From the NCBI GenBank assembly GCA_030740795.1, contig JASLWO010000056.1, positions 1 to 64,000 on the forward strand: DNA of 64,000 nucleotides, written 5' to 3'. Numbering within the stretch: the stretch's first letter is position 1; each line of letters starts with the position of its first letter. The notes beneath the pieces were generated by a model. It was not told the origin of the DNA. It searched no databases and saw only the letters and a list, made by a program, of their open reading frames with translations. Positions 1-64,000 of the stretch are shown here, piece by piece. The stretch comes from Acidimicrobiales bacterium (GTDB lineage Bacteria > Actinomycetota > Acidimicrobiia > Acidimicrobiales > UBA8592). Made by a program: the position numbers and the translations under genes.

Positions 1-13
1 TCATCTTTGGTGT

Positions 14-1345
14 TTAGGGACCTGAGAAAGTCTTTCCACCTTCTTTAGATTCTTGTGAATAGTATGAAACCTTCGGATCATATTTTATTCCACCCTCTTC
101 TTCCCAGCGTCGAAGCTCGGATCTTCCGACAACAAACCAATGAACTTCATCTGGTCCATCGGCGAGGCGTAAAGTTCGCTGACCGGTGTACATATCTGCG
201 AGTGGTGTCCATTGTGAAACTCCTGCTGCTCCATGGAATTGGATAGCTTCATCAATGATGTGGCATACACGTATCGGAACCATCGCTTTTATTGCACTTA
301 CCCAAACGCGTGCAGCTTCATTTCCTAATTCATCCATTGCTTTCGCTGCTGTCAAAACCATCCGGCGCATAGATTCGATTTCTATTCTGGCTTTGGCGAT
401 AACTTCTATGTTCTTTCCAAGGCTTGCAATTGGCTTACCAAACGCTTCTCTGGTTAATCCACGTTTAACCATTAGTTCAATAGCTCGTTCAGCAGCTCCG
501 ATTGAGCGCATGCAATGATGGATTCTTCCCGGTCCTAACCTGACTTGAGAAATCTCAAATCCTCTTCCCTCTCCGAGAAGTATATTGTCTTTGGGAACTC
601 GGCAATCGTTGAACCGAAGGTGCATGTGACCGTGTGGTGCGTCGTCTTTTCCAAAGACGTGCATCGGTCCAAGTATCTCCACGCCTGGGTTGTCCATTGG
701 GACAAGGATCTGTGATTGTCGTTTGTGGGGTGGTCCATCTGGATTTGTTTGGACCATGCAAATCATAATTTTGCATCGTGGGTCACCGGCTCCTGAAATG
801 TAGAATTTTTCTCCGGTTATTACCCACTCATCTCCATCAAGAATGGCCTTGCAAGAAATGTTCTTAGCATCTGAAGAAGGAATGTCCGGTTCGGTCATTG
901 CGTAAGCGGAACGGATTTCACCGTTAAGTAGAGGCATCAACCATTTTTCTTTTTGTTCTTCAGTTCCTATTCGTTCCAGTACTTCCATATTTCCGGTATC
1001 GGGAGCGGAACAGTTGAGGCTTTCTGAAGCTATTGGGTTCTTTCCTAGTTCCGTAGCAATGTATGCATAGTCAAGGTTCTTTAGTCCCTCTCCTGTTTCA
1101 GCGTCGGGTAGGAAAAAATTCCAAAGCCCCTGATCCTTCGCCTTGGCTTTGATTGAATCAAGAAGTTCAAGTTGCCCTTCTCCATAACCCCAGCGTTCTT
1201 CTCTGTCCACACCCAATTCATAAAATTCTTTGGTATGCGGGTCTACTTCTTCAGCGATAAATTTTTTCACTGCATCAAATAAAGGTCGGACTTCTTCCGA
1301 CATTCTAAGATCAAACATTTCCGGTGTTGTTTCTAAGCCAGCCAT
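14..1345 (-). CDS. acyl-CoA dehydrogenase family protein
   Basis: 443 aa ORF with acyl-CoA dehydrogenase motifs (SAYAMTEPDIPSSDA, WVITGEKFYISGAGD, AIQFHGAAGVSQ). Confidence 0.93.
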   Translation of the reverse strand: MAGLETTPEMFDLRMSEEVRPLFDAVKKFIAEEVDPHTKEFYELGVDREERWGYGEGQLELLDSIKAKAKDQGLWNFFLPDAETGEGLKNLDYAYIATELGKNPIASESLNCSAPDTGNMEVLERIGTEEQKEKWLMPLLNGEIRSAYAMTEPDIPSSDAKNISCKAILDGDEWVITGEKFYISGAGDPRCKIMICMVQTNPDGPPHKRQSQILVPMDNPGVEILGPMHVFGKDDAPHGHMHLRFNDCRVPKDNILLGEGRGFEISQVRLGPGRIHHCMRSIGAAERAIELMVKRGLTREAFGKPIASLGKNIEVIAKARIEIESMRRMVLTAAKAMDELGNEAARVWVSAIKAMVPIRVCHIIDEAIQFHGAAGVSQWTPLADMYTGQRTLRLADGPDEVHWFVVGRSELRRWEEEGGIKYDPKVSYYSQESKEGGKTFSGP

Positions 1346-1501
1346 TGTTCCTCCAATAAGAATTTACCTATTCACCTTATGTCTATCTTGACCAGAACCG
1401 CTAATAAGAAGAAGCGAATAGAAGAAAATTTAATTTCTTTATGACTTAGCGCTAGTTTCTATAGCAAACACAGAAGAATCAGAAAGTAGATAGGTATACA
1501 C

Positions 1502-2290
1502 ATGAGTAACCGTAAGAACATGATGCAGGCATTAGAAAACTGTTTCACCGAATTTGAATTTCTTATCTCAAATCTAACCAACAATGATTGGCAAACACAA
1601 TCGCTTTGTCCCAATTGGAATGTCAAAGGAGTGGTTACACATCTTGCCGGCATAGAGAATCTTTTATTGGGATGGATTCCCAAGAACGCCGATGAATGGC
1701 CTCCGTTTCCCAAAATGGCTGAGTTTGAAAAAGTAGCTGACGGTCTTAGCTCAGCTGAATTGCTTGACCGTTCACTCTCTATTGTTAATGAACGGCGCCA
1801 AGAACTCAATGAAATAGGTGATGAGAAATGGGGTTTAGAATGCATGACCCCAGTAGGACCTGGCACATATGGCCGGTTTATGAATATCCGTATCTTTGAT
1901 TTCTGGGTACATCAACGAGATATGGCTATTCCTCTTAATATTGAGACTATAGATTCTGGTGTTCACGCCGAAATAGCTCTTGATGAGGTGCACGGATCAC
2001 TTGGATACATCGCTGGGAAAAAAATTGGTTTAGAAGATGGTATGAGCATCGCTTTTCATCTTTCTGGCTCTTTAGAAAAAGACCTTTTCGCAGTTGTGGA
2101 TGGTCGTGCAAGCGTCGCTGATCACGTTGATAATCCAACAATTGAGATTAACGTCGATAGTAAAAGTTTCGTTATGCTTGCCTGTGGAAGAGTAGATCCT
2201 CAAGTTGAAATAGATGCTGGGCGTATTAGTTGGTCTGGTAACGATGAATGGGGTGAACGGGCAGCTAGAAATCTTCGTTTCACCATGTAG
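1502..2290 (+). CDS. maleylpyruvate isomerase / mycothiol-dependent DinB-like family protein
   Basis: N-terminal NLTNNDWQTQSLCPNWNVKGVVTHLAGIE is typical of actinobacterial mycothiol-dependent MPI-like proteins. Confidence 0.8.
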   Translation: MSNRKNMMQALENCFTEFEFLISNLTNNDWQTQSLCPNWNVKGVVTHLAGIENLLLGWIPKNADEWPPFPKMAEFEKVADGLSSAELLDRSLSIVNERRQELNEIGDEKWGLECMTPVGPGTYGRFMNIRIFDFWVHQRDMAIPLNIETIDSGVHAEIALDEVHGSLGYIAGKKIGLEDGMSIAFHLSGSLEKDLFAVVDGRASVADHVDNPTIEINVDSKSFVMLACGRVDPQVEIDAGRISWSGNDEWGERAARNLRFTM

Positions 2291-2351
2291 AGATTCTTAT
2301 GGTTTTGTAGCTTTAAGTTGTGGATTTCTCTAGTGGCGATAATGTCAAATT

Positions 2352-3986
2352 GTGGCGTTAAGAGAAGCGAACCTCGACAAGTTAGATAACGGCGAATTTG
2401 ACGTGCTTATAGTCGGAGGGGGCATTAACGGCGCTGTTTCTGCAGCGGCGCTTTCCGCTCGAGGGGCATCTGTCGCTCTTGTAGACCGCGGTGATTTCGC
2501 GGGTTTTACTAGCCAGCAATCTTCAAATCTTGTATGGGGTGGCATTAAATACCTAGAGAATTATGAAATCCCATTGGTTAGAAAGCTATGTATGAGTCGT
2601 AACCGTTTAATGCGTGCTTACCCGGCGAACGTTCAAGAGATAGGTTTTCTTGGGGTTCTAGGAGAAACGTCGCCTTTCCCTCCTTGGATAGTTGGTGTCG
2701 GAGCTTTCAGTTATTGGGGTATTGGAAATTTTAAAACTAACGCCCCTCGTCCTATGAGCGCTGAAACTATTGAACAGATCGAACCTGTTGTGAACACAGT
2801 TGGGACACTGGGCGGAATTGAATACGCTGACGCCTATTTAAAAGACAATGATGCACGGTTTGTCTTTAGCTTTATTAGATCAGCTATGGATGTTGGCGCT
2901 ATCGCTGCTAATTACGTTGAGTTAGAGTCCGCTGAACGCGTCAAGGGTAAATGGTTTGCCCAGCTGCGGGACCTAGAAAGCGGATCTGAGTTATCTCTCC
3001 AAGCCAAAGTTATTATCAACGCCGCTGGGCCTTTTCTAGATGGGTTAAACCAGTCGTGGAACCTCCACACCCGTCATCAGATTGTTTACTCCAAAGGAGT
3101 TCACCTTATCGTTGATCAATTAACCCCCAATGAGAGAGTTCTTGCTTTCTTTGATGACAGTCAAAGACTTTTTTACGTCATCCCTATGGGGAATAGATCT
3201 GTAATTGGAACCACTGACACTCGGGTAAATGACCCACACACAACCGTGACTGACGAGGATCGTGATTTTCTTTTGGGACAGATCAATGACCGGTTAGATC
3301 TGAATGCTCCTCTTAAAAGCAGTGACATAATCGCTGAACGTTCAGGAGTTCGCCCTTTGGTAGTCCGTCGTCAATCAAAGAATGTGAAAGATGTTGATTG
3401 GACTGCTTTGTCGAGAAAGCATGAGGTGGAAATTGATCACGCAAAGCAAGTTGTATCAATTTTTGGTGGGAAACTTACTGACTGTCTCAATGTCGGAGAA
3501 GAAGTAGCTGATGCCGTGCAGATTCTTGGCATTCACTTAAATCCGGATCAACGCCGTTGGTATGGGGAACCGGGGAGGGAGTCTAGAAGGGCTTTCTTCC
3601 GTCAAACTAGAGGGATGCGGATAGATGATCTTCGTGACAAGCCTGGTGCTGAACCTTTATCTGAAAGGCTTTGGAGACGGTACGGAAGAAGAGCTTTTGA
3701 CATGCTCGACGATATCCGTGAAGACCCTTCTATGGCTGAAGATATTCTGGGTTCATCTGATTACCTCCGTGTTGAGTTGCATAACACAGCGAGTACAGAA
3801 ATGGTGGTGAAGTTAGATGACTTTCTGCGTAGGAGAAGCAAAATTTCTCTCATTACACGCGAGGAAGAAGTCCGATCATCAGAAGGCCTTCAGGAAGTGG
3901 CTGAAATTCTTTTCGGATCCTCAGCAAATCGTAAATTGGTAGAGCATTTCGGCTCTTCTATTCTCGATAATGAAAAAAACAGTTAA
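2352..3986 (+). CDS. glpD: FAD-dependent glycerol-3-phosphate dehydrogenase/oxidase
   Basis: FDVLIVGGGINGA FAD-binding motif; SSNLVWGGIKYLE; SGVRPLV; C-terminal GlpD-like domain. Confidence 0.85.
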   Translation: MALREANLDKLDNGEFDVLIVGGGINGAVSAAALSARGASVALVDRGDFAGFTSQQSSNLVWGGIKYLENYEIPLVRKLCMSRNRLMRAYPANVQEIGFLGVLGETSPFPPWIVGVGAFSYWGIGNFKTNAPRPMSAETIEQIEPVVNTVGTLGGIEYADAYLKDNDARFVFSFIRSAMDVGAIAANYVELESAERVKGKWFAQLRDLESGSELSLQAKVIINAAGPFLDGLNQSWNLHTRHQIVYSKGVHLIVDQLTPNERVLAFFDDSQRLFYVIPMGNRSVIGTTDTRVNDPHTTVTDEDRDFLLGQINDRLDLNAPLKSSDIIAERSGVRPLVVRRQSKNVKDVDWTALSRKHEVEIDHAKQVVSIFGGKLTDCLNVGEEVADAVQILGIHLNPDQRRWYGEPGRESRRAFFRQTRGMRIDDLRDKPGAEPLSERLWRRYGRRAFDMLDDIREDPSMAEDILGSSDYLRVELHNTASTEMVVKLDDFLRRRSKISLITREEEVRSSEGLQEVAEILFGSSANRKLVEHFGSSILDNEKNS

Positions 3987-3991
3987 AGGTC

Positions 3992-4804
3992 TTATTCGAG
4001 GAACTCTGGTTCATCTCTTAATAGTTCTTCCCACCAGCCTTGGAATTGAAACCAACCGGCGAGTTCGTGACCTTGGTGTTCGTATCCCGATTGAGCGAGG
4101 TCTTCTGGGATTTCTATAGGAGTTCCCGCAGATTCTGCAAGAAGTTGGCTTTGGCAACTTCTTTCAAGCGCCACAAACCACCAAACTGCTGAATCTACGC
4201 TACCTCCGGCGGTGATGATTCCATGATTTTGGTGAATGAGCGCTTTTTTGTCACCTAATGCGTCCGCCATTGCTTTACCAATTTCTGTATCTACAACTGG
4301 GGAGCCGCTCCCTACCGAACAAAGCGCTACATCATTGAAGAACATTGTGTCATCTTGGGTGATCATTTTTAATGGTTTCCCCAATGCAGAGAACGTGCGT
4401 CCATACATTGAGTGGCAATGTGCAGCTGCAATGACATCAGGTCGGGCAGCGTGTAGTTGTGAATGAATTGCGAATGCGGCAGCGTTCACGGGTCGGTCCC
4501 CTACAATTACCTCTCCTGTGTGATCGATGCAGAGCAAATCAGATACTTTCATTAGTTTAAAGTTTTTTCCAAATGGATTAACCCAGAAACGATCTGGGTG
4601 TTCTGGATCTCGTACTGTTATGTGCCCAGCTACCCCCTCTGCGAGCCGTAATCTTCCTAGTACCCGTAAACCTGCTGCGAGTCTCTGTTTTCTATGTAAA
4701 CGTTCCGTTTCTAAGTCCGTTATTTCTTGAGTTGAGGGATAAACAAATTCGTGGGTTGTCGTGCTTTTATCTATTTCGCTTTCACTGGTTTCGGTATCAG
4801 CCAT
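3992..4804 (-). CDS. class II aldolase/adducin family protein
   Basis: GHITVRDPEHPDRFWVNPFG, AAHCHSMYGRTFSALGKPL, LIHQNHGIITAG. Confidence 0.92.
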   Translation of the reverse strand: MADTETSESEIDKSTTTHEFVYPSTQEITDLETERLHRKQRLAAGLRVLGRLRLAEGVAGHITVRDPEHPDRFWVNPFGKNFKLMKVSDLLCIDHTGEVIVGDRPVNAAAFAIHSQLHAARPDVIAAAHCHSMYGRTFSALGKPLKMITQDDTMFFNDVALCSVGSGSPVVDTEIGKAMADALGDKKALIHQNHGIITAGGSVDSAVWWFVALERSCQSQLLAESAGTPIEIPEDLAQSGYEHQGHELAGWFQFQGWWEELLRDEPEFLE

Positions 4805-4932
4805 TTCTATCTTCCTTTTCTCAGCCTTCTATACGGTAACTCAAATCTTGATGTTATGTCACTTGGGTGAACGGTATCTCTTTTCAGAAGGTATTCTCCC
4901 ATCATGCGGTTTATACACGGTATGGGTTGAAA

Positions 4933-6009
4933 ATGGGTTCAGGAATTGAATTTGATCCTTCAGTTAACCCATCTGCTATTTCGAAAGTTATTGGCCCTAT
5001 TGATGACAGACTCGTTGAAATTCTTTCTGCTGAAAGGGCGAGATGGGTAGCCGTTGATGGAACTCTAGATGCTCCATTTGATGCTCTACAATCACTTATT
5101 TTTAGTGGAGGTAAAAGGATCCGCCCAGCATTCTTTCATTGGGCTCATGTTGGAGCAGGCGGTGACGGGTCTTCAGATATAGCTATTGATGCTGGGGCAG
5201 CCATTGAGATGCTCCACGCTTTTGCTTTGGCACATGATGATGTGATGGACCATTCTTCTTCTCGCCGGGGAGAACCCTCGATATGGAAACATTTCTCAGA
5301 TTTGCATTATGAAAATGATTGGGCTGGCAATGCGAAAGAGTTTGGTGAAGCGGTCGCTATTCTGGTTGGGGATTTGGCACATGTAATCGCTGATAAATTA
5401 ATCCGAAACGTTTCGCCTACTGTTTCCAGTATCTGGGATGAGCTTCGGCTTGAAGTAAACATTGGTCAATATTTAGATGTTTTGTCCGGCGCTAGGCGAA
5501 CGTTTGATCATGCTGGCGCTCGGAGGATCCTTGAATACAAGACAGGTCGTTATTCTGTTCAACGCCCACTCCATCTTGGAGTTGCCATAGCTGGACGCCA
5601 TGACGAATTTGAGGATTTCTATACGGATTTTGGTCGCCCAGTTGGGGTTGCTTTCCAACTCAGAGATGATCTTCTCGGAGTATTTGGAGATGAGGAAACG
5701 ACAGGTAAACCAGTCGGTGATGACCTGCGAGAAGGAAAACCTACTTCTCTTGTTGCCGCCGCCTATGCACAAGCGAATGAACTTCAAACAAAGGTTCTTC
5801 ATTTAATCGGAAATCAAGATCTAACCAGAGATGATGTGGAAAAAATCCAGCAAGTCATTATTGACACTGGAGCTGATCAGGTAATTGAATCAGAAATCAA
5901 AGAGTTGACCAATATTGCTTTACAGGAACTAGAAAGGTCATCTCTAAATGAAGAAGCTATGGATGCTCTCACAGAGTTAGCGTTATTCGTCGCCTACAGA
6001 ACTTACTGA
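4933..6009 (+). CDS. polyprenyl (geranylgeranyl) diphosphate synthase
   Basis: GGKRIRPAFF, first Asp-rich region HDDVMDHSSSRRG, second FQLRDDLLGVFGDEETTGKPVGDDLREGK; internal ATG at 4933 preferred over track start 4867. Confidence 0.92.
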   Translation: MGSGIEFDPSVNPSAISKVIGPIDDRLVEILSAERARWVAVDGTLDAPFDALQSLIFSGGKRIRPAFFHWAHVGAGGDGSSDIAIDAGAAIEMLHAFALAHDDVMDHSSSRRGEPSIWKHFSDLHYENDWAGNAKEFGEAVAILVGDLAHVIADKLIRNVSPTVSSIWDELRLEVNIGQYLDVLSGARRTFDHAGARRILEYKTGRYSVQRPLHLGVAIAGRHDEFEDFYTDFGRPVGVAFQLRDDLLGVFGDEETTGKPVGDDLREGKPTSLVAAAYAQANELQTKVLHLIGNQDLTRDDVEKIQQVIIDTGADQVIESEIKELTNIALQELERSSLNEEAMDALTELALFVAYRTY

Positions 6010-6041
6010 TTAGATATCTAGAATTTAGCCAATTCGCTGCT

Positions 6042-7097
6042 ATGTCATGCCACAATGGACGAGTGGTATTAAGAAAATTATCTTCTACAAACGCTTTTGT
6101 CGTAACTGACCTTGAAGGTGCCCCTTCTTTTGGCATTGTCCGAAGCGCTCCCAAAATCCTTCAAGGTGGAGCGAAGGACCTTGCACGGTCAATGACATAC
6201 ACTTTCGCTTCTTTTGAAATGAAAAGAGGTGGAGCTTCCGGAGGTATCAATGCAGCTGCGGAAGTAAGAGATGAGGCTATTGGGGACTTTGTTAATGAAA
6301 TTCTTGATGATGTTTCTTCAGGGCATCTTGGTCTTTCAGCCGGGAAAGGTATCACTTCGGGTTCTTTACAGAACTTGTATGAAGTTGATTCCAGATCAAT
6401 CTTGCGTTTCGAATTACAAGGAGAAGAAACCCTTGAAACGTATCTTGCTGCTTTAGGACCGGTTGTTTCAGCTGATCAAGTTGTAAGCCTAGATGGGAAA
6501 ACAGTTGCGATCGAAGGTTTTGGTGAGCACGGACCCACAATGGTTGACCTCGTTGAAGAACGCGGTGGAAAAGTTGTTTCTATTTCTACTTCATCTGGGT
6601 CTCTAACCGATCAGTCTGGTTTAGATGCAAGTTATATAAGAAGAAAATGGGCTGAAGAAGGAATAGATTTAGTTAAAATTCTTGACGTTGAAGGAGAACC
6701 AGGTTGGAAAGTTTTCCAATCTGGAGCCGATGTCCTTTTTGCTGGTTCAAAAATGGGGGCCGTTACTCATTTAACAGCTGAAAAACTAAAGATAGAGGCG
6801 CTAGTGCCGCACCAACCTATTCCTTTCACAGCGCGGGCTCTTGCGACACTACAACGCAAAGATACTAAAGTCGTCCCTGATTTTATTGCTGTATCAGCTC
6901 CTATTTTTGCGGCTTGGCCAGAAGAAGGAGCAGGGGTTTCAGAGATAATTAAATTAGCTGAAAGTCGTATTGTTGAAGTGATACGTGAAGCTTCAAACCA
7001 TGGAGATGGTTTGTTTTTAGGAGCCTGTTACCGTGCTGAGTCTTTTCTTGAAACCTGGCAGGATACTCGTTTATTTGGCCGACCGTTAGCTAGCTAA
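6042..7097 (+). CDS. Glu/Leu/Phe/Val dehydrogenase-like protein, catalytically degenerate
   Basis: MTYTFASFEMKRGGASGGINAA aligns to the ELFV N-terminal motif; Rossmann VAIEGFGEHGPTMVDLVEERGGKVVSIST. Confidence 0.65.
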   Translation: MSCHNGRVVLRKLSSTNAFVVTDLEGAPSFGIVRSAPKILQGGAKDLARSMTYTFASFEMKRGGASGGINAAAEVRDEAIGDFVNEILDDVSSGHLGLSAGKGITSGSLQNLYEVDSRSILRFELQGEETLETYLAALGPVVSADQVVSLDGKTVAIEGFGEHGPTMVDLVEERGGKVVSISTSSGSLTDQSGLDASYIRRKWAEEGIDLVKILDVEGEPGWKVFQSGADVLFAGSKMGAVTHLTAEKLKIEALVPHQPIPFTARALATLQRKDTKVVPDFIAVSAPIFAAWPEEGAGVSEIIKLAESRIVEVIREASNHGDGLFLGACYRAESFLETWQDTRLFGRPLAS

Positions 7098-7142
7098 CTG
7101 TAACATTTCTCCTAAACGCGCTACTGTCCTGATACTGGAACT

Positions 7143-7523
7143 TTGGGAGATAATATGATCACTATTACCGCAACGCTCTCTTTTAAAACAGAAGAGGACC
7201 GGAATGAAACTGTGGCGAAAACTGCTGATGTACAAGCAGCGACACGCAATGAAGAAGCTGGATGCCTTGCATATTGTTTCGCCCCCGATCCTGCAGAACC
7301 AACACATATACAGGTGTATGAATTGTGGACAGATGCTGAGAATTTAGCAGCGCATTTTGATCACCCTAATTACGCGGCGATGGTGGAAGTCCTCCATGGT
7401 TGTGAAGGGTTTTTAGCTTCAGAAAATCGTTTATACCTATCTGAAGACAAAGGTCCGGTTTATGGTCCCGATAAAAAATTTCGATTTGACGCTGTCTCTA
7501 CTGTTGATGAGAACAAGAATTGA
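7143..7523 (+). CDS. antibiotic biosynthesis monooxygenase (ABM) domain protein
   Basis: ITITATLSFKTEEDRNETV...EAGCLAYCFAPDP..ELWTDAENLAAHFDHPN. Confidence 0.85.
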   Translation: MGDNMITITATLSFKTEEDRNETVAKTADVQAATRNEEAGCLAYCFAPDPAEPTHIQVYELWTDAENLAAHFDHPNYAAMVEVLHGCEGFLASENRLYLSEDKGPVYGPDKKFRFDAVSTVDENKN

Positions 7524-7526
7524 TAA

Positions 7527-8507
7527 ATGGGGAAAGTAATTGATCTCCATGCCCATGTTGTGCTTGAGGAGAGCTTCGGAGCTGCAGGAGAATATGGACC
7601 AGAACTCAGCGATCATGTAAAAGCGCAGGAGTTCCGAGTCGGAGATTATTCAATGCGTGTCCCATACCGTGGAAGTGTTTTCATGGACGCTGAGAAACGT
7701 ATAGAAGCCATGGATGACTTAGGAATTGATTTGCAAGTTCTTTCCCCTAACCCATTGACCTTCTTTGGACATATAGATGCCAGTAATGCTTTCTCTTTCG
7801 CCAAATCATCTAATGATGCAATGGTTTCCCATATTGAAGCTTTCCCTGAACGCTTATTAGGTGCAGCTTCTATTCCGTTACAGAACCCAGATTATGCATG
7901 TGAAGAGCTCAGTAGAGCTGTGACCGACCTTGGGCTTGTCGCAGCGTACATAGGTACCGATTATGGATTCACACTAGACGACCCTCGACTTGATGACTTC
8001 TATCAAACGCTCGTTGATTTGGATGTTCCGCTGTTAATTCACCCAGCTACCAACAATGGAATACGTGGCGCTTTAGATAAAAGGCTTGGACGGTTTGGTC
8101 TTGATCTCATAGTTGGCTACGCGTATGAAGAGACTTTGGCTGTTGCCGCTCTTGTTCTAGGAGGAGTTTTGGATAGGCATCCAAAGTTAGATGTGTGTGT
8201 TTCCCATGGAGGTGGAGCAATTGCGTTTCTTACGCAAAGATTTGACTCAATGGCTGAGTTCCTCGGTAACGAATCAGATTTTGCGAAAGGTTTACAGTTG
8301 CTCTGGTTTGATTCCCATCTTGAAGCAGGGCCAGCACATGATCTTGTTGTCTCTACAGTGGGAGTTGACCGTATGGTTTTTGGTACGAACTTTGGCGGCT
8401 GGGACGTTCCTAAAGAAGTAACAGATTTTGACCGAAGTCTTTCAGATAACGCAATCAAATTATTGCGCCTACCATGGACTGAGGGGAAGGAGATGCGCAA
8501 TGAGTGA
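7527..8507 (+). CDS. amidohydrolase 2 / ACMSD-like metal-dependent hydrolase
   Basis: VIDLHAHVV metal motif; LLGAASIPLQNPDYACEELSRAV; VCVSHGGGA; RMVFGTNF. Confidence 0.88.
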   Translation: MGKVIDLHAHVVLEESFGAAGEYGPELSDHVKAQEFRVGDYSMRVPYRGSVFMDAEKRIEAMDDLGIDLQVLSPNPLTFFGHIDASNAFSFAKSSNDAMVSHIEAFPERLLGAASIPLQNPDYACEELSRAVTDLGLVAAYIGTDYGFTLDDPRLDDFYQTLVDLDVPLLIHPATNNGIRGALDKRLGRFGLDLIVGYAYEETLAVAALVLGGVLDRHPKLDVCVSHGGGAIAFLTQRFDSMAEFLGNESDFAKGLQLLWFDSHLEAGPAHDLVVSTVGVDRMVFGTNFGGWDVPKEVTDFDRSLSDNAIKLLRLPWTEGKEMRNE

Positions 8508-9771
8508 CTTGGTTATTCATAATGCAAGGGTTTTCTGCGGTGTCGATGAGGAAGTCCTTGACAATGGAACCGTATGGGTGTCAAACGGGTTAATAAAATA
8601 CGCTGGGTCTTCTACTGACGTTCCCGAAATTGATTCAGGAGTGGAACGCTACGATGCTGAGGGAAAATTCGTGATGCCCGGCATGACTGAATCACACGTG
8701 CATCTTTCTTATAACAATGCTCACCCTCAACAACTCAATAATCAACCATTGCCAATAGCGATGCTTGATGCTGTTGATAATGCCCGTGTGCTTCTTGGTT
8801 CCGGATTTACTTCAGCGATTAGTTTCGGATCGGCCCAAGGTTTAGATATCCCTTTACGAGATGCTATTAATGCAGGGAGGGTTCCAGGTCCTCGCCTTGC
8901 CGCTTCTGATCGTGACCTTGGTTCCACCGGAAGTAACGCTGATGGGGCTTCTGGTGGCGATATGGCAAAGAAAATTATTGCAGATGGGCCGTGGGCTATC
9001 CGAAAGGCTGTTCGTTCTTTAGCAAAAAAACGTTGCGATATTGTCAAAATCTTTCTTGATGGAGAAGCCATTTCTGCTTACGCCCCTCCTGGTGTTCTTA
9101 CTTACAGTGACGAGGAAGTTGAAGCTGCTGTTAGCGAAGCGCATATTCGGGGTATGCGAATAGTTTCACATTCGCGTTCTGCTGAATCGGTGAAACAAGC
9201 TGTCCGTCACGGGGTTGATATTATCGGTCATGCTAATTACCTAGATGATGAAGCGGTTGCGATGTTAGAAGCTGAACGGCACCGTATCTTTGTCGGGCCT
9301 GGTATTGCTTGGGAAATCGCTCTTCTGGATAAGGGAGCTCAGCTGGGTCTTCCTAGAGAAGATATGGAACGGCTCGGCTATCAACGAGAGATTGATGAAA
9401 CAATCTCTTCAGTTAAACGTCTTCGTGAAAGTAAAGTTCGTGTGCTCATAGGGGGCGATTACGGGTTGAATATCACACCTCATGGGACTAACGCTAAAGA
9501 TTTGGAATATTTTGTTGACCTGTTCGGTATGTCAGATGCGGAGGCATTGTTATGCGCGACTCGTGATGGTGGAGCGGCAGCGAATACAGAAGGAATGGTT
9601 GGGACCCTTGAGGAAGGAAAATACGCTGATTTAGTTGTTGTTGATGGTGATCCAACTATTGATGTTCGCGTTCTTCAAGACCATGACAACATTGTTGGGG
9701 TAATGAAGAATGGGGTTATGCATTGTGGACTGATGCAATCTAATCCTTATGTTTCTCCATTTAGTCAGTAG
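8500..9771 (+). CDS. imidazolonepropionase-like amidohydrolase
   Basis: VMPGMTESHVHLS; RIVSHSRSAESVKQAVRHGVDIIGHAN; GTLEEGKYADLVVVDGDP; start at MSDLVIHNARVF, overlapping the upstream CDS end. Confidence 0.9.
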   Translation: MSDLVIHNARVFCGVDEEVLDNGTVWVSNGLIKYAGSSTDVPEIDSGVERYDAEGKFVMPGMTESHVHLSYNNAHPQQLNNQPLPIAMLDAVDNARVLLGSGFTSAISFGSAQGLDIPLRDAINAGRVPGPRLAASDRDLGSTGSNADGASGGDMAKKIIADGPWAIRKAVRSLAKKRCDIVKIFLDGEAISAYAPPGVLTYSDEEVEAAVSEAHIRGMRIVSHSRSAESVKQAVRHGVDIIGHANYLDDEAVAMLEAERHRIFVGPGIAWEIALLDKGAQLGLPREDMERLGYQREIDETISSVKRLRESKVRVLIGGDYGLNITPHGTNAKDLEYFVDLFGMSDAEALLCATRDGGAAANTEGMVGTLEEGKYADLVVVDGDPTIDVRVLQDHDNIVGVMKNGVMHCGLMQSNPYVSPFSQ

Positions 9772-9906
9772 CGACTTTTAATTACCTTTAGCGAAACCAT
9801 TTCAGTACGCATTGAGGTTGACCCCCATATCGTTTAATGCGCACATGAGTTCCATTGCCTATCTTTCAATTCTTATGTAGTTACCCTGCGCTGCTATGGT
9901 GTCACC

Positions 9907-10206
9907 ATGATAGTTATTTCGGGTTTATTTAGGTTAGATGAAGGGGTCACTGAGGAAGTCCTTGATGCTTGTCGAGTTGTTATGAAAGCAACTCGTCCAG
10001 AAGAAGGGTGTATTGATTACGTTTTCAGTGCTGATCCTCTAGATGGTCAGATACTTCGTGTTTTTGAGATGTGGGAGGATCAGGCTTCGTTAGATAACCA
10101 TTTTGAGACTCCTCACGTTGATGTTTTTCGAAAGGCCATGGGGGCTTGGACAATCTCTGAGCGCGAAATCAAAAAATTTGAAACTGACACTGTTGGTTCA
10201 ATGTAA
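9907..10206 (+). CDS. antibiotic biosynthesis monooxygenase (ABM) domain protein
   Basis: TRPEEGCIDYVFSADPLDGQILRVFEMWEDQASLDNHFETPH. Confidence 0.85.
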   Translation: MIVISGLFRLDEGVTEEVLDACRVVMKATRPEEGCIDYVFSADPLDGQILRVFEMWEDQASLDNHFETPHVDVFRKAMGAWTISEREIKKFETDTVGSM

Positions 10207-10220
10207 GGGATGCGGAAACA

Positions 10221-10997
10221 ATGAATGAGTTAACAACACCTGAACTATTTGATATGGAAAACCATGTAGCGGTGATTACCGGTGGGGGTCGTGGCATTGG
10301 AGAGGGAATAGCGAAATCTTTTTCTGAACATGGAGCTTCTGTCGTGGTTGCAGCTCGGCGTACTGAAGAGATTGAACGTGTCGCTGACGAAATTCGTTCT
10401 AGTGGTGGGTCCGCTATTGCAGTCACCACAGATGTCACTGACGACGCTGCTGTTACAGGTCTAGCAGAAGCAGCTGTGAATGAATTTGGCAAGATCACAA
10501 CGTGGGTGAATAATGCTGGTGGTTCGCCTCTACGTATGCCGATGACTGAACTTCCTCGAGATGAATGGGATAAAACAGTGGCGCTGAATTTGACCGCCGT
10601 GTATATCGGGTGTGTCACAGCGGCGAAATATATAACTAAAGGGTCAATTATTAATATAAGTTCTGGAGCTGGTTCCGGACCGGTCCCCGGCAGTGGTCAT
10701 TACGGTGCGTCCAAGGCTGGAACAAATTCGTTAACGTGGACGCTTTCCGCTGAACTAGCTCCCGATATAAGAGTCAACGCTGTCGCTCCAGGGGCAATCC
10801 CTACTGAAGTGATGATGAAAGCGGTGAATAAGAATGAAGATCAGCTTGATGAACTGCTTAAAGAATGGAATATTCCCTTAGGACGTTTAGGGACGCCACA
10901 AGATATTGGGGCTGCCTGCGTATATTTAGCTTCTGACGCGGCGAGTTGGGTGAGCGGGGAGATCCTTCGTGTCGGTGGTGGAGCTAAAGCTAGGTAA
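10221..10997 (+). CDS. SDR family oxidoreductase
   Basis: AVITGGGRGIGEGIA; WVNNAGG; YGASKAG; INISSGA. Confidence 0.93.
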   Translation: MNELTTPELFDMENHVAVITGGGRGIGEGIAKSFSEHGASVVVAARRTEEIERVADEIRSSGGSAIAVTTDVTDDAAVTGLAEAAVNEFGKITTWVNNAGGSPLRMPMTELPRDEWDKTVALNLTAVYIGCVTAAKYITKGSIINISSGAGSGPVPGSGHYGASKAGTNSLTWTLSAELAPDIRVNAVAPGAIPTEVMMKAVNKNEDQLDELLKEWNIPLGRLGTPQDIGAACVYLASDAASWVSGEILRVGGGAKAR

Positions 10998-11083
10998 ATT
11001 AATTTCGTAAGAGCCCCTACTGCGACATTTGTTACAGAGCTAAAATTATTAACTGACTCTTTTCTCGCCTATATTATATCTCC

Positions 11084-12286
11084 GTGGATGTAGTACTTCT
11101 CTCAGCGATATTTGCAGTGGTGACACTTGGCAGCGCCTGTCTCCCTTTCACATTTAACACAAACGTCTCTACTCGCCAGTTGGAGAATCTCACAGCGATA
11201 GCTTCAGGATTCCTTTTGGTCTCAGCGATTCTTGTTGTGCTTCCAGAGGGTTTTCATATTGCAATAGATACTACAGACTCATTTGTTTACTCCCCGATTA
11301 TGTTGGGGCTTGCAGCATTCGCCGGTTTTATTTTCATGCTTCTTCTTGAAGGGATCGGCATAGGGCATGCCATTCATGAAGAACACCATGATCATGAAGA
11401 TGGACATGGACATGGACATGTCCATCATCCCCGGCAAGGACCAATACTGACACTGGGATTATCAATCCATGCTCTCGCTGATGGGGTTGCGGTCGGTGTA
11501 GCTGCCGCTGCAGGCGAAACATCTTTCACTATTTTCGTAGCGATCGGTGTTTTGGTGCATAGGATTCCAGCTGCAGTAAGTTTGGGACTTTTTTCACTTC
11601 ATGAAGAAGGTGGAATCAGAAAATCCATAAGAAATATATTGGTTTTCACTGTGGCTAGTCCCTTAGCAATCATTGCTTCCTATTTCTTATTTGATGGGGC
11701 AGGGCAGGGAACATTAGCTATTGTTTTACTTTTCTCTGCGGGAACTTTCATCTATGTAGCAACCGTTGATACTTTGCCCGCAATCCATAATCCCGAAACT
11801 GGTCGCCGACTTATCTCTTTCGTCTTAATTGGGGCGATTGTCCTAGCTGGATTACTTCTCATTGGTCAACAAACTGGATGGTTTGAGCATTCCCACAGCC
11901 ACGGAGATCATGAAGGACACGACGACCACGACTCTGATACCCGAGTTGTGATCGCGGGTGTGCAAACAGAACGCTGCGAAGCTCTAGCACCGGAATGCGG
12001 TTTTGGATATGACTATGTTCTTGATGCCCGCGTTGATCTATGGGAACTTAACAAAGCCGAAACCCATTGGGTTTTGAAAAAAGAGTACGAGGATACAGGA
12101 GTTCGATGTGAAGCCCTGACCGAAGCATGTGGCTGGCGGTGGTTTCCAAATACTGAGTCCTACATAGATGTTTGGGTTTTTGATTATGGTTCAATGGAAT
12201 TTATTGAGAATCCGGATCTCTCTTCCATCCCTGCTGGTTTAGAACCGGGTGATCCGCCGGTTAGCCAACCCGGGAGAGAAAGTTAA
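11084..12286 (+). CDS. ZIP-family metal permease with His-rich loop and Cys-containing C-terminal extension
   Basis: GTG start; HEEHHDHEDGHGHGHVHH loop; LTLGLSIHALADGVAVG and VLVHRIPAAVSLG ZIP helices; C-terminal CEAL..CG repeats. Confidence 0.85.
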   Translation: MDVVLLSAIFAVVTLGSACLPFTFNTNVSTRQLENLTAIASGFLLVSAILVVLPEGFHIAIDTTDSFVYSPIMLGLAAFAGFIFMLLLEGIGIGHAIHEEHHDHEDGHGHGHVHHPRQGPILTLGLSIHALADGVAVGVAAAAGETSFTIFVAIGVLVHRIPAAVSLGLFSLHEEGGIRKSIRNILVFTVASPLAIIASYFLFDGAGQGTLAIVLLFSAGTFIYVATVDTLPAIHNPETGRRLISFVLIGAIVLAGLLLIGQQTGWFEHSHSHGDHEGHDDHDSDTRVVIAGVQTERCEALAPECGFGYDYVLDARVDLWELNKAETHWVLKKEYEDTGVRCEALTEACGWRWFPNTESYIDVWVFDYGSMEFIENPDLSSIPAGLEPGDPPVSQPGRES

Positions 12287-12291
12287 AACCG

Positions 12292-13269
12292 TTATTGTCT
12301 AATGGTTTCAAATACTGACTTCAGTGCGTTAATGGGTTTCGCTTCTGCGTAGATAGCTGAAATAGTTGAAATAGTCTCCGCGTCTTCAATATTGTTCGAA
12401 GCTAAATGAAAGCCTATGTTTCTTTCTTCTAAGTCAGCGTTAAAGATATTAATGACCTCTGACATAGTTAAAGGGTTGGCGCTTTTTTGTTCGCGTTCTT
12501 CATGGTTTTTGAAAACGTTAGCTTTCCAAAGGACAGAAACCCGGTATTGATCAAGGGAGGCCTTGTAAATCTCTTCATCGTGATCAGTAACGACCCATTC
12601 CCCATTTCCAACTGGGTTGAGTTGAGCTGATGGAGTTACAAGAATGGTGCCTTTGTCAAATGGACCGACGGGGCCTACCTGGTGGAACATTCCATGGTTA
12701 TCCCCCACAAGTGCTGTGTTCGCCATGTCTCCAACATGGTGCTGTGGGGGATTATCGGGGCCATTTGGCCAAAAATAGATTCCTCCGCCTTCTACATCGT
12801 TAAGCCACCAGATTGCAGTAGCTTGAACAATTTCGTATTCGTCAAAAAGATCTGACCATAACATGGCCCGCAGTAACCACATTGGCGTGTTTCCTCTTTC
12901 TCGTCCATGGAATCTCGGGTTGTCCGTGTGGGCAGGTCCCCCATCAACGATTGCTGCCATCATGTTTACATACACGCTATGGGGTTCGATGATTTCAGCA
13001 TCATAAAATTCTTGTGCAGATTTTATGTATGTGGGATTGTTCAGGAACAGTTCCGATCCTTTAGCGGCATACACATCGTGTACCCAGTCGTTTTGGAACC
13101 ACATTGGTCGAGTGCGAGAGTGCGGATCTGCCCCTGGGTTATACCATCCCCCTAAAGGTGTATATGGGGCTTCGCTTTCTAAGAGTTCTTTGACTTGTTC
13201 AACGTCATCGAACACGTTCGTGAGCAAGGTTGGGGGATCGGCGTACCTTAACAAAACCCCTCCTTTCAC
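12292..13269 (-). CDS. hypothetical protein, possibly 2-oxoglutarate/Fe(II)-dependent oxygenase-like
   Basis: 325 aa ORF; AHTDNPRF (HxD) plus a distal His (GMFHQVGPVG); family assignment is tentative. Confidence 0.5.
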   Translation of the reverse strand: MKGGVLLRYADPPTLLTNVFDDVEQVKELLESEAPYTPLGGWYNPGADPHSRTRPMWFQNDWVHDVYAAKGSELFLNNPTYIKSAQEFYDAEIIEPHSVYVNMMAAIVDGGPAHTDNPRFHGRERGNTPMWLLRAMLWSDLFDEYEIVQATAIWWLNDVEGGGIYFWPNGPDNPPQHHVGDMANTALVGDNHGMFHQVGPVGPFDKGTILVTPSAQLNPVGNGEWVVTDHDEEIYKASLDQYRVSVLWKANVFKNHEEREQKSANPLTMSEVINIFNADLEERNIGFHLASNNIEDAETISTISAIYAEAKPINALKSVFETIRQ

Positions 13270-13328
13270 CTATTTGTTAAGTATTACATGAGTATCTGAT
13301 GCTTGCGAGCAAAGTTGGTGGGCTTAAT

Positions 13329-15125
13329 TTAGTTAAATGAGATCCCTTCATATTCTCCACTGTTAACCCAGTTCGTTAGATAGTTGAAGAAAGCAACTGA
13401 TCCATCAGGGAATCTAGCTGTGCTAAAGAGATCTCTGTCTGTTGTTTCATGCCCTTCGTTGTTGTAGTAGCCCGGCGTACAATTTGCTAGAAACCCTCTA
13501 TCTTGTATTTGTAGACGCTCAACCCAGTTCGTTTCAGCTTCAGCTGTTGGTTCAAGAGTCTCGCAACCTGTTTCTAAACAGTTACTTATCATCGCGGCGA
13601 TCGCTGTTGATGTTTCGCTGAAGTTGTGGGTGACGTTAGCGACAAGGCTCCCACCCTGAGCCAGTCCGAGGATAAAGAGGTTAGGGAACCCGTGGATATT
13701 TATTCCATGAAGGCTTTTCATTCCACCGTCCCAATGTTCGTTTAGGCTTTCTGCTTCTTTCCCGTATGTTTCATAGTGAGCTGAATGCACGATGTGAACT
13801 TCGAAACCTGAAGCTAAAACGATGCAGTCCAGTTCGTAGTGCTCTCCGTTGGCCCAGATCCCTGTTTCATCGATTCGTTCAACTCCTCTCCCATCAGTGT
13901 CTATGAGATGGGTTTTAGGATTGTTGTAAGCTTGAAGGTATTCATCATGGAAGCATGGGCGTTTACATAGTTGGCGGTACCAGGGTTTCAGTGATTCAGC
14001 GACGGTTCCGTCGGTGACAATTGAGTTGACACGGGAACGTATCTCATTCATTTTTTCGTCATCTGATTCGCTAAAAGCTTCCATCCAGACATCATCGAGT
14101 TCAGCCCCGGGGTTGTCTTGAATTTTGGTGATGATTCGGTCCCGTATTCTTATAGCTATGTCGGTCCATCCATCTTTCACCAGGTCCTTGTCGGCAAAAC
14201 CACCGGATTGGAGGGTTGCGAAGTTGTCTAACCATTCCTTTTGCCACCCGGTTTGTAAAGAGTTGAAATCTTCATCCGTTAGTGACCGATTGTTCCGCAC
14301 GTCAATTGATGACGGAGTTCTTTGAAAAACGTAGAGATCTCCAGATGTCTTAGCTAGGTGAGGAATGCATTGGACTGCTGTTGCTCCGGTTCCGATTATC
14401 CCCACGCGTTTGTCAGATAGCCGATCCATGGGACTTCCGGTTCTATCTCCACCGGTGTAGTCATAATCCCAACGTGCGGTGTGGAACATGTGGCCGTTAA
14501 AATCTTCTATCCCAGATATTCCTGGGAGTTTGGGATTGTGCATAGGTCCTGTTCCCATGACGAGGAATTGGGCTTTGAGTTCATCTCCGCGATCGGTTTT
14601 AACTATCCATTTGTTTATGGTTTCATCCCATCGTGCTTCTTGAACTGTTGTGGAGAAAAGAGCTCCTTCATAAAGGTCAAATGTTTCTGCTATTCGTTGC
14701 GCGTGGGCGTGGATTTCATGACCATAAACGTATTTCGCTGATGGGAAGTTATTTGTTTCTTCTAATAGTGGTAGATACACCATGGCGGCGGTATCGCACA
14801 TCGCTCCTGGATATCGGTTCCAGTACCATACGCCGCCGACATCTCCTCCCCCTTCAATGATCGTCACGTCTTTAATTCCGGCTTCTTTGAGTCGTGCCCC
14901 GGCGCAAAGTCCGGCGAATCCACCCCCAATGATTGCGACGGTTACTTCATCTTTTCGTGGTTCTCTGTCTTCAATCTTTGTATAGGGGTCTTCAAGTAGA
15001 TGGGCGAAGCGGCCTGTTGGTTCAAGGTATTGTTCGGGTCCATCATTACGTAGTCGTTTATTCCGCTCGATTTTGTAGCGTTCCCGTAGTTCTTCTCCTG
15101 ATGGGTTTTCTTCAGTGATACTCAT
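13329..15125 (-). CDS. flavin-containing / Baeyer-Villiger-type monooxygenase
   Basis: VAIIGGGFAGLCAGARLKEAG; GGVWYWNRYPGAMCDT; VGIIGTGATAVQCIP; FxGHMFHTARWDY BVMO fingerprint. Confidence 0.93.
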   Translation of the reverse strand: MSITEENPSGEELRERYKIERNKRLRNDGPEQYLEPTGRFAHLLEDPYTKIEDREPRKDEVTVAIIGGGFAGLCAGARLKEAGIKDVTIIEGGGDVGGVWYWNRYPGAMCDTAAMVYLPLLEETNNFPSAKYVYGHEIHAHAQRIAETFDLYEGALFSTTVQEARWDETINKWIVKTDRGDELKAQFLVMGTGPMHNPKLPGISGIEDFNGHMFHTARWDYDYTGGDRTGSPMDRLSDKRVGIIGTGATAVQCIPHLAKTSGDLYVFQRTPSSIDVRNNRSLTDEDFNSLQTGWQKEWLDNFATLQSGGFADKDLVKDGWTDIAIRIRDRIITKIQDNPGAELDDVWMEAFSESDDEKMNEIRSRVNSIVTDGTVAESLKPWYRQLCKRPCFHDEYLQAYNNPKTHLIDTDGRGVERIDETGIWANGEHYELDCIVLASGFEVHIVHSAHYETYGKEAESLNEHWDGGMKSLHGINIHGFPNLFILGLAQGGSLVANVTHNFSETSTAIAAMISNCLETGCETLEPTAEAETNWVERLQIQDRGFLANCTPGYYNNEGHETTDRDLFSTARFPDGSVAFFNYLTNWVNSGEYEGISFN

Positions 15126-15178
15126 AGTTTCTCTACCTCATACTGTAGTGGCTCATTGCATAACTGAACATTTTTGAA

Positions 15179-17086
15179 TTACCAGCCGCCGCCGCCACCG
15201 CCGCCACCGCCGCCGCCGCCACCGCCGCCGCCACCACCGCCTCCGCCGCCACCACCACCGGAAGATCCTGACCCCATAGAGGCATCAAGCGAAGTGGAGT
15301 GGGCGTTGAAGGCGGCAGCATGAATACACCAAGTGTAGGCATAGCCGACAGTTGGGTCGGCAAGGTGATCTCTTGAAACATCTTTCATGATGTTATTCCA
15401 GTGGTCTATTTCTCCTAGAGCAACGGCCCAAGCAGTGTATTGGCGAAGTGTTCCATTTTCAGCTGCTTCTTCAACATGTCGGGCTTCAGATGTTTGAATG
15501 AATTTTTTGAATCCCTGTATCTGAATCCATAATCCTGAACCCTTTGGCGACCTAACAGCTAGTTCCCAGCCTCGAAATAGAGATGCTATAAATACGCCCA
15601 TTACAAATGAAAACGGTAGGTAGGCGAGAGGGCCTAGAAAATAGCTCAAAGGTGCGAAGGCGAATAAGGAAGAAAGGAAAAGGTAAGCAGATACGTTTCC
15701 ATTCGGTTTTTTATGGGTCCAAAGATCAGAGTCTTCTTCCCAAAGTGTGAGTTCTTTGTCCAATTTTTTCCAACCTGGCAAGAAACCATGTCCGGATAGT
15801 TCTTCGGTTTCCGAATGAAGAAGGTACAGAACAGGATTTTTTAAATGTGCTTCATGTCCAAAGAAATACCACAACGATGAGTACTTCTCGGGAGGTTCTT
15901 TTGAAACATATTTGAATTTAGCTCCGCTTTTTCCAACCATTTCAATTTTTTCATCAAGAACCTGTGATAGAAACCAGGCTTGTTTTGCTTCTTTGGTAAC
16001 TTCTTCGTCAACAAGAATGGCCCCATGATACGGAGTGATATCTTCAGGAGGGACAACGCTGAGCGTTACAAGTTTTTCCATCGCCACATTACTCAACGTT
16101 TTTGTCGGACCTTCACTATTATCTGCAAAAGCAGCTTCCGTAGCCCCTCCGCTGCGGACGATATCTCTTCCTCTAAATAAAATCATCCGATTCATTGCTA
16201 CCTTGCCGAGGATTGCGAGAAGAAGAGCTAATCCAATATATTTTATGTTTCTTGAAACTGGATGTTTCCCATCGTTTTGCGAAGGTGCTTTCGGCGGGGG
16301 AAGAAAATCTGCCGTATTGTCCGCGTCCAATGTTGAAACTTTAGCTCGAACCCAGACACCGGTATAGCTATCTAAGTTCGAAGCAGTGACGATAGTTATT
16401 GAACCATTTTGGGTTACCTGACAGCCATCACTATTACTTGAGAAATTATCAGGGTCTGAACTCCCAACAGCACATTCGGGTTCAATAAGCTTTTTGCTAT
16501 GTTCGATCTGAATAGTGGCAGTGTCAATCTTCCAATCCCAGCGTTCCGGGACTGCTATCCAGCAGAACGGGACTGTAGCCCCATCTATATCCCCTTTGTC
16601 ATTTTCTCTTGTAAGCCCGCAACGAGAATCGTCACCTCCTGAGATTGCATTTGGTTCAAATTGGTAATCGATAATGTACCGGTGGATTCCATAATTATCC
16701 TTGTCGGGGTCCCCTATTACCAAGCATGCGTTTCGGGTTCCAAGCGAGCACCCTCCTTTAAATTCAGCGATCCCACTATCATCCAAAATTCTTAAATCAT
16801 CTGGTGCGTAGGGTGAGAAAACATTATCTACTTCTAACAAATCCGGTATTTCTCTCCAGATCCCCCGTTGATCTGCGGCAGAGAAATCTGTGTCGATTAT
16901 TTCTGATACTGAGGTTGTAGTGACACCTTCATCGTTTTGCGAAACGACAGCAGTTGTATACCACGACTTTGTAACTTGAACTACGACACAATATTGCACG
17001 ATTAGTAGTACTACTAGCGCTGATATGCTGATTGCGCTGAGGATCCATGATCGGACAGCTTTTTTCTGGTTCTTAATTTTAAACAT
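15179..17086 (-). CDS. DUF2207-like membrane protein with C-terminal poly-glycine tract
   Basis: N-terminal TM segment, extracellular domain, further TM segments, C-terminal GSGSSGGGG(n)GW as in DUF2207-type proteins. Confidence 0.7.
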   Translation of the reverse strand: MFKIKNQKKAVRSWILSAISISALVVLLIVQYCVVVQVTKSWYTTAVVSQNDEGVTTTSVSEIIDTDFSAADQRGIWREIPDLLEVDNVFSPYAPDDLRILDDSGIAEFKGGCSLGTRNACLVIGDPDKDNYGIHRYIIDYQFEPNAISGGDDSRCGLTRENDKGDIDGATVPFCWIAVPERWDWKIDTATIQIEHSKKLIEPECAVGSSDPDNFSSNSDGCQVTQNGSITIVTASNLDSYTGVWVRAKVSTLDADNTADFLPPPKAPSQNDGKHPVSRNIKYIGLALLLAILGKVAMNRMILFRGRDIVRSGGATEAAFADNSEGPTKTLSNVAMEKLVTLSVVPPEDITPYHGAILVDEEVTKEAKQAWFLSQVLDEKIEMVGKSGAKFKYVSKEPPEKYSSLWYFFGHEAHLKNPVLYLLHSETEELSGHGFLPGWKKLDKELTLWEEDSDLWTHKKPNGNVSAYLFLSSLFAFAPLSYFLGPLAYLPFSFVMGVFIASLFRGWELAVRSPKGSGLWIQIQGFKKFIQTSEARHVEEAAENGTLRQYTAWAVALGEIDHWNNIMKDVSRDHLADPTVGYAYTWCIHAAAFNAHSTSLDASMGSGSSGGGGGGGGGGGGGGGGGGGGGGGGGW

Positions 17087-17135
17087 TCGTTATTCTCATA
17101 ACTGTGTTGTTGTATTCTTCAATAGCATTATTGCG

Positions 17136-17999
17136 TCACGCAATTGTAACCACGATTCCGCCAAGCAAAATAAATGCCATGGCAAGTAGCACACGGGAAC
17201 TACGCTCACGAGCCCCGAAGAACCACCCCCCTAAAAGAACTATCGCTATGTTCTGAGCCGCCAATGCTAATGGTGCGACAAGTTTCACTTCTCCCTTATT
17301 TAGAGCCTCAAGCAAGAGAGGCAATGCGAGTCCTATCAGTATTCCTGAAGGTATAAATTCAGGAAACGCTCTTCTGGTTTCGGTTCTCCATTTCTTTCGG
17401 AACCTGATCCCGACAAATACCCAGAGGGTAAAGCCAGCAGCTATGAGTACGATTGCCCCCGACCACCATGATGAGGTTTCAGTCCCAACATTGAAATGTC
17501 GAGCTACAACGTCGCGAATGGCGAAAGACACCGCTGTAGCAAGGGCGAAAAGAATTCCTATATGACGGAAATTGATTCCTTTTTCCCAACTGATCATAAT
17601 CCCGCCTACGACGGTCAGGAACGTACCGGCCATGATCGTTGTTTTCCACGATTCATCTAGGAAGGCTATAGCAAGAAGAACGGAGAACACGGGAGATGTC
17701 CCGATGAGTATTGAAGTTCTTGATGGTCCGATAGCCCCTATTGAGGAGACAAATAATCCCTGAGAGCTCCCCGGGGCGATAACGCCAACTATTGCGAACT
17801 TCCAAAGAACATCAGCGTCTGGGATTGAACCCCCAGATGAAACAGCGACAACAAGTGAAACGATTGCCGCTATAGAAACCCCGACTGTTGCTCCGATCAG
17901 CGGAGATGAATTTGACCTGTTGAGAGCCCATTTAACGATTGTTATATTTAACGCCCAACACACACCGGAAATTAGCGCTAGTACGCCTGCCGTTTCCAT
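17136..17999 (-). CDS. EamA/DMT superfamily transporter
   Basis: about ten predicted TM segments; ISGVCWALNITIVKWAL; IAIVLLGGWFFGARE. Confidence 0.85.
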   Translation of the reverse strand: METAGVLALISGVCWALNITIVKWALNRSNSSPLIGATVGVSIAAIVSLVVAVSSGGSIPDADVLWKFAIVGVIAPGSSQGLFVSSIGAIGPSRTSILIGTSPVFSVLLAIAFLDESWKTTIMAGTFLTVVGGIMISWEKGINFRHIGILFALATAVSFAIRDVVARHFNVGTETSSWWSGAIVLIAAGFTLWVFVGIRFRKKWRTETRRAFPEFIPSGILIGLALPLLLEALNKGEVKLVAPLALAAQNIAIVLLGGWFFGARERSSRVLLAMAFILLGGIVVTIA

Positions 18000-19166
18000 T
18001 TATATGTTCTTTGAAACTGATTCAAGAACACGTTTATAAGTTGAGTGGTAATGATGGAGAGCTGGCTCGTTCCTTCCAAAAATAACAGTCTGGAGAGCGT
18101 GACTATTCGCGTTGACTTGCTGACTTGCGCCAACTGCATAATCCTCATCTCGAATAACTTTAGCGAAGCCTTCAGAGATCATCATAAATATTTCTCTCAT
18201 CTCAGCATTAGCTGCAAATTCGGACCGTAAGTAGAAACTTATGAGTGAACGGTGCTTTCCCGGGTCATCAGGGTCGGGATACGCTCTCACCAGATAAAGG
18301 CCTTCCTTCGATGGCATCAACTGAATATTTGGGAATAACCAATACACGGGAAGTGCAGCTGTCGTAATTTTCCATTCAGCTTCTGGAAGACTACGCATTT
18401 CATCAATATCTCTACGGCATAGAAGCATTCTATGATTATCCCCAAACGTGTCGTAGCACTGAACATTCCCATGGAAAGAGTTGTACAAAGTCGTTTCATG
18501 GAGGGAACTGAAATGATATGTTTCCCCGAAGGTATCCATTGCCAATTTCCAACTACATGCCACGTCATATGTGTCGCTACCTAAAAAAACCAGATCTTTA
18601 AGATTCCATGTTTCAAGCTCTGAGAGCAGTTGCGGGGTAAGAAGATTCTCAAGATCAATCTGTCCATCAGGATCCGGATGCACCCATAACAGGCCGTGTC
18701 TCTCCTCAGAAGGAAGCTCAAGTAAACCAAACTTTTCAGTTTCTAGTTCTCCGAAGTGGTCCTGCTTAGGAAGTCCGACAAGTGTCCCATGCGCATCATA
18801 TGTCCAGCGGTGAAACTGACACGTAAAGCGTTTTGATATCCCGCGTTCTTCTTCTTCAACGACTACTCCGCGGTGACGACAGGCATTAACGTATGCGTGG
18901 AACTGTCCTTTACCATCTCGTACAGCGAGAATAGGTGTCCCTAATTCCTGGATCGTCAGAAAGGAATAATTTTCAGAAAGATCCCCAGATAATCCAACTA
19001 GTTGAGGGGTATCACAAAAAAACGTTTTCCATTCTCTCCCGGCTAAGTTTTTATCCGTATAGTTACTGGTTTGATTTTCATATATTTCTCCAGCATCAAC
19101 ATTCGTTCCAGTATCTAACCTATGCAACAGTTTCTTTATCTGAAGAATCTGCTCAGTTTTTTCCAT
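18000..19166 (-). CDS. Rieske [2Fe-2S] aromatic ring-hydroxylating dioxygenase alpha subunit
   Basis: CRHRGVVVEEEERGISKRFTCQFHRWTYDAHG Rieske motif; catalytic domain DTFGETYHFSSLHETT. Confidence 0.92.
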   Translation of the reverse strand: MEKTEQILQIKKLLHRLDTGTNVDAGEIYENQTSNYTDKNLAGREWKTFFCDTPQLVGLSGDLSENYSFLTIQELGTPILAVRDGKGQFHAYVNACRHRGVVVEEEERGISKRFTCQFHRWTYDAHGTLVGLPKQDHFGELETEKFGLLELPSEERHGLLWVHPDPDGQIDLENLLTPQLLSELETWNLKDLVFLGSDTYDVACSWKLAMDTFGETYHFSSLHETTLYNSFHGNVQCYDTFGDNHRMLLCRRDIDEMRSLPEAEWKITTAALPVYWLFPNIQLMPSKEGLYLVRAYPDPDDPGKHRSLISFYLRSEFAANAEMREIFMMISEGFAKVIRDEDYAVGASQQVNANSHALQTVIFGRNEPALHHYHSTYKRVLESVSKNI

Positions 19167-19256
19167 GTAGATAGATTAGCTAACGCCAATGAAAATCAAT
19201 AGTTTGAATTTGATATTTGAAAAAAATGAAGAATTGACTCCGCTGGTTCCGGATAT

Positions 19257-19278
19257 TTGTTAAGTTCGTTCTTAACAA
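19257..19278. promoter_or_regulatory. perfect 8-bp inverted repeat TTGTTAAG-ttcgtt-CTTAACAA in a divergent promoter region
   Basis: read directly; lies between the divergent genes starting at 19166 (-) and about 19433 (+). Confidence 0.55.
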
Positions 19279-19283
19279 CACAT

Positions 19284-19413
19284 AGGTGGAAGGGGGGTTA
19301 CCTTGCACTATCACGTGTATACGCCACCTTGAAAGAGTAACTAATACTTGATTAAGGCGTCAGCGTGCATGTGAAGTGTTGAACTCTACAACGTGCGTTG
19401 GCGTCTTTTTTTT
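19284..19413 (+). ncRNA. candidate structured leader or sRNA ending in a Rho-independent-terminator-like hairpin
   Basis: AGGTGG (19284-19289)/CCACCT (19324-19329) helix; GGCGTCAGCGTGC (19356-19368) pairs fully with GTGCGTTGGCGTC (19393-19405) using five G-U pairs; then T8 (19406-19413). Confidence 0.55.
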
Positions 19414-19432
19414 ATGCGTGAGAAACTATTCT

Positions 19433-20023
19433 ATGCCTCGAATTGATCCGATTGCGGAAACTGAAATCTCTGAAGAAATCCGAGAGCGCTTTGTCTTTAT
19501 TGAACAAGTCATGGGTTTTGTTCCTAATTCTCTTAAGACAATGGCGCGTATCCCCGGATTAGTGAAGGCATTCACAGACTTAAGCTCTGTTGTTTTAGGA
19601 AATGACATATTGCCAGCAGAGTTGCGCTCAATGGTTTCCCTTATGGTTAGTAGTGGAGCTGAATGCCGTTATTGTCAAGCTCATTCCACTTCTTCTGCTG
19701 CACGAGCTGGCGTTAGTGATCAAAAATTATCTGACATCTGGAACTTTGAAACTAGTGATCTCTTTCCGGAGCCGGAACGAGTTGCGCTCCGGTTCGCGTT
19801 TCACGCCGGACAAATTCCTAATGCTGTCACGGATCAAGACATGGAAGCATTACGAGAGCATTACGACGAACAAGAAATTACTTCGATTGTCTCTATCTGC
19901 TCATTATTTGGCTATTTAAACCGGTGGAATGACACTATGGCAACCCAACTTGAAGAACACCCAAAAGATTTCTCATCAAAGATACTAGGTCCACGAGGAT
20001 GGGAATCAGGGAAACATTCTTGA
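19433..20023 (+). CDS. carboxymuconolactone decarboxylase / AhpD-like peroxidase-related protein
   Basis: SSGAECRYCQAHSTSSAARAG CxxC motif; start MPRIDPIAE preferred to track start 19376. Confidence 0.88.
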   Translation: MPRIDPIAETEISEEIRERFVFIEQVMGFVPNSLKTMARIPGLVKAFTDLSSVVLGNDILPAELRSMVSLMVSSGAECRYCQAHSTSSAARAGVSDQKLSDIWNFETSDLFPEPERVALRFAFHAGQIPNAVTDQDMEALREHYDEQEITSIVSICSLFGYLNRWNDTMATQLEEHPKDFSSKILGPRGWESGKHS

Positions 20024-20095
20024 AGCGTAGATCTATGCTAATCCTTTCTAGAATACGATGTGGAAACTACCCATCTACGAATTCTTGGCGGTTTA

Positions 20096-20386
20096 ATGTT
20101 TAAGCGAAGAAAATGGTATTGCCCTACATGTGGTCATGAAACCAGTATGTTTCCAATCACTGACCCTCCGGAATGGTTCAAATCAGCTTTTGAAGATTGG
20201 GAAGATAATGACGGCAAACAAGCAATCCTTGATTGGTTTGATAATGGGCCAAATCTGAGATTAAAGACACATGCAAAACTTGTCCCTGAATGGTATGACT
20301 GCGAATCATGCGGTCATGATTGGCATTTTAAAGGATTCCCTGTAAAACGTTTCACGCCACCAAAATTCAGTGATAGAAGCGACTGA
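20096..20386 (+). CDS. small zinc-ribbon-like hypothetical protein
   Basis: YCPTCGHE ... CESCGHDWH paired Cys motifs. Confidence 0.6.
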   Translation: MFKRRKWYCPTCGHETSMFPITDPPEWFKSAFEDWEDNDGKQAILDWFDNGPNLRLKTHAKLVPEWYDCESCGHDWHFKGFPVKRFTPPKFSDRSD

Positions 20387-20419
20387 GATTGTGAATCTTC
20401 ACGCAGGAAAGCGGTAGGA

Positions 20420-21256
20420 ATGGACTTTCCTGGCTCCACTGGTCTTAATGGAAATCCTTTAAGAGAAATAAGTGACTCTGAATGCGATGCTTATAAAACT
20501 GACGGAGTTGTTTGCCTTAGGAGTGTCTTTGATAGCGGTTGGGTTGATTGGCTCCGTGATGCTTTCGCTTTAGCGCTTCAAACCCCTGGTCCTCTTTCAG
20601 AGGAATACACTCCAGTGGGCAAAACTGGTCGTTTCTTTACTGATCTTAATATGTGGCAGCGACTAGATCATTTTAAAGTCTTCGTCTTTGAGTCGCCGGC
20701 GGCCAAGGTCGCTCAAAAGATTATTGGCACAGTTGATATTAATTTTTTTTATGATCAAATGTTTATTAAACATCAAAGAACTGAGGAGCGAACTCCTTGG
20801 CATCAGGACCAGCCTTACTGGGCTGTAACTGGGCAACAAGTGTGTTCTATCTGGTTGCCTTTAGACGCTATTGAAGAAGATTCCTCTTTAAAGTTTATTA
20901 AAGGAAGTCACCGATGGGCAGCTCATAATCCTCATCACTTTGCAGATGACACTCCTTATGAGGAAACTGGTTTACCTGAACTACCAGATATAGAGAACAA
21001 TCTGGATATATATGAGACTATTTCTTGGGATGTTAATCCTGGGGATTGTTTAGTGTTCCATGGCATGATCGTTCATGGGTCTTATGGAAATTCAAGTTCT
21101 AAATTATCCCGCCGGGCTTTGGCAACCCGCTGGTGTGGGGATGATGTTCGATTCTTTCGTAGGAAAGGAGAGGTAGCGATACCTACAACAGACCCCGGTT
21201 TAAAGAACGGGGATCGACTGGATTGTGACCTATTTCCTCGTATTGAATTAGATTAG
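20420..21256 (+). CDS. phytanoyl-CoA dioxygenase (PhyH) family protein
   Basis: TPWHQDQPYWAVTG, CSIWLPLDAIEEDSSLKFIKGSHRW, PGDCLVFHGMIVHGSYGN. Confidence 0.93.
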   Translation: MDFPGSTGLNGNPLREISDSECDAYKTDGVVCLRSVFDSGWVDWLRDAFALALQTPGPLSEEYTPVGKTGRFFTDLNMWQRLDHFKVFVFESPAAKVAQKIIGTVDINFFYDQMFIKHQRTEERTPWHQDQPYWAVTGQQVCSIWLPLDAIEEDSSLKFIKGSHRWAAHNPHHFADDTPYEETGLPELPDIENNLDIYETISWDVNPGDCLVFHGMIVHGSYGNSSSKLSRRALATRWCGDDVRFFRRKGEVAIPTTDPGLKNGDRLDCDLFPRIELD

Positions 21257-21298
21257 GACACCGCCGGCGGCTTCTAATTACAAGTTTTTATTTGCTGT

Positions 21299-22441
21299 TT
21301 AGCAGGAGTTTTCCATGGTTGCGATGAAGGCGTCTTCAGCGGGAGATAAAGGAGTTCCTGTTCCTCGATAATTTTGGAATGCTGAAGCTCCGTTATGGTA
21401 CGCGGTAAGTGCATCTGCGAATTGTTCTTCACCACCGAAAAGTTCTTGAGCATCGGTTCTCCATGTTCCACATGGGCGAAGTACGTTATAGGAATACGCA
21501 TGGGCAGCTTCATGGGTAAGGATGTCTTCGAGCCTTCCGGATTCAAAGCCACGATTAGATATCCAGATTGTTTTTTTCCATTCTTTCCCATAGGAACCGT
21601 CCGTGTCCCACCCTGCGGAATCCCAGACGCCATAAGGACAATGTCCTAGTTCTTGATGGCTATACGAGTGACATCCGTTTATTACTGTGACTTGAGTTAG
21701 AGCTGTTCTTAGTTCTGCTGGGAGTTCTGCAACCGCCGAATCTATTTCATTCTGATATTGACCTTCATATCCGGGATAACAAGTAAAACCGGAACAGGTG
21801 TTAGGGGGAGTAGTTTCTTCGATAGTTTCCTGTTCAATCTCTTCATCTTCTTCTTCAACTTCTTCTTCAGCCTCTTCAACTTCTTCTTCAACTTCTTCTT
21901 CAGCCTCTTCAACTTCTTGTGGAATTACTGGAACATTAATTGTTACGAGAGCACGCTCTTGAAGAGCTTGCAGATGCAGCGTCCTTGTGTATGCTCCGTA
22001 AATTCCGTCAGGGGTTGTCCCTAAGTATTTCTGTAACTCTTCTACACGTATTGATTTTTCCCCAAAATCGTATGTGTCAGTGAGAAGGGATACGAATAGC
22101 GCTTCAATCCTTGCAGCTTCCATTAATGCCTTAACATTCTCATCTTCAAAAGGTTCTTTTTCGGTATCACCATCTTCAACTGGCTGTTCTTCAAAGACCG
22201 CTGTTTGATCGTCACCTGGTTTGATTGTGGTTTCTTCTACCTGGAGAGTTTCAATGACTTTATGTTGAATTTCTGACTGATGCGATTGTGGTGTTTGGAT
22301 GAGTTTTTCATTTTCTATCGATTGGGGATCACTCGGGGTAGCTGTTGTTTGGTTGAAACATCCTGTTGCTATTACCGTGCAAATAAGGAGAAGGGACCCA
22401 ACCTTCTTCTGTAGGTTTCTGTTTCTTCTATTTTCTTTCAT
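21299..22441 (-). CDS. secreted lipoprotein: peptidoglycan-binding-like region, Glu-rich linker, HExxH metallopeptidase-like domain
   Basis: lipobox-like VIATGC; LQKYLGTTPDGIYGAYTRTLHLQAL; (EE)n linker; ILTHEAAHAYSYN. Confidence 0.65.
   Translation of the reverse strand: MKENRRNRNLQKKVGSLLLICTVIATGCFNQTTATPSDPQSIENEKLIQTPQSHQSEIQHKVIETLQVEETTIKPGDDQTAVFEEQPVEDGDTEKEPFEDENVKALMEAARIEALFVSLLTDTYDFGEKSIRVEELQKYLGTTPDGIYGAYTRTLHLQALQERALVTINVPVIPQEVEEAEEEVEEEVEEAEEEVEEEDEEIEQETIEETTPPNTCSGFTCYPGYEGQYQNEIDSAVAELPAELRTALTQVTVINGCHSYSHQELGHCPYGVWDSAGWDTDGSYGKEWKKTIWISNRGFESGRLEDILTHEAAHAYSYNVLRPCGTWRTDAQELFGGEEQFADALTAYHNGASAFQNYRGTGTPLSPAEDAFIATMENSC
21836..21915. repeat. low-complexity repeat encoding the EEVEEAEEEVEE linker
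   Basis: repeated CTTCTTCAACTTCTTCTTCAGCCTCTTCAA units. Confidence 0.75.
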
Positions 22442-22460
22442 TCTTTTGTACTTCCTGTAC

Positions 22461-22487
22461 CTATTATAATAATGGTTATTATAATAG
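22461..22487. promoter_or_regulatory. perfect 12-bp inverted repeat CTATTATAATAA-TGG-TTATTATAATAG
   Basis: read directly; intergenic, immediately upstream of the 22441 (-) lipoprotein start and about 100 nt before 22588 (+). Confidence 0.6.
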
Positions 22488-22587
22488 TTTTAAAAGGTTG
22501 GATTATCAACAAAAGTGACCGAAGTCTCATCACCCTAGGAATCTACGCGAAACCTTCGCTGGGTCTTGGTTACGATACGCTGGACCC

Positions 22588-23178
22588 ATGTCCTCCCCCC
22601 TGCCAATCAATTTTCTGCAATCAGCAGCTCGACTAAATCAACTACCCGATCGCGTCCTTGAATTAGCATTTATTGGGCGTTCAAATGTCGGGAAATCTTC
22701 CTTAATCAATGCGTTAGCCAATCGAAAGAAACTCGCTAAGATTTCCAAAACACCTGGAGCGACTCAACTCATAAACGTTTATGAATTAAACCCTGAAGGG
22801 TCTGGAAACTGGTTGGTAGACCTCCCTGGTTATGGGTACGCGAAAGCTCCCAAGCAAGAGATGGATAGGTGGAGGAGAATGATAGAGGAATACCTGATCG
22901 AAAGTCCCTCATTAGGGGGGGTATATGTTTTGATTGATGGCGTTGTGGGCCCAACCGCTTTGGACCTGCAGACAATTGAATGGCTAGAACACATTGACCT
23001 CTCCTACCGGTTTGTCGCTACAAAGGTTGACAAGATCCGACCTTCAAAAAGCCAAGGGCGTAGAAAAGATCTTGTTAATAAACTGGGGGTAGAGAAAAAG
23101 GACGTGATGTGGGTCAGTGCCTCTACTGGAAGTGGGATTCCTCAGCTACGTTCGGAAATTCTTGATTATTTTGCTTGA
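22588..23178 (+). CDS. ysxC: ribosome biogenesis GTP-binding protein YsxC/EngB
   Basis: IGRSNVGKSSLINAL; KTPGATQLIN; DLPGYGYAKA; TKVDKI. Confidence 0.95.
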   Translation: MSSPLPINFLQSAARLNQLPDRVLELAFIGRSNVGKSSLINALANRKKLAKISKTPGATQLINVYELNPEGSGNWLVDLPGYGYAKAPKQEMDRWRRMIEEYLIESPSLGGVYVLIDGVVGPTALDLQTIEWLEHIDLSYRFVATKVDKIRPSKSQGRRKDLVNKLGVEKKDVMWVSASTGSGIPQLRSEILDYFA

Positions 23179-23741
23179 GAATTACCTTCTTCGGCTTTAG
23201 CATAAACGTTTCGCAAGTCCTCTAAACCAGCGGGAAGATCTATAGGCGGGTCAGGAAGAACCGTTACACCATTTTCTCTTAAAACTTTTTCCATGACTTC
23301 AGGGTCATCGCTCCACGATCGCGGGTCGCCCATCATCACCTCGTAAAGTTCAACTCCTTCTTTGCCAGCTACAAATGGCCCAAAGTCAGCTCCTAATGGC
23401 AGTTCTATATGGGTTCCTGTCTTGCATAAACGACCCCCGCAAGTAAATTCTCCGCTAAGTACAGTTATCACGTGCGGGCTGAAATGTCCGTGCTTGCGGA
23501 CAATCATTCCAGGATCCCACCTAGCGAATAATGCTAAATACATTGGTTCAACAGAGAAAGCGACCCATTTCTCCCACACATGGGATTCTGACCCATCTGC
23601 GTTACGTTGGCTTCGGACCGGTATCCAAGGAATCTCCCCCTCTTGATCTTGGGATGAAAATCGGGGTTCCATTCCGGGCACACGTCCAGTTACATAAGAA
23701 AGGTCCACGTTATAAATTCTCTCCTTTATCATCAAATTCAA
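23166..23741 (-). CDS. cupin-domain protein
   Basis: [49 protein letters not shown]. Confidence 0.75.
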
Positions 23742-24414
23742 TTACTTCCCCACGGTTTATGCTGACCCAGTCGCGTGCTTCAAGGTACGGGCGGAAAGTT
23801 TCAAAGACCTGTTTTTCATCGTCTTTCGTTTTTGGTTTCTGCATTTCATACAAATACGGGAATTCAAGCCATGACGTTACTGCTGTCCATAACTTCATTG
23901 CAGCATCCCCCTTTGGAGGTTTGATTAGAACAGGACCGTATAAAGCGTGATCTCCGAAGAAAAGTGTTGGGACGCCATAACCCCCCGCTGATATAACACG
24001 CTCATGGTCTTGTTTGATTTCATCATGGGTTGTCAGGTCTTCAAGTGACTGATCAACGATCTGAGGGTCCATGCCTATATCTTCTAAAAGTTGTCTCGCG
24101 ACATTTGGGTCATGAGGCTGTTTCCCTTCTTCGTGAAGAGCGCGTCCTGAACGTTCATACCATCTGTCAAGGTCATCCATGCTTTGCCGTCGCAGAATCG
24201 CGCCAATGCGCATCATTGACCATCCATAAGACCAGTCACGTTCCCAAGGGTGTTTCTTACCTTCTTTTAGATTGACTTCTTCTAAACTGAAAAATTTCCA
24301 ATTGATCGTCAACGCGTTCTGTTCACGAACATTACGTATCCATTTCGATGTTTGGTATGCCCATGGGCACATGACATCAAAATGAAAATCAACTTCGTTG
24401 GGTTCAGTACTCAT
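23710..24414 (-). CDS. DsbA-family / mycothiol-dependent nitroreductase (Rv2466c)-like protein
   Basis: [40 protein letters not shown]. Confidence 0.85.
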
Positions 24415-24519
24415 CCTTCCCCCTCTGGGAAATAACCATTACCTATTGTTGCTTGAGATCATGCTACCGATCAAGATGAGCGAACAGGAAGTCTGGACTA
24501 GGTTGTATCTAGAGGAAAA

Positions 24520-25758
24520 ATGACTAGCGCAGAATATAAATCCATATTTACCCCAGTACGGCTTGGACCTTTAATGCTTCGAAACCGAATTATTAAAGCT
24601 GCAACATTTGAAGGCATGGCTATTGACAATATGGTCACAGACGCCTTAGTTGATTTCCACAAAGCATTCGCTGAGGGGCGAATAGGGATGACGACTCTTG
24701 CTTATTGCGCAGTTTCCCCTGATGGTCAAGGAGCCCCAAATGAAATAGTGGTCCGAGAGGACGCAATTCCAGGCTTAAGGTACTTTGTTGATGCCATGCA
24801 TGACCTTGAAGTTGCTGCTTCTATGCAACTTGGACATGCTGGCCCTGTAGGAATGGGGGTCGGAGGTCGAGCCTTATCCGCATCAAAGGTTTTCTCAAAA
24901 TCACGGTTTAAAAACACAAGCCCAGCCTCTGAAGATGAAATCTTCCGAGTTGTCGATGACTTTGAAAAAGCTGCAATGCTGGCAGCGAAATCGGGGTTTG
25001 ATTGCATTGAGTTACATTTCGGACATGGTTATTTGATAAGCAATTTTCTCAGCCCGAAACTAAATAAGAGAAAAGACCAGTGGGGAGGGTCGCTTGAGAA
25101 TCGGGCACGTTTAGCAAGAACGATTGCGACAAGGGTTAAATCAGTAGTCCCTGACAATATGGCCATTATTGCAAAGCTCAACTTAGACGACGGAGTCAAA
25201 AGTGGGTTCAAAGTAGATGAATGTGCTGAAGTGGCACGCATGCTTGAATCGGACGGGGCTTTAGATGCATTGGAATTGACAGGTGGTAGTTCATTTGAGA
25301 ACCCTATGTATTTTTTCCGAGGAGATGTCCCAGTTCATGAAATGGCTGAAATCTTTCCCAAAGGTTTCATGCGTTTAGGGTTCAAACTGACCGCAAAGAA
25401 ATTCATGCCCTACTACCCATTTGAAGAGGCTTATTTTCTAGACCAGGCTCGACGAGTACGAGAAGCGGTTGACATGCCTTTGATTCTCTTAGGAGGGATC
25501 AACAATGTTGAAACCATCGAACTCGCCCTTCGCGAAGGCTTTGATTTCGTTGCCATGGGAAGAGCTTTATTACGAGAACCAGACCTTGTTAAAAAATGGG
25601 AAGATGGAATATTCGCAGAAGGGCAATGTATCCACTGCAATAAATGCATGCCCAGTATTTACCAGGGGACACACTGTTACCTCGTTCCCCAAGAAGAAAG
25701 ACCGGGACATGAGAAATGGCCTCCTCCAATTACGAAAAAAGTAGGTACCCATGATTGA
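24520..25758 (+). CDS. NADH:flavin oxidoreductase (old yellow enzyme family)
   Basis: LRNRIIKAATFEGMA; GFDCIELHFGHGYLISNFLSPKLNKRKDQWGGSLENRARL; C-terminal CIHCNKCMP. Confidence 0.93.
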   Translation: MTSAEYKSIFTPVRLGPLMLRNRIIKAATFEGMAIDNMVTDALVDFHKAFAEGRIGMTTLAYCAVSPDGQGAPNEIVVREDAIPGLRYFVDAMHDLEVAASMQLGHAGPVGMGVGGRALSASKVFSKSRFKNTSPASEDEIFRVVDDFEKAAMLAAKSGFDCIELHFGHGYLISNFLSPKLNKRKDQWGGSLENRARLARTIATRVKSVVPDNMAIIAKLNLDDGVKSGFKVDECAEVARMLESDGALDALELTGGSSFENPMYFFRGDVPVHEMAEIFPKGFMRLGFKLTAKKFMPYYPFEEAYFLDQARRVREAVDMPLILLGGINNVETIELALREGFDFVAMGRALLREPDLVKKWEDGIFAEGQCIHCNKCMPSIYQGTHCYLVPQEERPGHEKWPPPITKKVGTHD

Positions 25759-26527
25759 AATATCAAATGATGGAAGGGTGCGTGTCCTTCGTTTAGATCG
25801 CCCTGAATCAAAGAATGCCTTCAACGAAGCCCTTTACGATGGCCTGACCGAAGCCTTAATTGAAGCCGATAATGACAATGGCGTAGCGGTAGTGGTGATC
25901 ACGGGAACTGGTGATAGTTTCTCCTCCGGCACAGATGTTGTGGAGCTAGGGCAACGGATGGGCGACCCATCATTTACTCCTGGCAAACATGGATTCCCGG
26001 GTCTTGCCAATACGTTGATTGGTTTCTCTAAGCCGCTAATGTGCGCTGTGAACGGACTTGGTTTAGGAATTGGAGTTACCATTCTCGGCCTGTCAGATCT
26101 GGTATTCATGGCTGAAAGCGCTCGCGTGAAATGCCCATTTACCGATCTTGCTTTAGCTCCTGAAGCAGCTAGCAGTTTCACTTTCCCTCTGATCATGGGT
26201 CGGCAGAATGCTACGTGGATGTTGTTAAGTTCTGAATGGATCACAGCGGAACAATGTTTTGACATGGGGTTGGCATACAAACTCTGCTCCGATGCTAAAT
26301 TAATGGATGAAACCATGCGGCATGCCCGAGTTCTCGCAGCTAAACCAATTAGTTCACTCGTAGCGTCGAAGAAAGTAGTCATGGACCCGTTACGTGAACA
26401 AATCCAGGCAGCAAGAAAAAGAGAGGATAAAGCTTTCGCAGAACTACTAGGAAAGCCGGCAAACATAGAAGCTTTAACAGCTTTTGCTGAAAAAAGAGAC
26501 CCCGATTTCATGAGTTTAGGTGAATAG
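25751..26527 (+). CDS. enoyl-CoA hydratase/isomerase family protein
   Basis: VVVITGTGDSFSSGTDVVEL; KPLMCAVNGLGLGIGVTILGLSDLVFMAE. Confidence 0.93.
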   Translation: MIEISNDGRVRVLRLDRPESKNAFNEALYDGLTEALIEADNDNGVAVVVITGTGDSFSSGTDVVELGQRMGDPSFTPGKHGFPGLANTLIGFSKPLMCAVNGLGLGIGVTILGLSDLVFMAESARVKCPFTDLALAPEAASSFTFPLIMGRQNATWMLLSSEWITAEQCFDMGLAYKLCSDAKLMDETMRHARVLAAKPISSLVASKKVVMDPLREQIQAARKREDKAFAELLGKPANIEALTAFAEKRDPDFMSLGE

Positions 26528-26550
26528 ATGAATATCAAAATGGTAATGGT

Positions 26551-27693
26551 ATGACCTCGTCGCCTTTTTACACTGAGGACCATGAAGCATTCCGCGCAGT
26601 AATCCGTCAATTCACAGGAAAAGAGATTGCCCCTTATATCTCTGAATGGGAAGAAGCCGGAGAGGTTCCTAGAGAGCTCTACAAAAAAGCGGCGGCAGTC
26701 GGAATTTTTGGTGATGGGTTTGATGCAGAATACGGCGGGCATGGTCAAAGAGACGCAATTCTTCGCATGGTCATATTTCAAGAAATAAGTGCGGCAGGAT
26801 CCGGTGGAGTTGTTGCTTCGCTTCTCTCTAATTACATAGGGTTGCCACCAATTCAACGTTTCGGTTCAAAAGAAATGCAGGAACGAGTTCTTACCGCTTG
26901 TCTCTCTGGAGACAGTATTGCGGCTCTGGCCATTACCGAACCGAGCGGAGGTTCAGATGTAAGCCGCATTAAAACAACAGCTACCCGTCAGGGAGAAGAC
27001 CTAATCGTTAATGGGCAAAAAACTTTTATCACATCAGGCATGAACGCAGATTTTTTCACAGTCGCTGTCCGAACCGGTCAAGATGGCCCATCAGGGATTT
27101 CTCTCCTACTCATCGAAGGGGAAAGAGAAGGTCTTGAAAGAACACGGCTTGAAAAAATGGGTTGGTTATCTTCGGATACAGCAACCCTGTACTTTGACGA
27201 CGTCCGGGTCCCTATTACAAACCTTATTGGTGAAGAGGGAACCGGGTTCTCTGCGATCGTCAATAATTTCAACTCTGAAAGGATTGACATGGCTTCTCAA
27301 TCAATAGCGTTCTCACGTGCTTGTTTTGATGAAGCTTTAGAATGGTCACGAGAACGAGAAACATTCGGGAAACGTTTAGCTGATCATCAAGTAATACGTC
27401 ACAAGTTCGTTGAAATGGACAGGAAAATAAATGCCGCACAAGCATGGTGTGAATTACTTGCTTGGAGATTAAACCAAGGCGATAATCCTGTCGCTGAGAT
27501 CGCTGAGTTGAAAGTCCAAGCCACAACCACATTTGAATTCTGTGCTCGAGAAGCAGCTCAAATACTCGGTGGAGCGAGTTACTTAAAGGGTTCAATAACT
27601 GAACGCCTATATCGAGAAGTCCGGGTCCAAGCAATAGGTGGAGGCAGCGAAGAAATTATGCGTGACTTGGCGAGCCGTCAACTGGGTATCTAA
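26551..27693 (+). CDS. acyl-CoA dehydrogenase
   Basis: ALAITEPSGGSDVSRIKTTA; GQKTFITSGMNADFF; QILGGASYLKGSITERLYREVRVQAIGGGSEEIM. Confidence 0.95.
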   Translation: MTSSPFYTEDHEAFRAVIRQFTGKEIAPYISEWEEAGEVPRELYKKAAAVGIFGDGFDAEYGGHGQRDAILRMVIFQEISAAGSGGVVASLLSNYIGLPPIQRFGSKEMQERVLTACLSGDSIAALAITEPSGGSDVSRIKTTATRQGEDLIVNGQKTFITSGMNADFFTVAVRTGQDGPSGISLLLIEGEREGLERTRLEKMGWLSSDTATLYFDDVRVPITNLIGEEGTGFSAIVNNFNSERIDMASQSIAFSRACFDEALEWSRERETFGKRLADHQVIRHKFVEMDRKINAAQAWCELLAWRLNQGDNPVAEIAELKVQATTTFEFCAREAAQILGGASYLKGSITERLYREVRVQAIGGGSEEIMRDLASRQLGI

Positions 27694-27702
27694 TTTAGCC
27701 AG

Positions 27703-28860
27703 CTAAGCGGATGAACATCTGAAAATGAGCGCTTTTCCTGAAAGCGTGTACCTCTGGTCTGCAGATGGAACCCAGACAGGTGTTCCTTGGTCAACATTAA
27801 TGCTCTCACCGCTGGGATTGCTTATCGTAAATGAACCTTCAGTCGAAATGAGAATCTCTGCACTGTCAATGTTTGTTGCCCATTCTTGTTCTATCTCTAA
27901 CCGTGAGAGAGTAAATTCAGTTGGCGATTCATAGAAGTGGTACGCAGAGCCGGGTTTTTGAATATTTGGGTCCCGAGCTGCAAATAGGGCAAGAGAAAGA
28001 AATTCTTCTTTATCAATATGCTTAGAAGTCAAACCGCATCGGAGAACATTGTCGCTATTAGAAGTGATTTCAATAGCGCTTCCCCTGAGGTAAGCATGTA
28101 TCACCCCTGGGGGGACATACATGGCTTCCCCAGGTTGTAACGTCACAAAATTTAGAAACAAGAAGATAATCAGCCCAGGATCCGAGGGGTACATTTCTGC
28201 CAATTGAGTGAAATGTTCACTTTCTCTTTCTGAGATTACAGTGCTTTGAATATCAGCTTTACTGATTGTTGTCGCCATCTCGCGAATCTGGCTTGGACTG
28301 TAATTCAGGATTTTACTAATTGTTCTACGTAGTTTTTTATCTTCGGAATCATTCCCTTTTAGTATTTCTACGAGTTCGCTGCCTTCAGGAGTATTTGCTG
28401 CGGCCATTATTGTCGTGATTTCTGAGATTTTTCTAAATCCATATTTCGCTTCGAATTTGGTTAAGGCGCAAACAATTTCTTTCTTTCCTCGTGGAGAAAA
28501 ATAAGACCTTTTCTCTGAATGTGTATCTAGATTGATTTCCCGGTCATATCCTGCCATGGCTTGACTTTCGGACGGATGCACCTGAAGGGAAAGCGGACTC
28601 CCTATTGCAAGAACTTTCATTATGTAGGGAAGTTCGTTTCTGAATTCTTTAGCTCGTAATCCCAATGTGTTTTCTGGATCGCTATCAATAATGTCTTTAA
28701 GGTTTTGATCACCTCCGGAGACTCTGCTGGGTGATGTTTGGTGTGCTCCCATCCAAAGTTCAGCTTCGGGAACCTCTGTCGGAGTTCTTCCTTGGAGGTG
28801 GGCAAGGAATTCTTTATCTCCCCAGTGATAGTTTTGAATATTTGGCTCAAGTAATTGCAT
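27703..28860 (-). CDS. manA: mannose-6-phosphate isomerase, class I
   Basis: NYHWGDKEFLA; ELWMGAHQTSPS; LSLQVHPSESQA; MYVPPGVIHAYLRGSAIEI. Confidence 0.93.
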   Translation of the reverse strand: MQLLEPNIQNYHWGDKEFLAHLQGRTPTEVPEAELWMGAHQTSPSRVSGGDQNLKDIIDSDPENTLGLRAKEFRNELPYIMKVLAIGSPLSLQVHPSESQAMAGYDREINLDTHSEKRSYFSPRGKKEIVCALTKFEAKYGFRKISEITTIMAAANTPEGSELVEILKGNDSEDKKLRRTISKILNYSPSQIREMATTISKADIQSTVISERESEHFTQLAEMYPSDPGLIIFLFLNFVTLQPGEAMYVPPGVIHAYLRGSAIEITSNSDNVLRCGLTSKHIDKEEFLSLALFAARDPNIQKPGSAYHFYESPTEFTLSRLEIEQEWATNIDSAEILISTEGSFTISNPSGESINVDQGTPVWVPSADQRYTLSGKALIFRCSSA

Positions 28861-28872
28861 AAGTATCCATTT

Positions 28873-29295
28873 TTAAAAACCGGTTCGCCACTGTTCTAAA
28901 GCATTGGTTAGTTCACCAAGTGACCTAACTATTTGATTTACGGAACGACTGATCATGAGATTCACCAGTTCATCGCCTTCAAAACGTGAACGCCAATCAG
29001 TAAAAATTCCTATTGCTGGCTTCCCCAGTGCAGCTGCATACCCGAGTTCCCATGCTGTTCCATCGTCGGTGGTGATACCATTCAAGTTCGCTACTACGAG
29101 ATCTGACTGGTGAATAGCGTCACGGTTATTTTCAAAGATTAGCTGAACTGTTTCAGAGGTTTTTTCAGGATTGTCACGGTGTGGGAGAAAGGTTCTGAAG
29201 TGCAAAGAGGCAATTGATTCTTCTATTGTTTCTATCCACCAGCGTTCACCTTCATCAAATAAAGGTCCTGCCACATATACGAGTTTGGATTCCAT
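28873..29295 (-). CDS. nucleoside 2-deoxyribosyltransferase family protein
   Basis: VYVAGPLFDEGERWWIE; SDLVVANLNGITTDDGTAWELGYAAALGKPAIGIFTDWR. Confidence 0.85.
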   Translation of the reverse strand: MESKLVYVAGPLFDEGERWWIETIEESIASLHFRTFLPHRDNPEKTSETVQLIFENNRDAIHQSDLVVANLNGITTDDGTAWELGYAAALGKPAIGIFTDWRSRFEGDELVNLMISRSVNQIVRSLGELTNALEQWRTGF

Positions 29296-29409
29296 ATATC
29301 TATGATTGCGTCTCGGGAATGGTTCTCCACACATTTTTGGCTTGAATACGGTTTTTTTCATATTGCGTCAATTCATGAATGTGTGTGAAAGATTTGTAGG
29401 CTGAGCGAT

Positions 29410-29952
29410 ATGGACGAACTACAACGAGCTGAATTCTCTCAAACGCTGGTGCAATCATTTCCGTTGGTAGATAATCACCCTGATATCGCAGGTTTATTAC
29501 GTGATGGAGATCTGTTGGGTCGTTTGGGACCAGGAATGGCGGGAGGGTTTGTGGAAAGTGGAATAACGAAAGTGTTAGCCCCTGAAGCTCGTGGCCCAGT
29601 GTTAGGAGCGCTGGTTGCAGAATTTTTGCATGCAGGTCTAGTTCTTATCAGGAAAGAAGGAAGGAACCATCCTGGAGCCGATACCCATTTCCGTTCTGAA
29701 GCTATTTGGAATGGGGAACGAGAACATTTTCAAAGTCGTTCTTTTGACCTCGTAGAAACTGATTGTGTTTTGGTTGTTGATGACTGGATTACTACCGGCA
29801 ACACAATTCGGACGGCGAAGGATTTCGTCTTATCAGCAGGCGCCGAGTATGTGGGAGCTTCCGTGATCGTCAATAAGACATCCCAAGCATGTTTGGAAGA
29901 ATTAGGGGTGCGCTGGCTGGTTAATTTCAGTGACCTTAATTCGTACTCGTAG
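29410..29952 (+). CDS. phosphoribosyltransferase (adenine PRT-like)
   Basis: TKVLAPEARGPVLGALVAEFL; DCVLVVDDWITTGNTIRTA PRPP-binding motif. Confidence 0.88.
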   Translation: MDELQRAEFSQTLVQSFPLVDNHPDIAGLLRDGDLLGRLGPGMAGGFVESGITKVLAPEARGPVLGALVAEFLHAGLVLIRKEGRNHPGADTHFRSEAIWNGEREHFQSRSFDLVETDCVLVVDDWITTGNTIRTAKDFVLSAGAEYVGASVIVNKTSQACLEELGVRWLVNFSDLNSYS

Positions 29953-30292
29953 CTTCTTTAACCAATAGGGCTCTTTGGGTGAGATTATAAGTAGCTACCC
30001 CAATGATATTTGACATGGGGGGTTTCCCAAATTGCCGACTGTCAGTGCCGTGCGGACTCGATAGTTCAACTAATTTATTTTCATCTATGTAGGCAACATA
30101 CTTTATGAGTGTTGTGTTTTTGTAAGGGTGTCGTGCAACGACGATATCTCCCGCTTCACAATGTTTATCTTTGCGGATAATGACAACGTCGCCCGGTTCA
30201 AGTATGGGAAGCATGCTTTCCCCTTGGACGCGGTACTTTTTGCGTTTCCCTACAGCTAAAGCCAATAGTTCTTTAAGAACCGTTGCCGTCAA
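29936..30292 (-). CDS. sodX: nickel-type superoxide dismutase maturation protease (S26-like)
   Basis: RVQGESMLPILEPGDVVII (Ser), TTLIKYV (Lys), next to and 4-nt overlapping sodN. Confidence 0.88.
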   Translation of the reverse strand: MTATVLKELLALAVGKRKKYRVQGESMLPILEPGDVVIIRKDKHCEAGDIVVARHPYKNTTLIKYVAYIDENKLVELSSPHGTDSRQFGKPPMSNIIGVATYNLTQRALLVKEATSTN

Positions 30293-30762
30293 CTTGCTTC
30301 GTAATATGTGACTTCCCGGCCCTTGCTTTCCCAGAACATGTTATGTATTTTCTCTACGGAAGCCATGAGTTCATCAGCTACATCAGTAGAAACATGTTGT
30401 TTGCACTCAGAGCAGGCTTTCGCAGCGTTCCAGAAAACCTCATGAAGGTCTGGGTATGCCTCTAGGTGAACGGGTTTGAAATAATCTGTCCAAAGCACGA
30501 GTAACTCATGCTTTGCGAGTTCAGCCTGTTCTTCCTTGATAGACGCGTATCGCGAGATCGTGTTGTGATACGCAGCGGCAGCTTGTGTATCTCCAAATTC
30601 TGGCGGAGTTAAGTCAAGCATCTTTTTCATCATTGACCTGACAGCTTCAGCAGCGATTCGGGCCGATGCGGGGTCATAGACACCACATGGTCCGTCACAG
30701 TGTGCTTCAGCCACCGGTATTTCATTAAATCCAAATAATTTTGAAGGGGGTTTTTCTCCCAT
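30289..30762 (-). CDS. sodN: nickel-containing superoxide dismutase
   Basis: pro-peptide followed by nickel hook HCDGPCGVYDPA; start MGEKPPSKLFGFNEIPVAEA preferred over track start 30813. Confidence 0.96.
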   Translation of the reverse strand: MGEKPPSKLFGFNEIPVAEAHCDGPCGVYDPASARIAAEAVRSMMKKMLDLTPPEFGDTQAAAAYHNTISRYASIKEEQAELAKHELLVLWTDYFKPVHLEAYPDLHEVFWNAAKACSECKQHVSTDVADELMASVEKIHNMFWESKGREVTYYEAS

Positions 30763-30906
30763 GTGAAGATATCTCCTCAATGTTTGTATGTTCCATAAAT
30801 GTATCAACGACATGATGGTGAGTCCAACAAATGATTATGTTCATCTTTAATTGTTTCTCTAAACCCATGATTTGACAGTGCCGGTAAGGCTTGGAAAGTT
30901 CTTTCC

Positions 30907-31752
30907 ATGAGTTTTGCTTTACTTCTCTCCGCCTTTGGATACGGATTACGTCACGGATTTGATTGGGATCACATAGCCGCACTGACTGATATTTCAACAG
31001 TGGAGAAGAACCGGCGTCGAGCTTTTCTTCTCTCCAGTGCGTATGCGCTGGGGCACGCAGCGGTAGTCGCTATTTTGGGCATCGCCATAATACTTGCAGA
31101 TTTCACTGTTCCCGAAACTATTGACACAACCTTAATGTATTTCATTGGATTGTCATTAATAGCGTTAGGCATCTGGGTGTTGACCGGAATTTATAAACGC
31201 GGCAGAGATTTCCGGTTAAAGAGTAGATGGATGCTTATCCGTGCCGGCGTGTATAAGGGATTTCAACGTGTCCGTTATACGACTAGGGGAAGAAGTATCA
31301 GTGTGGAACATTCCCACGGGCATATCCATGAGGCGGGAACCCAATTGCATGAACATTCCCATACAGGCTTGGTTAATGAGCGAAAAAATGATGGGCATCA
31401 TCATTCCCACAAGCACGAATTCATTCTTGGAGAAAGCTCGTTGAACCGTTCTACAGCTGTTGGGGTTGGGGTCCTTCATGGGATCGGAGTTGAAACACCT
31501 ACTCAAATTGCTATTTTCGTAGCAACAACTCAAGCTTCCGGGAAAGCCGGTGGGTTGCTTATCCTAACGTTTTGGGTTGTAGGTTTAGTTTTCGCAAATT
31601 CGGCGATCGCGATTTTTTCTATCGGAGCGAACGATTGGCTCGTCCGCCATAACTTCATTTACGTTGCGTTAGCTGGATTAATTGGCACATTTAGTGTTGT
31701 CATTGGCGTACTGGTTCTTTTTGAAAAGGACGGGCTTTTACCGGTTTTCTAA
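30907..31752 (+). CDS. nickel/cobalt permease (NiCoT/NicO-type) with His-rich loop
   Basis: GYGLRHGFDWDHIAALTD signature (HxxDxDH-like); EHSHGHIHE...HHHSHKHE loop; divergent from sodN. Confidence 0.8.
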   Translation: MSFALLLSAFGYGLRHGFDWDHIAALTDISTVEKNRRRAFLLSSAYALGHAAVVAILGIAIILADFTVPETIDTTLMYFIGLSLIALGIWVLTGIYKRGRDFRLKSRWMLIRAGVYKGFQRVRYTTRGRSISVEHSHGHIHEAGTQLHEHSHTGLVNERKNDGHHHSHKHEFILGESSLNRSTAVGVGVLHGIGVETPTQIAIFVATTQASGKAGGLLILTFWVVGLVFANSAIAIFSIGANDWLVRHNFIYVALAGLIGTFSVVIGVLVLFEKDGLLPVF

Positions 31753-32682
31753 ACGGGCATTAACCTGATCGCTTGTAGGAAATGAACTTTGGGCTCCAGC
31801 AACGAGCGTTGTCGCTGCTCCTACTCGAACTGCTTCACTGACTGCAGCTACAAAGTCTGAGCCCTGAGATAAACCGCCACATAAAGCAGCACAAAATGCA
31901 TCTCCGGCTCCTGTGGTATCAATTGGATTCACTTTCGGCGCAGGGACATGTACCGCATCATTATTTACTACTACTACAGCCCCATCGGCTCCTAAAGTGA
32001 CGACAACTGAGGCGCATGGAAGGGTACGTGCCGCTTCCACCGCTTTTTCCACTGAATCAATGGCCCCTGTTCCAGCAAGCAACGATAATTCTGTTTGGTT
32101 TGGGATAAGAACATCCACTAGATCTAATAGTTCAAGGGGAACGATTTCTTCTGGGGCTGGAGCGGGGTTCCAGACGAACGTTCCTTTGGCATTTCTCGCT
32201 GCTGCGAGAACCGTTTCAATTGGGATCTCAGCTTGGGTTAGGACAATTGTTGCATTAGAAACGGTTTGGGCTTCTGCTATGTCTTCTGGGGTTAGATGGG
32301 CGTTAGCTCCCGGGCTGACAACGATTGAGTTATCCCCATCATTTTGTACTGCGATCATCGCTATTCCCGATGGGGTTTCTGCGGTCACAAGTAGAGATGT
32401 TGTTTCTACTCCATCTTTTTCTAAACATTCTCTGAGAAAAATTCCAGTTTCATCATCCCCGACTCTTCCAATCATTGACGACCGGTACCCAAGGCGGGCA
32501 GCTGCTACTGCTTGGTTTGCGCCTTTCCCACCAGGGATACGTGAAAGGTCCCCTCCGAGAACAGTTTGGCCAACTTTGGGGATGTTCTCAACATTGACGA
32601 CGAGATCAAGGTTGCATGAACCCACGACTGCAATATCTATGGACATGTTCAAAGTCTCCCACATAGATAGGGGCGGGACCAA
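31738..32682 (-). CDS. rbsK: ribokinase / PfkB-family carbohydrate kinase
   Basis: GGDLSRIPGGKGANQAVAAARLG; NPIDTTGAGDAFCAALCGGL. Confidence 0.92.
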   Translation of the reverse strand: MVPPLSMWETLNMSIDIAVVGSCNLDLVVNVENIPKVGQTVLGGDLSRIPGGKGANQAVAAARLGYRSSMIGRVGDDETGIFLRECLEKDGVETTSLLVTAETPSGIAMIAVQNDGDNSIVVSPGANAHLTPEDIAEAQTVSNATIVLTQAEIPIETVLAAARNAKGTFVWNPAPAPEEIVPLELLDLVDVLIPNQTELSLLAGTGAIDSVEKAVEAARTLPCASVVVTLGADGAVVVVNNDAVHVPAPKVNPIDTTGAGDAFCAALCGGLSQGSDFVAAVSEAVRVGAATTLVAGAQSSFPTSDQVNARLENR

Positions 32683-32689
32683 GAACCCA

Positions 32690-33427
32690 TCAACCGTATA
32701 AGCCGAGCAGTTTTCCGGTTAAACCAATGGCGGCAATAACCATGAAGACCCTAATGGTTCGTTCGCCGCCTCGTACCGCTATCCGAGCTCCTACCCATCC
32801 ACCTATTGATAATCCGGTGGTTAAGATGATTGCCGGCCACCAGCGAACTTTACCTTGGATGATGAAAACCGGGAGAGCCGTCATGGTCACAGCTAATGTC
32901 ACGAGGACTTTCACAATATTAGCTTTCATTAATGGAAGTCCTGATCTAGTTAGAAATGCTAGAAGTACAAGTCCGACTCCCATTTGTATCGCTCCCGCGT
33001 AAAGTCCTATCCCGAAAAATATTGCTGCTGTAGCCGTCGTTGAGAACCCTTTTCCGGCCTCTATTGTCTTCGGCTCTCTCAGAGAGAGAAAAATGATAGG
33101 AAGAATCAGGATCCCGAAAATAGTTTCGAAAGTTGTATCTGTTACTTGACTTATACCTATTGACCCAATCAAAGATCCAATAATGACAGGGAATAAAAAT
33201 GGTATGGCATCTTTGTATGCGGTGACGCCTTGTTTGTGGAATGACCAGATTGTTGTCCCGTTTGAAACAAATATGCCGACTCTGTTGGTCCCATTTGCAA
33301 AGTTTCCGGGAACTCCAGCGAGGACGAGTAGCGGGACGGTCAGTGATGACCCTCCCCCAGCCATTGCATTGACGATCCCAGCAGCTCCGCCGCCGACAAA
33401 AAGAAGCACCGCTTCCCACCAAACCAT
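32690..33427 (-). CDS. TauE/SafE family sulfite-exporter-like permease
   Basis: GGGAAGIVNAMAGGGSSLTVPLLVLAGVP; repeated TM architecture. Confidence 0.9.
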   Translation of the reverse strand: MVWWEAVLLFVGGGAAGIVNAMAGGGSSLTVPLLVLAGVPGNFANGTNRVGIFVSNGTTIWSFHKQGVTAYKDAIPFLFPVIIGSLIGSIGISQVTDTTFETIFGILILPIIFLSLREPKTIEAGKGFSTTATAAIFFGIGLYAGAIQMGVGLVLLAFLTRSGLPLMKANIVKVLVTLAVTMTALPVFIIQGKVRWWPAIILTTGLSIGGWVGARIAVRGGERTIRVFMVIAAIGLTGKLLGLYG

Positions 33428-33461
33428 GCACCTACCGTATCGCGGAAGAAGCAGTGTTAAT

Positions 33462-33998
33462 TTACTGTGCCCTATTGCCTCGAATTAAATCTGTGTGCCC
33501 ATCCCATTCGTCAGCTGCTTTTTTCCAACCGTCAAAGACTTCTCTAATGCCAGGATTGTCTCCATGGAGTTCAAGAAAGCATCCGATCGCTTCGCGTGTA
33601 TCAACATAGATGACGTTGGCAACTGACCATAGCGATGAGGCTACTGGGAATCCGGCGGCCTCATATTTTTCGCCTTCTTTTTCGATGTCGTCATCTGGGA
33701 CGAGCATACCTATGTGGTGGAATCCTTCTTCGCCAGCTGCGTACATGTCTCGGTAGATGGATGGGCCTTCATCGTTTTGTTGGATGAATTGGACGTGGGT
33801 GTCTCCGTGGTAGCCGAATCCGTAATCCAGTGGGACTGTTATTTCTTCTCCCCTGTACAGGTGTCTATCTCCCCAATGTCCTTTGGTGACGAAGAAGGGT
33901 CCGGCTCCTGTGACCCGATTCCATTTTTTGCATGCTTCTTCAATGTCGTTGACGAACCAGGCGTGTTGGACGATTGGGTATCTGATTAGTGGTTCCAT
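33462..33998 (-). CDS. VOC/glyoxalase-family protein
   Basis: VQHAWFVNDIEEACKKWNRVTGAGPFFV; EGFHHIGMLVPDDDIEKEGEKYEAAGFPV; start at ATG 33998. Confidence 0.85.
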   Translation of the reverse strand: MEPLIRYPIVQHAWFVNDIEEACKKWNRVTGAGPFFVTKGHWGDRHLYRGEEITVPLDYGFGYHGDTHVQFIQQNDEGPSIYRDMYAAGEEGFHHIGMLVPDDDIEKEGEKYEAAGFPVASSLWSVANVIYVDTREAIGCFLELHGDNPGIREVFDGWKKAADEWDGHTDLIRGNRAQ

Positions 33999-34093
33999 GA
34001 TTTCCTTCCGGTTGTATTGCAATTTTGGCATTTCCTTTATGAAGTTCCAAAAGAGATATGAATTTTGTTTCAAAATAGATCTATTCTCTGTGT

Positions 34094-34537
34094 ATGAGTG
34101 AATCAACAAGTGATTTCTTTGAACGGGTTCTAGGGGATCGAACACGTGTTTCTAAGGAGTTAGCCAATATCCATGATTTAGCGTGGGAAGTAACCAATAA
34201 AGAAATTTTGGGTTTGTGTAAGTTACGGATTGCCATGATTTTAGGTTGTGATTCTGAAGTTGATGTTATGAGTCAACAGTTAAATTCTTTAAAGGTAAGC
34301 GCTCTTTCACAATGGCCGACGTCCAATCATTTCAGTGATCTTGAGAAGTCGTGTTTGCGGTTCGCTGAGGAGTTCATTATTGATGTGGCTTCTATTCCTG
34401 ATGATTCCGCTTTTGCCATTCGAGACCACCTTGAAGATGAGGGTTTTGTGAATTTTGTGAATGCTTTGCTTGTGATTGAGCAACGACTACGGCTTTTGAT
34501 TGTGTGGAGACAAATGTTTGAGAAAGCAACGGTATGA
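34094..34537 (+). CDS. carboxymuconolactone decarboxylase/AhpD-like protein without a CxxC motif
   Basis: ILGLCKLRIAMILGCDSEVD; LRFAEEFIID; translationally coupled (ATGA) to the following CDS. Confidence 0.7.
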   Translation: MSESTSDFFERVLGDRTRVSKELANIHDLAWEVTNKEILGLCKLRIAMILGCDSEVDVMSQQLNSLKVSALSQWPTSNHFSDLEKSCLRFAEEFIIDVASIPDDSAFAIRDHLEDEGFVNFVNALLVIEQRLRLLIVWRQMFEKATV

Positions 34538-35031
34538 GCCGATCTCAGAGAGTTGATTCAACTGGTTTTAACACGTTGTTCCGTGAAGCTCTTTCGCGAT
34601 GGCAGGAAGAAGTGGTGCAGTTGGCTTTAGTTGACCCTGTTACAACAGAGATGGTGCGTCTACGTTGTGCAGAGCATCATGATTGTCATACGTGACGGTC
34701 TTTGCGTCTAGCAGTTGCTAGAGAAAATGGTTTGGATGAAGAAATGGCTCAGAAAGCTCTTCAAAATGATGCAGCTTTAGATCGCCGTCATTCTTTAGCA
34801 ATACGGTTTGCCACCGATTTAATGACTCAACCCAATGCTATGACTGAAGAATTATTGGAAGGGCTTAGGGAATTCTTCACTGATGATCAATTGATTGAGT
34901 TGTCACTCGATGTGATGAAGTGGAATTATCAAAAAGTTTCGGTGGCGCTAGGGACAGATAGAGAGGTACGCGAAGGTGAATTGAGTGAACTCCATTTCAA
35001 TGAAAAAGGACAGTGGTCCTTTAATCTTTAG
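34534..35031 (+). CDS. putative selenoprotein: AhpD/CMD-family protein with CxxU motif (in-frame TGA at 34693-34695)
   Basis: Continuous frame MSRSQRVDSTGFNTLFREALSRWQEEVVQLALVDPVTTEMVRLRCAEHHDCHT-U-RSLRLAVARENGLDEEMAQKAL...; the TGA replaces the second Cys of the family CxxC; candidate SECIS directly downstream. The track shows only the 3' part (34702-35031). Confidence 0.82.
34693..34732 (+). promoter_or_regulatory. candidate bacterial SECIS element
   Basis: TGA at 34693-34695; perfect 6-bp upper stem TCTAGC (34707-34712)/GCTAGA (34717-34722); apical loop AGTT with G at position 2; loop begins 17 nt after TGA; lower helix U-A, U-A, C-G, U-G, G-U, G-U. Confidence 0.7.
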
Positions 35032-35687
35032 AAATCGCCCCATTCTTCAGGTTTACGACCGAGTTGTATAAGCCGTTCGGTTACTTGTAGCGGGGGTTCA
35101 GATTTCTTACCTTCCGATATTTCAGCGACATGTTGCCCGTCTTCTCTCCACACATGGCAAGTATTGATATTGCTCTTAAACATGGCAGAACGGTTGTAAT
35201 CAAGCGACCCTGAGGTACCTCCCTGCTTACGGCGTTTTATCACTGCCATAGACCAAGTTGATTGGACAACAGCTGGAGCCATAGCCTGAAGCAACGCTGT
35301 GATGTGAGTGCATCCTCGTGGCCCTCCAAAAAGCTCACGTACTTTATGGGTGAACCCTCTGGCAATGTTCAATCCGACAAGGCTCTCATAATGATCAAGT
35401 ATCTGAGGGCATCCGGAATGCGGGTGGGTTTCAAACCCGACGCTCACATCTACTATTTCAAGTTTGGGAAGACTTACTTTCATCTCGACTTGCATCTGGT
35501 GAATTTCGAGTTCTTCTGGATCGTCTACAACGTAGAGTCCTGGTGGTTTCATGTCAGAAATAGCTCCCCGTACGAGCATTTCATCCTCCCCTATCCGGTA
35601 GACACGGGTTTCGTACCGTCGGGTATGGATGATGTCAAGATCGTCATCTGGAGGTAGGAGAGATTGAGGGGAGTTATCTGTGTTCAT
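35028..35687 (-). CDS. DUF2889 family protein
   Basis: THPHSGCPQILDHYESLVGLNIARGFTHKVRELFGGPRGCTHITALLQAMAPA. Confidence 0.85.
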   Translation of the reverse strand: MNTDNSPQSLLPPDDDLDIIHTRRYETRVYRIGEDEMLVRGAISDMKPPGLYVVDDPEELEIHQMQVEMKVSLPKLEIVDVSVGFETHPHSGCPQILDHYESLVGLNIARGFTHKVRELFGGPRGCTHITALLQAMAPAVVQSTWSMAVIKRRKQGGTSGSLDYNRSAMFKSNINTCHVWREDGQHVAEISEGKKSEPPLQVTERLIQLGRKPEEWGDF

Positions 35688-35775
35688 GCTTTCAGTATGT
35701 CTCGGGATGCGGTATTAAACACCTAATTTGCTATTTGGATGTGCAATAACCTTCTTTGTGGGTGAACATTAGGGA

Positions 35776-36564
35776 ATGGTCTTGGACTCTTTCAACTTGG
35801 ATAATCATGTCGCTATAGTTACCGGTGCTAGCCGTGGAATCGGCAAAGCGGTAGCTATCGGGTTCGCTGAAGCCGGTGCTGACGTGGTTATTGGAGCCCG
35901 AAATGAAGATGACCTGAAGGAAGTCTCTGAACAAATTCAAAATGTTGGTCGTGAAGTTGTGACTGTTAGCGGGAGCCTGGCTAAACGTGAAGGGTTGGAA
36001 GCCTTAGTTGATGCAGCTGTCGCACGATTCGGAAGAGTCACAACGGTAGTTAACAATATTGGCGGTTCGATGCCTTCTGGTTTTATGGACACAACCGAAG
36101 AAGCTTTCACTGACGCTTTACGGTGGAATGTAACGACTGCGTTTAACTTGACTCAGTTAGCGGTCCCCTATCTAGCTGAATCTGGGAATGGAAGTGTGAT
36201 AAATATCGCTTCAGCGGCTGGGCGTTTCCCTAGCAGGGGCTTTTCAGCGTACGGAACGGCAAAAGCGGCGATGATTCAACTTACAATACATTCTTCCCTT
36301 GATCTCGCTCCCCGAATCCGTGTAAACGCAATTGCTCCTGGAGCGATCAAAACTTCGGCACTAGAGATAGTCCTAACAAATGAGGAAATACATGATGCAA
36401 TGGTGGCGGGGACCCCCATGAACCGTTTGGGAGAAGTTGATGATGTCACCGCTGCCGCCATTTATCTCGCTTCACCGGCAGCGTCCTATGTGACCGGTCA
36501 GGTTCTGGGCGTGGATGGTGGAATACGTTCATCTAATTTTGATATGGGCATACCCGACGTCTAA
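35776..36564 (+). CDS. SDR family oxidoreductase
   Basis: AIVTGASRGIGKAVAIGFAEAGADVVIG; VVNNIGG; YGTAKAA; YVTGQVLGVDGG. Confidence 0.93.
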   Translation: MVLDSFNLDNHVAIVTGASRGIGKAVAIGFAEAGADVVIGARNEDDLKEVSEQIQNVGREVVTVSGSLAKREGLEALVDAAVARFGRVTTVVNNIGGSMPSGFMDTTEEAFTDALRWNVTTAFNLTQLAVPYLAESGNGSVINIASAAGRFPSRGFSAYGTAKAAMIQLTIHSSLDLAPRIRVNAIAPGAIKTSALEIVLTNEEIHDAMVAGTPMNRLGEVDDVTAAAIYLASPAASYVTGQVLGVDGGIRSSNFDMGIPDV

Positions 36565-37601
36565 CCGTCAATCATCACATGCCGTCCGTGGCTCATGGCT
36601 TTTGCTGGGTCAATAACTTGAGGACCATCCCTACGGACGCTAAGAGTTACAGTTTTTCCTCTTGGGACACGTAATTTTCTTTCCCCGTCAAAAGCAAGAA
36701 GAACTTCACCAGTTACAGGAATCTCCTCTCCAAAAGATAACGATGTGACTTTTTCAACCCCGATCGTGTCATAATGCCCCGGTGCTGTGGGTGCTTTAAT
36801 TTTTGTCATATCGCTCCCACTCCCCACGGGTGCGAAACGTATGTATAAAGCACTATCTTCTATTGCTGTAAGGGGTTTTAGTAGTCCTCCTACGGACGAG
36901 AATCCTATTGCAGCCGGATCTGCTTGTGTAAGAATCGCCATATTCATCGTCTTAGGATCAAACAGCTCCAAAGAACCGACATATGGGTCATTTACCGCAA
37001 CGGCATCTATTAATGCAATATCTGAGATTTCATCCTCTCCAGACACATGTATCAATTTTGCTACAACTGAAACATCATTGAGGGAAACAGCGCCAGTGGC
37101 TACAAGTCCGAGGGATGTCCCAGCAACAGTGGGTTCTATGAACGCTGGAAACGCATTGTTAGTACCTGTTGAAACCGGAATAACAGGAATATTCTGCCAA
37201 CCCTTTACTACGGCACGATTTGTTCCATCCCCTCCAAGAACACCAGCGCATGGAACTCCAAGTTCATTTAACCGTCTTGCCGCAATGGTTGAGTCCTCCT
37301 CAGTGAAGGTCATTGTGTCATTAACGTAATTTATTTCTATCCCCCTTATAGTCTCAGTCGCGCGTCTGACAATCTGCATCGGCTCATAATTCACGAAAAA
37401 GTTCTCTACTCCTACCGCCATTGCTCCAAGAACTATCCGCCGGACAATACTGACTTTTTCTTCAACTGTTGAACGCCCTGCGGCAGCAACCGCCCTTCGA
37501 ACATCCCCCCCTGATCTGGGGTTAACAATGATGCCGACGCTATCGTTCACCCCGTTGAACTTACGCCAAATAATGCTTTGAGCAAATTCATTACGGTCCA
37601 T
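36561..37601 (-). CDS. ATP-NAD kinase / AcoX-like family protein
   Basis: GIIVNPRSGGDVRRAVA; CAGVLGGDGTNRAVVKGWQNIPVIPVSTGTNNAFP; start MDRNEFAQS preferred. Confidence 0.8.
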   Translation of the reverse strand: MDRNEFAQSIIWRKFNGVNDSVGIIVNPRSGGDVRRAVAAAGRSTVEEKVSIVRRIVLGAMAVGVENFFVNYEPMQIVRRATETIRGIEINYVNDTMTFTEEDSTIAARRLNELGVPCAGVLGGDGTNRAVVKGWQNIPVIPVSTGTNNAFPAFIEPTVAGTSLGLVATGAVSLNDVSVVAKLIHVSGEDEISDIALIDAVAVNDPYVGSLELFDPKTMNMAILTQADPAAIGFSSVGGLLKPLTAIEDSALYIRFAPVGSGSDMTKIKAPTAPGHYDTIGVEKVTSLSFGEEIPVTGEVLLAFDGERKLRVPRGKTVTLSVRRDGPQVIDPAKAMSHGRHVMIDG

Positions 37602-37644
37602 ATTCCCACTTCCTCTAGAGAAAGGAATGAGGTAGAGTAAAGAC

Positions 37645-38316
37645 ATGCCTTACCAAAGCACCGATCATCACCCCGCTTTTGAAGAATATTGCGAAACAAT
37701 ATTTGAGCTAGATGAGGACGGGGTTGATGTAATCCAAGCGCGAATAGTTGAACGTCTACAAATTTCTCGTCCAGCGGTTTCAGAAATGATCAAAAAAATG
37801 GCTGACGCTCAACTCGTTAAAATAAAAGAGAATTCAATCACATTAACAAATGAAGGTTTGAAGTTGGCTAACCTAGTGGTTCGCCGCCACCGGCTAGCAG
37901 AAAGATTTCTTACTGATGTTCTCGGCTTGAGTTGGGCTGAAGCCCACCATGAAGCGGGGAAATGGGAACACGTAATTTCACCACGTGTTGAGGCAGCATT
38001 TCTACAAGTACTTGAAGATCCCACCACCTGCCCACATGGGAACCCTATTCCGGGATCCAATTATCAACTTCCTGAAGGAACCTCTTCTTTATCTGAAATT
38101 TCAGTTGGTGATAAATTTATTATTGAAAGAATTCCCGAAGAGCTAGAGTTCCAACCTGGACTTCTAGAATTTTTAGAAGAATCAAATCTTATTCCTGGTG
38201 AGAATGGCACTGTTACTGCTGTTTCCCCTGATGGGACGACAACAGTTGATGTTAAAGGTAAAAAAGTGGGGGTAGGAGCGTTCGCTTCTCAAAGAATCCT
38301 CGTCTGCACATCATAA
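37645..38316 (+). CDS. DtxR/IdeR/MntR-family metal-dependent transcriptional regulator
   Basis: winged helix VIQARIVERLQISRPAVSEMIKKMADAQLVKI; RHRLAERFLTDVLGLSWAEAHHEAGKWEHVIS; C-terminal SH3-like FeoA domain. Confidence 0.92.
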   Translation: MPYQSTDHHPAFEEYCETIFELDEDGVDVIQARIVERLQISRPAVSEMIKKMADAQLVKIKENSITLTNEGLKLANLVVRRHRLAERFLTDVLGLSWAEAHHEAGKWEHVISPRVEAAFLQVLEDPTTCPHGNPIPGSNYQLPEGTSSLSEISVGDKFIIERIPEELEFQPGLLEFLEESNLIPGENGTVTAVSPDGTTTVDVKGKKVGVGAFASQRILVCTS

Positions 38317-38343
38317 AAATCTGTTCGAGGTTCAGCTTTCCCG

Positions 38344-38922
38344 CTAGAGATCAGTTCTAGAGCTCTCTTTACTTTTCTGTCCCTTTGCGGGGGCACACCT
38401 TGAATTATTCTCTAATGAGGAAGAGATCTCTTTCACGAGGCATGCGCTATACCCGATAAGGACGAGTTCATTTAGAAGTTCCTCTGATATTTCATCATCG
38501 ACGGAAACACGGATGGTCGTTACTCCTAGAACTGGGTCAGGAGTCAATAATGCATCGACTGGGCTTTGGGAAATCCCATCTATATCGGCTTCATTGAGAA
38601 TTTCATAGACTATTTCAGGACGTAAAGTTGTGCTAAACCATCGTTCTTTTCTCTTGGCTTCAACAGTTTGGTAAATTCCACCTCCCGAATCTGTAATGGC
38701 TCCTTTTATCTGAAAGTCTTTAATCCATTTTGTAAAATCTGGTCGACTCGGGCATGAACTAGATGCAATTATTTTTCGCATTTCACATAGAGTAAAATCC
38801 GCACTTGGGTGGGTTCCTGCTCGATATTCTTGCCCATCTTGAGATGTAAATACTATTTCGGCACCTGGGATGATGTGGGCTAATGCTGTTTCCAGTCTTA
38901 GTCTCTCGAGCTTGTCCCCCAT
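38344..38922 (-). CDS. hypothetical protein
   Basis: open frame from MGDKLERLRLE; no family recognised. Confidence 0.55.
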   Translation of the reverse strand: MGDKLERLRLETALAHIIPGAEIVFTSQDGQEYRAGTHPSADFTLCEMRKIIASSSCPSRPDFTKWIKDFQIKGAITDSGGGIYQTVEAKRKERWFSTTLRPEIVYEILNEADIDGISQSPVDALLTPDPVLGVTTIRVSVDDEISEELLNELVLIGYSACLVKEISSSLENNSRCAPAKGQKSKESSRTDL

Positions 38923-38941
38923 AGCATTAACCCTAAGAAGA

Positions 38942-38981
38942 TAGAAGCTGTGCGGCCGCACAGCCAGCCGCACAGCTTCTA
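38942..38981. promoter_or_regulatory. 15-bp perfect inverted repeat TAGAAGCTGTGCGGC/GCCGCACAGCTTCTA containing an overlapping alternative 16-nt palindrome
   Basis: read directly; intergenic, upstream of the 38922 (-) start. Confidence 0.65.
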
Positions 38982-39073
38982 GATCTTTTGCTTTTGCTTA
39001 TATGAAATTGTGGACTTTGGTCTCCATCTGGGGAAGTTGTTAAGCGATGCATTCCTCTATCCACATCTTCATA

Positions 39074-39087
39074 TTAGGCATGCCTAA
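39074..39087. promoter_or_regulatory. candidate DtxR-family operator TTAGGCATGCCTAA (perfect palindrome)
   Basis: 14-bp perfect palindrome with TTAGG/CCTAA half-sites; DtxR-family gene nearby. Confidence 0.5.
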
Positions 39088-39127
39088 CACTTTATGCAAG
39101 TCGTACTTTCTATTTTTTAAATTTTTT

Positions 39128-40504
39128 TTAATCTTCAACTACATGGTCTTTGAAGGTGCTGATAGCTGCATCCCATTGAGCTCGATCAAATCCACCTTCT
39201 TTATTGAGTGATGCTGCTGCATCCCAACCCATAGCCAAGGTGTGATGAAGATTATCTGGAACCAGCAACCCTTGTCTCCCAAATGGAATGAGACGTCCAA
39301 GAGATTTTGACCATTCCAACAACATTTCCCTCTCTGCCATAGTCTGCTTTTCAAAAACAGGATAAACCGAAGGCAACCTTCTCGATTTTGTTTCTACATG
39401 GTTTATCTTTGGCAACCGAAGATGATTGAGGTCAGATTTAACCATTTCCCCAAGGTCTTCATCTGAACTATTCCATAGTTCATCCCCTACCCAGCATGGT
39501 ATTTCCGCACAGAGAACCGTTACCCCGTCTGGATCATCCCCATCTCGATAGTTTTTGGGTTCCGAAAGTCGAGCAATTTTTGTTTCTACGCCAGGGAGAT
39601 AATGCGCATCAAACTCAGTGAATTGATCTTGTTCTAGAACAAGATAGGTAAGAATCATCCCTCGAACTCGTAAAGCTTCAGCGGCATTGATAATTTCCTG
39701 TGAGGGTTTTGGGTGGATCATTTTCGTCAGCGCAGTAAGGGGAGCTGTTGTCCAAACATATTCTGCTTCGTAATGCGTATCCCCGACAGAGACAATGCAA
39801 CCTTCTTCTTGGAGTTGAATCATATTCACCGGCGAATTCAGGTGTATCCGACCCCCTGCTTCTTCAACTGCTTGCGCGAGTGCTTCAACAATCTGCCCAT
39901 ACCCCAGCTTCGGGTAAAGGAAGGTTCTCCCTGCAGGAGTTGACGATTTTACGAGTCTTTTAAGAATCGCTAACGGTGATTTGGCTGAGACTCTACGACG
40001 GGCTTGTTCTCCATCTATTGCATGTCCGGGAACTCCCCAAAGTTTTTCCGCATACGGGCTATAAAACTGGGTTGCGACTGTTTTCCCTAGACGATTACTT
40101 ACCTCATCATCAAAAGTTTGTGGGGATTTTTTTACGAATGGACGTTGCAGAATATCAAGGGCAGAAAGAAATGAGAAGCGAAACGGGAGGTGCTTTATCA
40201 TGTCCGTTGTTCGTAAAGGAAAGGCAACCCAGCGATCGTAGAGACGGATCCTTCCGTTTCTTTCTCTGACTTGAAGTTCATCTCCTAGCAAGTCAGAAAT
40301 ACGTTGAAGGAGATGTGATGGAGTGGATGGGTGCAGTCGATGAGAACCAAAATCCACTCGTTGTCCTCTAATCTCAAAGCTTCCGGACATTCCGCCAACA
40401 CCATCAGCGCTCTCATAAACATCAACGTTATGGCCTGCTTCAGCAGCTCTCCATGCTGCCATGAGCCCAGCTGGCCCAGCACCAATAATTGCTATATCAG
40501 TCAT
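39128..40504 (-). CDS. FAD-dependent amine oxidase / protoporphyrinogen-oxidase-like or UDP-galactopyranose-mutase-like protein
   Basis: DIAIIGAGPAGLMAAWRAAEAGHNVDVYESADGVGGMSGSF; HRLHPSTP; KLWGVPGHAIDGEQARRRV. Confidence 0.82.
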   Translation of the reverse strand: MTDIAIIGAGPAGLMAAWRAAEAGHNVDVYESADGVGGMSGSFEIRGQRVDFGSHRLHPSTPSHLLQRISDLLGDELQVRERNGRIRLYDRWVAFPLRTTDMIKHLPFRFSFLSALDILQRPFVKKSPQTFDDEVSNRLGKTVATQFYSPYAEKLWGVPGHAIDGEQARRRVSAKSPLAILKRLVKSSTPAGRTFLYPKLGYGQIVEALAQAVEEAGGRIHLNSPVNMIQLQEEGCIVSVGDTHYEAEYVWTTAPLTALTKMIHPKPSQEIINAAEALRVRGMILTYLVLEQDQFTEFDAHYLPGVETKIARLSEPKNYRDGDDPDGVTVLCAEIPCWVGDELWNSSDEDLGEMVKSDLNHLRLPKINHVETKSRRLPSVYPVFEKQTMAEREMLLEWSKSLGRLIPFGRQGLLVPDNLHHTLAMGWDAAASLNKEGGFDRAQWDAAISTFKDHVVED

Positions 40505-40554
40505 ATTTAACTCCTACTGAAGTCATTGAGTTGGTTTCTCCTCCATCTAATATG

Positions 40555-40568
40555 TAAAGTATGCCTAA
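40555..40568. promoter_or_regulatory. candidate DtxR-family operator TAAAGTATGCCTAA
   Basis: 11/14 identical to the palindrome at 39074-39087; between divergent starts at 40504 (-) and 40611/40617 (+). Confidence 0.4.
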
Positions 40569-40610
40569 TTAATAACGTAAACTATACGTTCTACTAAGAC
40601 GTTACGAATT

Positions 40611-41570
40611 TTGGAAATGATGACACGAGCAATTGTTACCGGTGCCGCTGGATTTATAGGATCTCACCTCTCAGAAAAACTCCTTGCTGAAGGCTACACC
40701 ATTCTAGGGATAGACAATTTTGACCCTTGGTATGACCCGGAAATTAAAAAAGCAAATATTAACAACTGTTTATTGCATGACAACTTTGACCTCATTGACG
40801 CAGATATTAGATCCGTTGATTTCCTATCTCTTTTCAAAGAAGGCGATACGGTTTTCCACCTTGCAGCACGACCAGGAGTTCAAGATTCATGGGGAAACGG
40901 TTTTGCAGATAGCGTTGAAAATAATATTTATGGAACGCAACGCATCTTTGAAGCGGCCTTACATACTGGGGTAAGAAGAGTCGTCTTTGCATCAAGTTCT
41001 TCAATCTACGGCGCTTCTGCTACAGAATTGAAAAGAGAAGTACATCCGATAAGTCCATACGGTGTCTCTAAGGCAGCATGTGAACAATTGGCTGAGGTTT
41101 ACAGAGAACGAGGGTTAGATCTTGTCCCAATGCGTTATTTCACTGTGTATGGTCCTCGACAAAGACCGGATATGGCTATGAATCGTTTATTCAGGGCATC
41201 TCTACCTGGCTCTTTCCGTTTCCCTCTTCGGGGAAATGGTACTCAGCGCAGAGAATTTACATTTGTGAAAGATGTTGTTGAAGCCACTATCAGAGCTGGA
41301 TACACGTTAGAAAATGCCTCATCCGAAGCGTTTGATATCGGTGGAGGGGTTTCTGCCTCTCTTGCTGAAGTAATGGACATGGTTGAAGAAATAGTAGGAT
41401 CATCCATCCGAGTTGATCAACATCCACTTGCAGCCGGAGATCCTCTCATTACAGTTGCTTCCACAGAATCAGCGAAAGAATTACTTGGTTGGGAAGCAAC
41501 AACATCTTTACGTGATGGACTTCAGGAACACTATGAATCATTTAGTGGAAGTTTAACTTTAGTTTCGTAA
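40611..41570 (+). CDS. NAD-dependent sugar epimerase/dehydratase
   Basis: AIVTGAAGFIGSHLSEKLLAEGY; SSSIYG; YGVSKAACEQLAEVY. Confidence 0.92.
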   Translation: MEMMTRAIVTGAAGFIGSHLSEKLLAEGYTILGIDNFDPWYDPEIKKANINNCLLHDNFDLIDADIRSVDFLSLFKEGDTVFHLAARPGVQDSWGNGFADSVENNIYGTQRIFEAALHTGVRRVVFASSSSIYGASATELKREVHPISPYGVSKAACEQLAEVYRERGLDLVPMRYFTVYGPRQRPDMAMNRLFRASLPGSFRFPLRGNGTQRREFTFVKDVVEATIRAGYTLENASSEAFDIGGGVSASLAEVMDMVEEIVGSSIRVDQHPLAAGDPLITVASTESAKELLGWEATTSLRDGLQEHYESFSGSLTLVS

Positions 41571-41590
41571 CCCGATATCTATTCAGGGCT

Positions 41591-43087
41591 TCAGCTCTTT
41601 TCAAAAACCCTTTTAGAAACACTCAATTTCTTTCTCGTTCCTTCAATCATGAGTACGTTTGATGTTTCTCTGTATCGAAGGGCTGGATTACTCGATTGAA
41701 CAATTTGCTTTTTCAACACAGTCAAAATTATTGCTAATCCTAGGGCGGTGAGCCACGCAGCATTAAGCAAGACCGCTCGCTGGTCAAAATCTGTGAAGTC
41801 CGGGGATATCGCTGAAATTGATTGATAAATCGGATAACTAGTTTCATGAAAATCAACGACCAGTGTTCTTCGGTCAGTAGTCGCTTCAAAGGCCAGCCAT
41901 AACCAGGCCGTTGTCCCACTAAGGCCACCAATAAAGATAAACCACTTCCATATTTTGCTTTTCTCAGCAAGAATCGCCATGGCAATAATAGCTGCGGGGA
42001 GAATAACAACGAGTTGTCTTCCCGGCCACCACCAACCATGCATTGTTAGAGCAACCCACGTAGCTACCCCCCAACCAACACAAATACAAAAAACCAAATC
42101 TAAGGAATTTTTTACTCGATTTCGTAGAAGTGAAGCTACCGAAGGGACCAGTGCAAAAAACGCTGGAGTCCAAGGTATAAGCCCAAATTGTTCATCAAAT
42201 AGGAGGCCCGATAAACGCCGTGTTCGAGCTGGAATATTAGGGCTTCTCCCAAAGACCTCAAATTCTCCATTTACAAAATGGTCTCCAGTAGCGTATACCG
42301 TCCAACCTCCATAAATTCTCTTGTGAACAATGAGATAGGCTGCAGCTAAAACGATCATTATCCCTGTGAATACTGCGAGTTTTCTTTTTTCCGCTTTCCA
42401 GTTTCGTAGAAGAAATAGTAGGGCTATAGCAATCGTTACCGGAACGTATTTCACGGATAACCATGGTAGGGCCGTCAATGTGGCCGCTAAACCTATGATT
42501 TTGTTCTTTGTTATAGGACCTGAGATGATGCCTATGCTCAAAACAACAGCTAATGCTGCTGGCATCTCAGGGTAGATTTGTGTCGCATAGGACGTCATTG
42601 GTGGAGCTGCGAAAAAAATGCCAACGACACCTGCTGCCAGGTTCTCTGAAACATTAAATCTACGAACTGCTACCCATAGCGTTGCCATCGCAGTGAAAGC
42701 CGCAATCGCTGCAAGTGTGATTTTCGCAGCCAACCATCCTCCCAGCCCCATAGGAATTGATAAGAGTAATGGAAGCAATGGATCATGTGGACTGATTCGT
42801 TGACCATCTTCGTTCAAGTCAATCGTTTGTTGATTTAATCGAATCTCGTGAAATGGCAGATATCGCTGTTCGTCAAGTTCATCGCTTATATCCAGGTCGA
42901 AATCTTCGTAAATACTGAGTGCAGTAAGTAAATATTGCGGTTCGTCAACACTGATTTTCGCTCCATATGTGGCCCGTGCATTAATTGCGCTCATAGCTAT
43001 AAGAAAAGTTGTTGCAAAAACAAGAGCTAATTTAAGCGCAAATGACCTAATCAAAGATGTTCCGCCCTTCGGATAACAAGAAACCAT
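41591..43087 (-). CDS. polytopic membrane protein, glycosyltransferase-39-like
   Basis: multiple TM segments; DEPQYLLTALSIYEDFDLDIS motif near the N-terminus. Confidence 0.65.
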   Translation of the reverse strand: MVSCYPKGGTSLIRSFALKLALVFATTFLIAMSAINARATYGAKISVDEPQYLLTALSIYEDFDLDISDELDEQRYLPFHEIRLNQQTIDLNEDGQRISPHDPLLPLLLSIPMGLGGWLAAKITLAAIAAFTAMATLWVAVRRFNVSENLAAGVVGIFFAAPPMTSYATQIYPEMPAALAVVLSIGIISGPITKNKIIGLAATLTALPWLSVKYVPVTIAIALLFLLRNWKAEKRKLAVFTGIMIVLAAAYLIVHKRIYGGWTVYATGDHFVNGEFEVFGRSPNIPARTRRLSGLLFDEQFGLIPWTPAFFALVPSVASLLRNRVKNSLDLVFCICVGWGVATWVALTMHGWWWPGRQLVVILPAAIIAMAILAEKSKIWKWFIFIGGLSGTTAWLWLAFEATTDRRTLVVDFHETSYPIYQSISAISPDFTDFDQRAVLLNAAWLTALGLAIILTVLKKQIVQSSNPALRYRETSNVLMIEGTRKKLSVSKRVFEKS

Positions 43088-44655
43088 GTCAATAAGAATG
43101 AAATAATTACGAGAACTAGTGCCATAATTCCTGCTTCGGCCACAAATGCATCTTCAAATGAGCTAAATATACGTGTCGCTAATGTTGAGAATCCTAGTGG
43201 CGAAATGAGGAGCGTAATGGGAAGTTCCTTCATTGTTGACAAAATAACAAGTCCGGCAGCTGCTCCCATACCTGGCGCCATCAATGGAAGATCTATCCGC
43301 ATAAATCTTGAAGTCTTCTGAGCGCCCAGAGTTCTACCAGCATCATGTAATCTCTTGGGAACTGCTGCAACAGCGACTAAAACGATACCCATAGCTAAAG
43401 ATCCAAATCGTACAACATACGAAAAAATTAATAACGCTTTTGTATTATTGAAAAGGTCATAGGCCCAATCTGTTCGAAGTGTCCAAAATCGCATGGAAAG
43501 CGCGACTAAAAGTCCAGGAAGAGCAAACGTCGCAATAACAACTGCATGAGAAAATGTTCCTATCCGAGACTTATAACGCACAACCATATATGCGATCGGG
43601 AGAACCGCTAAAACAGCAGCGATACCAGCAAGCACACTAATAGAAAACGTATTCCAAGCTGATTCCCAAACCTGTTCCCGGTCAATGGTGAGAGGACGAC
43701 CACCTACTGTAGAACGAAAGATGCCATCTGAAGCCCAGTCTCCAATAGCAAGCATTGGAGCCCCGATCGAGAAAACACTGATAAAGGCTGCAAAGAAGAA
43801 TGCTGGTTTCCTCCATTTACCGAGCGAATACTCAAGTGGTTCTCCTATTAGAGCTTCATCCATTTTGAAGGTCACACGTGAAAAGAGTCGTTCAGATATG
43901 ACAATGACACCTGCGAGCAAAAGCAATATGAGACTTAAAGCTAGTGCTACTGACTGATTCGCTAACTGAGACATGAATATCGCTCGCGTTAACGTGTCAT
44001 AACGCATCAATTGCACAGCCCCAAAATCACTAATTGTGTATAAAAAGACGATAAGAGTTCCCGCCGCTATGACAGGACCTGCTTGTGGGAGCACAACTCT
44101 CGTAAAGGTTGTGGCAGGCGACTTACCTAGAACTCTTGCGCTTTCCTCTAGCGACCTCGGTAATTGGCGAAAACGAGCCGCTACAGGTAAATAAACATAT
44201 GGGTAACAAAATAATGTAAGTACTAGCCATGCTCCAAAGAACCCTCGCATTTCAATTGTTTGTTCAATGCCAATGCTTGAGAAAAATCTGTTTGTTAAAC
44301 CACCTGGGTTCATTGTTCGAATAAATGCTGCAGCACCAAGGAATGTAGGGAAAACCAAAGGTATTGGGAGAATAACTCTCCAAACCTTCTTCCCATATAA
44401 ATCAGTTCGGCTAGTTAACCAGGCGAGCAACGTTCCTATTAGGGCGGTTGTTAGAGCAACTGCGAAAGCTAGAGACACGGACCGCCAGAGCGGGGTAAGG
44501 ATTCTTTTCGTCCCTATCAGACTTAATGGATCAGCGTCTTCTGTGAAATTCCTTAAGACAAGATAAATGCCTGGAAAACTAAAGAGGAAGGCCAGAAGGA
44601 ATACAGCTGTCCTGAGTCCTGCCGGAGCACCTCGCTTAATTTGTATTTCGGTCAC
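43051..44655 (-). CDS. fbpB: iron ABC transporter permease (FbpB-like)
   Basis: two permease domains; EESARVLGKSPATTFTRVVLPQAGPVIAAG and DAGRTLGAQKTSRFMRIDLPLMAPGM EAA loops. Confidence 0.92.
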   Translation of the reverse strand: MTEIQIKRGAPAGLRTAVFLLAFLFSFPGIYLVLRNFTEDADPLSLIGTKRILTPLWRSVSLAFAVALTTALIGTLLAWLTSRTDLYGKKVWRVILPIPLVFPTFLGAAAFIRTMNPGGLTNRFFSSIGIEQTIEMRGFFGAWLVLTLFCYPYVYLPVAARFRQLPRSLEESARVLGKSPATTFTRVVLPQAGPVIAAGTLIVFLYTISDFGAVQLMRYDTLTRAIFMSQLANQSVALALSLILLLLAGVIVISERLFSRVTFKMDEALIGEPLEYSLGKWRKPAFFFAAFISVFSIGAPMLAIGDWASDGIFRSTVGGRPLTIDREQVWESAWNTFSISVLAGIAAVLAVLPIAYMVVRYKSRIGTFSHAVVIATFALPGLLVALSMRFWTLRTDWAYDLFNNTKALLIFSYVVRFGSLAMGIVLVAVAAVPKRLHDAGRTLGAQKTSRFMRIDLPLMAPGMGAAAGLVILSTMKELPITLLISPLGFSTLATRIFSSFEDAFVAEAGIMALVLVIISFLLTWFLVIRRAEHL

Positions 44656-45719
44656 CTATTAAGGATGCCACTAGCCTCAATGATTCGCGACGCTTCTTCG
44701 AAACCTCCACCAAGTTTATCAAAATCAACTGAACCTATTTCCAACGCTGTTAGCTCAGGCAGAGCAGCATTTGGAACAACTCCAGCTGCTAGAGGATATT
44801 CAAATGTGCGATCAGTGAAATATTGTTGAACGGAAGCAGTCAAAAGATATCCGAGTAGGTCTTCAGCAGCTTCAACATTCTCTGACGAACCAAGCACAGT
44901 CGCAGCAGTAATTACCAGAAGAGACCCGATGTCATCATCACTAAAAGCATAATTTAAAGCTTTATGACTATCACCATTTACTGCTACCTCTTGGTAGTTG
45001 TAATAGTGATTGACCAATCCCATTGAAATTTCACCGCGTCCGGCTGCTTCAACGATTGACCGATTGTTAGGGTAGTATTTTGCTCCATTGTCTACCATGT
45101 CTTTTAACCATTGGGATGCAGTATCTGTCCCATACTGATCCATAAAGACGGTAAACCAATCAATGAAAGACCCATTAGTTCCAGGTATAGCCACCTTGCC
45201 CTCAAACTCTGGCCCCGTTAGATCAAAGACTGAATCTGGAAGAGTTTCTGGGCTGTATTCATCAGTGTTGTATACCAGAACACGCTTTCTTCCAGAGAAA
45301 CCAACCCATGTTCCAGCCGCAGAATGATTTTGCTCCTCCACTAACGAAAGTACCTCGTCATCAATTGTCCCTAATAGCCCTTTTGATTCAAGATACCCAA
45401 CTGGCCCTGGCGAACGGGAAAGGAAAACATCCGCTTGCGTCTTATCCCCTTCTTCGTTTAAGAGAAGAGCTAAATCAGTTGATGCCCCCCATCGCACTTG
45501 AACAGTTGTTCCAGTTTCACAAGCAAAAGCTTCAAGAACAGGATTTATAAGATTTTCAGTGCGTCCGGAATAGATCGTTACTGACCTTCCATTCCCATCA
45601 GAGCATTCACCGCTATAAATTTCAGCGGCCCTTCCATCAAGGAATTCAGGGTCGCTTCCACCACAGCCAGTAAGTAGGGTTGTTACTAAAATTGTTGAAA
45701 GAAGTATACGTAAAGCCAT
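44652..45719 (-). CDS. fbpA: Fe(III) ABC transporter substrate-binding lipoprotein (FbpA-like)
   Basis: lipobox LLTGCGG; VTIYSGRTENLINPVLEAFACETGTTVQVRWG; 4-nt overlap with fbpB. Confidence 0.93.
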   Translation of the reverse strand: MALRILLSTILVTTLLTGCGGSDPEFLDGRAAEIYSGECSDGNGRSVTIYSGRTENLINPVLEAFACETGTTVQVRWGASTDLALLLNEEGDKTQADVFLSRSPGPVGYLESKGLLGTIDDEVLSLVEEQNHSAAGTWVGFSGRKRVLVYNTDEYSPETLPDSVFDLTGPEFEGKVAIPGTNGSFIDWFTVFMDQYGTDTASQWLKDMVDNGAKYYPNNRSIVEAAGRGEISMGLVNHYYNYQEVAVNGDSHKALNYAFSDDDIGSLLVITAATVLGSSENVEAAEDLLGYLLTASVQQYFTDRTFEYPLAAGVVPNAALPELTALEIGSVDFDKLGGGFEEASRIIEASGILNR

Positions 45720-45747
45720 GGAGAGGAATATATCCCGATTTTTCCAA

Positions 45748-45766
45748 AAATGTAAAGCTACCCTAA
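45748..45766 (-). promoter_or_regulatory. candidate IdeR/DtxR box TTAGGGTAGCTTTACATTT
   Basis: 13/19 match by hand to the mycobacterial IdeR consensus TTAGGTTAGGCTAACCTAA (with its C/G variant at the centre), upstream of fbpA. Confidence 0.5.
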
Positions 45767-45775
45767 CATATTGTT

Positions 45776-47398
45776 ATGATTTTTAAAGCACAGCGAGAAC
45801 GGATGAAGAATCCTTGGGTTATCCTCACGACGGCCATTTTAAGTTTCGGGATTGCAGCCATCATTATTATCCAATTACTTGATTTCTCCGCATTTAAAGA
45901 TTCAATTAACCAAGCTGCTGATGAACCGGCGCAAGTAGTCATCGCACTCGGAGTGTTCTGCATAGCTTTCCTTTTCAGAGCGATTGCCTGGAAGAAAGTT
46001 CTTCCATCGATATCTCTTGGACAGAGTTTGGCTGGCATCCATCTCTCGCTTGGTGCAAACCATGTTCTCCCCCTCAGGTTGGGAGAACCACTTCGAATCG
46101 TCAGTATTATCAAACGAAGCGACACATCACTTGATGCAGCAACCGCTTCCACCCTCACGTTACGGGCAGCTGACATTCTCAGCGTTATCGTTATCGGAAT
46201 TGTTGTCGCTCCTTCAGCGTTTTCAGATCTTCTTGGCTGGATTGGCTGGTTACTGATCGGCATAATCGCAATTGTCGCTATTGGGTCATGGCGGTGGTTG
46301 AAAAAAATTATTCAAAATAATACTGATGTTAAATTACCCGGGCCATTAGCCCTTGGCTTATCAGCTTCAGCATGGTTACTTGAATCTGTATTGGTTTGGC
46401 AATGCGCACATTGGGCCGGCCTAGATATTTCGTGGAGCGATGCCTTGTTGGTAACAACAGTTGCAGTTGCGGCGCAAATAGCTGCAATCGCTCCGGGAGG
46501 GTTTGGAACGTATGAGGCAGCAGCTGTAGCCGCATATGTCGCGCTTGGTTATGACGCTGACATAGCCCTTGTAGCTTCTTTAACCGCCCACGCACTCAAA
46601 ACGTCATATTCCCTAATAGTTGGAGGTATAGCAATGGTTACCCCGAAACCAAGTTTGGTTGGCAGATTTAGATTACAGAAAACAGATGAACTTTCTCCGG
46701 AGATTCCAACTTCGTTGAACCCTGTTCTGCTATTTCTCCCAGCTTTTAATGAAGAAGATGCAGTCGCTGATTGTATTAAGAGAGCTCCGTCCCAAGTGTG
46801 CGGTTTGGATGTGCATTGCCTCATTATTGACGATGGATCCACAGACCGTACGGCAGATGTTGCGCGCGGGGCTGGTGCTGAAGTTCTTTCCTTAGAAAAA
46901 AACCAAGGTTTAGGTGCAGCTGTTCGAGTTGGATTATCTGAAGGTGTTAAGAGAGAATCCAGTGCCGTTATTTTTGCAGATGCAGATGGCGAGTACCCCC
47001 CAGAAGAATTAGAAAATCTTGTCGCTCCGATAGTTCAAGGAAAGGCTGATTACGTTGTCGGGAGTAGATTCCTAGGGGATATTGAATTTATGCGCCCTCA
47101 TAGACGTTTTGGGAATTTAGTGCTGACCCGGATTCTCTCAATAATTGCTAGAAGGCGTATCACGGATGGACAAACTGGTTATCGAGCGTTCTCTCCACGT
47201 GCCGCTAAAGCCGCTGAAGTTATTCACGACTTTAATTATGCCCAAATTATTACCTTGGATTTATTGGCAAAGGGTTACATCTATCTAGAAGTGCCAATTA
47301 GTTATCACTTTCGGACAACAGGTGAAAGCTTCGTGAAGCTCTTCCCTTATCTACGTAAGGTCGTTCCTGCCGTTTATCGAGAATTAAATTCGGTATAA
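45776..47398 (+). CDS. fusion: LPG-synthase/UPF0104-type flippase-like membrane domain plus GT2 (dolichyl-phosphate mannosyltransferase-like) domain
   Basis: N-terminal polytopic region with IHLSLGANHVLPLRLGEPLRI and PGGFGTYEAAAVAAY; C-terminal LLFLPAFNEEDAVADCIKRAP...IIDDGSTDRTADVARGAGAEV...FADADGEYPPE. Confidence 0.85.
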   Translation: MIFKAQRERMKNPWVILTTAILSFGIAAIIIIQLLDFSAFKDSINQAADEPAQVVIALGVFCIAFLFRAIAWKKVLPSISLGQSLAGIHLSLGANHVLPLRLGEPLRIVSIIKRSDTSLDAATASTLTLRAADILSVIVIGIVVAPSAFSDLLGWIGWLLIGIIAIVAIGSWRWLKKIIQNNTDVKLPGPLALGLSASAWLLESVLVWQCAHWAGLDISWSDALLVTTVAVAAQIAAIAPGGFGTYEAAAVAAYVALGYDADIALVASLTAHALKTSYSLIVGGIAMVTPKPSLVGRFRLQKTDELSPEIPTSLNPVLLFLPAFNEEDAVADCIKRAPSQVCGLDVHCLIIDDGSTDRTADVARGAGAEVLSLEKNQGLGAAVRVGLSEGVKRESSAVIFADADGEYPPEELENLVAPIVQGKADYVVGSRFLGDIEFMRPHRRFGNLVLTRILSIIARRRITDGQTGYRAFSPRAAKAAEVIHDFNYAQIITLDLLAKGYIYLEVPISYHFRTTGESFVKLFPYLRKVVPAVYRELNSV

Positions 47399-47482
47399 CC
47401 ATAATTTTACTATCTACTAATTTTATATTTTTAAGATTTCTATCGTGAAATGTTTTCAGTTTTAAAAAGGTTGCCTAAGATA

Positions 47483-47501
47483 TTAAGTTAAGTAACCCTT
47501 A
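47483..47501 (+). promoter_or_regulatory. candidate IdeR/DtxR box TTAAGTTAAGTAACCCTTA
   Basis: 13/19 hand match to TTAGGTTAGGCTAACCTAA, 24 nt upstream of the TTG start of the Fea1-like gene. Confidence 0.45.
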
Positions 47502-47525
47502 CACCCCAAATAAATGGAGGAAATT

Positions 47526-48740
47526 TTGAAATCCAAAAAATTTTTACTTTTAATCTTGCCGATCGTAGCTGTTTTCAGCATGGTTGCGGCAAGCTGCGGT
47601 GATGATGATGGTGGATCAGTCAGGAATCTAGATAGCTCCGAGAGCTCATCTGGTTCTGGCTCTAGTTCCAGCTCAGCATCCGCATCAGGCTCTAGCTCCG
47701 GCTCTAGCTCAGCATCCGCAGTAGCTTCTGCATCCGCATCCGCTTCAGGTTCTGGATCTGCTTCGACAGCAGCCGGTGGACCAACAGCTGATGCAACAGC
47801 AGCTGACGGCGGATACGCATATGCATCAAACATCGACTCCCATCGTCTAGTAGTTCTAGACATCTGTGATATCAACGCAATCGTTGGTGATTACAAGTGG
47901 AGTGAAATTTCTGAAATTTACGCCAATGGTGTTAATTCAGTAAAATCAGATGGTTCAGTCCGGACAATCGGCGGCTTTGCAGCTGGTGAAGGCAAAAAAC
48001 ATGGTCTTGATACATACTATGGAACTGCTACACCCCTAAATGATTTTGTCAGCGATGCCCTTAATGGAACAGGCGTATGGGCTGGCGAATCAGATGCTGT
48101 CCGTAAACAAGGAGTCCAAAAAGGAATCATGAATCAAACCATGATTGCTTGGGTAGTCCACGAACTTAACTCAGCACTTGCTAAAGCAGCTGATGGTAAT
48201 TTCGATGCAGCCTCAGGTGCCCCACATAACTGGGATGAAGCCTGGGCGTTCTACCACGGATCAGACCCATCATGTGGTCCATTTGCAACAGCTAACAAGC
48301 GTGCTAAAGACTTTGGCACACAAGGCGTCGATGGAGAGACAGCTCTAGCTAATGAAGGTCTCCTCAAAGCTATGAACGATGGCAGAGATGCTCTTCTCGC
48401 TGGTGATGAAGCCGGTGCAATAGCTGCAACACGTGATGCTGTAAAGCATGTCTTTATTACATATGCTCAAGCAACGATTAAGTATGCAAGCAAGGTCTAC
48501 TCAGATCTTGAAGCTGGTGATGCTGAAGCAGCAAGAGTGCATCAAGCTGAAGGTTGGGCGTTCTTCCGAATAATTGAACCTATTCTCGGAAACAACGGCA
48601 TTGATACCTCAGCAATTGATTCAATTCTCAATATGGAGAATGAACCAGGGTCTGGAAGCGTCGCCGACATTCAGGCTGTGCTTGACCCAGTAATTGCCGA
48701 CTTTGGCATAACTCCTGAAGAATTTGGCTCATACGGCTGA
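47526..48740 (+). CDS. lipoprotein with Ser-rich linker and Fea1 (low-iron-inducible periplasmic protein)-like domain
   Basis: TTG start preceded by GGAGGA; lipobox MVAASCGDD; ANGVNSVKSDGSVRTIGGFAAG, NQTMIAWVVHELNSALAKA, HNWDEAWAFYHGSDPSCGPFATANKRAKDFGT. Confidence 0.65.
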   Translation: MKSKKFLLLILPIVAVFSMVAASCGDDDGGSVRNLDSSESSSGSGSSSSSASASGSSSGSSSASAVASASASASGSGSASTAAGGPTADATAADGGYAYASNIDSHRLVVLDICDINAIVGDYKWSEISEIYANGVNSVKSDGSVRTIGGFAAGEGKKHGLDTYYGTATPLNDFVSDALNGTGVWAGESDAVRKQGVQKGIMNQTMIAWVVHELNSALAKAADGNFDAASGAPHNWDEAWAFYHGSDPSCGPFATANKRAKDFGTQGVDGETALANEGLLKAMNDGRDALLAGDEAGAIAATRDAVKHVFITYAQATIKYASKVYSDLEAGDAEAARVHQAEGWAFFRIIEPILGNNGIDTSAIDSILNMENEPGSGSVADIQAVLDPVIADFGITPEEFGSYG

Positions 48741-48759
48741 TTCTCAAAGTTCTAGAAAG

Positions 48760-48790
48760 AGCCGGGTCCTGAAAAGGGCCCGGCTTTTTT
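48760..48790 (+). terminator. Rho-independent terminator
   Basis: AGCCGGGTCC-TGAAAA-GGGCCCGGCT followed by T6, 20 nt after the Fea1-like stop. Confidence 0.92.
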
Positions 48791-48809
48791 AATTACGTCG
48801 TCGTGACTT

Positions 48810-49892
48810 CTATCGTGGGAAGCTAACGGAGGTTAATCCAGAATGCTTAACATCTACACGATCTCCAGCTTTATAAGAAGGAGCTCCGCCACGTCGACAA
48901 CGGAGGTCAATTCCCGGTGAAGTTTGAATTTCGTATACAGTGTCATGTCCAAAATAATCAACCCGAGTGATTAACGCATCAGATCCTTCAACAAGAAGAA
49001 CTTCTTCAGGTCGAACAAGAACCTCAACAGAACCATGAGCCGAGTTACAAAGGTTCACTTTCCCTATTGATGTTTCAGCTACATCTCCTGATGCTAACCC
49101 AGGGATTTTATTGACCTCACCTACAAAGCCGGCAACCCAAGGGGTAACTGGGTGGTGATAAATTTCCCATGGTGTGTCCTGCTGAATAACACGGCCTTCG
49201 TTCATCACAGCAACCTGATCGCCAAGAGTAAATGCTTCGTCTTGATCATGGGTAACAAAAACACTTGTGACATTCAACATTTTTAGAAGGTCAGCGACTT
49301 CTGATCGAACTTCAACACGTAACCCTGTATCCAAACTAGAAAACGGCTCATCAAGTAAAAGAATAGAAGGCTGGGGTGCTAGCGCACGAGCTAAGGCCAC
49401 ACGTTGTTGCTGGCCTCCAGAGAGTGATGATGGGAGTCGGTCAGCGAGTTCACTGATACCAACCATTTCCAGAAGTTCCATTGTTTGTGTACTAGGTATT
49501 TTTCTTTCAGAACGATTGAGTCCAAAAACAATATTCTCAAGAACAGTTAAATGGGGGAATAGCGCCCAATCTTGAAACACCAATCCAATGTTTCTTTGTT
49601 CAGGAGGTGTAGAGAAACCATCTGAAGCCACCCGTTCCCCATCAAGGTGCACGGTCCCAGAGTTTATGGTTTGTAACCCTGCGAGGAGTCGCAAAAGTGT
49701 GGTTTTCCCACAACCGCTCGGGCCAAGTACAGAAAGGGAAGAACCTTGTGGTGCGGAAACACAAACATCCGTGAGGATGCGACTATCTCCTATATCAACA
49801 AAAACCTGATCAACATCTATGCCAGATTCGACTTCTTTAAGAGCAGTCGGATTTTGAGACGGTAATCTACCAACACGTCTATCATCAAGCAT
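48810..49892 (-). CDS. fbpC: ABC transporter ATP-binding protein (FbpC-like)
   Basis: LGPSGCGKTTLLRLLAG Walker A; LSGGQQQRVALARALAPQPSILLLDEPFSSLD; TOBE-like C-terminus. Confidence 0.93.
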   Translation of the reverse strand: MLDDRRVGRLPSQNPTALKEVESGIDVDQVFVDIGDSRILTDVCVSAPQGSSLSVLGPSGCGKTTLLRLLAGLQTINSGTVHLDGERVASDGFSTPPEQRNIGLVFQDWALFPHLTVLENIVFGLNRSERKIPSTQTMELLEMVGISELADRLPSSLSGGQQQRVALARALAPQPSILLLDEPFSSLDTGLRVEVRSEVADLLKMLNVTSVFVTHDQDEAFTLGDQVAVMNEGRVIQQDTPWEIYHHPVTPWVAGFVGEVNKIPGLASGDVAETSIGKVNLCNSAHGSVEVLVRPEEVLLVEGSDALITRVDYFGHDTVYEIQTSPGIDLRCRRGGAPSYKAGDRVDVKHSGLTSVSFPR

Positions 49893-49937
49893 GCTTTACA
49901 TAGTAGTCCGTTGCTGGGTTTTCTGCAATCTGCTGCT

Positions 49938-50276
49938 TTACAGCAATGAGGTTAAATCCAGAATTAGAAGCACGGTTAATAAAATAATCACACTTATGTT
50001 AAGGGCTGTTATTTTCCATTTCCATTGATGATTTGAAGCATGGAACCGTTTAATGCTGTAAATGTTTGCGACTATTCCTATAAGGCTTGCGACTAAACCT
50101 ATTCCTGACCCCACCCCGGATGCAACACCTAAAACAGGAGCAAGAATAGGGAAGATTACGTAGGTGAACGCACACCGGATCCCAGAAATAATCATGGCAG
50201 TTGAAAAAGTATTCTGTGCTTTTTCGTTACTTACCGTTTCGGTCGCTCCGACTTTTTCAACTGTGCTTTCGCTCAC
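49938..50276 (-). CDS. small membrane protein of unknown function
   Basis: 112 aa with three hydrophobic segments. Confidence 0.55.
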   Translation of the reverse strand: MSESTVEKVGATETVSNEKAQNTFSTAMIISGIRCAFTYVIFPILAPVLGVASGVGSGIGLVASLIGIVANIYSIKRFHASNHQWKWKITALNISVIILLTVLLILDLTSLL

Positions 50277-50340
50277 GGATATATCCTATCTCTTGTTTAA
50301 GATTTCGTAAGCAGTTTTCAACGCTTCCTGGTGTTTTCCA

Positions 50341-50655
50341 TTAACTGAATGCGAGCCGCCACAAAGCAGTAGCTACGGCGGCAATAATAACAACGATAAA
50401 GAATGGGAGTTTCTTCCAAAGTGCAATAGCGGCTGCCAGCAGTCCCACTACTCGTGCATCAAAAACAAGTGAGGAGGTTTCGCTAAACGCGCTTGTAACT
50501 ACCAAAGCGGCGAGCAGTGGTGTTGGGAGTAGCAATGCTACTTCTTGAAACTTAATTGGTAGCTGGCGGGAATTTCCAAAGTAGATAGGACCTAATGCCT
50601 TTAAACAATAGGTGCCGGCAGCGAGGAGAAGAATGACAATAGTCGCATCACTCAT
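50341..50655 (-). CDS. azlD: AzlD-type branched-chain amino acid transport protein
   Basis: TYCLKALGPIYFGNSRQLP; pairs with azlC, overlapping ORFs. Confidence 0.82.
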   Translation of the reverse strand: MSDATIVILLLAAGTYCLKALGPIYFGNSRQLPIKFQEVALLLPTPLLAALVVTSAFSETSSLVFDARVVGLLAAAIALWKKLPFFIVVIIAAVATALWRLAFS

Positions 50656-51340
50656 TATCTGCTCCTTTCTTTAGTTTCCATGGCCGAACCCAAATTATTG
50701 CTCCAGCGGCGGCAATGACAGGAATGCCCGCCGGGGTTATAGGAATAAGAATCAAAGCAATCAAGGCTCCTATCGTTGCGGTGGCTCTATGCGTAGAGTC
50801 TTTCAATCTCCCCCAAATCAGGCCAAGAAACGCAGCAGGAATAGTCGCATCTATTCCAAAGTCACTAATAATGGACTCGGTCTCAGAAAGAACAGAGACC
50901 CCTATCAATGTCATTAGGTTCCATAGAACAAAAACGCTTATCCCTCCCCACAGATACCCGTATCTCCTATTCTCAACTGAGCTTTGTGACGACGCTACAG
51001 CAGTTGATTCATCAATCATTAACTGGGAAATGCAAGCTCTCCAAATAAACGAACCTTTAAGAGATGGGGCTAACGAAACCCCAAACGCTAACGACCGTAG
51101 ATTTAAAAGGAGCCCAGCGGTGATGGCCGCTATGACAGTTCCATCATCTGCAAGGACGCTAACAGCAGCGAACTGTGACGATCCTGCAAAAACAAGAGCT
51201 GAGAAGCCAAGGGCCTCCCACATGCTTATTCCTGCTTCAGCGCAAAGAGCTCCAAAAGCCAATCCAAAAGGAGCTAAGGCCAAACCAATAGATACGGCTT
51301 GCGCTCGAATTGCCCGACGTATGGAATCATTTTCCTGCAT
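50648..51340 (-). CDS. azlC: AzlC-type branched-chain amino acid permease
   Basis: GLALAPFGLAFGALCAEAGISMWEALGFSALVFAGSSQFAAVSVL. Confidence 0.88.
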   Translation of the reverse strand: MQENDSIRRAIRAQAVSIGLALAPFGLAFGALCAEAGISMWEALGFSALVFAGSSQFAAVSVLADDGTVIAAITAGLLLNLRSLAFGVSLAPSLKGSFIWRACISQLMIDESTAVASSQSSVENRRYGYLWGGISVFVLWNLMTLIGVSVLSETESIISDFGIDATIPAAFLGLIWGRLKDSTHRATATIGALIALILIPITPAGIPVIAAAGAIIWVRPWKLKKGADNE

Positions 51341-51387
51341 AGGTTCTCAGGATACGGACTTCCACCAGTTTTAAGAAAAAAGTAACT

Positions 51388-51588
51388 TCAAAAAAGGCTG
51401 ACTATCGCCCAGATTGCAGCTATGAGTCCTATGAGGATCATGATTATTGAACGGAATAACGGTGGCCGCTCAAAATCTCTGTCATCAGGGGCATTCTTTG
51501 TGTTGATCAAGGCAAGGAAATTCCCAACGGCTAGTGCTCCCCCAAATGCAAGAACTAGAAGAACGATGAGGTTTTCGCCTAAGAACAT
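51388..51588 (-). CDS. small membrane protein
   Basis: 66 aa, two TM segments, co-directional with dnaB. Confidence 0.5.
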   Translation of the reverse strand: MFLGENLIVLLVLAFGGALAVGNFLALINTKNAPDDRDFERPPLFRSIIMILIGLIAAIWAIVSLF

Positions 51589-51597
51589 GTGCTTATT

Positions 51598-53064
51598 TTA
51601 ATACTCTTCCGGCGGTGGCGTATCGCTGGCCCTCGCCATATCAGCAAATCGTGTGTAGTGCTTGAGCCAAGCAAGTTTCACTCTACCTGTAGGCCCTGAT
51701 CGATGTTTCGCTACCAGCACTTCAGCCATTCCTTGATCAGGGGATTCCATATTGTAAACCTCATCTCTATAGAGGAACATGACAACATCGGCATCCTGTT
51801 CTATAGATCCAGATTCTCGTAAGTCAGAAAGCATCGGTCTTTTATCTTGTCGTTGTTCAAGGTTTCTGCTCAGCTGTGAGAGGGCGACGACAGGACATTC
51901 CAGTTCGCGTGCAAGTATCTTCAAACTTCGGCTAATTTCAGATACTTCAACCTGTCGATTTTCAGCACGTACTCTGCCGCTCATGAGTTGGAGATAATCA
52001 ACTACCACCATCCCTATCTTCCCTACCCTGCTCTTAAGCCTTCTAGCTTTAGCCCTGATTTCCATCACTGTTGTGTTGGGGTTGTCATCAATCCATAGGG
52101 GAGCTCCAGATAGCCGACCCACAGCATGACTAATTTTTGTCCAATCATCATCATTCATGCTGCCAATACGAACTTTGCTTGAATCAACTCGCGCCTCAGT
52201 ACATAGAATTCTCTGACTGATCTCATACTGGCTCATTTCAAGTGAGAAAAAAAGGACTGGGGCATCGGCTTCCATGGCCGCATGGGCAGCAATATTTAAC
52301 CCAAAACTGGTTTTGCCCATAGCGGGTCGCGCTCCCACAACAATGAGATTATTAGGTTGAAGCCCGGCAAGGAGTCGGTCTAGCTCTGAAAAACCCGTAG
52401 GCGTGCCCGTTACAGTGCTCCCACGCTCAACACGCTCCTCCAAAAGATTCAAAGTTTCATCAAGAAGTTCTTCAAGTGCAGCATAATTACTAGAGTCTCT
52501 TCCTTGCGCGAGATTAAATACCAGAGACTCGGCTTCATCTACGGCTTTAACTACATCATCTGGTTGAGAAAATCCGATTTCAGAGATTTCCGAACCTGCT
52601 TGTATCAATCGGCGTAATTGTGCGTGTGAATAAACAATACGCGCATATTCAACAGTGTTTGTCGCTGCTGGAGTGTTTGCCTGTAAATCAATGAGTGTCG
52701 CGTTCCCGCCCATTCCATCAAGCATTCCGGCTCGACCAAGTTCATCAGCTACGGTCACAATATCTGCTGGTTCTCCAGCAGCGAAAAGTGCTGTTATCGC
52801 ATTAAATATTTTCTGATGTGCTGGCTTATAAAAATCATCTGAACTTAAAATTTCAATGGCATCTGCAATAGCTTCTTTCGTTAAAAGCATCGCCCCAAGT
52901 ACGGATTCTTCCGCCGCAATGTTATGAGGGGGAACACGACCAGCCCGTCGTTGCGGTGGATTATCATCCGATGGTTCCGGTGGTAAAAATTGATCAGACA
53001 TGAGATATTTATAATGCCTTGGTATGACACTTTTTTCAATAGGAAAAGTTGGGGATTTCCGCAC
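51598..53064 (-). CDS. dnaB: replicative DNA helicase DnaB
   Basis: PPHNIAAEESVLGAMLL; VVGARPAMGKTSFGLNIA; VVDYLQLM; no intein insertion. Confidence 0.96.
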   Translation of the reverse strand: MRKSPTFPIEKSVIPRHYKYLMSDQFLPPEPSDDNPPQRRAGRVPPHNIAAEESVLGAMLLTKEAIADAIEILSSDDFYKPAHQKIFNAITALFAAGEPADIVTVADELGRAGMLDGMGGNATLIDLQANTPAATNTVEYARIVYSHAQLRRLIQAGSEISEIGFSQPDDVVKAVDEAESLVFNLAQGRDSSNYAALEELLDETLNLLEERVERGSTVTGTPTGFSELDRLLAGLQPNNLIVVGARPAMGKTSFGLNIAAHAAMEADAPVLFFSLEMSQYEISQRILCTEARVDSSKVRIGSMNDDDWTKISHAVGRLSGAPLWIDDNPNTTVMEIRAKARRLKSRVGKIGMVVVDYLQLMSGRVRAENRQVEVSEISRSLKILARELECPVVALSQLSRNLEQRQDKRPMLSDLRESGSIEQDADVVMFLYRDEVYNMESPDQGMAEVLVAKHRSGPTGRVKLAWLKHYTRFADMARASDTPPPEEY

Positions 53065-53112
53065 TTTATTTGGGGATTTCCCTATGGATGAATCTCTAAA
53101 ATCTGTGGGTAA

Positions 53113-53520
53113 CTATGAGCTATGGCTAACGTATTTAACATCGTTAAAAGAATCCGTATCAAAAACATACAGAAGCCTTAAAATTTCCATCCCTGAATTT
53201 GTGATGTGATGCTCTGCCCCTCCGGGTAAGAAAATGGTATCTCCTTTGACCACTTGCTTCTTCCCTGTCTGGGTATGCAAAGTTCCTTCGCCATCCAAAA
53301 TGAAATACAGTTCATTTTGGTCGTGGGAATGTCCTCTTTCAGGAACTACCGCATCTATAGGAATTTCAGCTATTCCTGCTGTTAGCCCAGCAGAAGGTGT
53401 TCTATCTTTACTTAATAGCGTCCACCAGCGCACAATAAGACCATCATCGGTTGACCAGTTCTCTTCTTCAATATCTTCAATCCGGCGAACCAGTGGTTTA
53501 TTTGTTGATTTTTCAGGCAC
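53113..53520 (-). CDS. cupin-domain protein
   Basis: VVPERGHSHDQNELYFILDGEGTLHTQTGKKQVVKGDTIFLPGGAEHHITN. Confidence 0.88.
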   Translation of the reverse strand: MPEKSTNKPLVRRIEDIEEENWSTDDGLIVRWWTLLSKDRTPSAGLTAGIAEIPIDAVVPERGHSHDQNELYFILDGEGTLHTQTGKKQVVKGDTIFLPGGAEHHITNSGMEILRLLYVFDTDSFNDVKYVSHSS

Positions 53521-53965
53521 CTTCAGCTACCACGTCAACAGAAATTGTAAATTCAACGTCTGGATGTGGCTTAACGGTTACTGGGTACGTGCCAACTTCT
53601 TTAATGCTGTCAGTTACCTCAATGGCTTTCCGATCTATCGTAATATTTTTTTGGTTGGAGAGCGCAGCACTTATATCTGCTGATGTGACCGATCCGAAAA
53701 GCTTTCCGCCTTCACCTGCTTTCATTTCAATTGAAAGAGTTTGATCTAGCATACGAGATGCCATTTCTTCTGCTTCTGCTTTTTCTTCTGAGGCTTTGAG
53801 TTCACGTGCCTTACGCATACTCTCTGCTTCCCGTTCAGCCCCGGCTGTAGCTTTAAAAGCCATACCTTGAGGTATTAGCTTATTTTGAGCAAACCCATCA
53901 GATATGTCAACGACGTCTCCTTTGTGGCCGACTCCTTTAACGTCGGCTCGAAGTACAACTTTCAC
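53513..53965 (-). CDS. rplI: 50S ribosomal protein L9
   Basis: [36 protein letters not shown]. Confidence 0.96.
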
Positions 53966-54462
53966 TCTGTCGTCTCCTCTGTTTCAGTTGTTTCAACTTT
54001 TGTTTCAACTTCAGTTGCTTCAGAAGTGGTTGCTTCAACGTCAGTTTCCAGCTCTTGTATTTCGTTTTCAACTTCTGGTTTTGGAGGTGAAGGTCGTTTC
54101 CGAGATTCTGTGTCTCTTGGTCGGCGATCATCATCTCTTGGTCGACGATCGTCATCTCTCTGACGTCGATCCCCTCCACGACCGCCTCTTTGCGTTGTCA
54201 CCCGGCTTGAATACGGAAGTAACGCCATTTCTCGGGCATTCTTTATCGCCATAGCGACATCTCTTTGCTGCTGGGCGCTATTCCCAGTGACCCGTCGCGC
54301 TCGAATTTTTGCCCGATCGGAAACAAAACGTCTAAGAAGATTAACGTCTTTCCAATCAACATATTCGATCTTCTCTTGCGTTAGGATCGAAACTTTTTTC
54401 TTCCCTCTTCGGTCCATAGCCGAAGGGGTTTTTGCTCTTTTCTTATTTTTGGTAGGAGGCAT
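53962..54462 (-). CDS. rpsR: 30S ribosomal protein S18 with long C-terminal extension
   Basis: [62 protein letters not shown] core, then [12 protein letters not shown]/acidic tail. Confidence 0.94.
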
Positions 54463-54474
54463 GGTTTCTTCTTT

Positions 54475-54915
54475 CTAGAACGGTTCTTCGTTGGGGTCAT
54501 AGGCTGGCGCAGCTGGTTGAGCGGCACTGCTGCTACTTCCGCCGAAATCACCGCCGCTACGTTCTTGTCGATTTACTTCAGCTGTTGCCCATTTAAGGCT
54601 TGGGCTCACTTCGTCTGCTTGTATTTCGACCTTCGATCGGGTTTGCCCACTATCTCTATCTTCCCATGATGAGTAGTCCATGCGACCATATACAACCACT
54701 CTCATCCCTTTAGATAATGAGGCCGCGCAATTCTCTGCAAGGTCACGCCAACAGGTCACATTAAAGAAATGAGATTTATCCTCTCCTCCATTGGGGCCAG
54801 AACGTTGATTCCACGCAACCCCCAAACTACATACCGGCACCCCTGACTGGGTGAACCGCAGTTCTGGGTCGCGGGTAAGATTTCCTACTATCACTATGTT
54901 GTTATCAAATGCCAT
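54475..54915 (-). CDS. ssb: single-stranded DNA-binding protein
   Basis: NIVIVGNLTRDPELRFTQSGVPVCSLGVA; C-terminal acidic tip DPNEEPF. Confidence 0.95.
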   Translation of the reverse strand: MAFDNNIVIVGNLTRDPELRFTQSGVPVCSLGVAWNQRSGPNGGEDKSHFFNVTCWRDLAENCAASLSKGMRVVVYGRMDYSSWEDRDSGQTRSKVEIQADEVSPSLKWATAEVNRQERSGGDFGGSSSSAAQPAAPAYDPNEEPF

Positions 54916-54955
54916 TGTTTCTTTCCTTATTCTCGTTCCAGTGTTTCTAACCTAG

Positions 54956-55285
54956 TCAACTTTTTTCGAGAAGTCCTCTCCGATTTGCTTCATGATCGGG
55001 AAGACGTATGAGTTTGTGTCGTACTATTTCATCCGTGAGCCGTAACGTTCGTTCAAGTGGTTCCATGTCGATTTGACCCGTTGTCATTTCAAGTACGACG
55101 TAATGCCCTTCGGACTTGTGGTCTATTTCATAGGCGAAGCGTCGCTTCCCCCATTTGTCTGTTTTCGCGAGTTGACCGCCTTCGTCTTGGATCCAAGTAT
55201 CAACTTTCGATACGACGTCATCAACCATGGTGTCTTCTTGATCACCATCAATGATTATCATGAGTTCATATGCTCGTGTATTCAC
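54956..55285 (-). CDS. rpsF: 30S ribosomal protein S6
   Basis: RAYELMIIIDGDQE; WGKRRFAYEIDHKSEGHYVVLEM; GTG start. Confidence 0.95.
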   Translation of the reverse strand: MNTRAYELMIIIDGDQEDTMVDDVVSKVDTWIQDEGGQLAKTDKWGKRRFAYEIDHKSEGHYVVLEMTTGQIDMEPLERTLRLTDEIVRHKLIRLPDHEANRRGLLEKS

Positions 55286-55295
55286 TACGAGTTTC

Positions 55296-55344
55296 TACCT
55301 CCTGTGGTCCCGCAAGCGGGGCTCTCAGCCGGTCTGAGGGCAGG
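55296..55344 (-). promoter_or_regulatory. candidate rpsF leader (S6:S18-type autoregulatory RNA)
   Basis: minus-sense CCUG..(CUCAG-ACCGG-CUGAG)..(CCCGC-UU-GCGGG)..CAGG; the closing helix overlaps the AGGAGG Shine-Dalgarno. Confidence 0.55.
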
Positions 55345-55395
55345 TTAAATTATGGTTCTTAGGTTAGTGGCATTAAAGGGAAATACCGACGTGTG

Positions 55396-56280
55396 TTACC
55401 AGCTTGCGAGTGGATCTTCTGACACAGGGAGAGGTGCCCCGTATAAACCGAGTTCTTCCGCTTCTTCAGCAGAAATTTTATAGCTTTCCTCTTCTGTAGG
55501 GAAATTCTTGTCACGGACGTCATTGTTGAATGCGGATAGTGCTGTAATTGTACTTTCTTTTAGGTTGGCGTAAGTACGAACGTATTTTGGTTGTAGTTCT
55601 TGGTATATACCGAGAAGGTCATGGAACACTAGAACTTGTCCATCACAATCCGGTCCCGCCCCTATCCCTATCGTAGGAATTGAGAGTGAATCAGTAATCA
55701 TTTTTCCGACAAGAGAAGGGACGCATTCAAGCACGATTGCGAAGCATCCTGCATGGGCTAAGGCTTTAGCCTCATATGAGAGTTTCACTGCGGCATTAGT
55801 TGTTCGACCTTGCACCTTGTAGCCGCCAAGTGAAAGAACCGATTGGGGAGTTAAGCCTAAATGGCCCATTACAGGTATTTCAGCACTAGCGATTGCTTCT
55901 ACCATCCTTACCCGATCCTGCCCTCCCTCGAGTTTTACAGCCTTTGCTCCCGCGCGTATTAGTTTCGCAGCGTTCTTTACTGTTTCTTCTGTCGAAACGT
56001 GGTAGCTCATCCACGGGAGATCAGCGACAATGAACGCATCTGGTTCTGCACGTGCAACCGCTGCTGTGTGATGTGCCATGTCATCAATGGTGACTTGTAG
56101 AGTATCTTCATATCCCAGCACAACCATTGCTAGAGAATCTCCTACAAGGATGATGTCTGTTCCAGCTTCAACAACCATATGGGCGCCTGGAGCATCGTAT
56201 GCGGTGAGCATAACAAGGGGAGTTTCACCGTCACTAACTTTATGTTTAGCTATCTTAGGAGCAGTCCAGTTTGAGCCCAT
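55396..56280 (-). CDS. panB: 3-methyl-2-oxobutanoate hydroxymethyltransferase
   Basis: MLTAYDAPGAHMVVEAGTDIILVGDSLAMVVLGYEDTLQVTIDDM; VKLEGG; GIGAGPDCDGQVLVFHDLLG. Confidence 0.96.
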   Translation of the reverse strand: MGSNWTAPKIAKHKVSDGETPLVMLTAYDAPGAHMVVEAGTDIILVGDSLAMVVLGYEDTLQVTIDDMAHHTAAVARAEPDAFIVADLPWMSYHVSTEETVKNAAKLIRAGAKAVKLEGGQDRVRMVEAIASAEIPVMGHLGLTPQSVLSLGGYKVQGRTTNAAVKLSYEAKALAHAGCFAIVLECVPSLVGKMITDSLSIPTIGIGAGPDCDGQVLVFHDLLGIYQELQPKYVRTYANLKESTITALSAFNNDVRDKNFPTEEESYKISAEEAEELGLYGAPLPVSEDPLASW

Positions 56281-56380
56281 TCCTATTTCCCTTCAAATAG
56301 TTGTGGTCTTTAAATCTGTTCACAGTGTAGAGGTTTTGTGAGAAATGCCCATCTGGCTCAGAAATTATCAAGTAGTGAAA

Positions 56381-57334
56381 TTAATTTGCTATGGCGTCTG
56401 CATAGAGTTGCAGGCTTTCCCAGGCTTTGTCAACAGGCATTCCTCCGCAGAGAGGATGGTGGACGACACGATCAAGTTGGCTTGCTTCGGAAGGTGTTAT
56501 TACTTGATAAATTCCTTCGTTTCTTAATTCTTCTGGCGTCGAAGCGTGACTGTGCACGGCTGATGATATGTCTGAAGTTTGCCAACTTGCATACTTTGAT
56601 GCTTCGTTGAGAAAAAATTGGCCTAGTTCTTTCCATGCCTTATCAGGGTCTTCTGCAACAAATGTCATTTTGGTTTCTTCATCTGGCATCGCGCAAAAAC
56701 CCTGAGTCCCGTTTAGTTCACATTGCTCGTAATAGTACGCTTCAAGTTCTGGAAGGTGAGCGGCGGGGGATAAAGGCAACCCAAATCTGGCTGCTCTCCG
56801 TGCTGCTACTTTACTTGTGCCTCCTATCATTATGAATGGATGCGGTTTCGTTACAGGAGAAGGGGTAACACAGTGAGTTTCTCCTCGGTATTCAAATGGT
56901 TCACCAGTCCATGCGTTGAGAAGAGTTTGAAGGGATTCGTCCATTAATTTCCCACGATTCTCCCAACTCTTTCCCATCAATTGGTATTCGCTTGGACGAT
57001 AACCTAATCCTAGAATCACTGTTAGCCTTCCCCCGCTCATTAAATCAATTACAGCGATGTCCTCAGCTACCCGAATCGGGTCATGAAGGGGTAACAGAAG
57101 GGCGGAGATCGATGCGGATAGATTCGTTGTTCGCGCAAGCACGGTTGCAGCGTTAATGAGCGGCGTCGGACTCCACGCATTGTCGGCTCCATGATGTTCT
57201 TCAAATGTGGCCATGAAAAAACCGTGTTTATCGGCAAATTCCGCCATTTCTAGCATTGCTTTATATCTAGATGACAAAGTCTCCGGGTCAAGAGATGGGT
57301 CAATAAGATTGAAGCGAATTAATGATAAAGGCAT
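56381..57334 (-). CDS. LLM-class (luciferase-like) flavin-dependent oxidoreductase
   Basis: EFADKHGFFMATFEEHHGAD; AEDIAVIDLMSGGRLTVILGLGYRPSEY. Confidence 0.92.
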   Translation of the reverse strand: MPLSLIRFNLIDPSLDPETLSSRYKAMLEMAEFADKHGFFMATFEEHHGADNAWSPTPLINAATVLARTTNLSASISALLLPLHDPIRVAEDIAVIDLMSGGRLTVILGLGYRPSEYQLMGKSWENRGKLMDESLQTLLNAWTGEPFEYRGETHCVTPSPVTKPHPFIMIGGTSKVAARRAARFGLPLSPAAHLPELEAYYYEQCELNGTQGFCAMPDEETKMTFVAEDPDKAWKELGQFFLNEASKYASWQTSDISSAVHSHASTPEELRNEGIYQVITPSEASQLDRVVHHPLCGGMPVDKAWESLQLYADAIAN

Positions 57335-57401
57335 GAGGTCTCCGGAAAGTTAGCTTGACGAAAAACTAGCCTACATATTACAAATCGTCATATACGCTGC
57401 T

Positions 57402-57782
57402 CTAGAGCGTAAATGCTTTACTCAAGTGATTCCAGGAACATTTCGTGCATACTTCGATTTCGTAACAAGTGAATGTCCCTTTTCGTTTCCTTATACGATC
57501 AAGGTCTTTCTGTGAATTAACGCATCTGCCGTGGGAAGGCAATCTTGGCCCAAAGACATAGGTGACAACGACAAGCGTTGCTTCTTCACAAATTGGACAG
57601 TTCCCTTCCATCGGAACTGCATAGTTATGCGCAGCTCGAAGAAGTTCTGGATGCGCATCACAAACTTCATGTATGGAGGCCTCCCCAGATGCGTATTTTA
57701 CTAAAACACGTTTTCTTTCAAGGCGGTAATTTACTTCACTATTTGGCAGGGTATTGATTAGTTCTGAAGGAATAAATCCCAT
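57402..57782 (-). CDS. DUF5318 family actinobacterial protein
   Basis: VCDAHPELLRAAHNYAVPMEGNCPICEE..YVFGPRLPSHGRCVNSQKDLDRI...EVCTKCSWNHLSKAF. Confidence 0.82.
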   Translation of the reverse strand: MGFIPSELINTLPNSEVNYRLERKRVLVKYASGEASIHEVCDAHPELLRAAHNYAVPMEGNCPICEEATLVVVTYVFGPRLPSHGRCVNSQKDLDRIRKRKGTFTCYEIEVCTKCSWNHLSKAFTL

Positions 57783-57834
57783 TAGTCAAACGTAGTTTAT
57801 AAAGGAATCCAGATCACAATTTTCTCTTGTTTGG

Positions 57835-59070
57835 TTAACTACGGTTACTCCACCAGGTTTGGATGGCTTCTTCAGCTTCTTCTCTTCCGATAGGACCATT
57901 TCTGTACCGGAGATCAAACAAATGGCTTATTGCTTCCCCTATTTCTGGCCCTTCTGTAATTCCAAGAATTTCTATGATCTCTGAACCAGATAACGGTAGA
58001 GAAAAGTCTTCTAATTCGTGAGCTAGTGATTCTCGCGTCTTTTCCATCGCGTTTATTGTATTTTTTCTTCCACTCCAAGCAGCTAACTCTAATATCTTTC
58101 CACGTTGATCTCCTGCTAATACGTGCCACCTTCGGTAACTTTCAGGATCAACAGGAGGATCTTCTTTGTGAGTTTCTAACGTTGCCTTTATTAAGTTTTC
58201 TGTCTGTTGAATCCTGTCTTTTGAATATTTCAGTTCCCTCATCCTGTTTATTCCTTGCTCATTAGAAAGGGGTAGTAAGAGAGCTGCCATTCGCAGCTGG
58301 GGGTCATTTTCCAGAAGTTCCAGTTCTTGCCAGTTGATTCCAGCTTCTTGCAATTCAGGAAAGAATTGCTCAAAAAGACCACTAGTTAAAAGAATAGATA
58401 CTCCCTCGTTTGGCGATGGAACTGTTAATAATTTGTCAAACTCATCTCTTACCCGTTCGCGCGAAACTATTTCCAATCGAGGCGCTAAGGCTTCAATGGT
58501 CTCCATGACTCCTTCCCCTAAGTTCAATCCGTAGCGAGCGCAGAAACGAGCGGCTCTAAGCATTCGTAAGGGGTCTTCAGAAAACGATATCTCTGGATCT
58601 AACGGAGTTCTCAAAATTTTGTTTGAAAAATCTTCGGACCCATTAAATGGATCTATCACCTCACCTGAAGATAGGTCGATGGCTATGCAATTCATTGTAA
58701 AGTCCCGCCGCGACAGGTCTTCTTCTATCTCCATTGAGAATTTGACAACAGGTTTTCTTGATTCGGATACATACGACTCAGACCGGTGAGTGGTTATTTC
58801 AACGGTTTGTCCACCAACATGGGCTCCTATGGTTCCGAACCGTTGACCTGATAGCCATATATTATCTGCAACTGGTTGGATAATTTTTTTGATTTCTTCT
58901 GGGGTGGCGTCTGTTGTGAGATCTATATCTAAATCGTCAATATTTTCTGCATTTGCATACAAATCACGCACTATCCCTCCAACCAAGTAGATTTTTTTGT
59001 CCGCATCTTCAAAAGTTTGACGAAGAACCTCTACTCTTCGCATGATTTTTGGTAAATGATTGAATGTCAT
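57835..59070 (-). CDS. cca: CCA tRNA nucleotidyltransferase / poly(A) polymerase family
   Basis: YLVGGIVRDLYANAENIDDLDIDLTTDATPEEI; RRDFTMNCIAIDL; DPLRMLRAARFCARYGL. Confidence 0.93.
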   Translation of the reverse strand: MTFNHLPKIMRRVEVLRQTFEDADKKIYLVGGIVRDLYANAENIDDLDIDLTTDATPEEIKKIIQPVADNIWLSGQRFGTIGAHVGGQTVEITTHRSESYVSESRKPVVKFSMEIEEDLSRRDFTMNCIAIDLSSGEVIDPFNGSEDFSNKILRTPLDPEISFSEDPLRMLRAARFCARYGLNLGEGVMETIEALAPRLEIVSRERVRDEFDKLLTVPSPNEGVSILLTSGLFEQFFPELQEAGINWQELELLENDPQLRMAALLLPLSNEQGINRMRELKYSKDRIQQTENLIKATLETHKEDPPVDPESYRRWHVLAGDQRGKILELAAWSGRKNTINAMEKTRESLAHELEDFSLPLSGSEIIEILGITEGPEIGEAISHLFDLRYRNGPIGREEAEEAIQTWWSNRS

Positions 59071-60071
59071 TTTTCTTGAACTGATTTCTTGATCTGGCTA
59101 ATGGTTTCTTGCCCTGGTCCCCCATTGGAAACTGGTTCAGGGAAAATAGTTTCACCGGTTAATGCATGAAGAACCGCTGTTGTTGACAGTTCTAAAGCTT
59201 TCAGGTCGTAACCTCCTTCTAAAAAGACTAGGCGATGTCCGATTGGAACGGTTTCGATTATTCGAGAAGTGATCAAATTGTAGTCTCCGGATGTAAGCCC
59301 AAGGTCAGTTATAGGGTCAAGGCGATGAGCATCAAACCCTGCAGAAACCAGTACCCAGGTTGGGGAGAATCTTTCAACAACTGGTAAAGCTATCTCATCC
59401 CATGCTTGAAGGTAAATATCACCTGTGGCTCCCGCGGGCAGTGGAATGTTTAATGTTGTTCCTTCACCTTCACCTTCCCCGATTTCTCCCATAGCCCCAG
59501 TTCCTGGATATAAAGGCCACTGATGGAATGAGATAAATAATACGTTTGGTTCAGAATAGAAAACATCCTGTGTTCCATTGCCATGGTGTGCGTCGTAATC
59601 CACGATAAGAACTTTTTCTCCAAGGGACAAAAGATGTTTAGCCGCTAATGCGACATTATTTAACAAACAGAAACCCATGGATTGAACAGGGGTCGCATGA
59701 TGCCCCGGTGGCCTTACAGCACAAAAAGCAGCTTCCCCGTCGCCTTCCCTCAAATACTTGATCGCCTGCAAACCCGCCCCTGCTGCCAGTCGCGCGGCTA
59801 ACCAGGAGCCCTGACTCATTTTTGTATCTTCATCAACCCTTCCTCCTCCGTCAGCATGTACTTCTTTCAGGTGGTGGACCATTCTTTGCTCATGGACTTT
59901 AAAGATTTCATTTTCTTCAACTGGTTCTGCAACTAATTCAGTAACTGATTCTTTTATGTGTGAATTTTCAAAACCTGCAAGAACAGCTTCTAAGCGATCT
60001 GGTTGTTCGGGGTGCTTATTGCCGGGGAAATGATCCATGCATAGTTCATTGGTGATAAACAAGATACCCAC
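59067..60071 (-). CDS. histone deacetylase superfamily protein
   Basis: RPPGHHATPVQSMGFCLLNNVALAAKHLL; VLIVDYDAHHGNGTQDVFY; VLVSAGFDAHRLDP. Confidence 0.93.
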   Translation of the reverse strand: MGILFITNELCMDHFPGNKHPEQPDRLEAVLAGFENSHIKESVTELVAEPVEENEIFKVHEQRMVHHLKEVHADGGGRVDEDTKMSQGSWLAARLAAGAGLQAIKYLREGDGEAAFCAVRPPGHHATPVQSMGFCLLNNVALAAKHLLSLGEKVLIVDYDAHHGNGTQDVFYSEPNVLFISFHQWPLYPGTGAMGEIGEGEGEGTTLNIPLPAGATGDIYLQAWDEIALPVVERFSPTWVLVSAGFDAHRLDPITDLGLTSGDYNLITSRIIETVPIGHRLVFLEGGYDLKALELSTTAVLHALTGETIFPEPVSNGGPGQETISQIKKSVQEK

Positions 60072-60263
60072 ATCTGCAACAGTACTGTGAAGAAAACAAT
60101 TTACGAATCTCTATAAAAAAATTGATGTATCGGGTTTCAAGACATTTTTTTACAACAACGTTTCCCCTGTTCAGGGGGATTTGGTGGGAAAAACATTGTT
60201 TATTTTTAGGATCTTGACTATGAGGCGGTTAAAGTCTGCCTGAGTTCATCCTTAGGGGGGTTT

Positions 60264-61100
60264 ATGGCAATCAGGATAGTTACTGACAGCGCAAGTGATA
60301 TTAGTTTGCAAGAAGCGGAAGAGCTCAACATTGAGATAGTGCCATTGTCGATTAGGTTCGGAGAATCTGAATACACAGACCTCACAGATCTTTCAGTTTC
60401 AGACTTCTATAAGAAAATGGCTGAAAGTGATTTACTTCCGTCAACAGCAGCCCCTTCACCAGGGGCTTTCGAAGTAGCCTTCAAGCGGTGTCATGAAGCT
60501 GGGGCTGATGGGGTCATTTGTATAAACCTTTCTCTCGCGTTATCTGCAACTGGTCAAGCCGCTCAGCTTGCAGCGGATGCATTGTCTGAATTGATTCCTG
60601 TTAAATGCATTGACTCAAAGACAATTACCTCTGGTCTTGGGACAATTGTTCGTCTGGCGGCATCAGCTGCTAGAAGTGGCAAATCTATGGAAGAAATTGT
60701 TTCTTTAATTGAAAGCATGTCTGAACGAACGCGAATCTATGCGACTTTAGACACATTGGAAAACTTGAAAAAAGGCGGCAGGATCGGCGGAGCGACAGCA
60801 ATGGTGGGAACAATGCTTCAATTCAAACCCTGCCTTGATCTCAGTAGTGGTGAAGTGGTTGAAGCAGGTCGTCAAAGAACCAGAAAAAAATCTCTTCTCT
60901 GGTTACGTGAAGTTCTTGAAGCAGCTGGACCTATAGAAGAGTTGTGCATTATCCACGGGGATGCCCCCGATGTTGATGTGTTTGTCGACTTAATCTCAGA
61001 CTTGGTACCAGAAAGTAGCATCCAAATTAACCAACTTGGAGCTGTTATTGGGACACATGGAGGTCCACGCGTTATCGGCATAACCTACCTTGTTCAATGA
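60264..61100 (+). CDS. DegV family (fatty-acid-binding) protein
   Basis: IRIVTDSASDIS; SQPSP-like PSTAAPSPGAF; GLGTIVRLAASAARSG; TLENLKKGGRIGGA. Confidence 0.93.
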   Translation: MAIRIVTDSASDISLQEAEELNIEIVPLSIRFGESEYTDLTDLSVSDFYKKMAESDLLPSTAAPSPGAFEVAFKRCHEAGADGVICINLSLALSATGQAAQLAADALSELIPVKCIDSKTITSGLGTIVRLAASAARSGKSMEEIVSLIESMSERTRIYATLDTLENLKKGGRIGGATAMVGTMLQFKPCLDLSSGEVVEAGRQRTRKKSLLWLREVLEAAGPIEELCIIHGDAPDVDVFVDLISDLVPESSIQINQLGAVIGTHGGPRVIGITYLVQ

Positions 61101-61142
61101 AAGTTCTAACCACCTAATTTGCGTGACTTAGTATGAATAATC

Positions 61143-62696
61143 ATGACTGAATTTCTATCACCAAATTCGAAATTATTGATAGGGCGAAAATTATCAGGCA
61201 GATACGTGCTTTCCTCGTTAATTTCATCCGGACAATTTACTCAAATATGGGCAGCGACTGATCTCGTATTATCTAGAGAAGTCGCAGTGAAATTAACGAA
61301 CCCAGATCTCGTTTCAGAAACACAATTTCTATCAAAATTTCGATCCGAAGCAAGATTAATTTCAAGATTAAATCACCCCTCAATTGTCGCTATTCTCGAC
61401 ACAACTGGAGATGACGAAATTGAAGCAATCGTCATGGAATTAGTTGAAGAAGAAACTTTGGGGTCGTGTATATCCCGAATGGGATCATTGTCCATTTCCT
61501 CTGCACTACCAATATTTAACCACATAGTTGATGCTTTATCCTATGCGCATAATCAAGGGCTGGTTCATGGTGATTTAAGCCCCGAGAAAATCTTTCTATG
61601 CCCTGATCGCGGTACGAAAATCTCCGGATTTGGTTTAACCGAATCCATTCCGTTCATCAAAGAAAAGAAAGGGGGTTCACAAGACACTATTTCTCCTTTC
61701 CAATCTCCAGAAGTCCAAGCTGGGAGTATCCCTGATCAAAAAAATGATATTTATTCTTTAGGGAAACTGCTGCTCTTCATACTTACCGGCACTGTTAATA
61801 GCTCACCAGATAATCACGGGTCATTCCCTATAACTGCAGAGATTTTGCGAGCAATTTCAAAAGCGACGGCGCTTGACCCAACTCAGAGATATTCTAGTGT
61901 TGTGGACTTTAAAGATGATCTTGAATCAAAGATGGTTGATACTGAAGAGGCACCTAGTGAATCAACCTCGGCTCGTAGATCTCAACCTATTAATGGGCAC
62001 CTTTTATTCACAAGGTTTTTAACCTTTGGAATGGTCTTTACTTTTGTTCTGGGCATTATCTTTGCAACCAACTTAGATGACAGTCTTTTTGGCTCTAGTA
62101 ATTCAGATTCCACACCATCTAATTCTTCTTCAGATGCCAATGACTCTCCTGCTCCGGCGGCTTCTTCAAACGATCAGACTAGTGATGAAGAAACTTCTTC
62201 CGATTCTACAGAAGAGGCGGCGACGGAAACACAAGAGCCATCAGTTTCCCCAATATTTGAAATGGTTTCAGTAGTTGAAGCTAGAGATTATGACCCACTA
62301 GGCGATGGTGTTGAGCATCCGGAGTTGTTGGGCAATCTCCTAGATGAAGATTCGTCAACAATTTGGTATAGCGAAACTTACGCAAATAGATCCTTAGGCG
62401 GACTAAAAGATGGAGTGGGTCTTGTAATTGAATTACAGAAATCTTTCCCTATCCAAACAGTCGATATTGAAACCACTAATTCTGATTGGTCGGGAGAAAT
62501 CTATGTTTCCGAAAACATTGGAGCGAATCTAGCAGCTTGGGGAGCCTCAGCTGCTTCGATTTCAGCCGCACAAGGCAATGCGACGATTGACTTAACTGGC
62601 ATTACCGGTTCAGCAATTTTGATCTGGTTCACAGACTTAGGGGACGCTTCTCCGCCTGGGGTACGAATGGAAATCTCAGAAATCGAAGTCTCCTAG
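61143..62696 (+). CDS. transmembrane serine/threonine pseudokinase with extracellular discoidin/MviN-like C-terminal domain
   Basis: kinase fold REVAVKLTNPD, VHGDLSPEKIFLCPDRGTKISGFGLTE (DFG to GFG, HRDxxxxN to HGDxxxxK); TM LTFGMVFTFVLGIIFATNL; C-terminal YDPLGDGVEHPELLGNLLDEDSSTIWYSETY. Confidence 0.88.
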   Translation: MTEFLSPNSKLLIGRKLSGRYVLSSLISSGQFTQIWAATDLVLSREVAVKLTNPDLVSETQFLSKFRSEARLISRLNHPSIVAILDTTGDDEIEAIVMELVEEETLGSCISRMGSLSISSALPIFNHIVDALSYAHNQGLVHGDLSPEKIFLCPDRGTKISGFGLTESIPFIKEKKGGSQDTISPFQSPEVQAGSIPDQKNDIYSLGKLLLFILTGTVNSSPDNHGSFPITAEILRAISKATALDPTQRYSSVVDFKDDLESKMVDTEEAPSESTSARRSQPINGHLLFTRFLTFGMVFTFVLGIIFATNLDDSLFGSSNSDSTPSNSSSDANDSPAPAASSNDQTSDEETSSDSTEEAATETQEPSVSPIFEMVSVVEARDYDPLGDGVEHPELLGNLLDEDSSTIWYSETYANRSLGGLKDGVGLVIELQKSFPIQTVDIETTNSDWSGEIYVSENIGANLAAWGASAASISAAQGNATIDLTGITGSAILIWFTDLGDASPPGVRMEISEIEVS

Positions 62697-62731
62697 CTTC
62701 TCTAACCTTTCATTCTAATTGAAAGGATACA

Positions 62732-63310
62732 ATGACTCTGGTGAGTCGAAATGAATCTGAATTAATTGCATTAGCACAAAATGGCGACTCCTCTGCGCTA
62801 GAAGAACTGTTGCGGCTGCATTATGACATGGTATTTTCAATATGTAGAAAATTAACTGGAAATGACGCGGATGCAAACGACGCGACGCAAGAATCCCTTT
62901 TGTCCATCGTTCGAGGATTGCCTTCATTCCAAGGAACCTCAAAATTTTCAACTTGGATTTACCGAATTGCTACTAATGCAACTTTGGATGAGTTACGAAA
63001 ACGTTCTCGTAGGCCAATCACTGGCTTTGAAGAAAATCATCCTTTGGCTGATAGAGAAACTCGACTTGAAGATTCAGTAATCGATTCTCTAGACATACAA
63101 GCAGCACTTGACAGACTTCCAGAAGATTTCCGGACGCCAATAGTACTTAGAGAGAAATTAGGTATGAACTATGAAGAGATCTCAAACCTGTTGCAGCTGC
63201 CAGCAGGAACCGTGAAATCAAGAATTGCTAGAGCACGATCAAAGTTAAAAGATGATCTTTTGGGGAACAAAACTATGTTGAGTCCCGTCAAAGAGGTAGA
63301 TAATGAATAA
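62732..63310 (+). CDS. sigM: ECF RNA polymerase sigma factor (SigM-like)
   Basis: region 2 MVFSICRKLTGNDADANDATQESLLSIVRGLPSFQGTSKFSTWIYRIATNATLDELRKR; region 4 REKLGMNYEEISNLLQLPAGTVKSRIARARSKL. Confidence 0.93.
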   Translation: MTLVSRNESELIALAQNGDSSALEELLRLHYDMVFSICRKLTGNDADANDATQESLLSIVRGLPSFQGTSKFSTWIYRIATNATLDELRKRSRRPITGFEENHPLADRETRLEDSVIDSLDIQAALDRLPEDFRTPIVLREKLGMNYEEISNLLQLPAGTVKSRIARARSKLKDDLLGNKTMLSPVKEVDNE

Positions 63311-64000
63311 TTCTGAAATACCAAACCATGAGTTAATTAGCGCTTACCTAGATGGTGAAGTGACTCAAGAGGAACGCGCCCTTGTCGAAAACAGTCCCGA
63401 TCTATTAAGGCAAGTAGAAGAACTTAAATCCCTGTCTAAAGAAATAGAGAAAATCATTTTCAATAATACGGATAGGAAAGAAAGCCAAATACTATCTGCT
63501 GTCAATGAATCAGAAAAACTTTTGTTCCAAGATTCCAATATCGCTGAAAATGTTCTACCTCTTCAGAAACCTGCTCGTTCTTCCGCCCTACGGCCTTCAC
63601 GGACATTGATAATCTCATCTGTAGCTGCTGCTTTATTAGCTTTTTTTGCTATTCCTTTGTTTAAGTCAGGTACACAAGATAGTGACTCTTTTGTTACTGC
63701 TGCTGTCATTTCAACTGATTCTGAACGTTCCGAACCACAAGTAATAGAAGAACCTGAGGTGATTACAGAAACAGAAGAAGTCCCCTCAAGTGATGAAAAT
63801 GATAATGGTGCTGACACTGCTGCTGCGCCTTTTGATGGTGAGTCAGAAGTAGCAACTGATACCTCAGATTCAACGCAAGAAGAAGCAATTGAGCCAACCG
63901 AGGTGGAAACAATAGAAGAAAAAAGTGCTTCTCTCACGAATGAGCAAAGTGTAATGTCGTCACCCTCCCCCCCATTTGCAACGGAGACAATTACTACTTA
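63303..64000 (+). CDS. anti-sigma factor, partial (runs off window end)
   Basis: MNNSEIPNHELISAYLDGEVTQEERALVENSPDLLRQVEELK zinc-less anti-sigma-like N-terminus; one TM segment LIISSVAAALLAFFAIPLF; acidic Ser/Thr/Glu ectodomain; absent from the ORF track. Confidence 0.8.
   Translation, partial: MNNSEIPNHELISAYLDGEVTQEERALVENSPDLLRQVEELKSLSKEIEKIIFNNTDRKESQILSAVNESEKLLFQDSNIAENVLPLQKPARSSALRPSRTLIISSVAAALLAFFAIPLFKSGTQDSDSFVTAAVISTDSERSEPQVIEEPEVITETEEVPSSDENDNGADTAAAPFDGESEVATDTSDSTQEEAIEPTEVETIEEKSASLTNEQSVMSSPSPPFATETITT

Follow-up and report, generated by a model that had tools for sequence, protein, structure and literature searches.

Attenuators are usually regarded as parts of the genes they control; the rnTrpL/peTrpL leader of Sinorhizobium meliloti sits ahead of the trp genes. 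The terminated leader RNA of that system carries a short open reading frame (ORF), and its products can act elsewhere (PMC7298713). Leader-peptide attenuators of the trp/his/ilv type, for example that of ilvBNC of Corynebacterium (PMC11857589, PMC10272879), combine a short ORF and its Shine-Dalgarno sequence with competing 1:2, 2:3 and 3:4 pairings and an intrinsic terminator. According to one account (PMC2965389), attenuation in cis is usually argued from linkage to one gene. In upstream ORFs that sense translation stress, such as the one ahead of topAI (PMC12121999), occupancy of a very short ORF is proposed to set the structure of the RNA, and dual-function small RNAs with a short ORF are independent small transcripts with a terminator.

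Here we analyse an element in the window, a 64,000-nucleotide stretch of DNA from an Acidimicrobiales bacterium, to which coordinates refer unless labelled otherwise. We found a conserved unit with a short ORF, conservation of its frame, competing pairings and varied loci. The chances seem to us even that this is a free-standing, genus-specific small RNA gene whose attenuator-like fold depends on translation of the mini-ORF.

Extent, structure and distribution of the RNA

We predict that the hairpin by which the locus was recognized forms the 3′ end of a conserved RNA, about 130-150 nt long. Its arms, GGCGTCAGCGTGC (19356-19368) and GTGCGTTGGCGTC (19393-19405), pair at 13 of 13 positions, five of them G-U, and are followed by a T8 tract (19406-19413, plus strand), the presumed 3′ end of the RNA. 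Arms and tract were read directly, and the hairpin as a whole (19356-19405, plus strand) is identified from sequence, fold and covariation. The plus strand is assigned to the RNA because of the G-U pairs. The 5′ arm is better conserved than the 3′ arm (96% versus 87%), and the T tract is shortened or broken up in several relatives. Folding of a 201-nt RNA gave -60.7 kcal/mol versus -49.7 for shuffled sequences (z -2.7; 3 of 200 shuffles as good). An upstream helix, AGGTGG (19284-19289) with CCACCT (19324-19329), closes hairpin 1 (19284-19329, plus strand). Both the 13-pair hairpin with its T8 and this helix had been described in an earlier, sequence-only reading of the window, and both were confirmed.

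Hairpin 1 hardly varies: its 47 columns have a mean identity of 98% in nine copies, and 98.8% of its helix cells are paired in ten. The middle hairpin 2 (19335-19349, plus strand; GAGTA at 19335-19339 with TACTT at 19345-19349) is rebuilt from other sequence in relatives (UGAGUA/UACUUA, UAAGU/ACUUA, AUGCAG/CUGCGU and AGUAUUUAC/GUAAAUAUU; in the DNA letters of diverged copies TGAGTA/TACTTA, ATGCAG/CTGCGT and AGTATTTAC/GTAAATATT). The consensus fold consists of hairpin 1, the middle hairpin and the terminator; with the diverged copy of genome G017 included, 95.7% of its pair cells are paired, and eight pairs are doubly changed compared with 1.6 in shuffles (0 of 500 shuffles as high), which supports the structure.

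When 60 relatives were searched at the DNA level, the element turned up in the genomes of seven congeners in addition to the window's own, with 85-91% identity over the aligned part and flanks that mostly can no longer be aligned. Because this identity is kept despite diverged flanks, and because the structure covaries, the element goes beyond chance. A covariance model of nine copies (R1) matched nine of 20 family genomes, G017 among them, with a single copy in each except G005. With G017 added to the model, a copy in G004 surfaced at a weak score (E 0.135), and was accepted because the conserved upstream motif, GGTGG, the G-run, the ORF and the terminator are all present. A further model, the third, covered the 5′ module; it brought out the sister of this copy in G011 and scored G004, which was in its training set, at 1.3e-6; E-values of the models that we built are rough. 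Eleven of the 18 congeneric genomes thus have the RNA, with twelve copies between them; in the other seven no copy was detected, and the genomes are metagenome assemblies, most of them incomplete. Weak matches in G009 and G010 were rejected because they have neither motif nor ORF and overlap the end of a gene for a transporter-binding protein together with its terminator; antisense matches, which arise from the symmetrical terminator hairpin, were rejected too. G005 has two nearly identical copies (L031, L040), each beside an almost identical Rieske gene; they are probably strain variants assembled apart.

Under strict filters, model searches of 397 genomes of the order and 395 of the class gave no match outside the genus, and no copy of the core pattern was found in viral contigs. 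Those matches that have names are metagenome genomes, either of marine Acidimicrobiales or labelled Microthrix. At the gathering threshold, Rfam 15 had no match in the window, neither a known family nor a riboswitch class; the best match below it (Spy392987, 18.1 bits versus a threshold of 47, E = 1) is at chance level. No tRNA or tmRNA was found in the window. Judged by sequence, the element is a new RNA family, encountered in a single genus, whose parts make it a variant of kinds already known.

A probable promoter region (19234-19270, plus strand) contains TTGACT (19234-19239) and, 16 nt further on, TTTGTT (19256-19261), which overlaps the conserved GTTAAGTTCGTT (19259-19270). We take the two hexamers as candidate -35 and -10 elements; a promoter scan found no consensus site in the region. 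Most copies of the RNA are preceded by GTTARGTTCGTT or a close variant. As a regulon promoter, GTTARGTTCGTT was rejected: its other occurrences in eight genomes lie in unrelated sequence and look like chance. An inverted repeat, TTGTTAAG-ttcgtt-CTTAACAA (19257-19278, plus strand), is kept in most close relatives, whereas G001, G004 and G011 have lost it or have other sequence in its place; possibly it is a 5′ hairpin of the RNA or an operator. The predicted RNA probably starts at about 19260-19275 and ends in the T tract. The window copy lacks, at 19234-19256, a CACGC/CACGT-like motif that several relatives carry about 10 nt 5′ of the presumed -10 and that may be bound by a regulator.

The mini-ORF and the competing folds

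The gene to the left of the element (18000-19166), which encodes a Rieske oxygenase, is directed away from it. The sequence-only reading, correct as to this direction, concluded that the terminator has no upstream gene to terminate, a conclusion that is incomplete because a nine-codon ORF sits 5′ of the terminator. That reading had missed both the mini-ORF (8-9 codons across copies) and its Shine-Dalgarno run, which lie inside hairpin 1, the hairpin enclosing the run and most of the ORF. The mini-ORF (19303-19332, plus strand) reads TTG CAC TAT CAC GTG TAT ACG CCA CCT TGA, that is, (f-M)HYHVYTPP-stop, and the Shine-Dalgarno-like AAGGGGGG (19290-19297, plus strand) lies 5 nt 5′ of its start codon.

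In 12 of 12 copies, divergent ones included, the start, stop, frame and Pro-Pro-stop of the mini-ORF are kept along with the Shine-Dalgarno run, a run of G5-G6 placed 4-6 nt ahead of the start codon. GGTGG and the start are 16, 18, 19 or 20 nt apart, which places all frame-breaking indels 5′ of the start, and the length of the ORF itself varies by 0 or 3 nt only. TTG is replaced by ATG and TGA by TAA, and several third-position changes are synonymous; several other codon changes alter the residue (His/Tyr exchanges). The resulting peptides are LHYHVYTPP (in two codon variants), LDTHVYTPP (G001), M(M)HHYVHTPP (G017) and MRHLPKPP (G004, G011). We regard this pattern as good but not conclusive evidence that the mini-ORF is translated.

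No run of a single residue that could serve as regulatory codons is present in the mini-ORF. Pro-Pro-stop is kept, yet its conservation has two possible causes, because hairpin 1 has the Pro-Pro codons as its 3′ side; as CCACC is fixed by that hairpin, Pro-Pro could be a mere consequence of the structure. Translation termination can stall at a C-terminal proline, as stated in PMC7246954 (citing Hayes et al. 2002). A literature search for Pro-Pro-stop leader peptides under those words found none.

The mini-ORF is also the alternative partner of the terminator 5′ arm. Region 2 (19305-19325, plus strand), a part of the ORF, can pair with the arm and loop (19356-19379), GCACTATCACGTGTATACGCC with GGCGTCAGCGTGCATGTGAAGTGT. 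In the window copy this duplex has -26.6 kcal/mol (z -3.1, p 0.003 against shuffled partners). The 2:3 duplex goes beyond shuffles (p <= 0.013) in eight of the 12 copies, among them those of G004 and G011, whose sequences are very different; G016 is a marginal case (0.04), and G001, G002 and G017 fall short of significance. The copies are related, hence these are not twelve independent tests. When the growing transcript was folded, 17-24 ORF:arm pairs were present in the window copy before the 3′ arm of the terminator was made. The same order, ORF:arm pairing ahead of the last arm, was seen in eleven copies and intermittently in G017, and most copies show the terminator once it is complete. 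The 2:3 helix scarcely varies within close copies and thus gains little covariation support of its own. These competing pairings are predicted to form an attenuator layout of the ribosome-controlled type.

Genomic setting and possible function

The gene order is Rieske, RNA, CMD in the window and G016, Rieske, RNA, PhyH in G007, and EamA or Rieske, RNA, heliorhodopsin in G002, G005, G008 and G014. The CMD-family (CMD/AhpD-like) gene at 19433 follows the RNA in the window and G016 only. In G001, the nearest genes past the RNA are convergent. G017 has, ahead of an ORF for a small secreted protein at a distance of ~300 nt, a second hairpin and T tract (L039, about 1738-1790, by eye); in G011 another terminator-like hairpin follows the RNA's terminator, as does GACCGCC-TTCG-GGTGGTC-CTTTT (read by eye) in G004. 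Immediately upstream of the RNA, G004 and G011 have a co-directional gene, which the terminator could also serve there. There are four locus types, with CMD, PhyH, heliorhodopsin or no usable gene downstream and no constant downstream gene; in three of them no near downstream gene is free of further terminators or convergent genes. Conservation of the RNA is independent of its flanking genes, which differ among the four types and mostly cannot be aligned.

Several further features of the neighbourhood were observed. The 252-265 aa membrane protein adjoining the RNA in several relatives is a heliorhodopsin (in G002, L084:5265-6062, minus strand; PF18761, E = 1.6e-87). Gene content between the RNA and an EngB-type GTPase gene (22588) varies (window 19414-22587, L084-L087), with CMD and PhyH in the window, PhyH and another gene in G007, and heliorhodopsin in G002, G005, G008 and G014; the interval looks like a small variable island. 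In G011, on the strand of the RNA and ~1 kb past it, lie genes for tRNA-Gln and tRNA-Glu (L082:5373-5537, minus strand); a 207-aa ORF that had no Pfam match precedes them. A 635-aa membrane protein encoded in the window at 15179-17086 (minus strand) ends in a long glycine run and then tryptophan.

The sequence-only reading had offered an attenuator for the gene at 19433 or a small RNA gene. The second option is the better supported, by four locus types with differing or no downstream genes; the first lacks support as a general statement, because that gene adjoins the RNA only in the window and G016. The mechanism that we propose would begin with a strong ribosome-binding run in the 5′ hairpin, ahead of an 8-9 codon ORF ending in Pro-Pro-stop. 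Region 2, the RNA of the ORF, could pair either with region 1 (the GGTGG side) or with region 3 (the 5′ arm of the terminator), and region 3 would otherwise pair with region 4 to give the terminator. Region 2 would be covered by any ribosome on the mini-ORF, whose termination after Pro-Pro would probably be slow, and the terminator hairpin would form; RNA without translation would pass through the 2:3 form. Since the folds with and without a ribosome would differ, the fold should report translation of the mini-ORF. We infer transcription, translation, slow termination and the switch itself from the conserved features. Most locus types have no gene downstream that could be switched, so an action in trans, by the RNA or by its ribosome-bound form, would be the most likely. 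The fuller proposal, in which an RNA gene with its own promoter has its fold picked by a ribosome on the Pro-Pro-stop mini-ORF and serves in trans as a reporter of translational state, is tentative, and we hold it as a possibility well short of even.

The main rival at the window-type locus, unlikely in our estimation, is a cis leader-peptide attenuator of the adjacent downstream gene (CMD/AhpD-like at 19433, PhyH or heliorhodopsin in relatives), in which a ribosome on the mini-ORF would permit the terminator and its absence would lead to a 2:3 antiterminator and read-through. The mutually exclusive pairings have the layout of an attenuator, and seven genomes have a co-directional gene that begins 20 to ~70 nt past the terminator (up to ~150 nt past the ORF stop). 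However, the downstream gene changes, G001 has only convergent genes nearby, and in G017, G004 and G011 further terminator-like hairpins come ahead of any gene; the start codon at 19433 is not preceded by a clear Shine-Dalgarno sequence, and linkage to one gene, the usual argument (PMC2965389), is missing for this RNA.

Somewhat less probable is an ordinary trans-acting structured small RNA in which the mini-ORF is an untranslated by-product of G-rich and CCACC structural motifs. The near invariance of hairpin 1 as RNA (98% identity), its helix fixing CCACC, and the His/Tyr exchanges would suit it, whereas the start, stop and frame are kept though frame-breaking indels do occur, all of them 5′ of the start, and ATG and TAA replace TTG and TGA. 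A tiny messenger for a functional signal or effector peptide of 8-9 residues is highly improbable: the strong Shine-Dalgarno run and terminator of an apparently separate transcription unit would fit, but the peptide varies strongly (HYHVYTPP to RHLPKPP) while the RNA pairings persist, and it has no export signal. A metabolite riboswitch, the remaining suggestion of the sequence-only reading, is hardly credible, for all that a conserved structured RNA lies ahead of genes in some genomes, as nothing points to ligand binding, Rfam gave nothing above chance level, no regulated pathway is consistent, and the Shine-Dalgarno run, ORF and helices explain the conserved core.

Relation to described systems

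If the preferred reading is true, a genus-wide RNA with the anatomy of an attenuator and changing neighbours would be a translation-sensing RNA turned gene of its own. The element is also a clearly bounded, putatively regulatory RNA family of uncultured marine Acidimicrobiales that lends itself to testing and is not represented in Rfam. With trp/his/ilv-type attenuators it shares the short ORF with Shine-Dalgarno run, predicted competing pairings and the terminator; it differs in that no amino acid has a run of regulatory codons and no fixed biosynthetic operon lies downstream, and in that its ORF is itself region 2. Like rnTrpL/peTrpL, it would be a terminated RNA with a short ORF; unlike that leader, still part of the trp operon, it has no constant partner gene, and its role in trans is putative. 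The very short ORF whose occupancy would set the structure of the RNA recalls the topAI-type upstream ORFs, although no regulated stress gene recurs across the loci here, and any stall site or inducer would be hypothetical. With the dual-function small RNAs it would have in common an independent small transcript, a terminator and an ORF, all predicted here, and it stands apart from them in that this ORF has just 8-9 codons and lies inside the switching helix.
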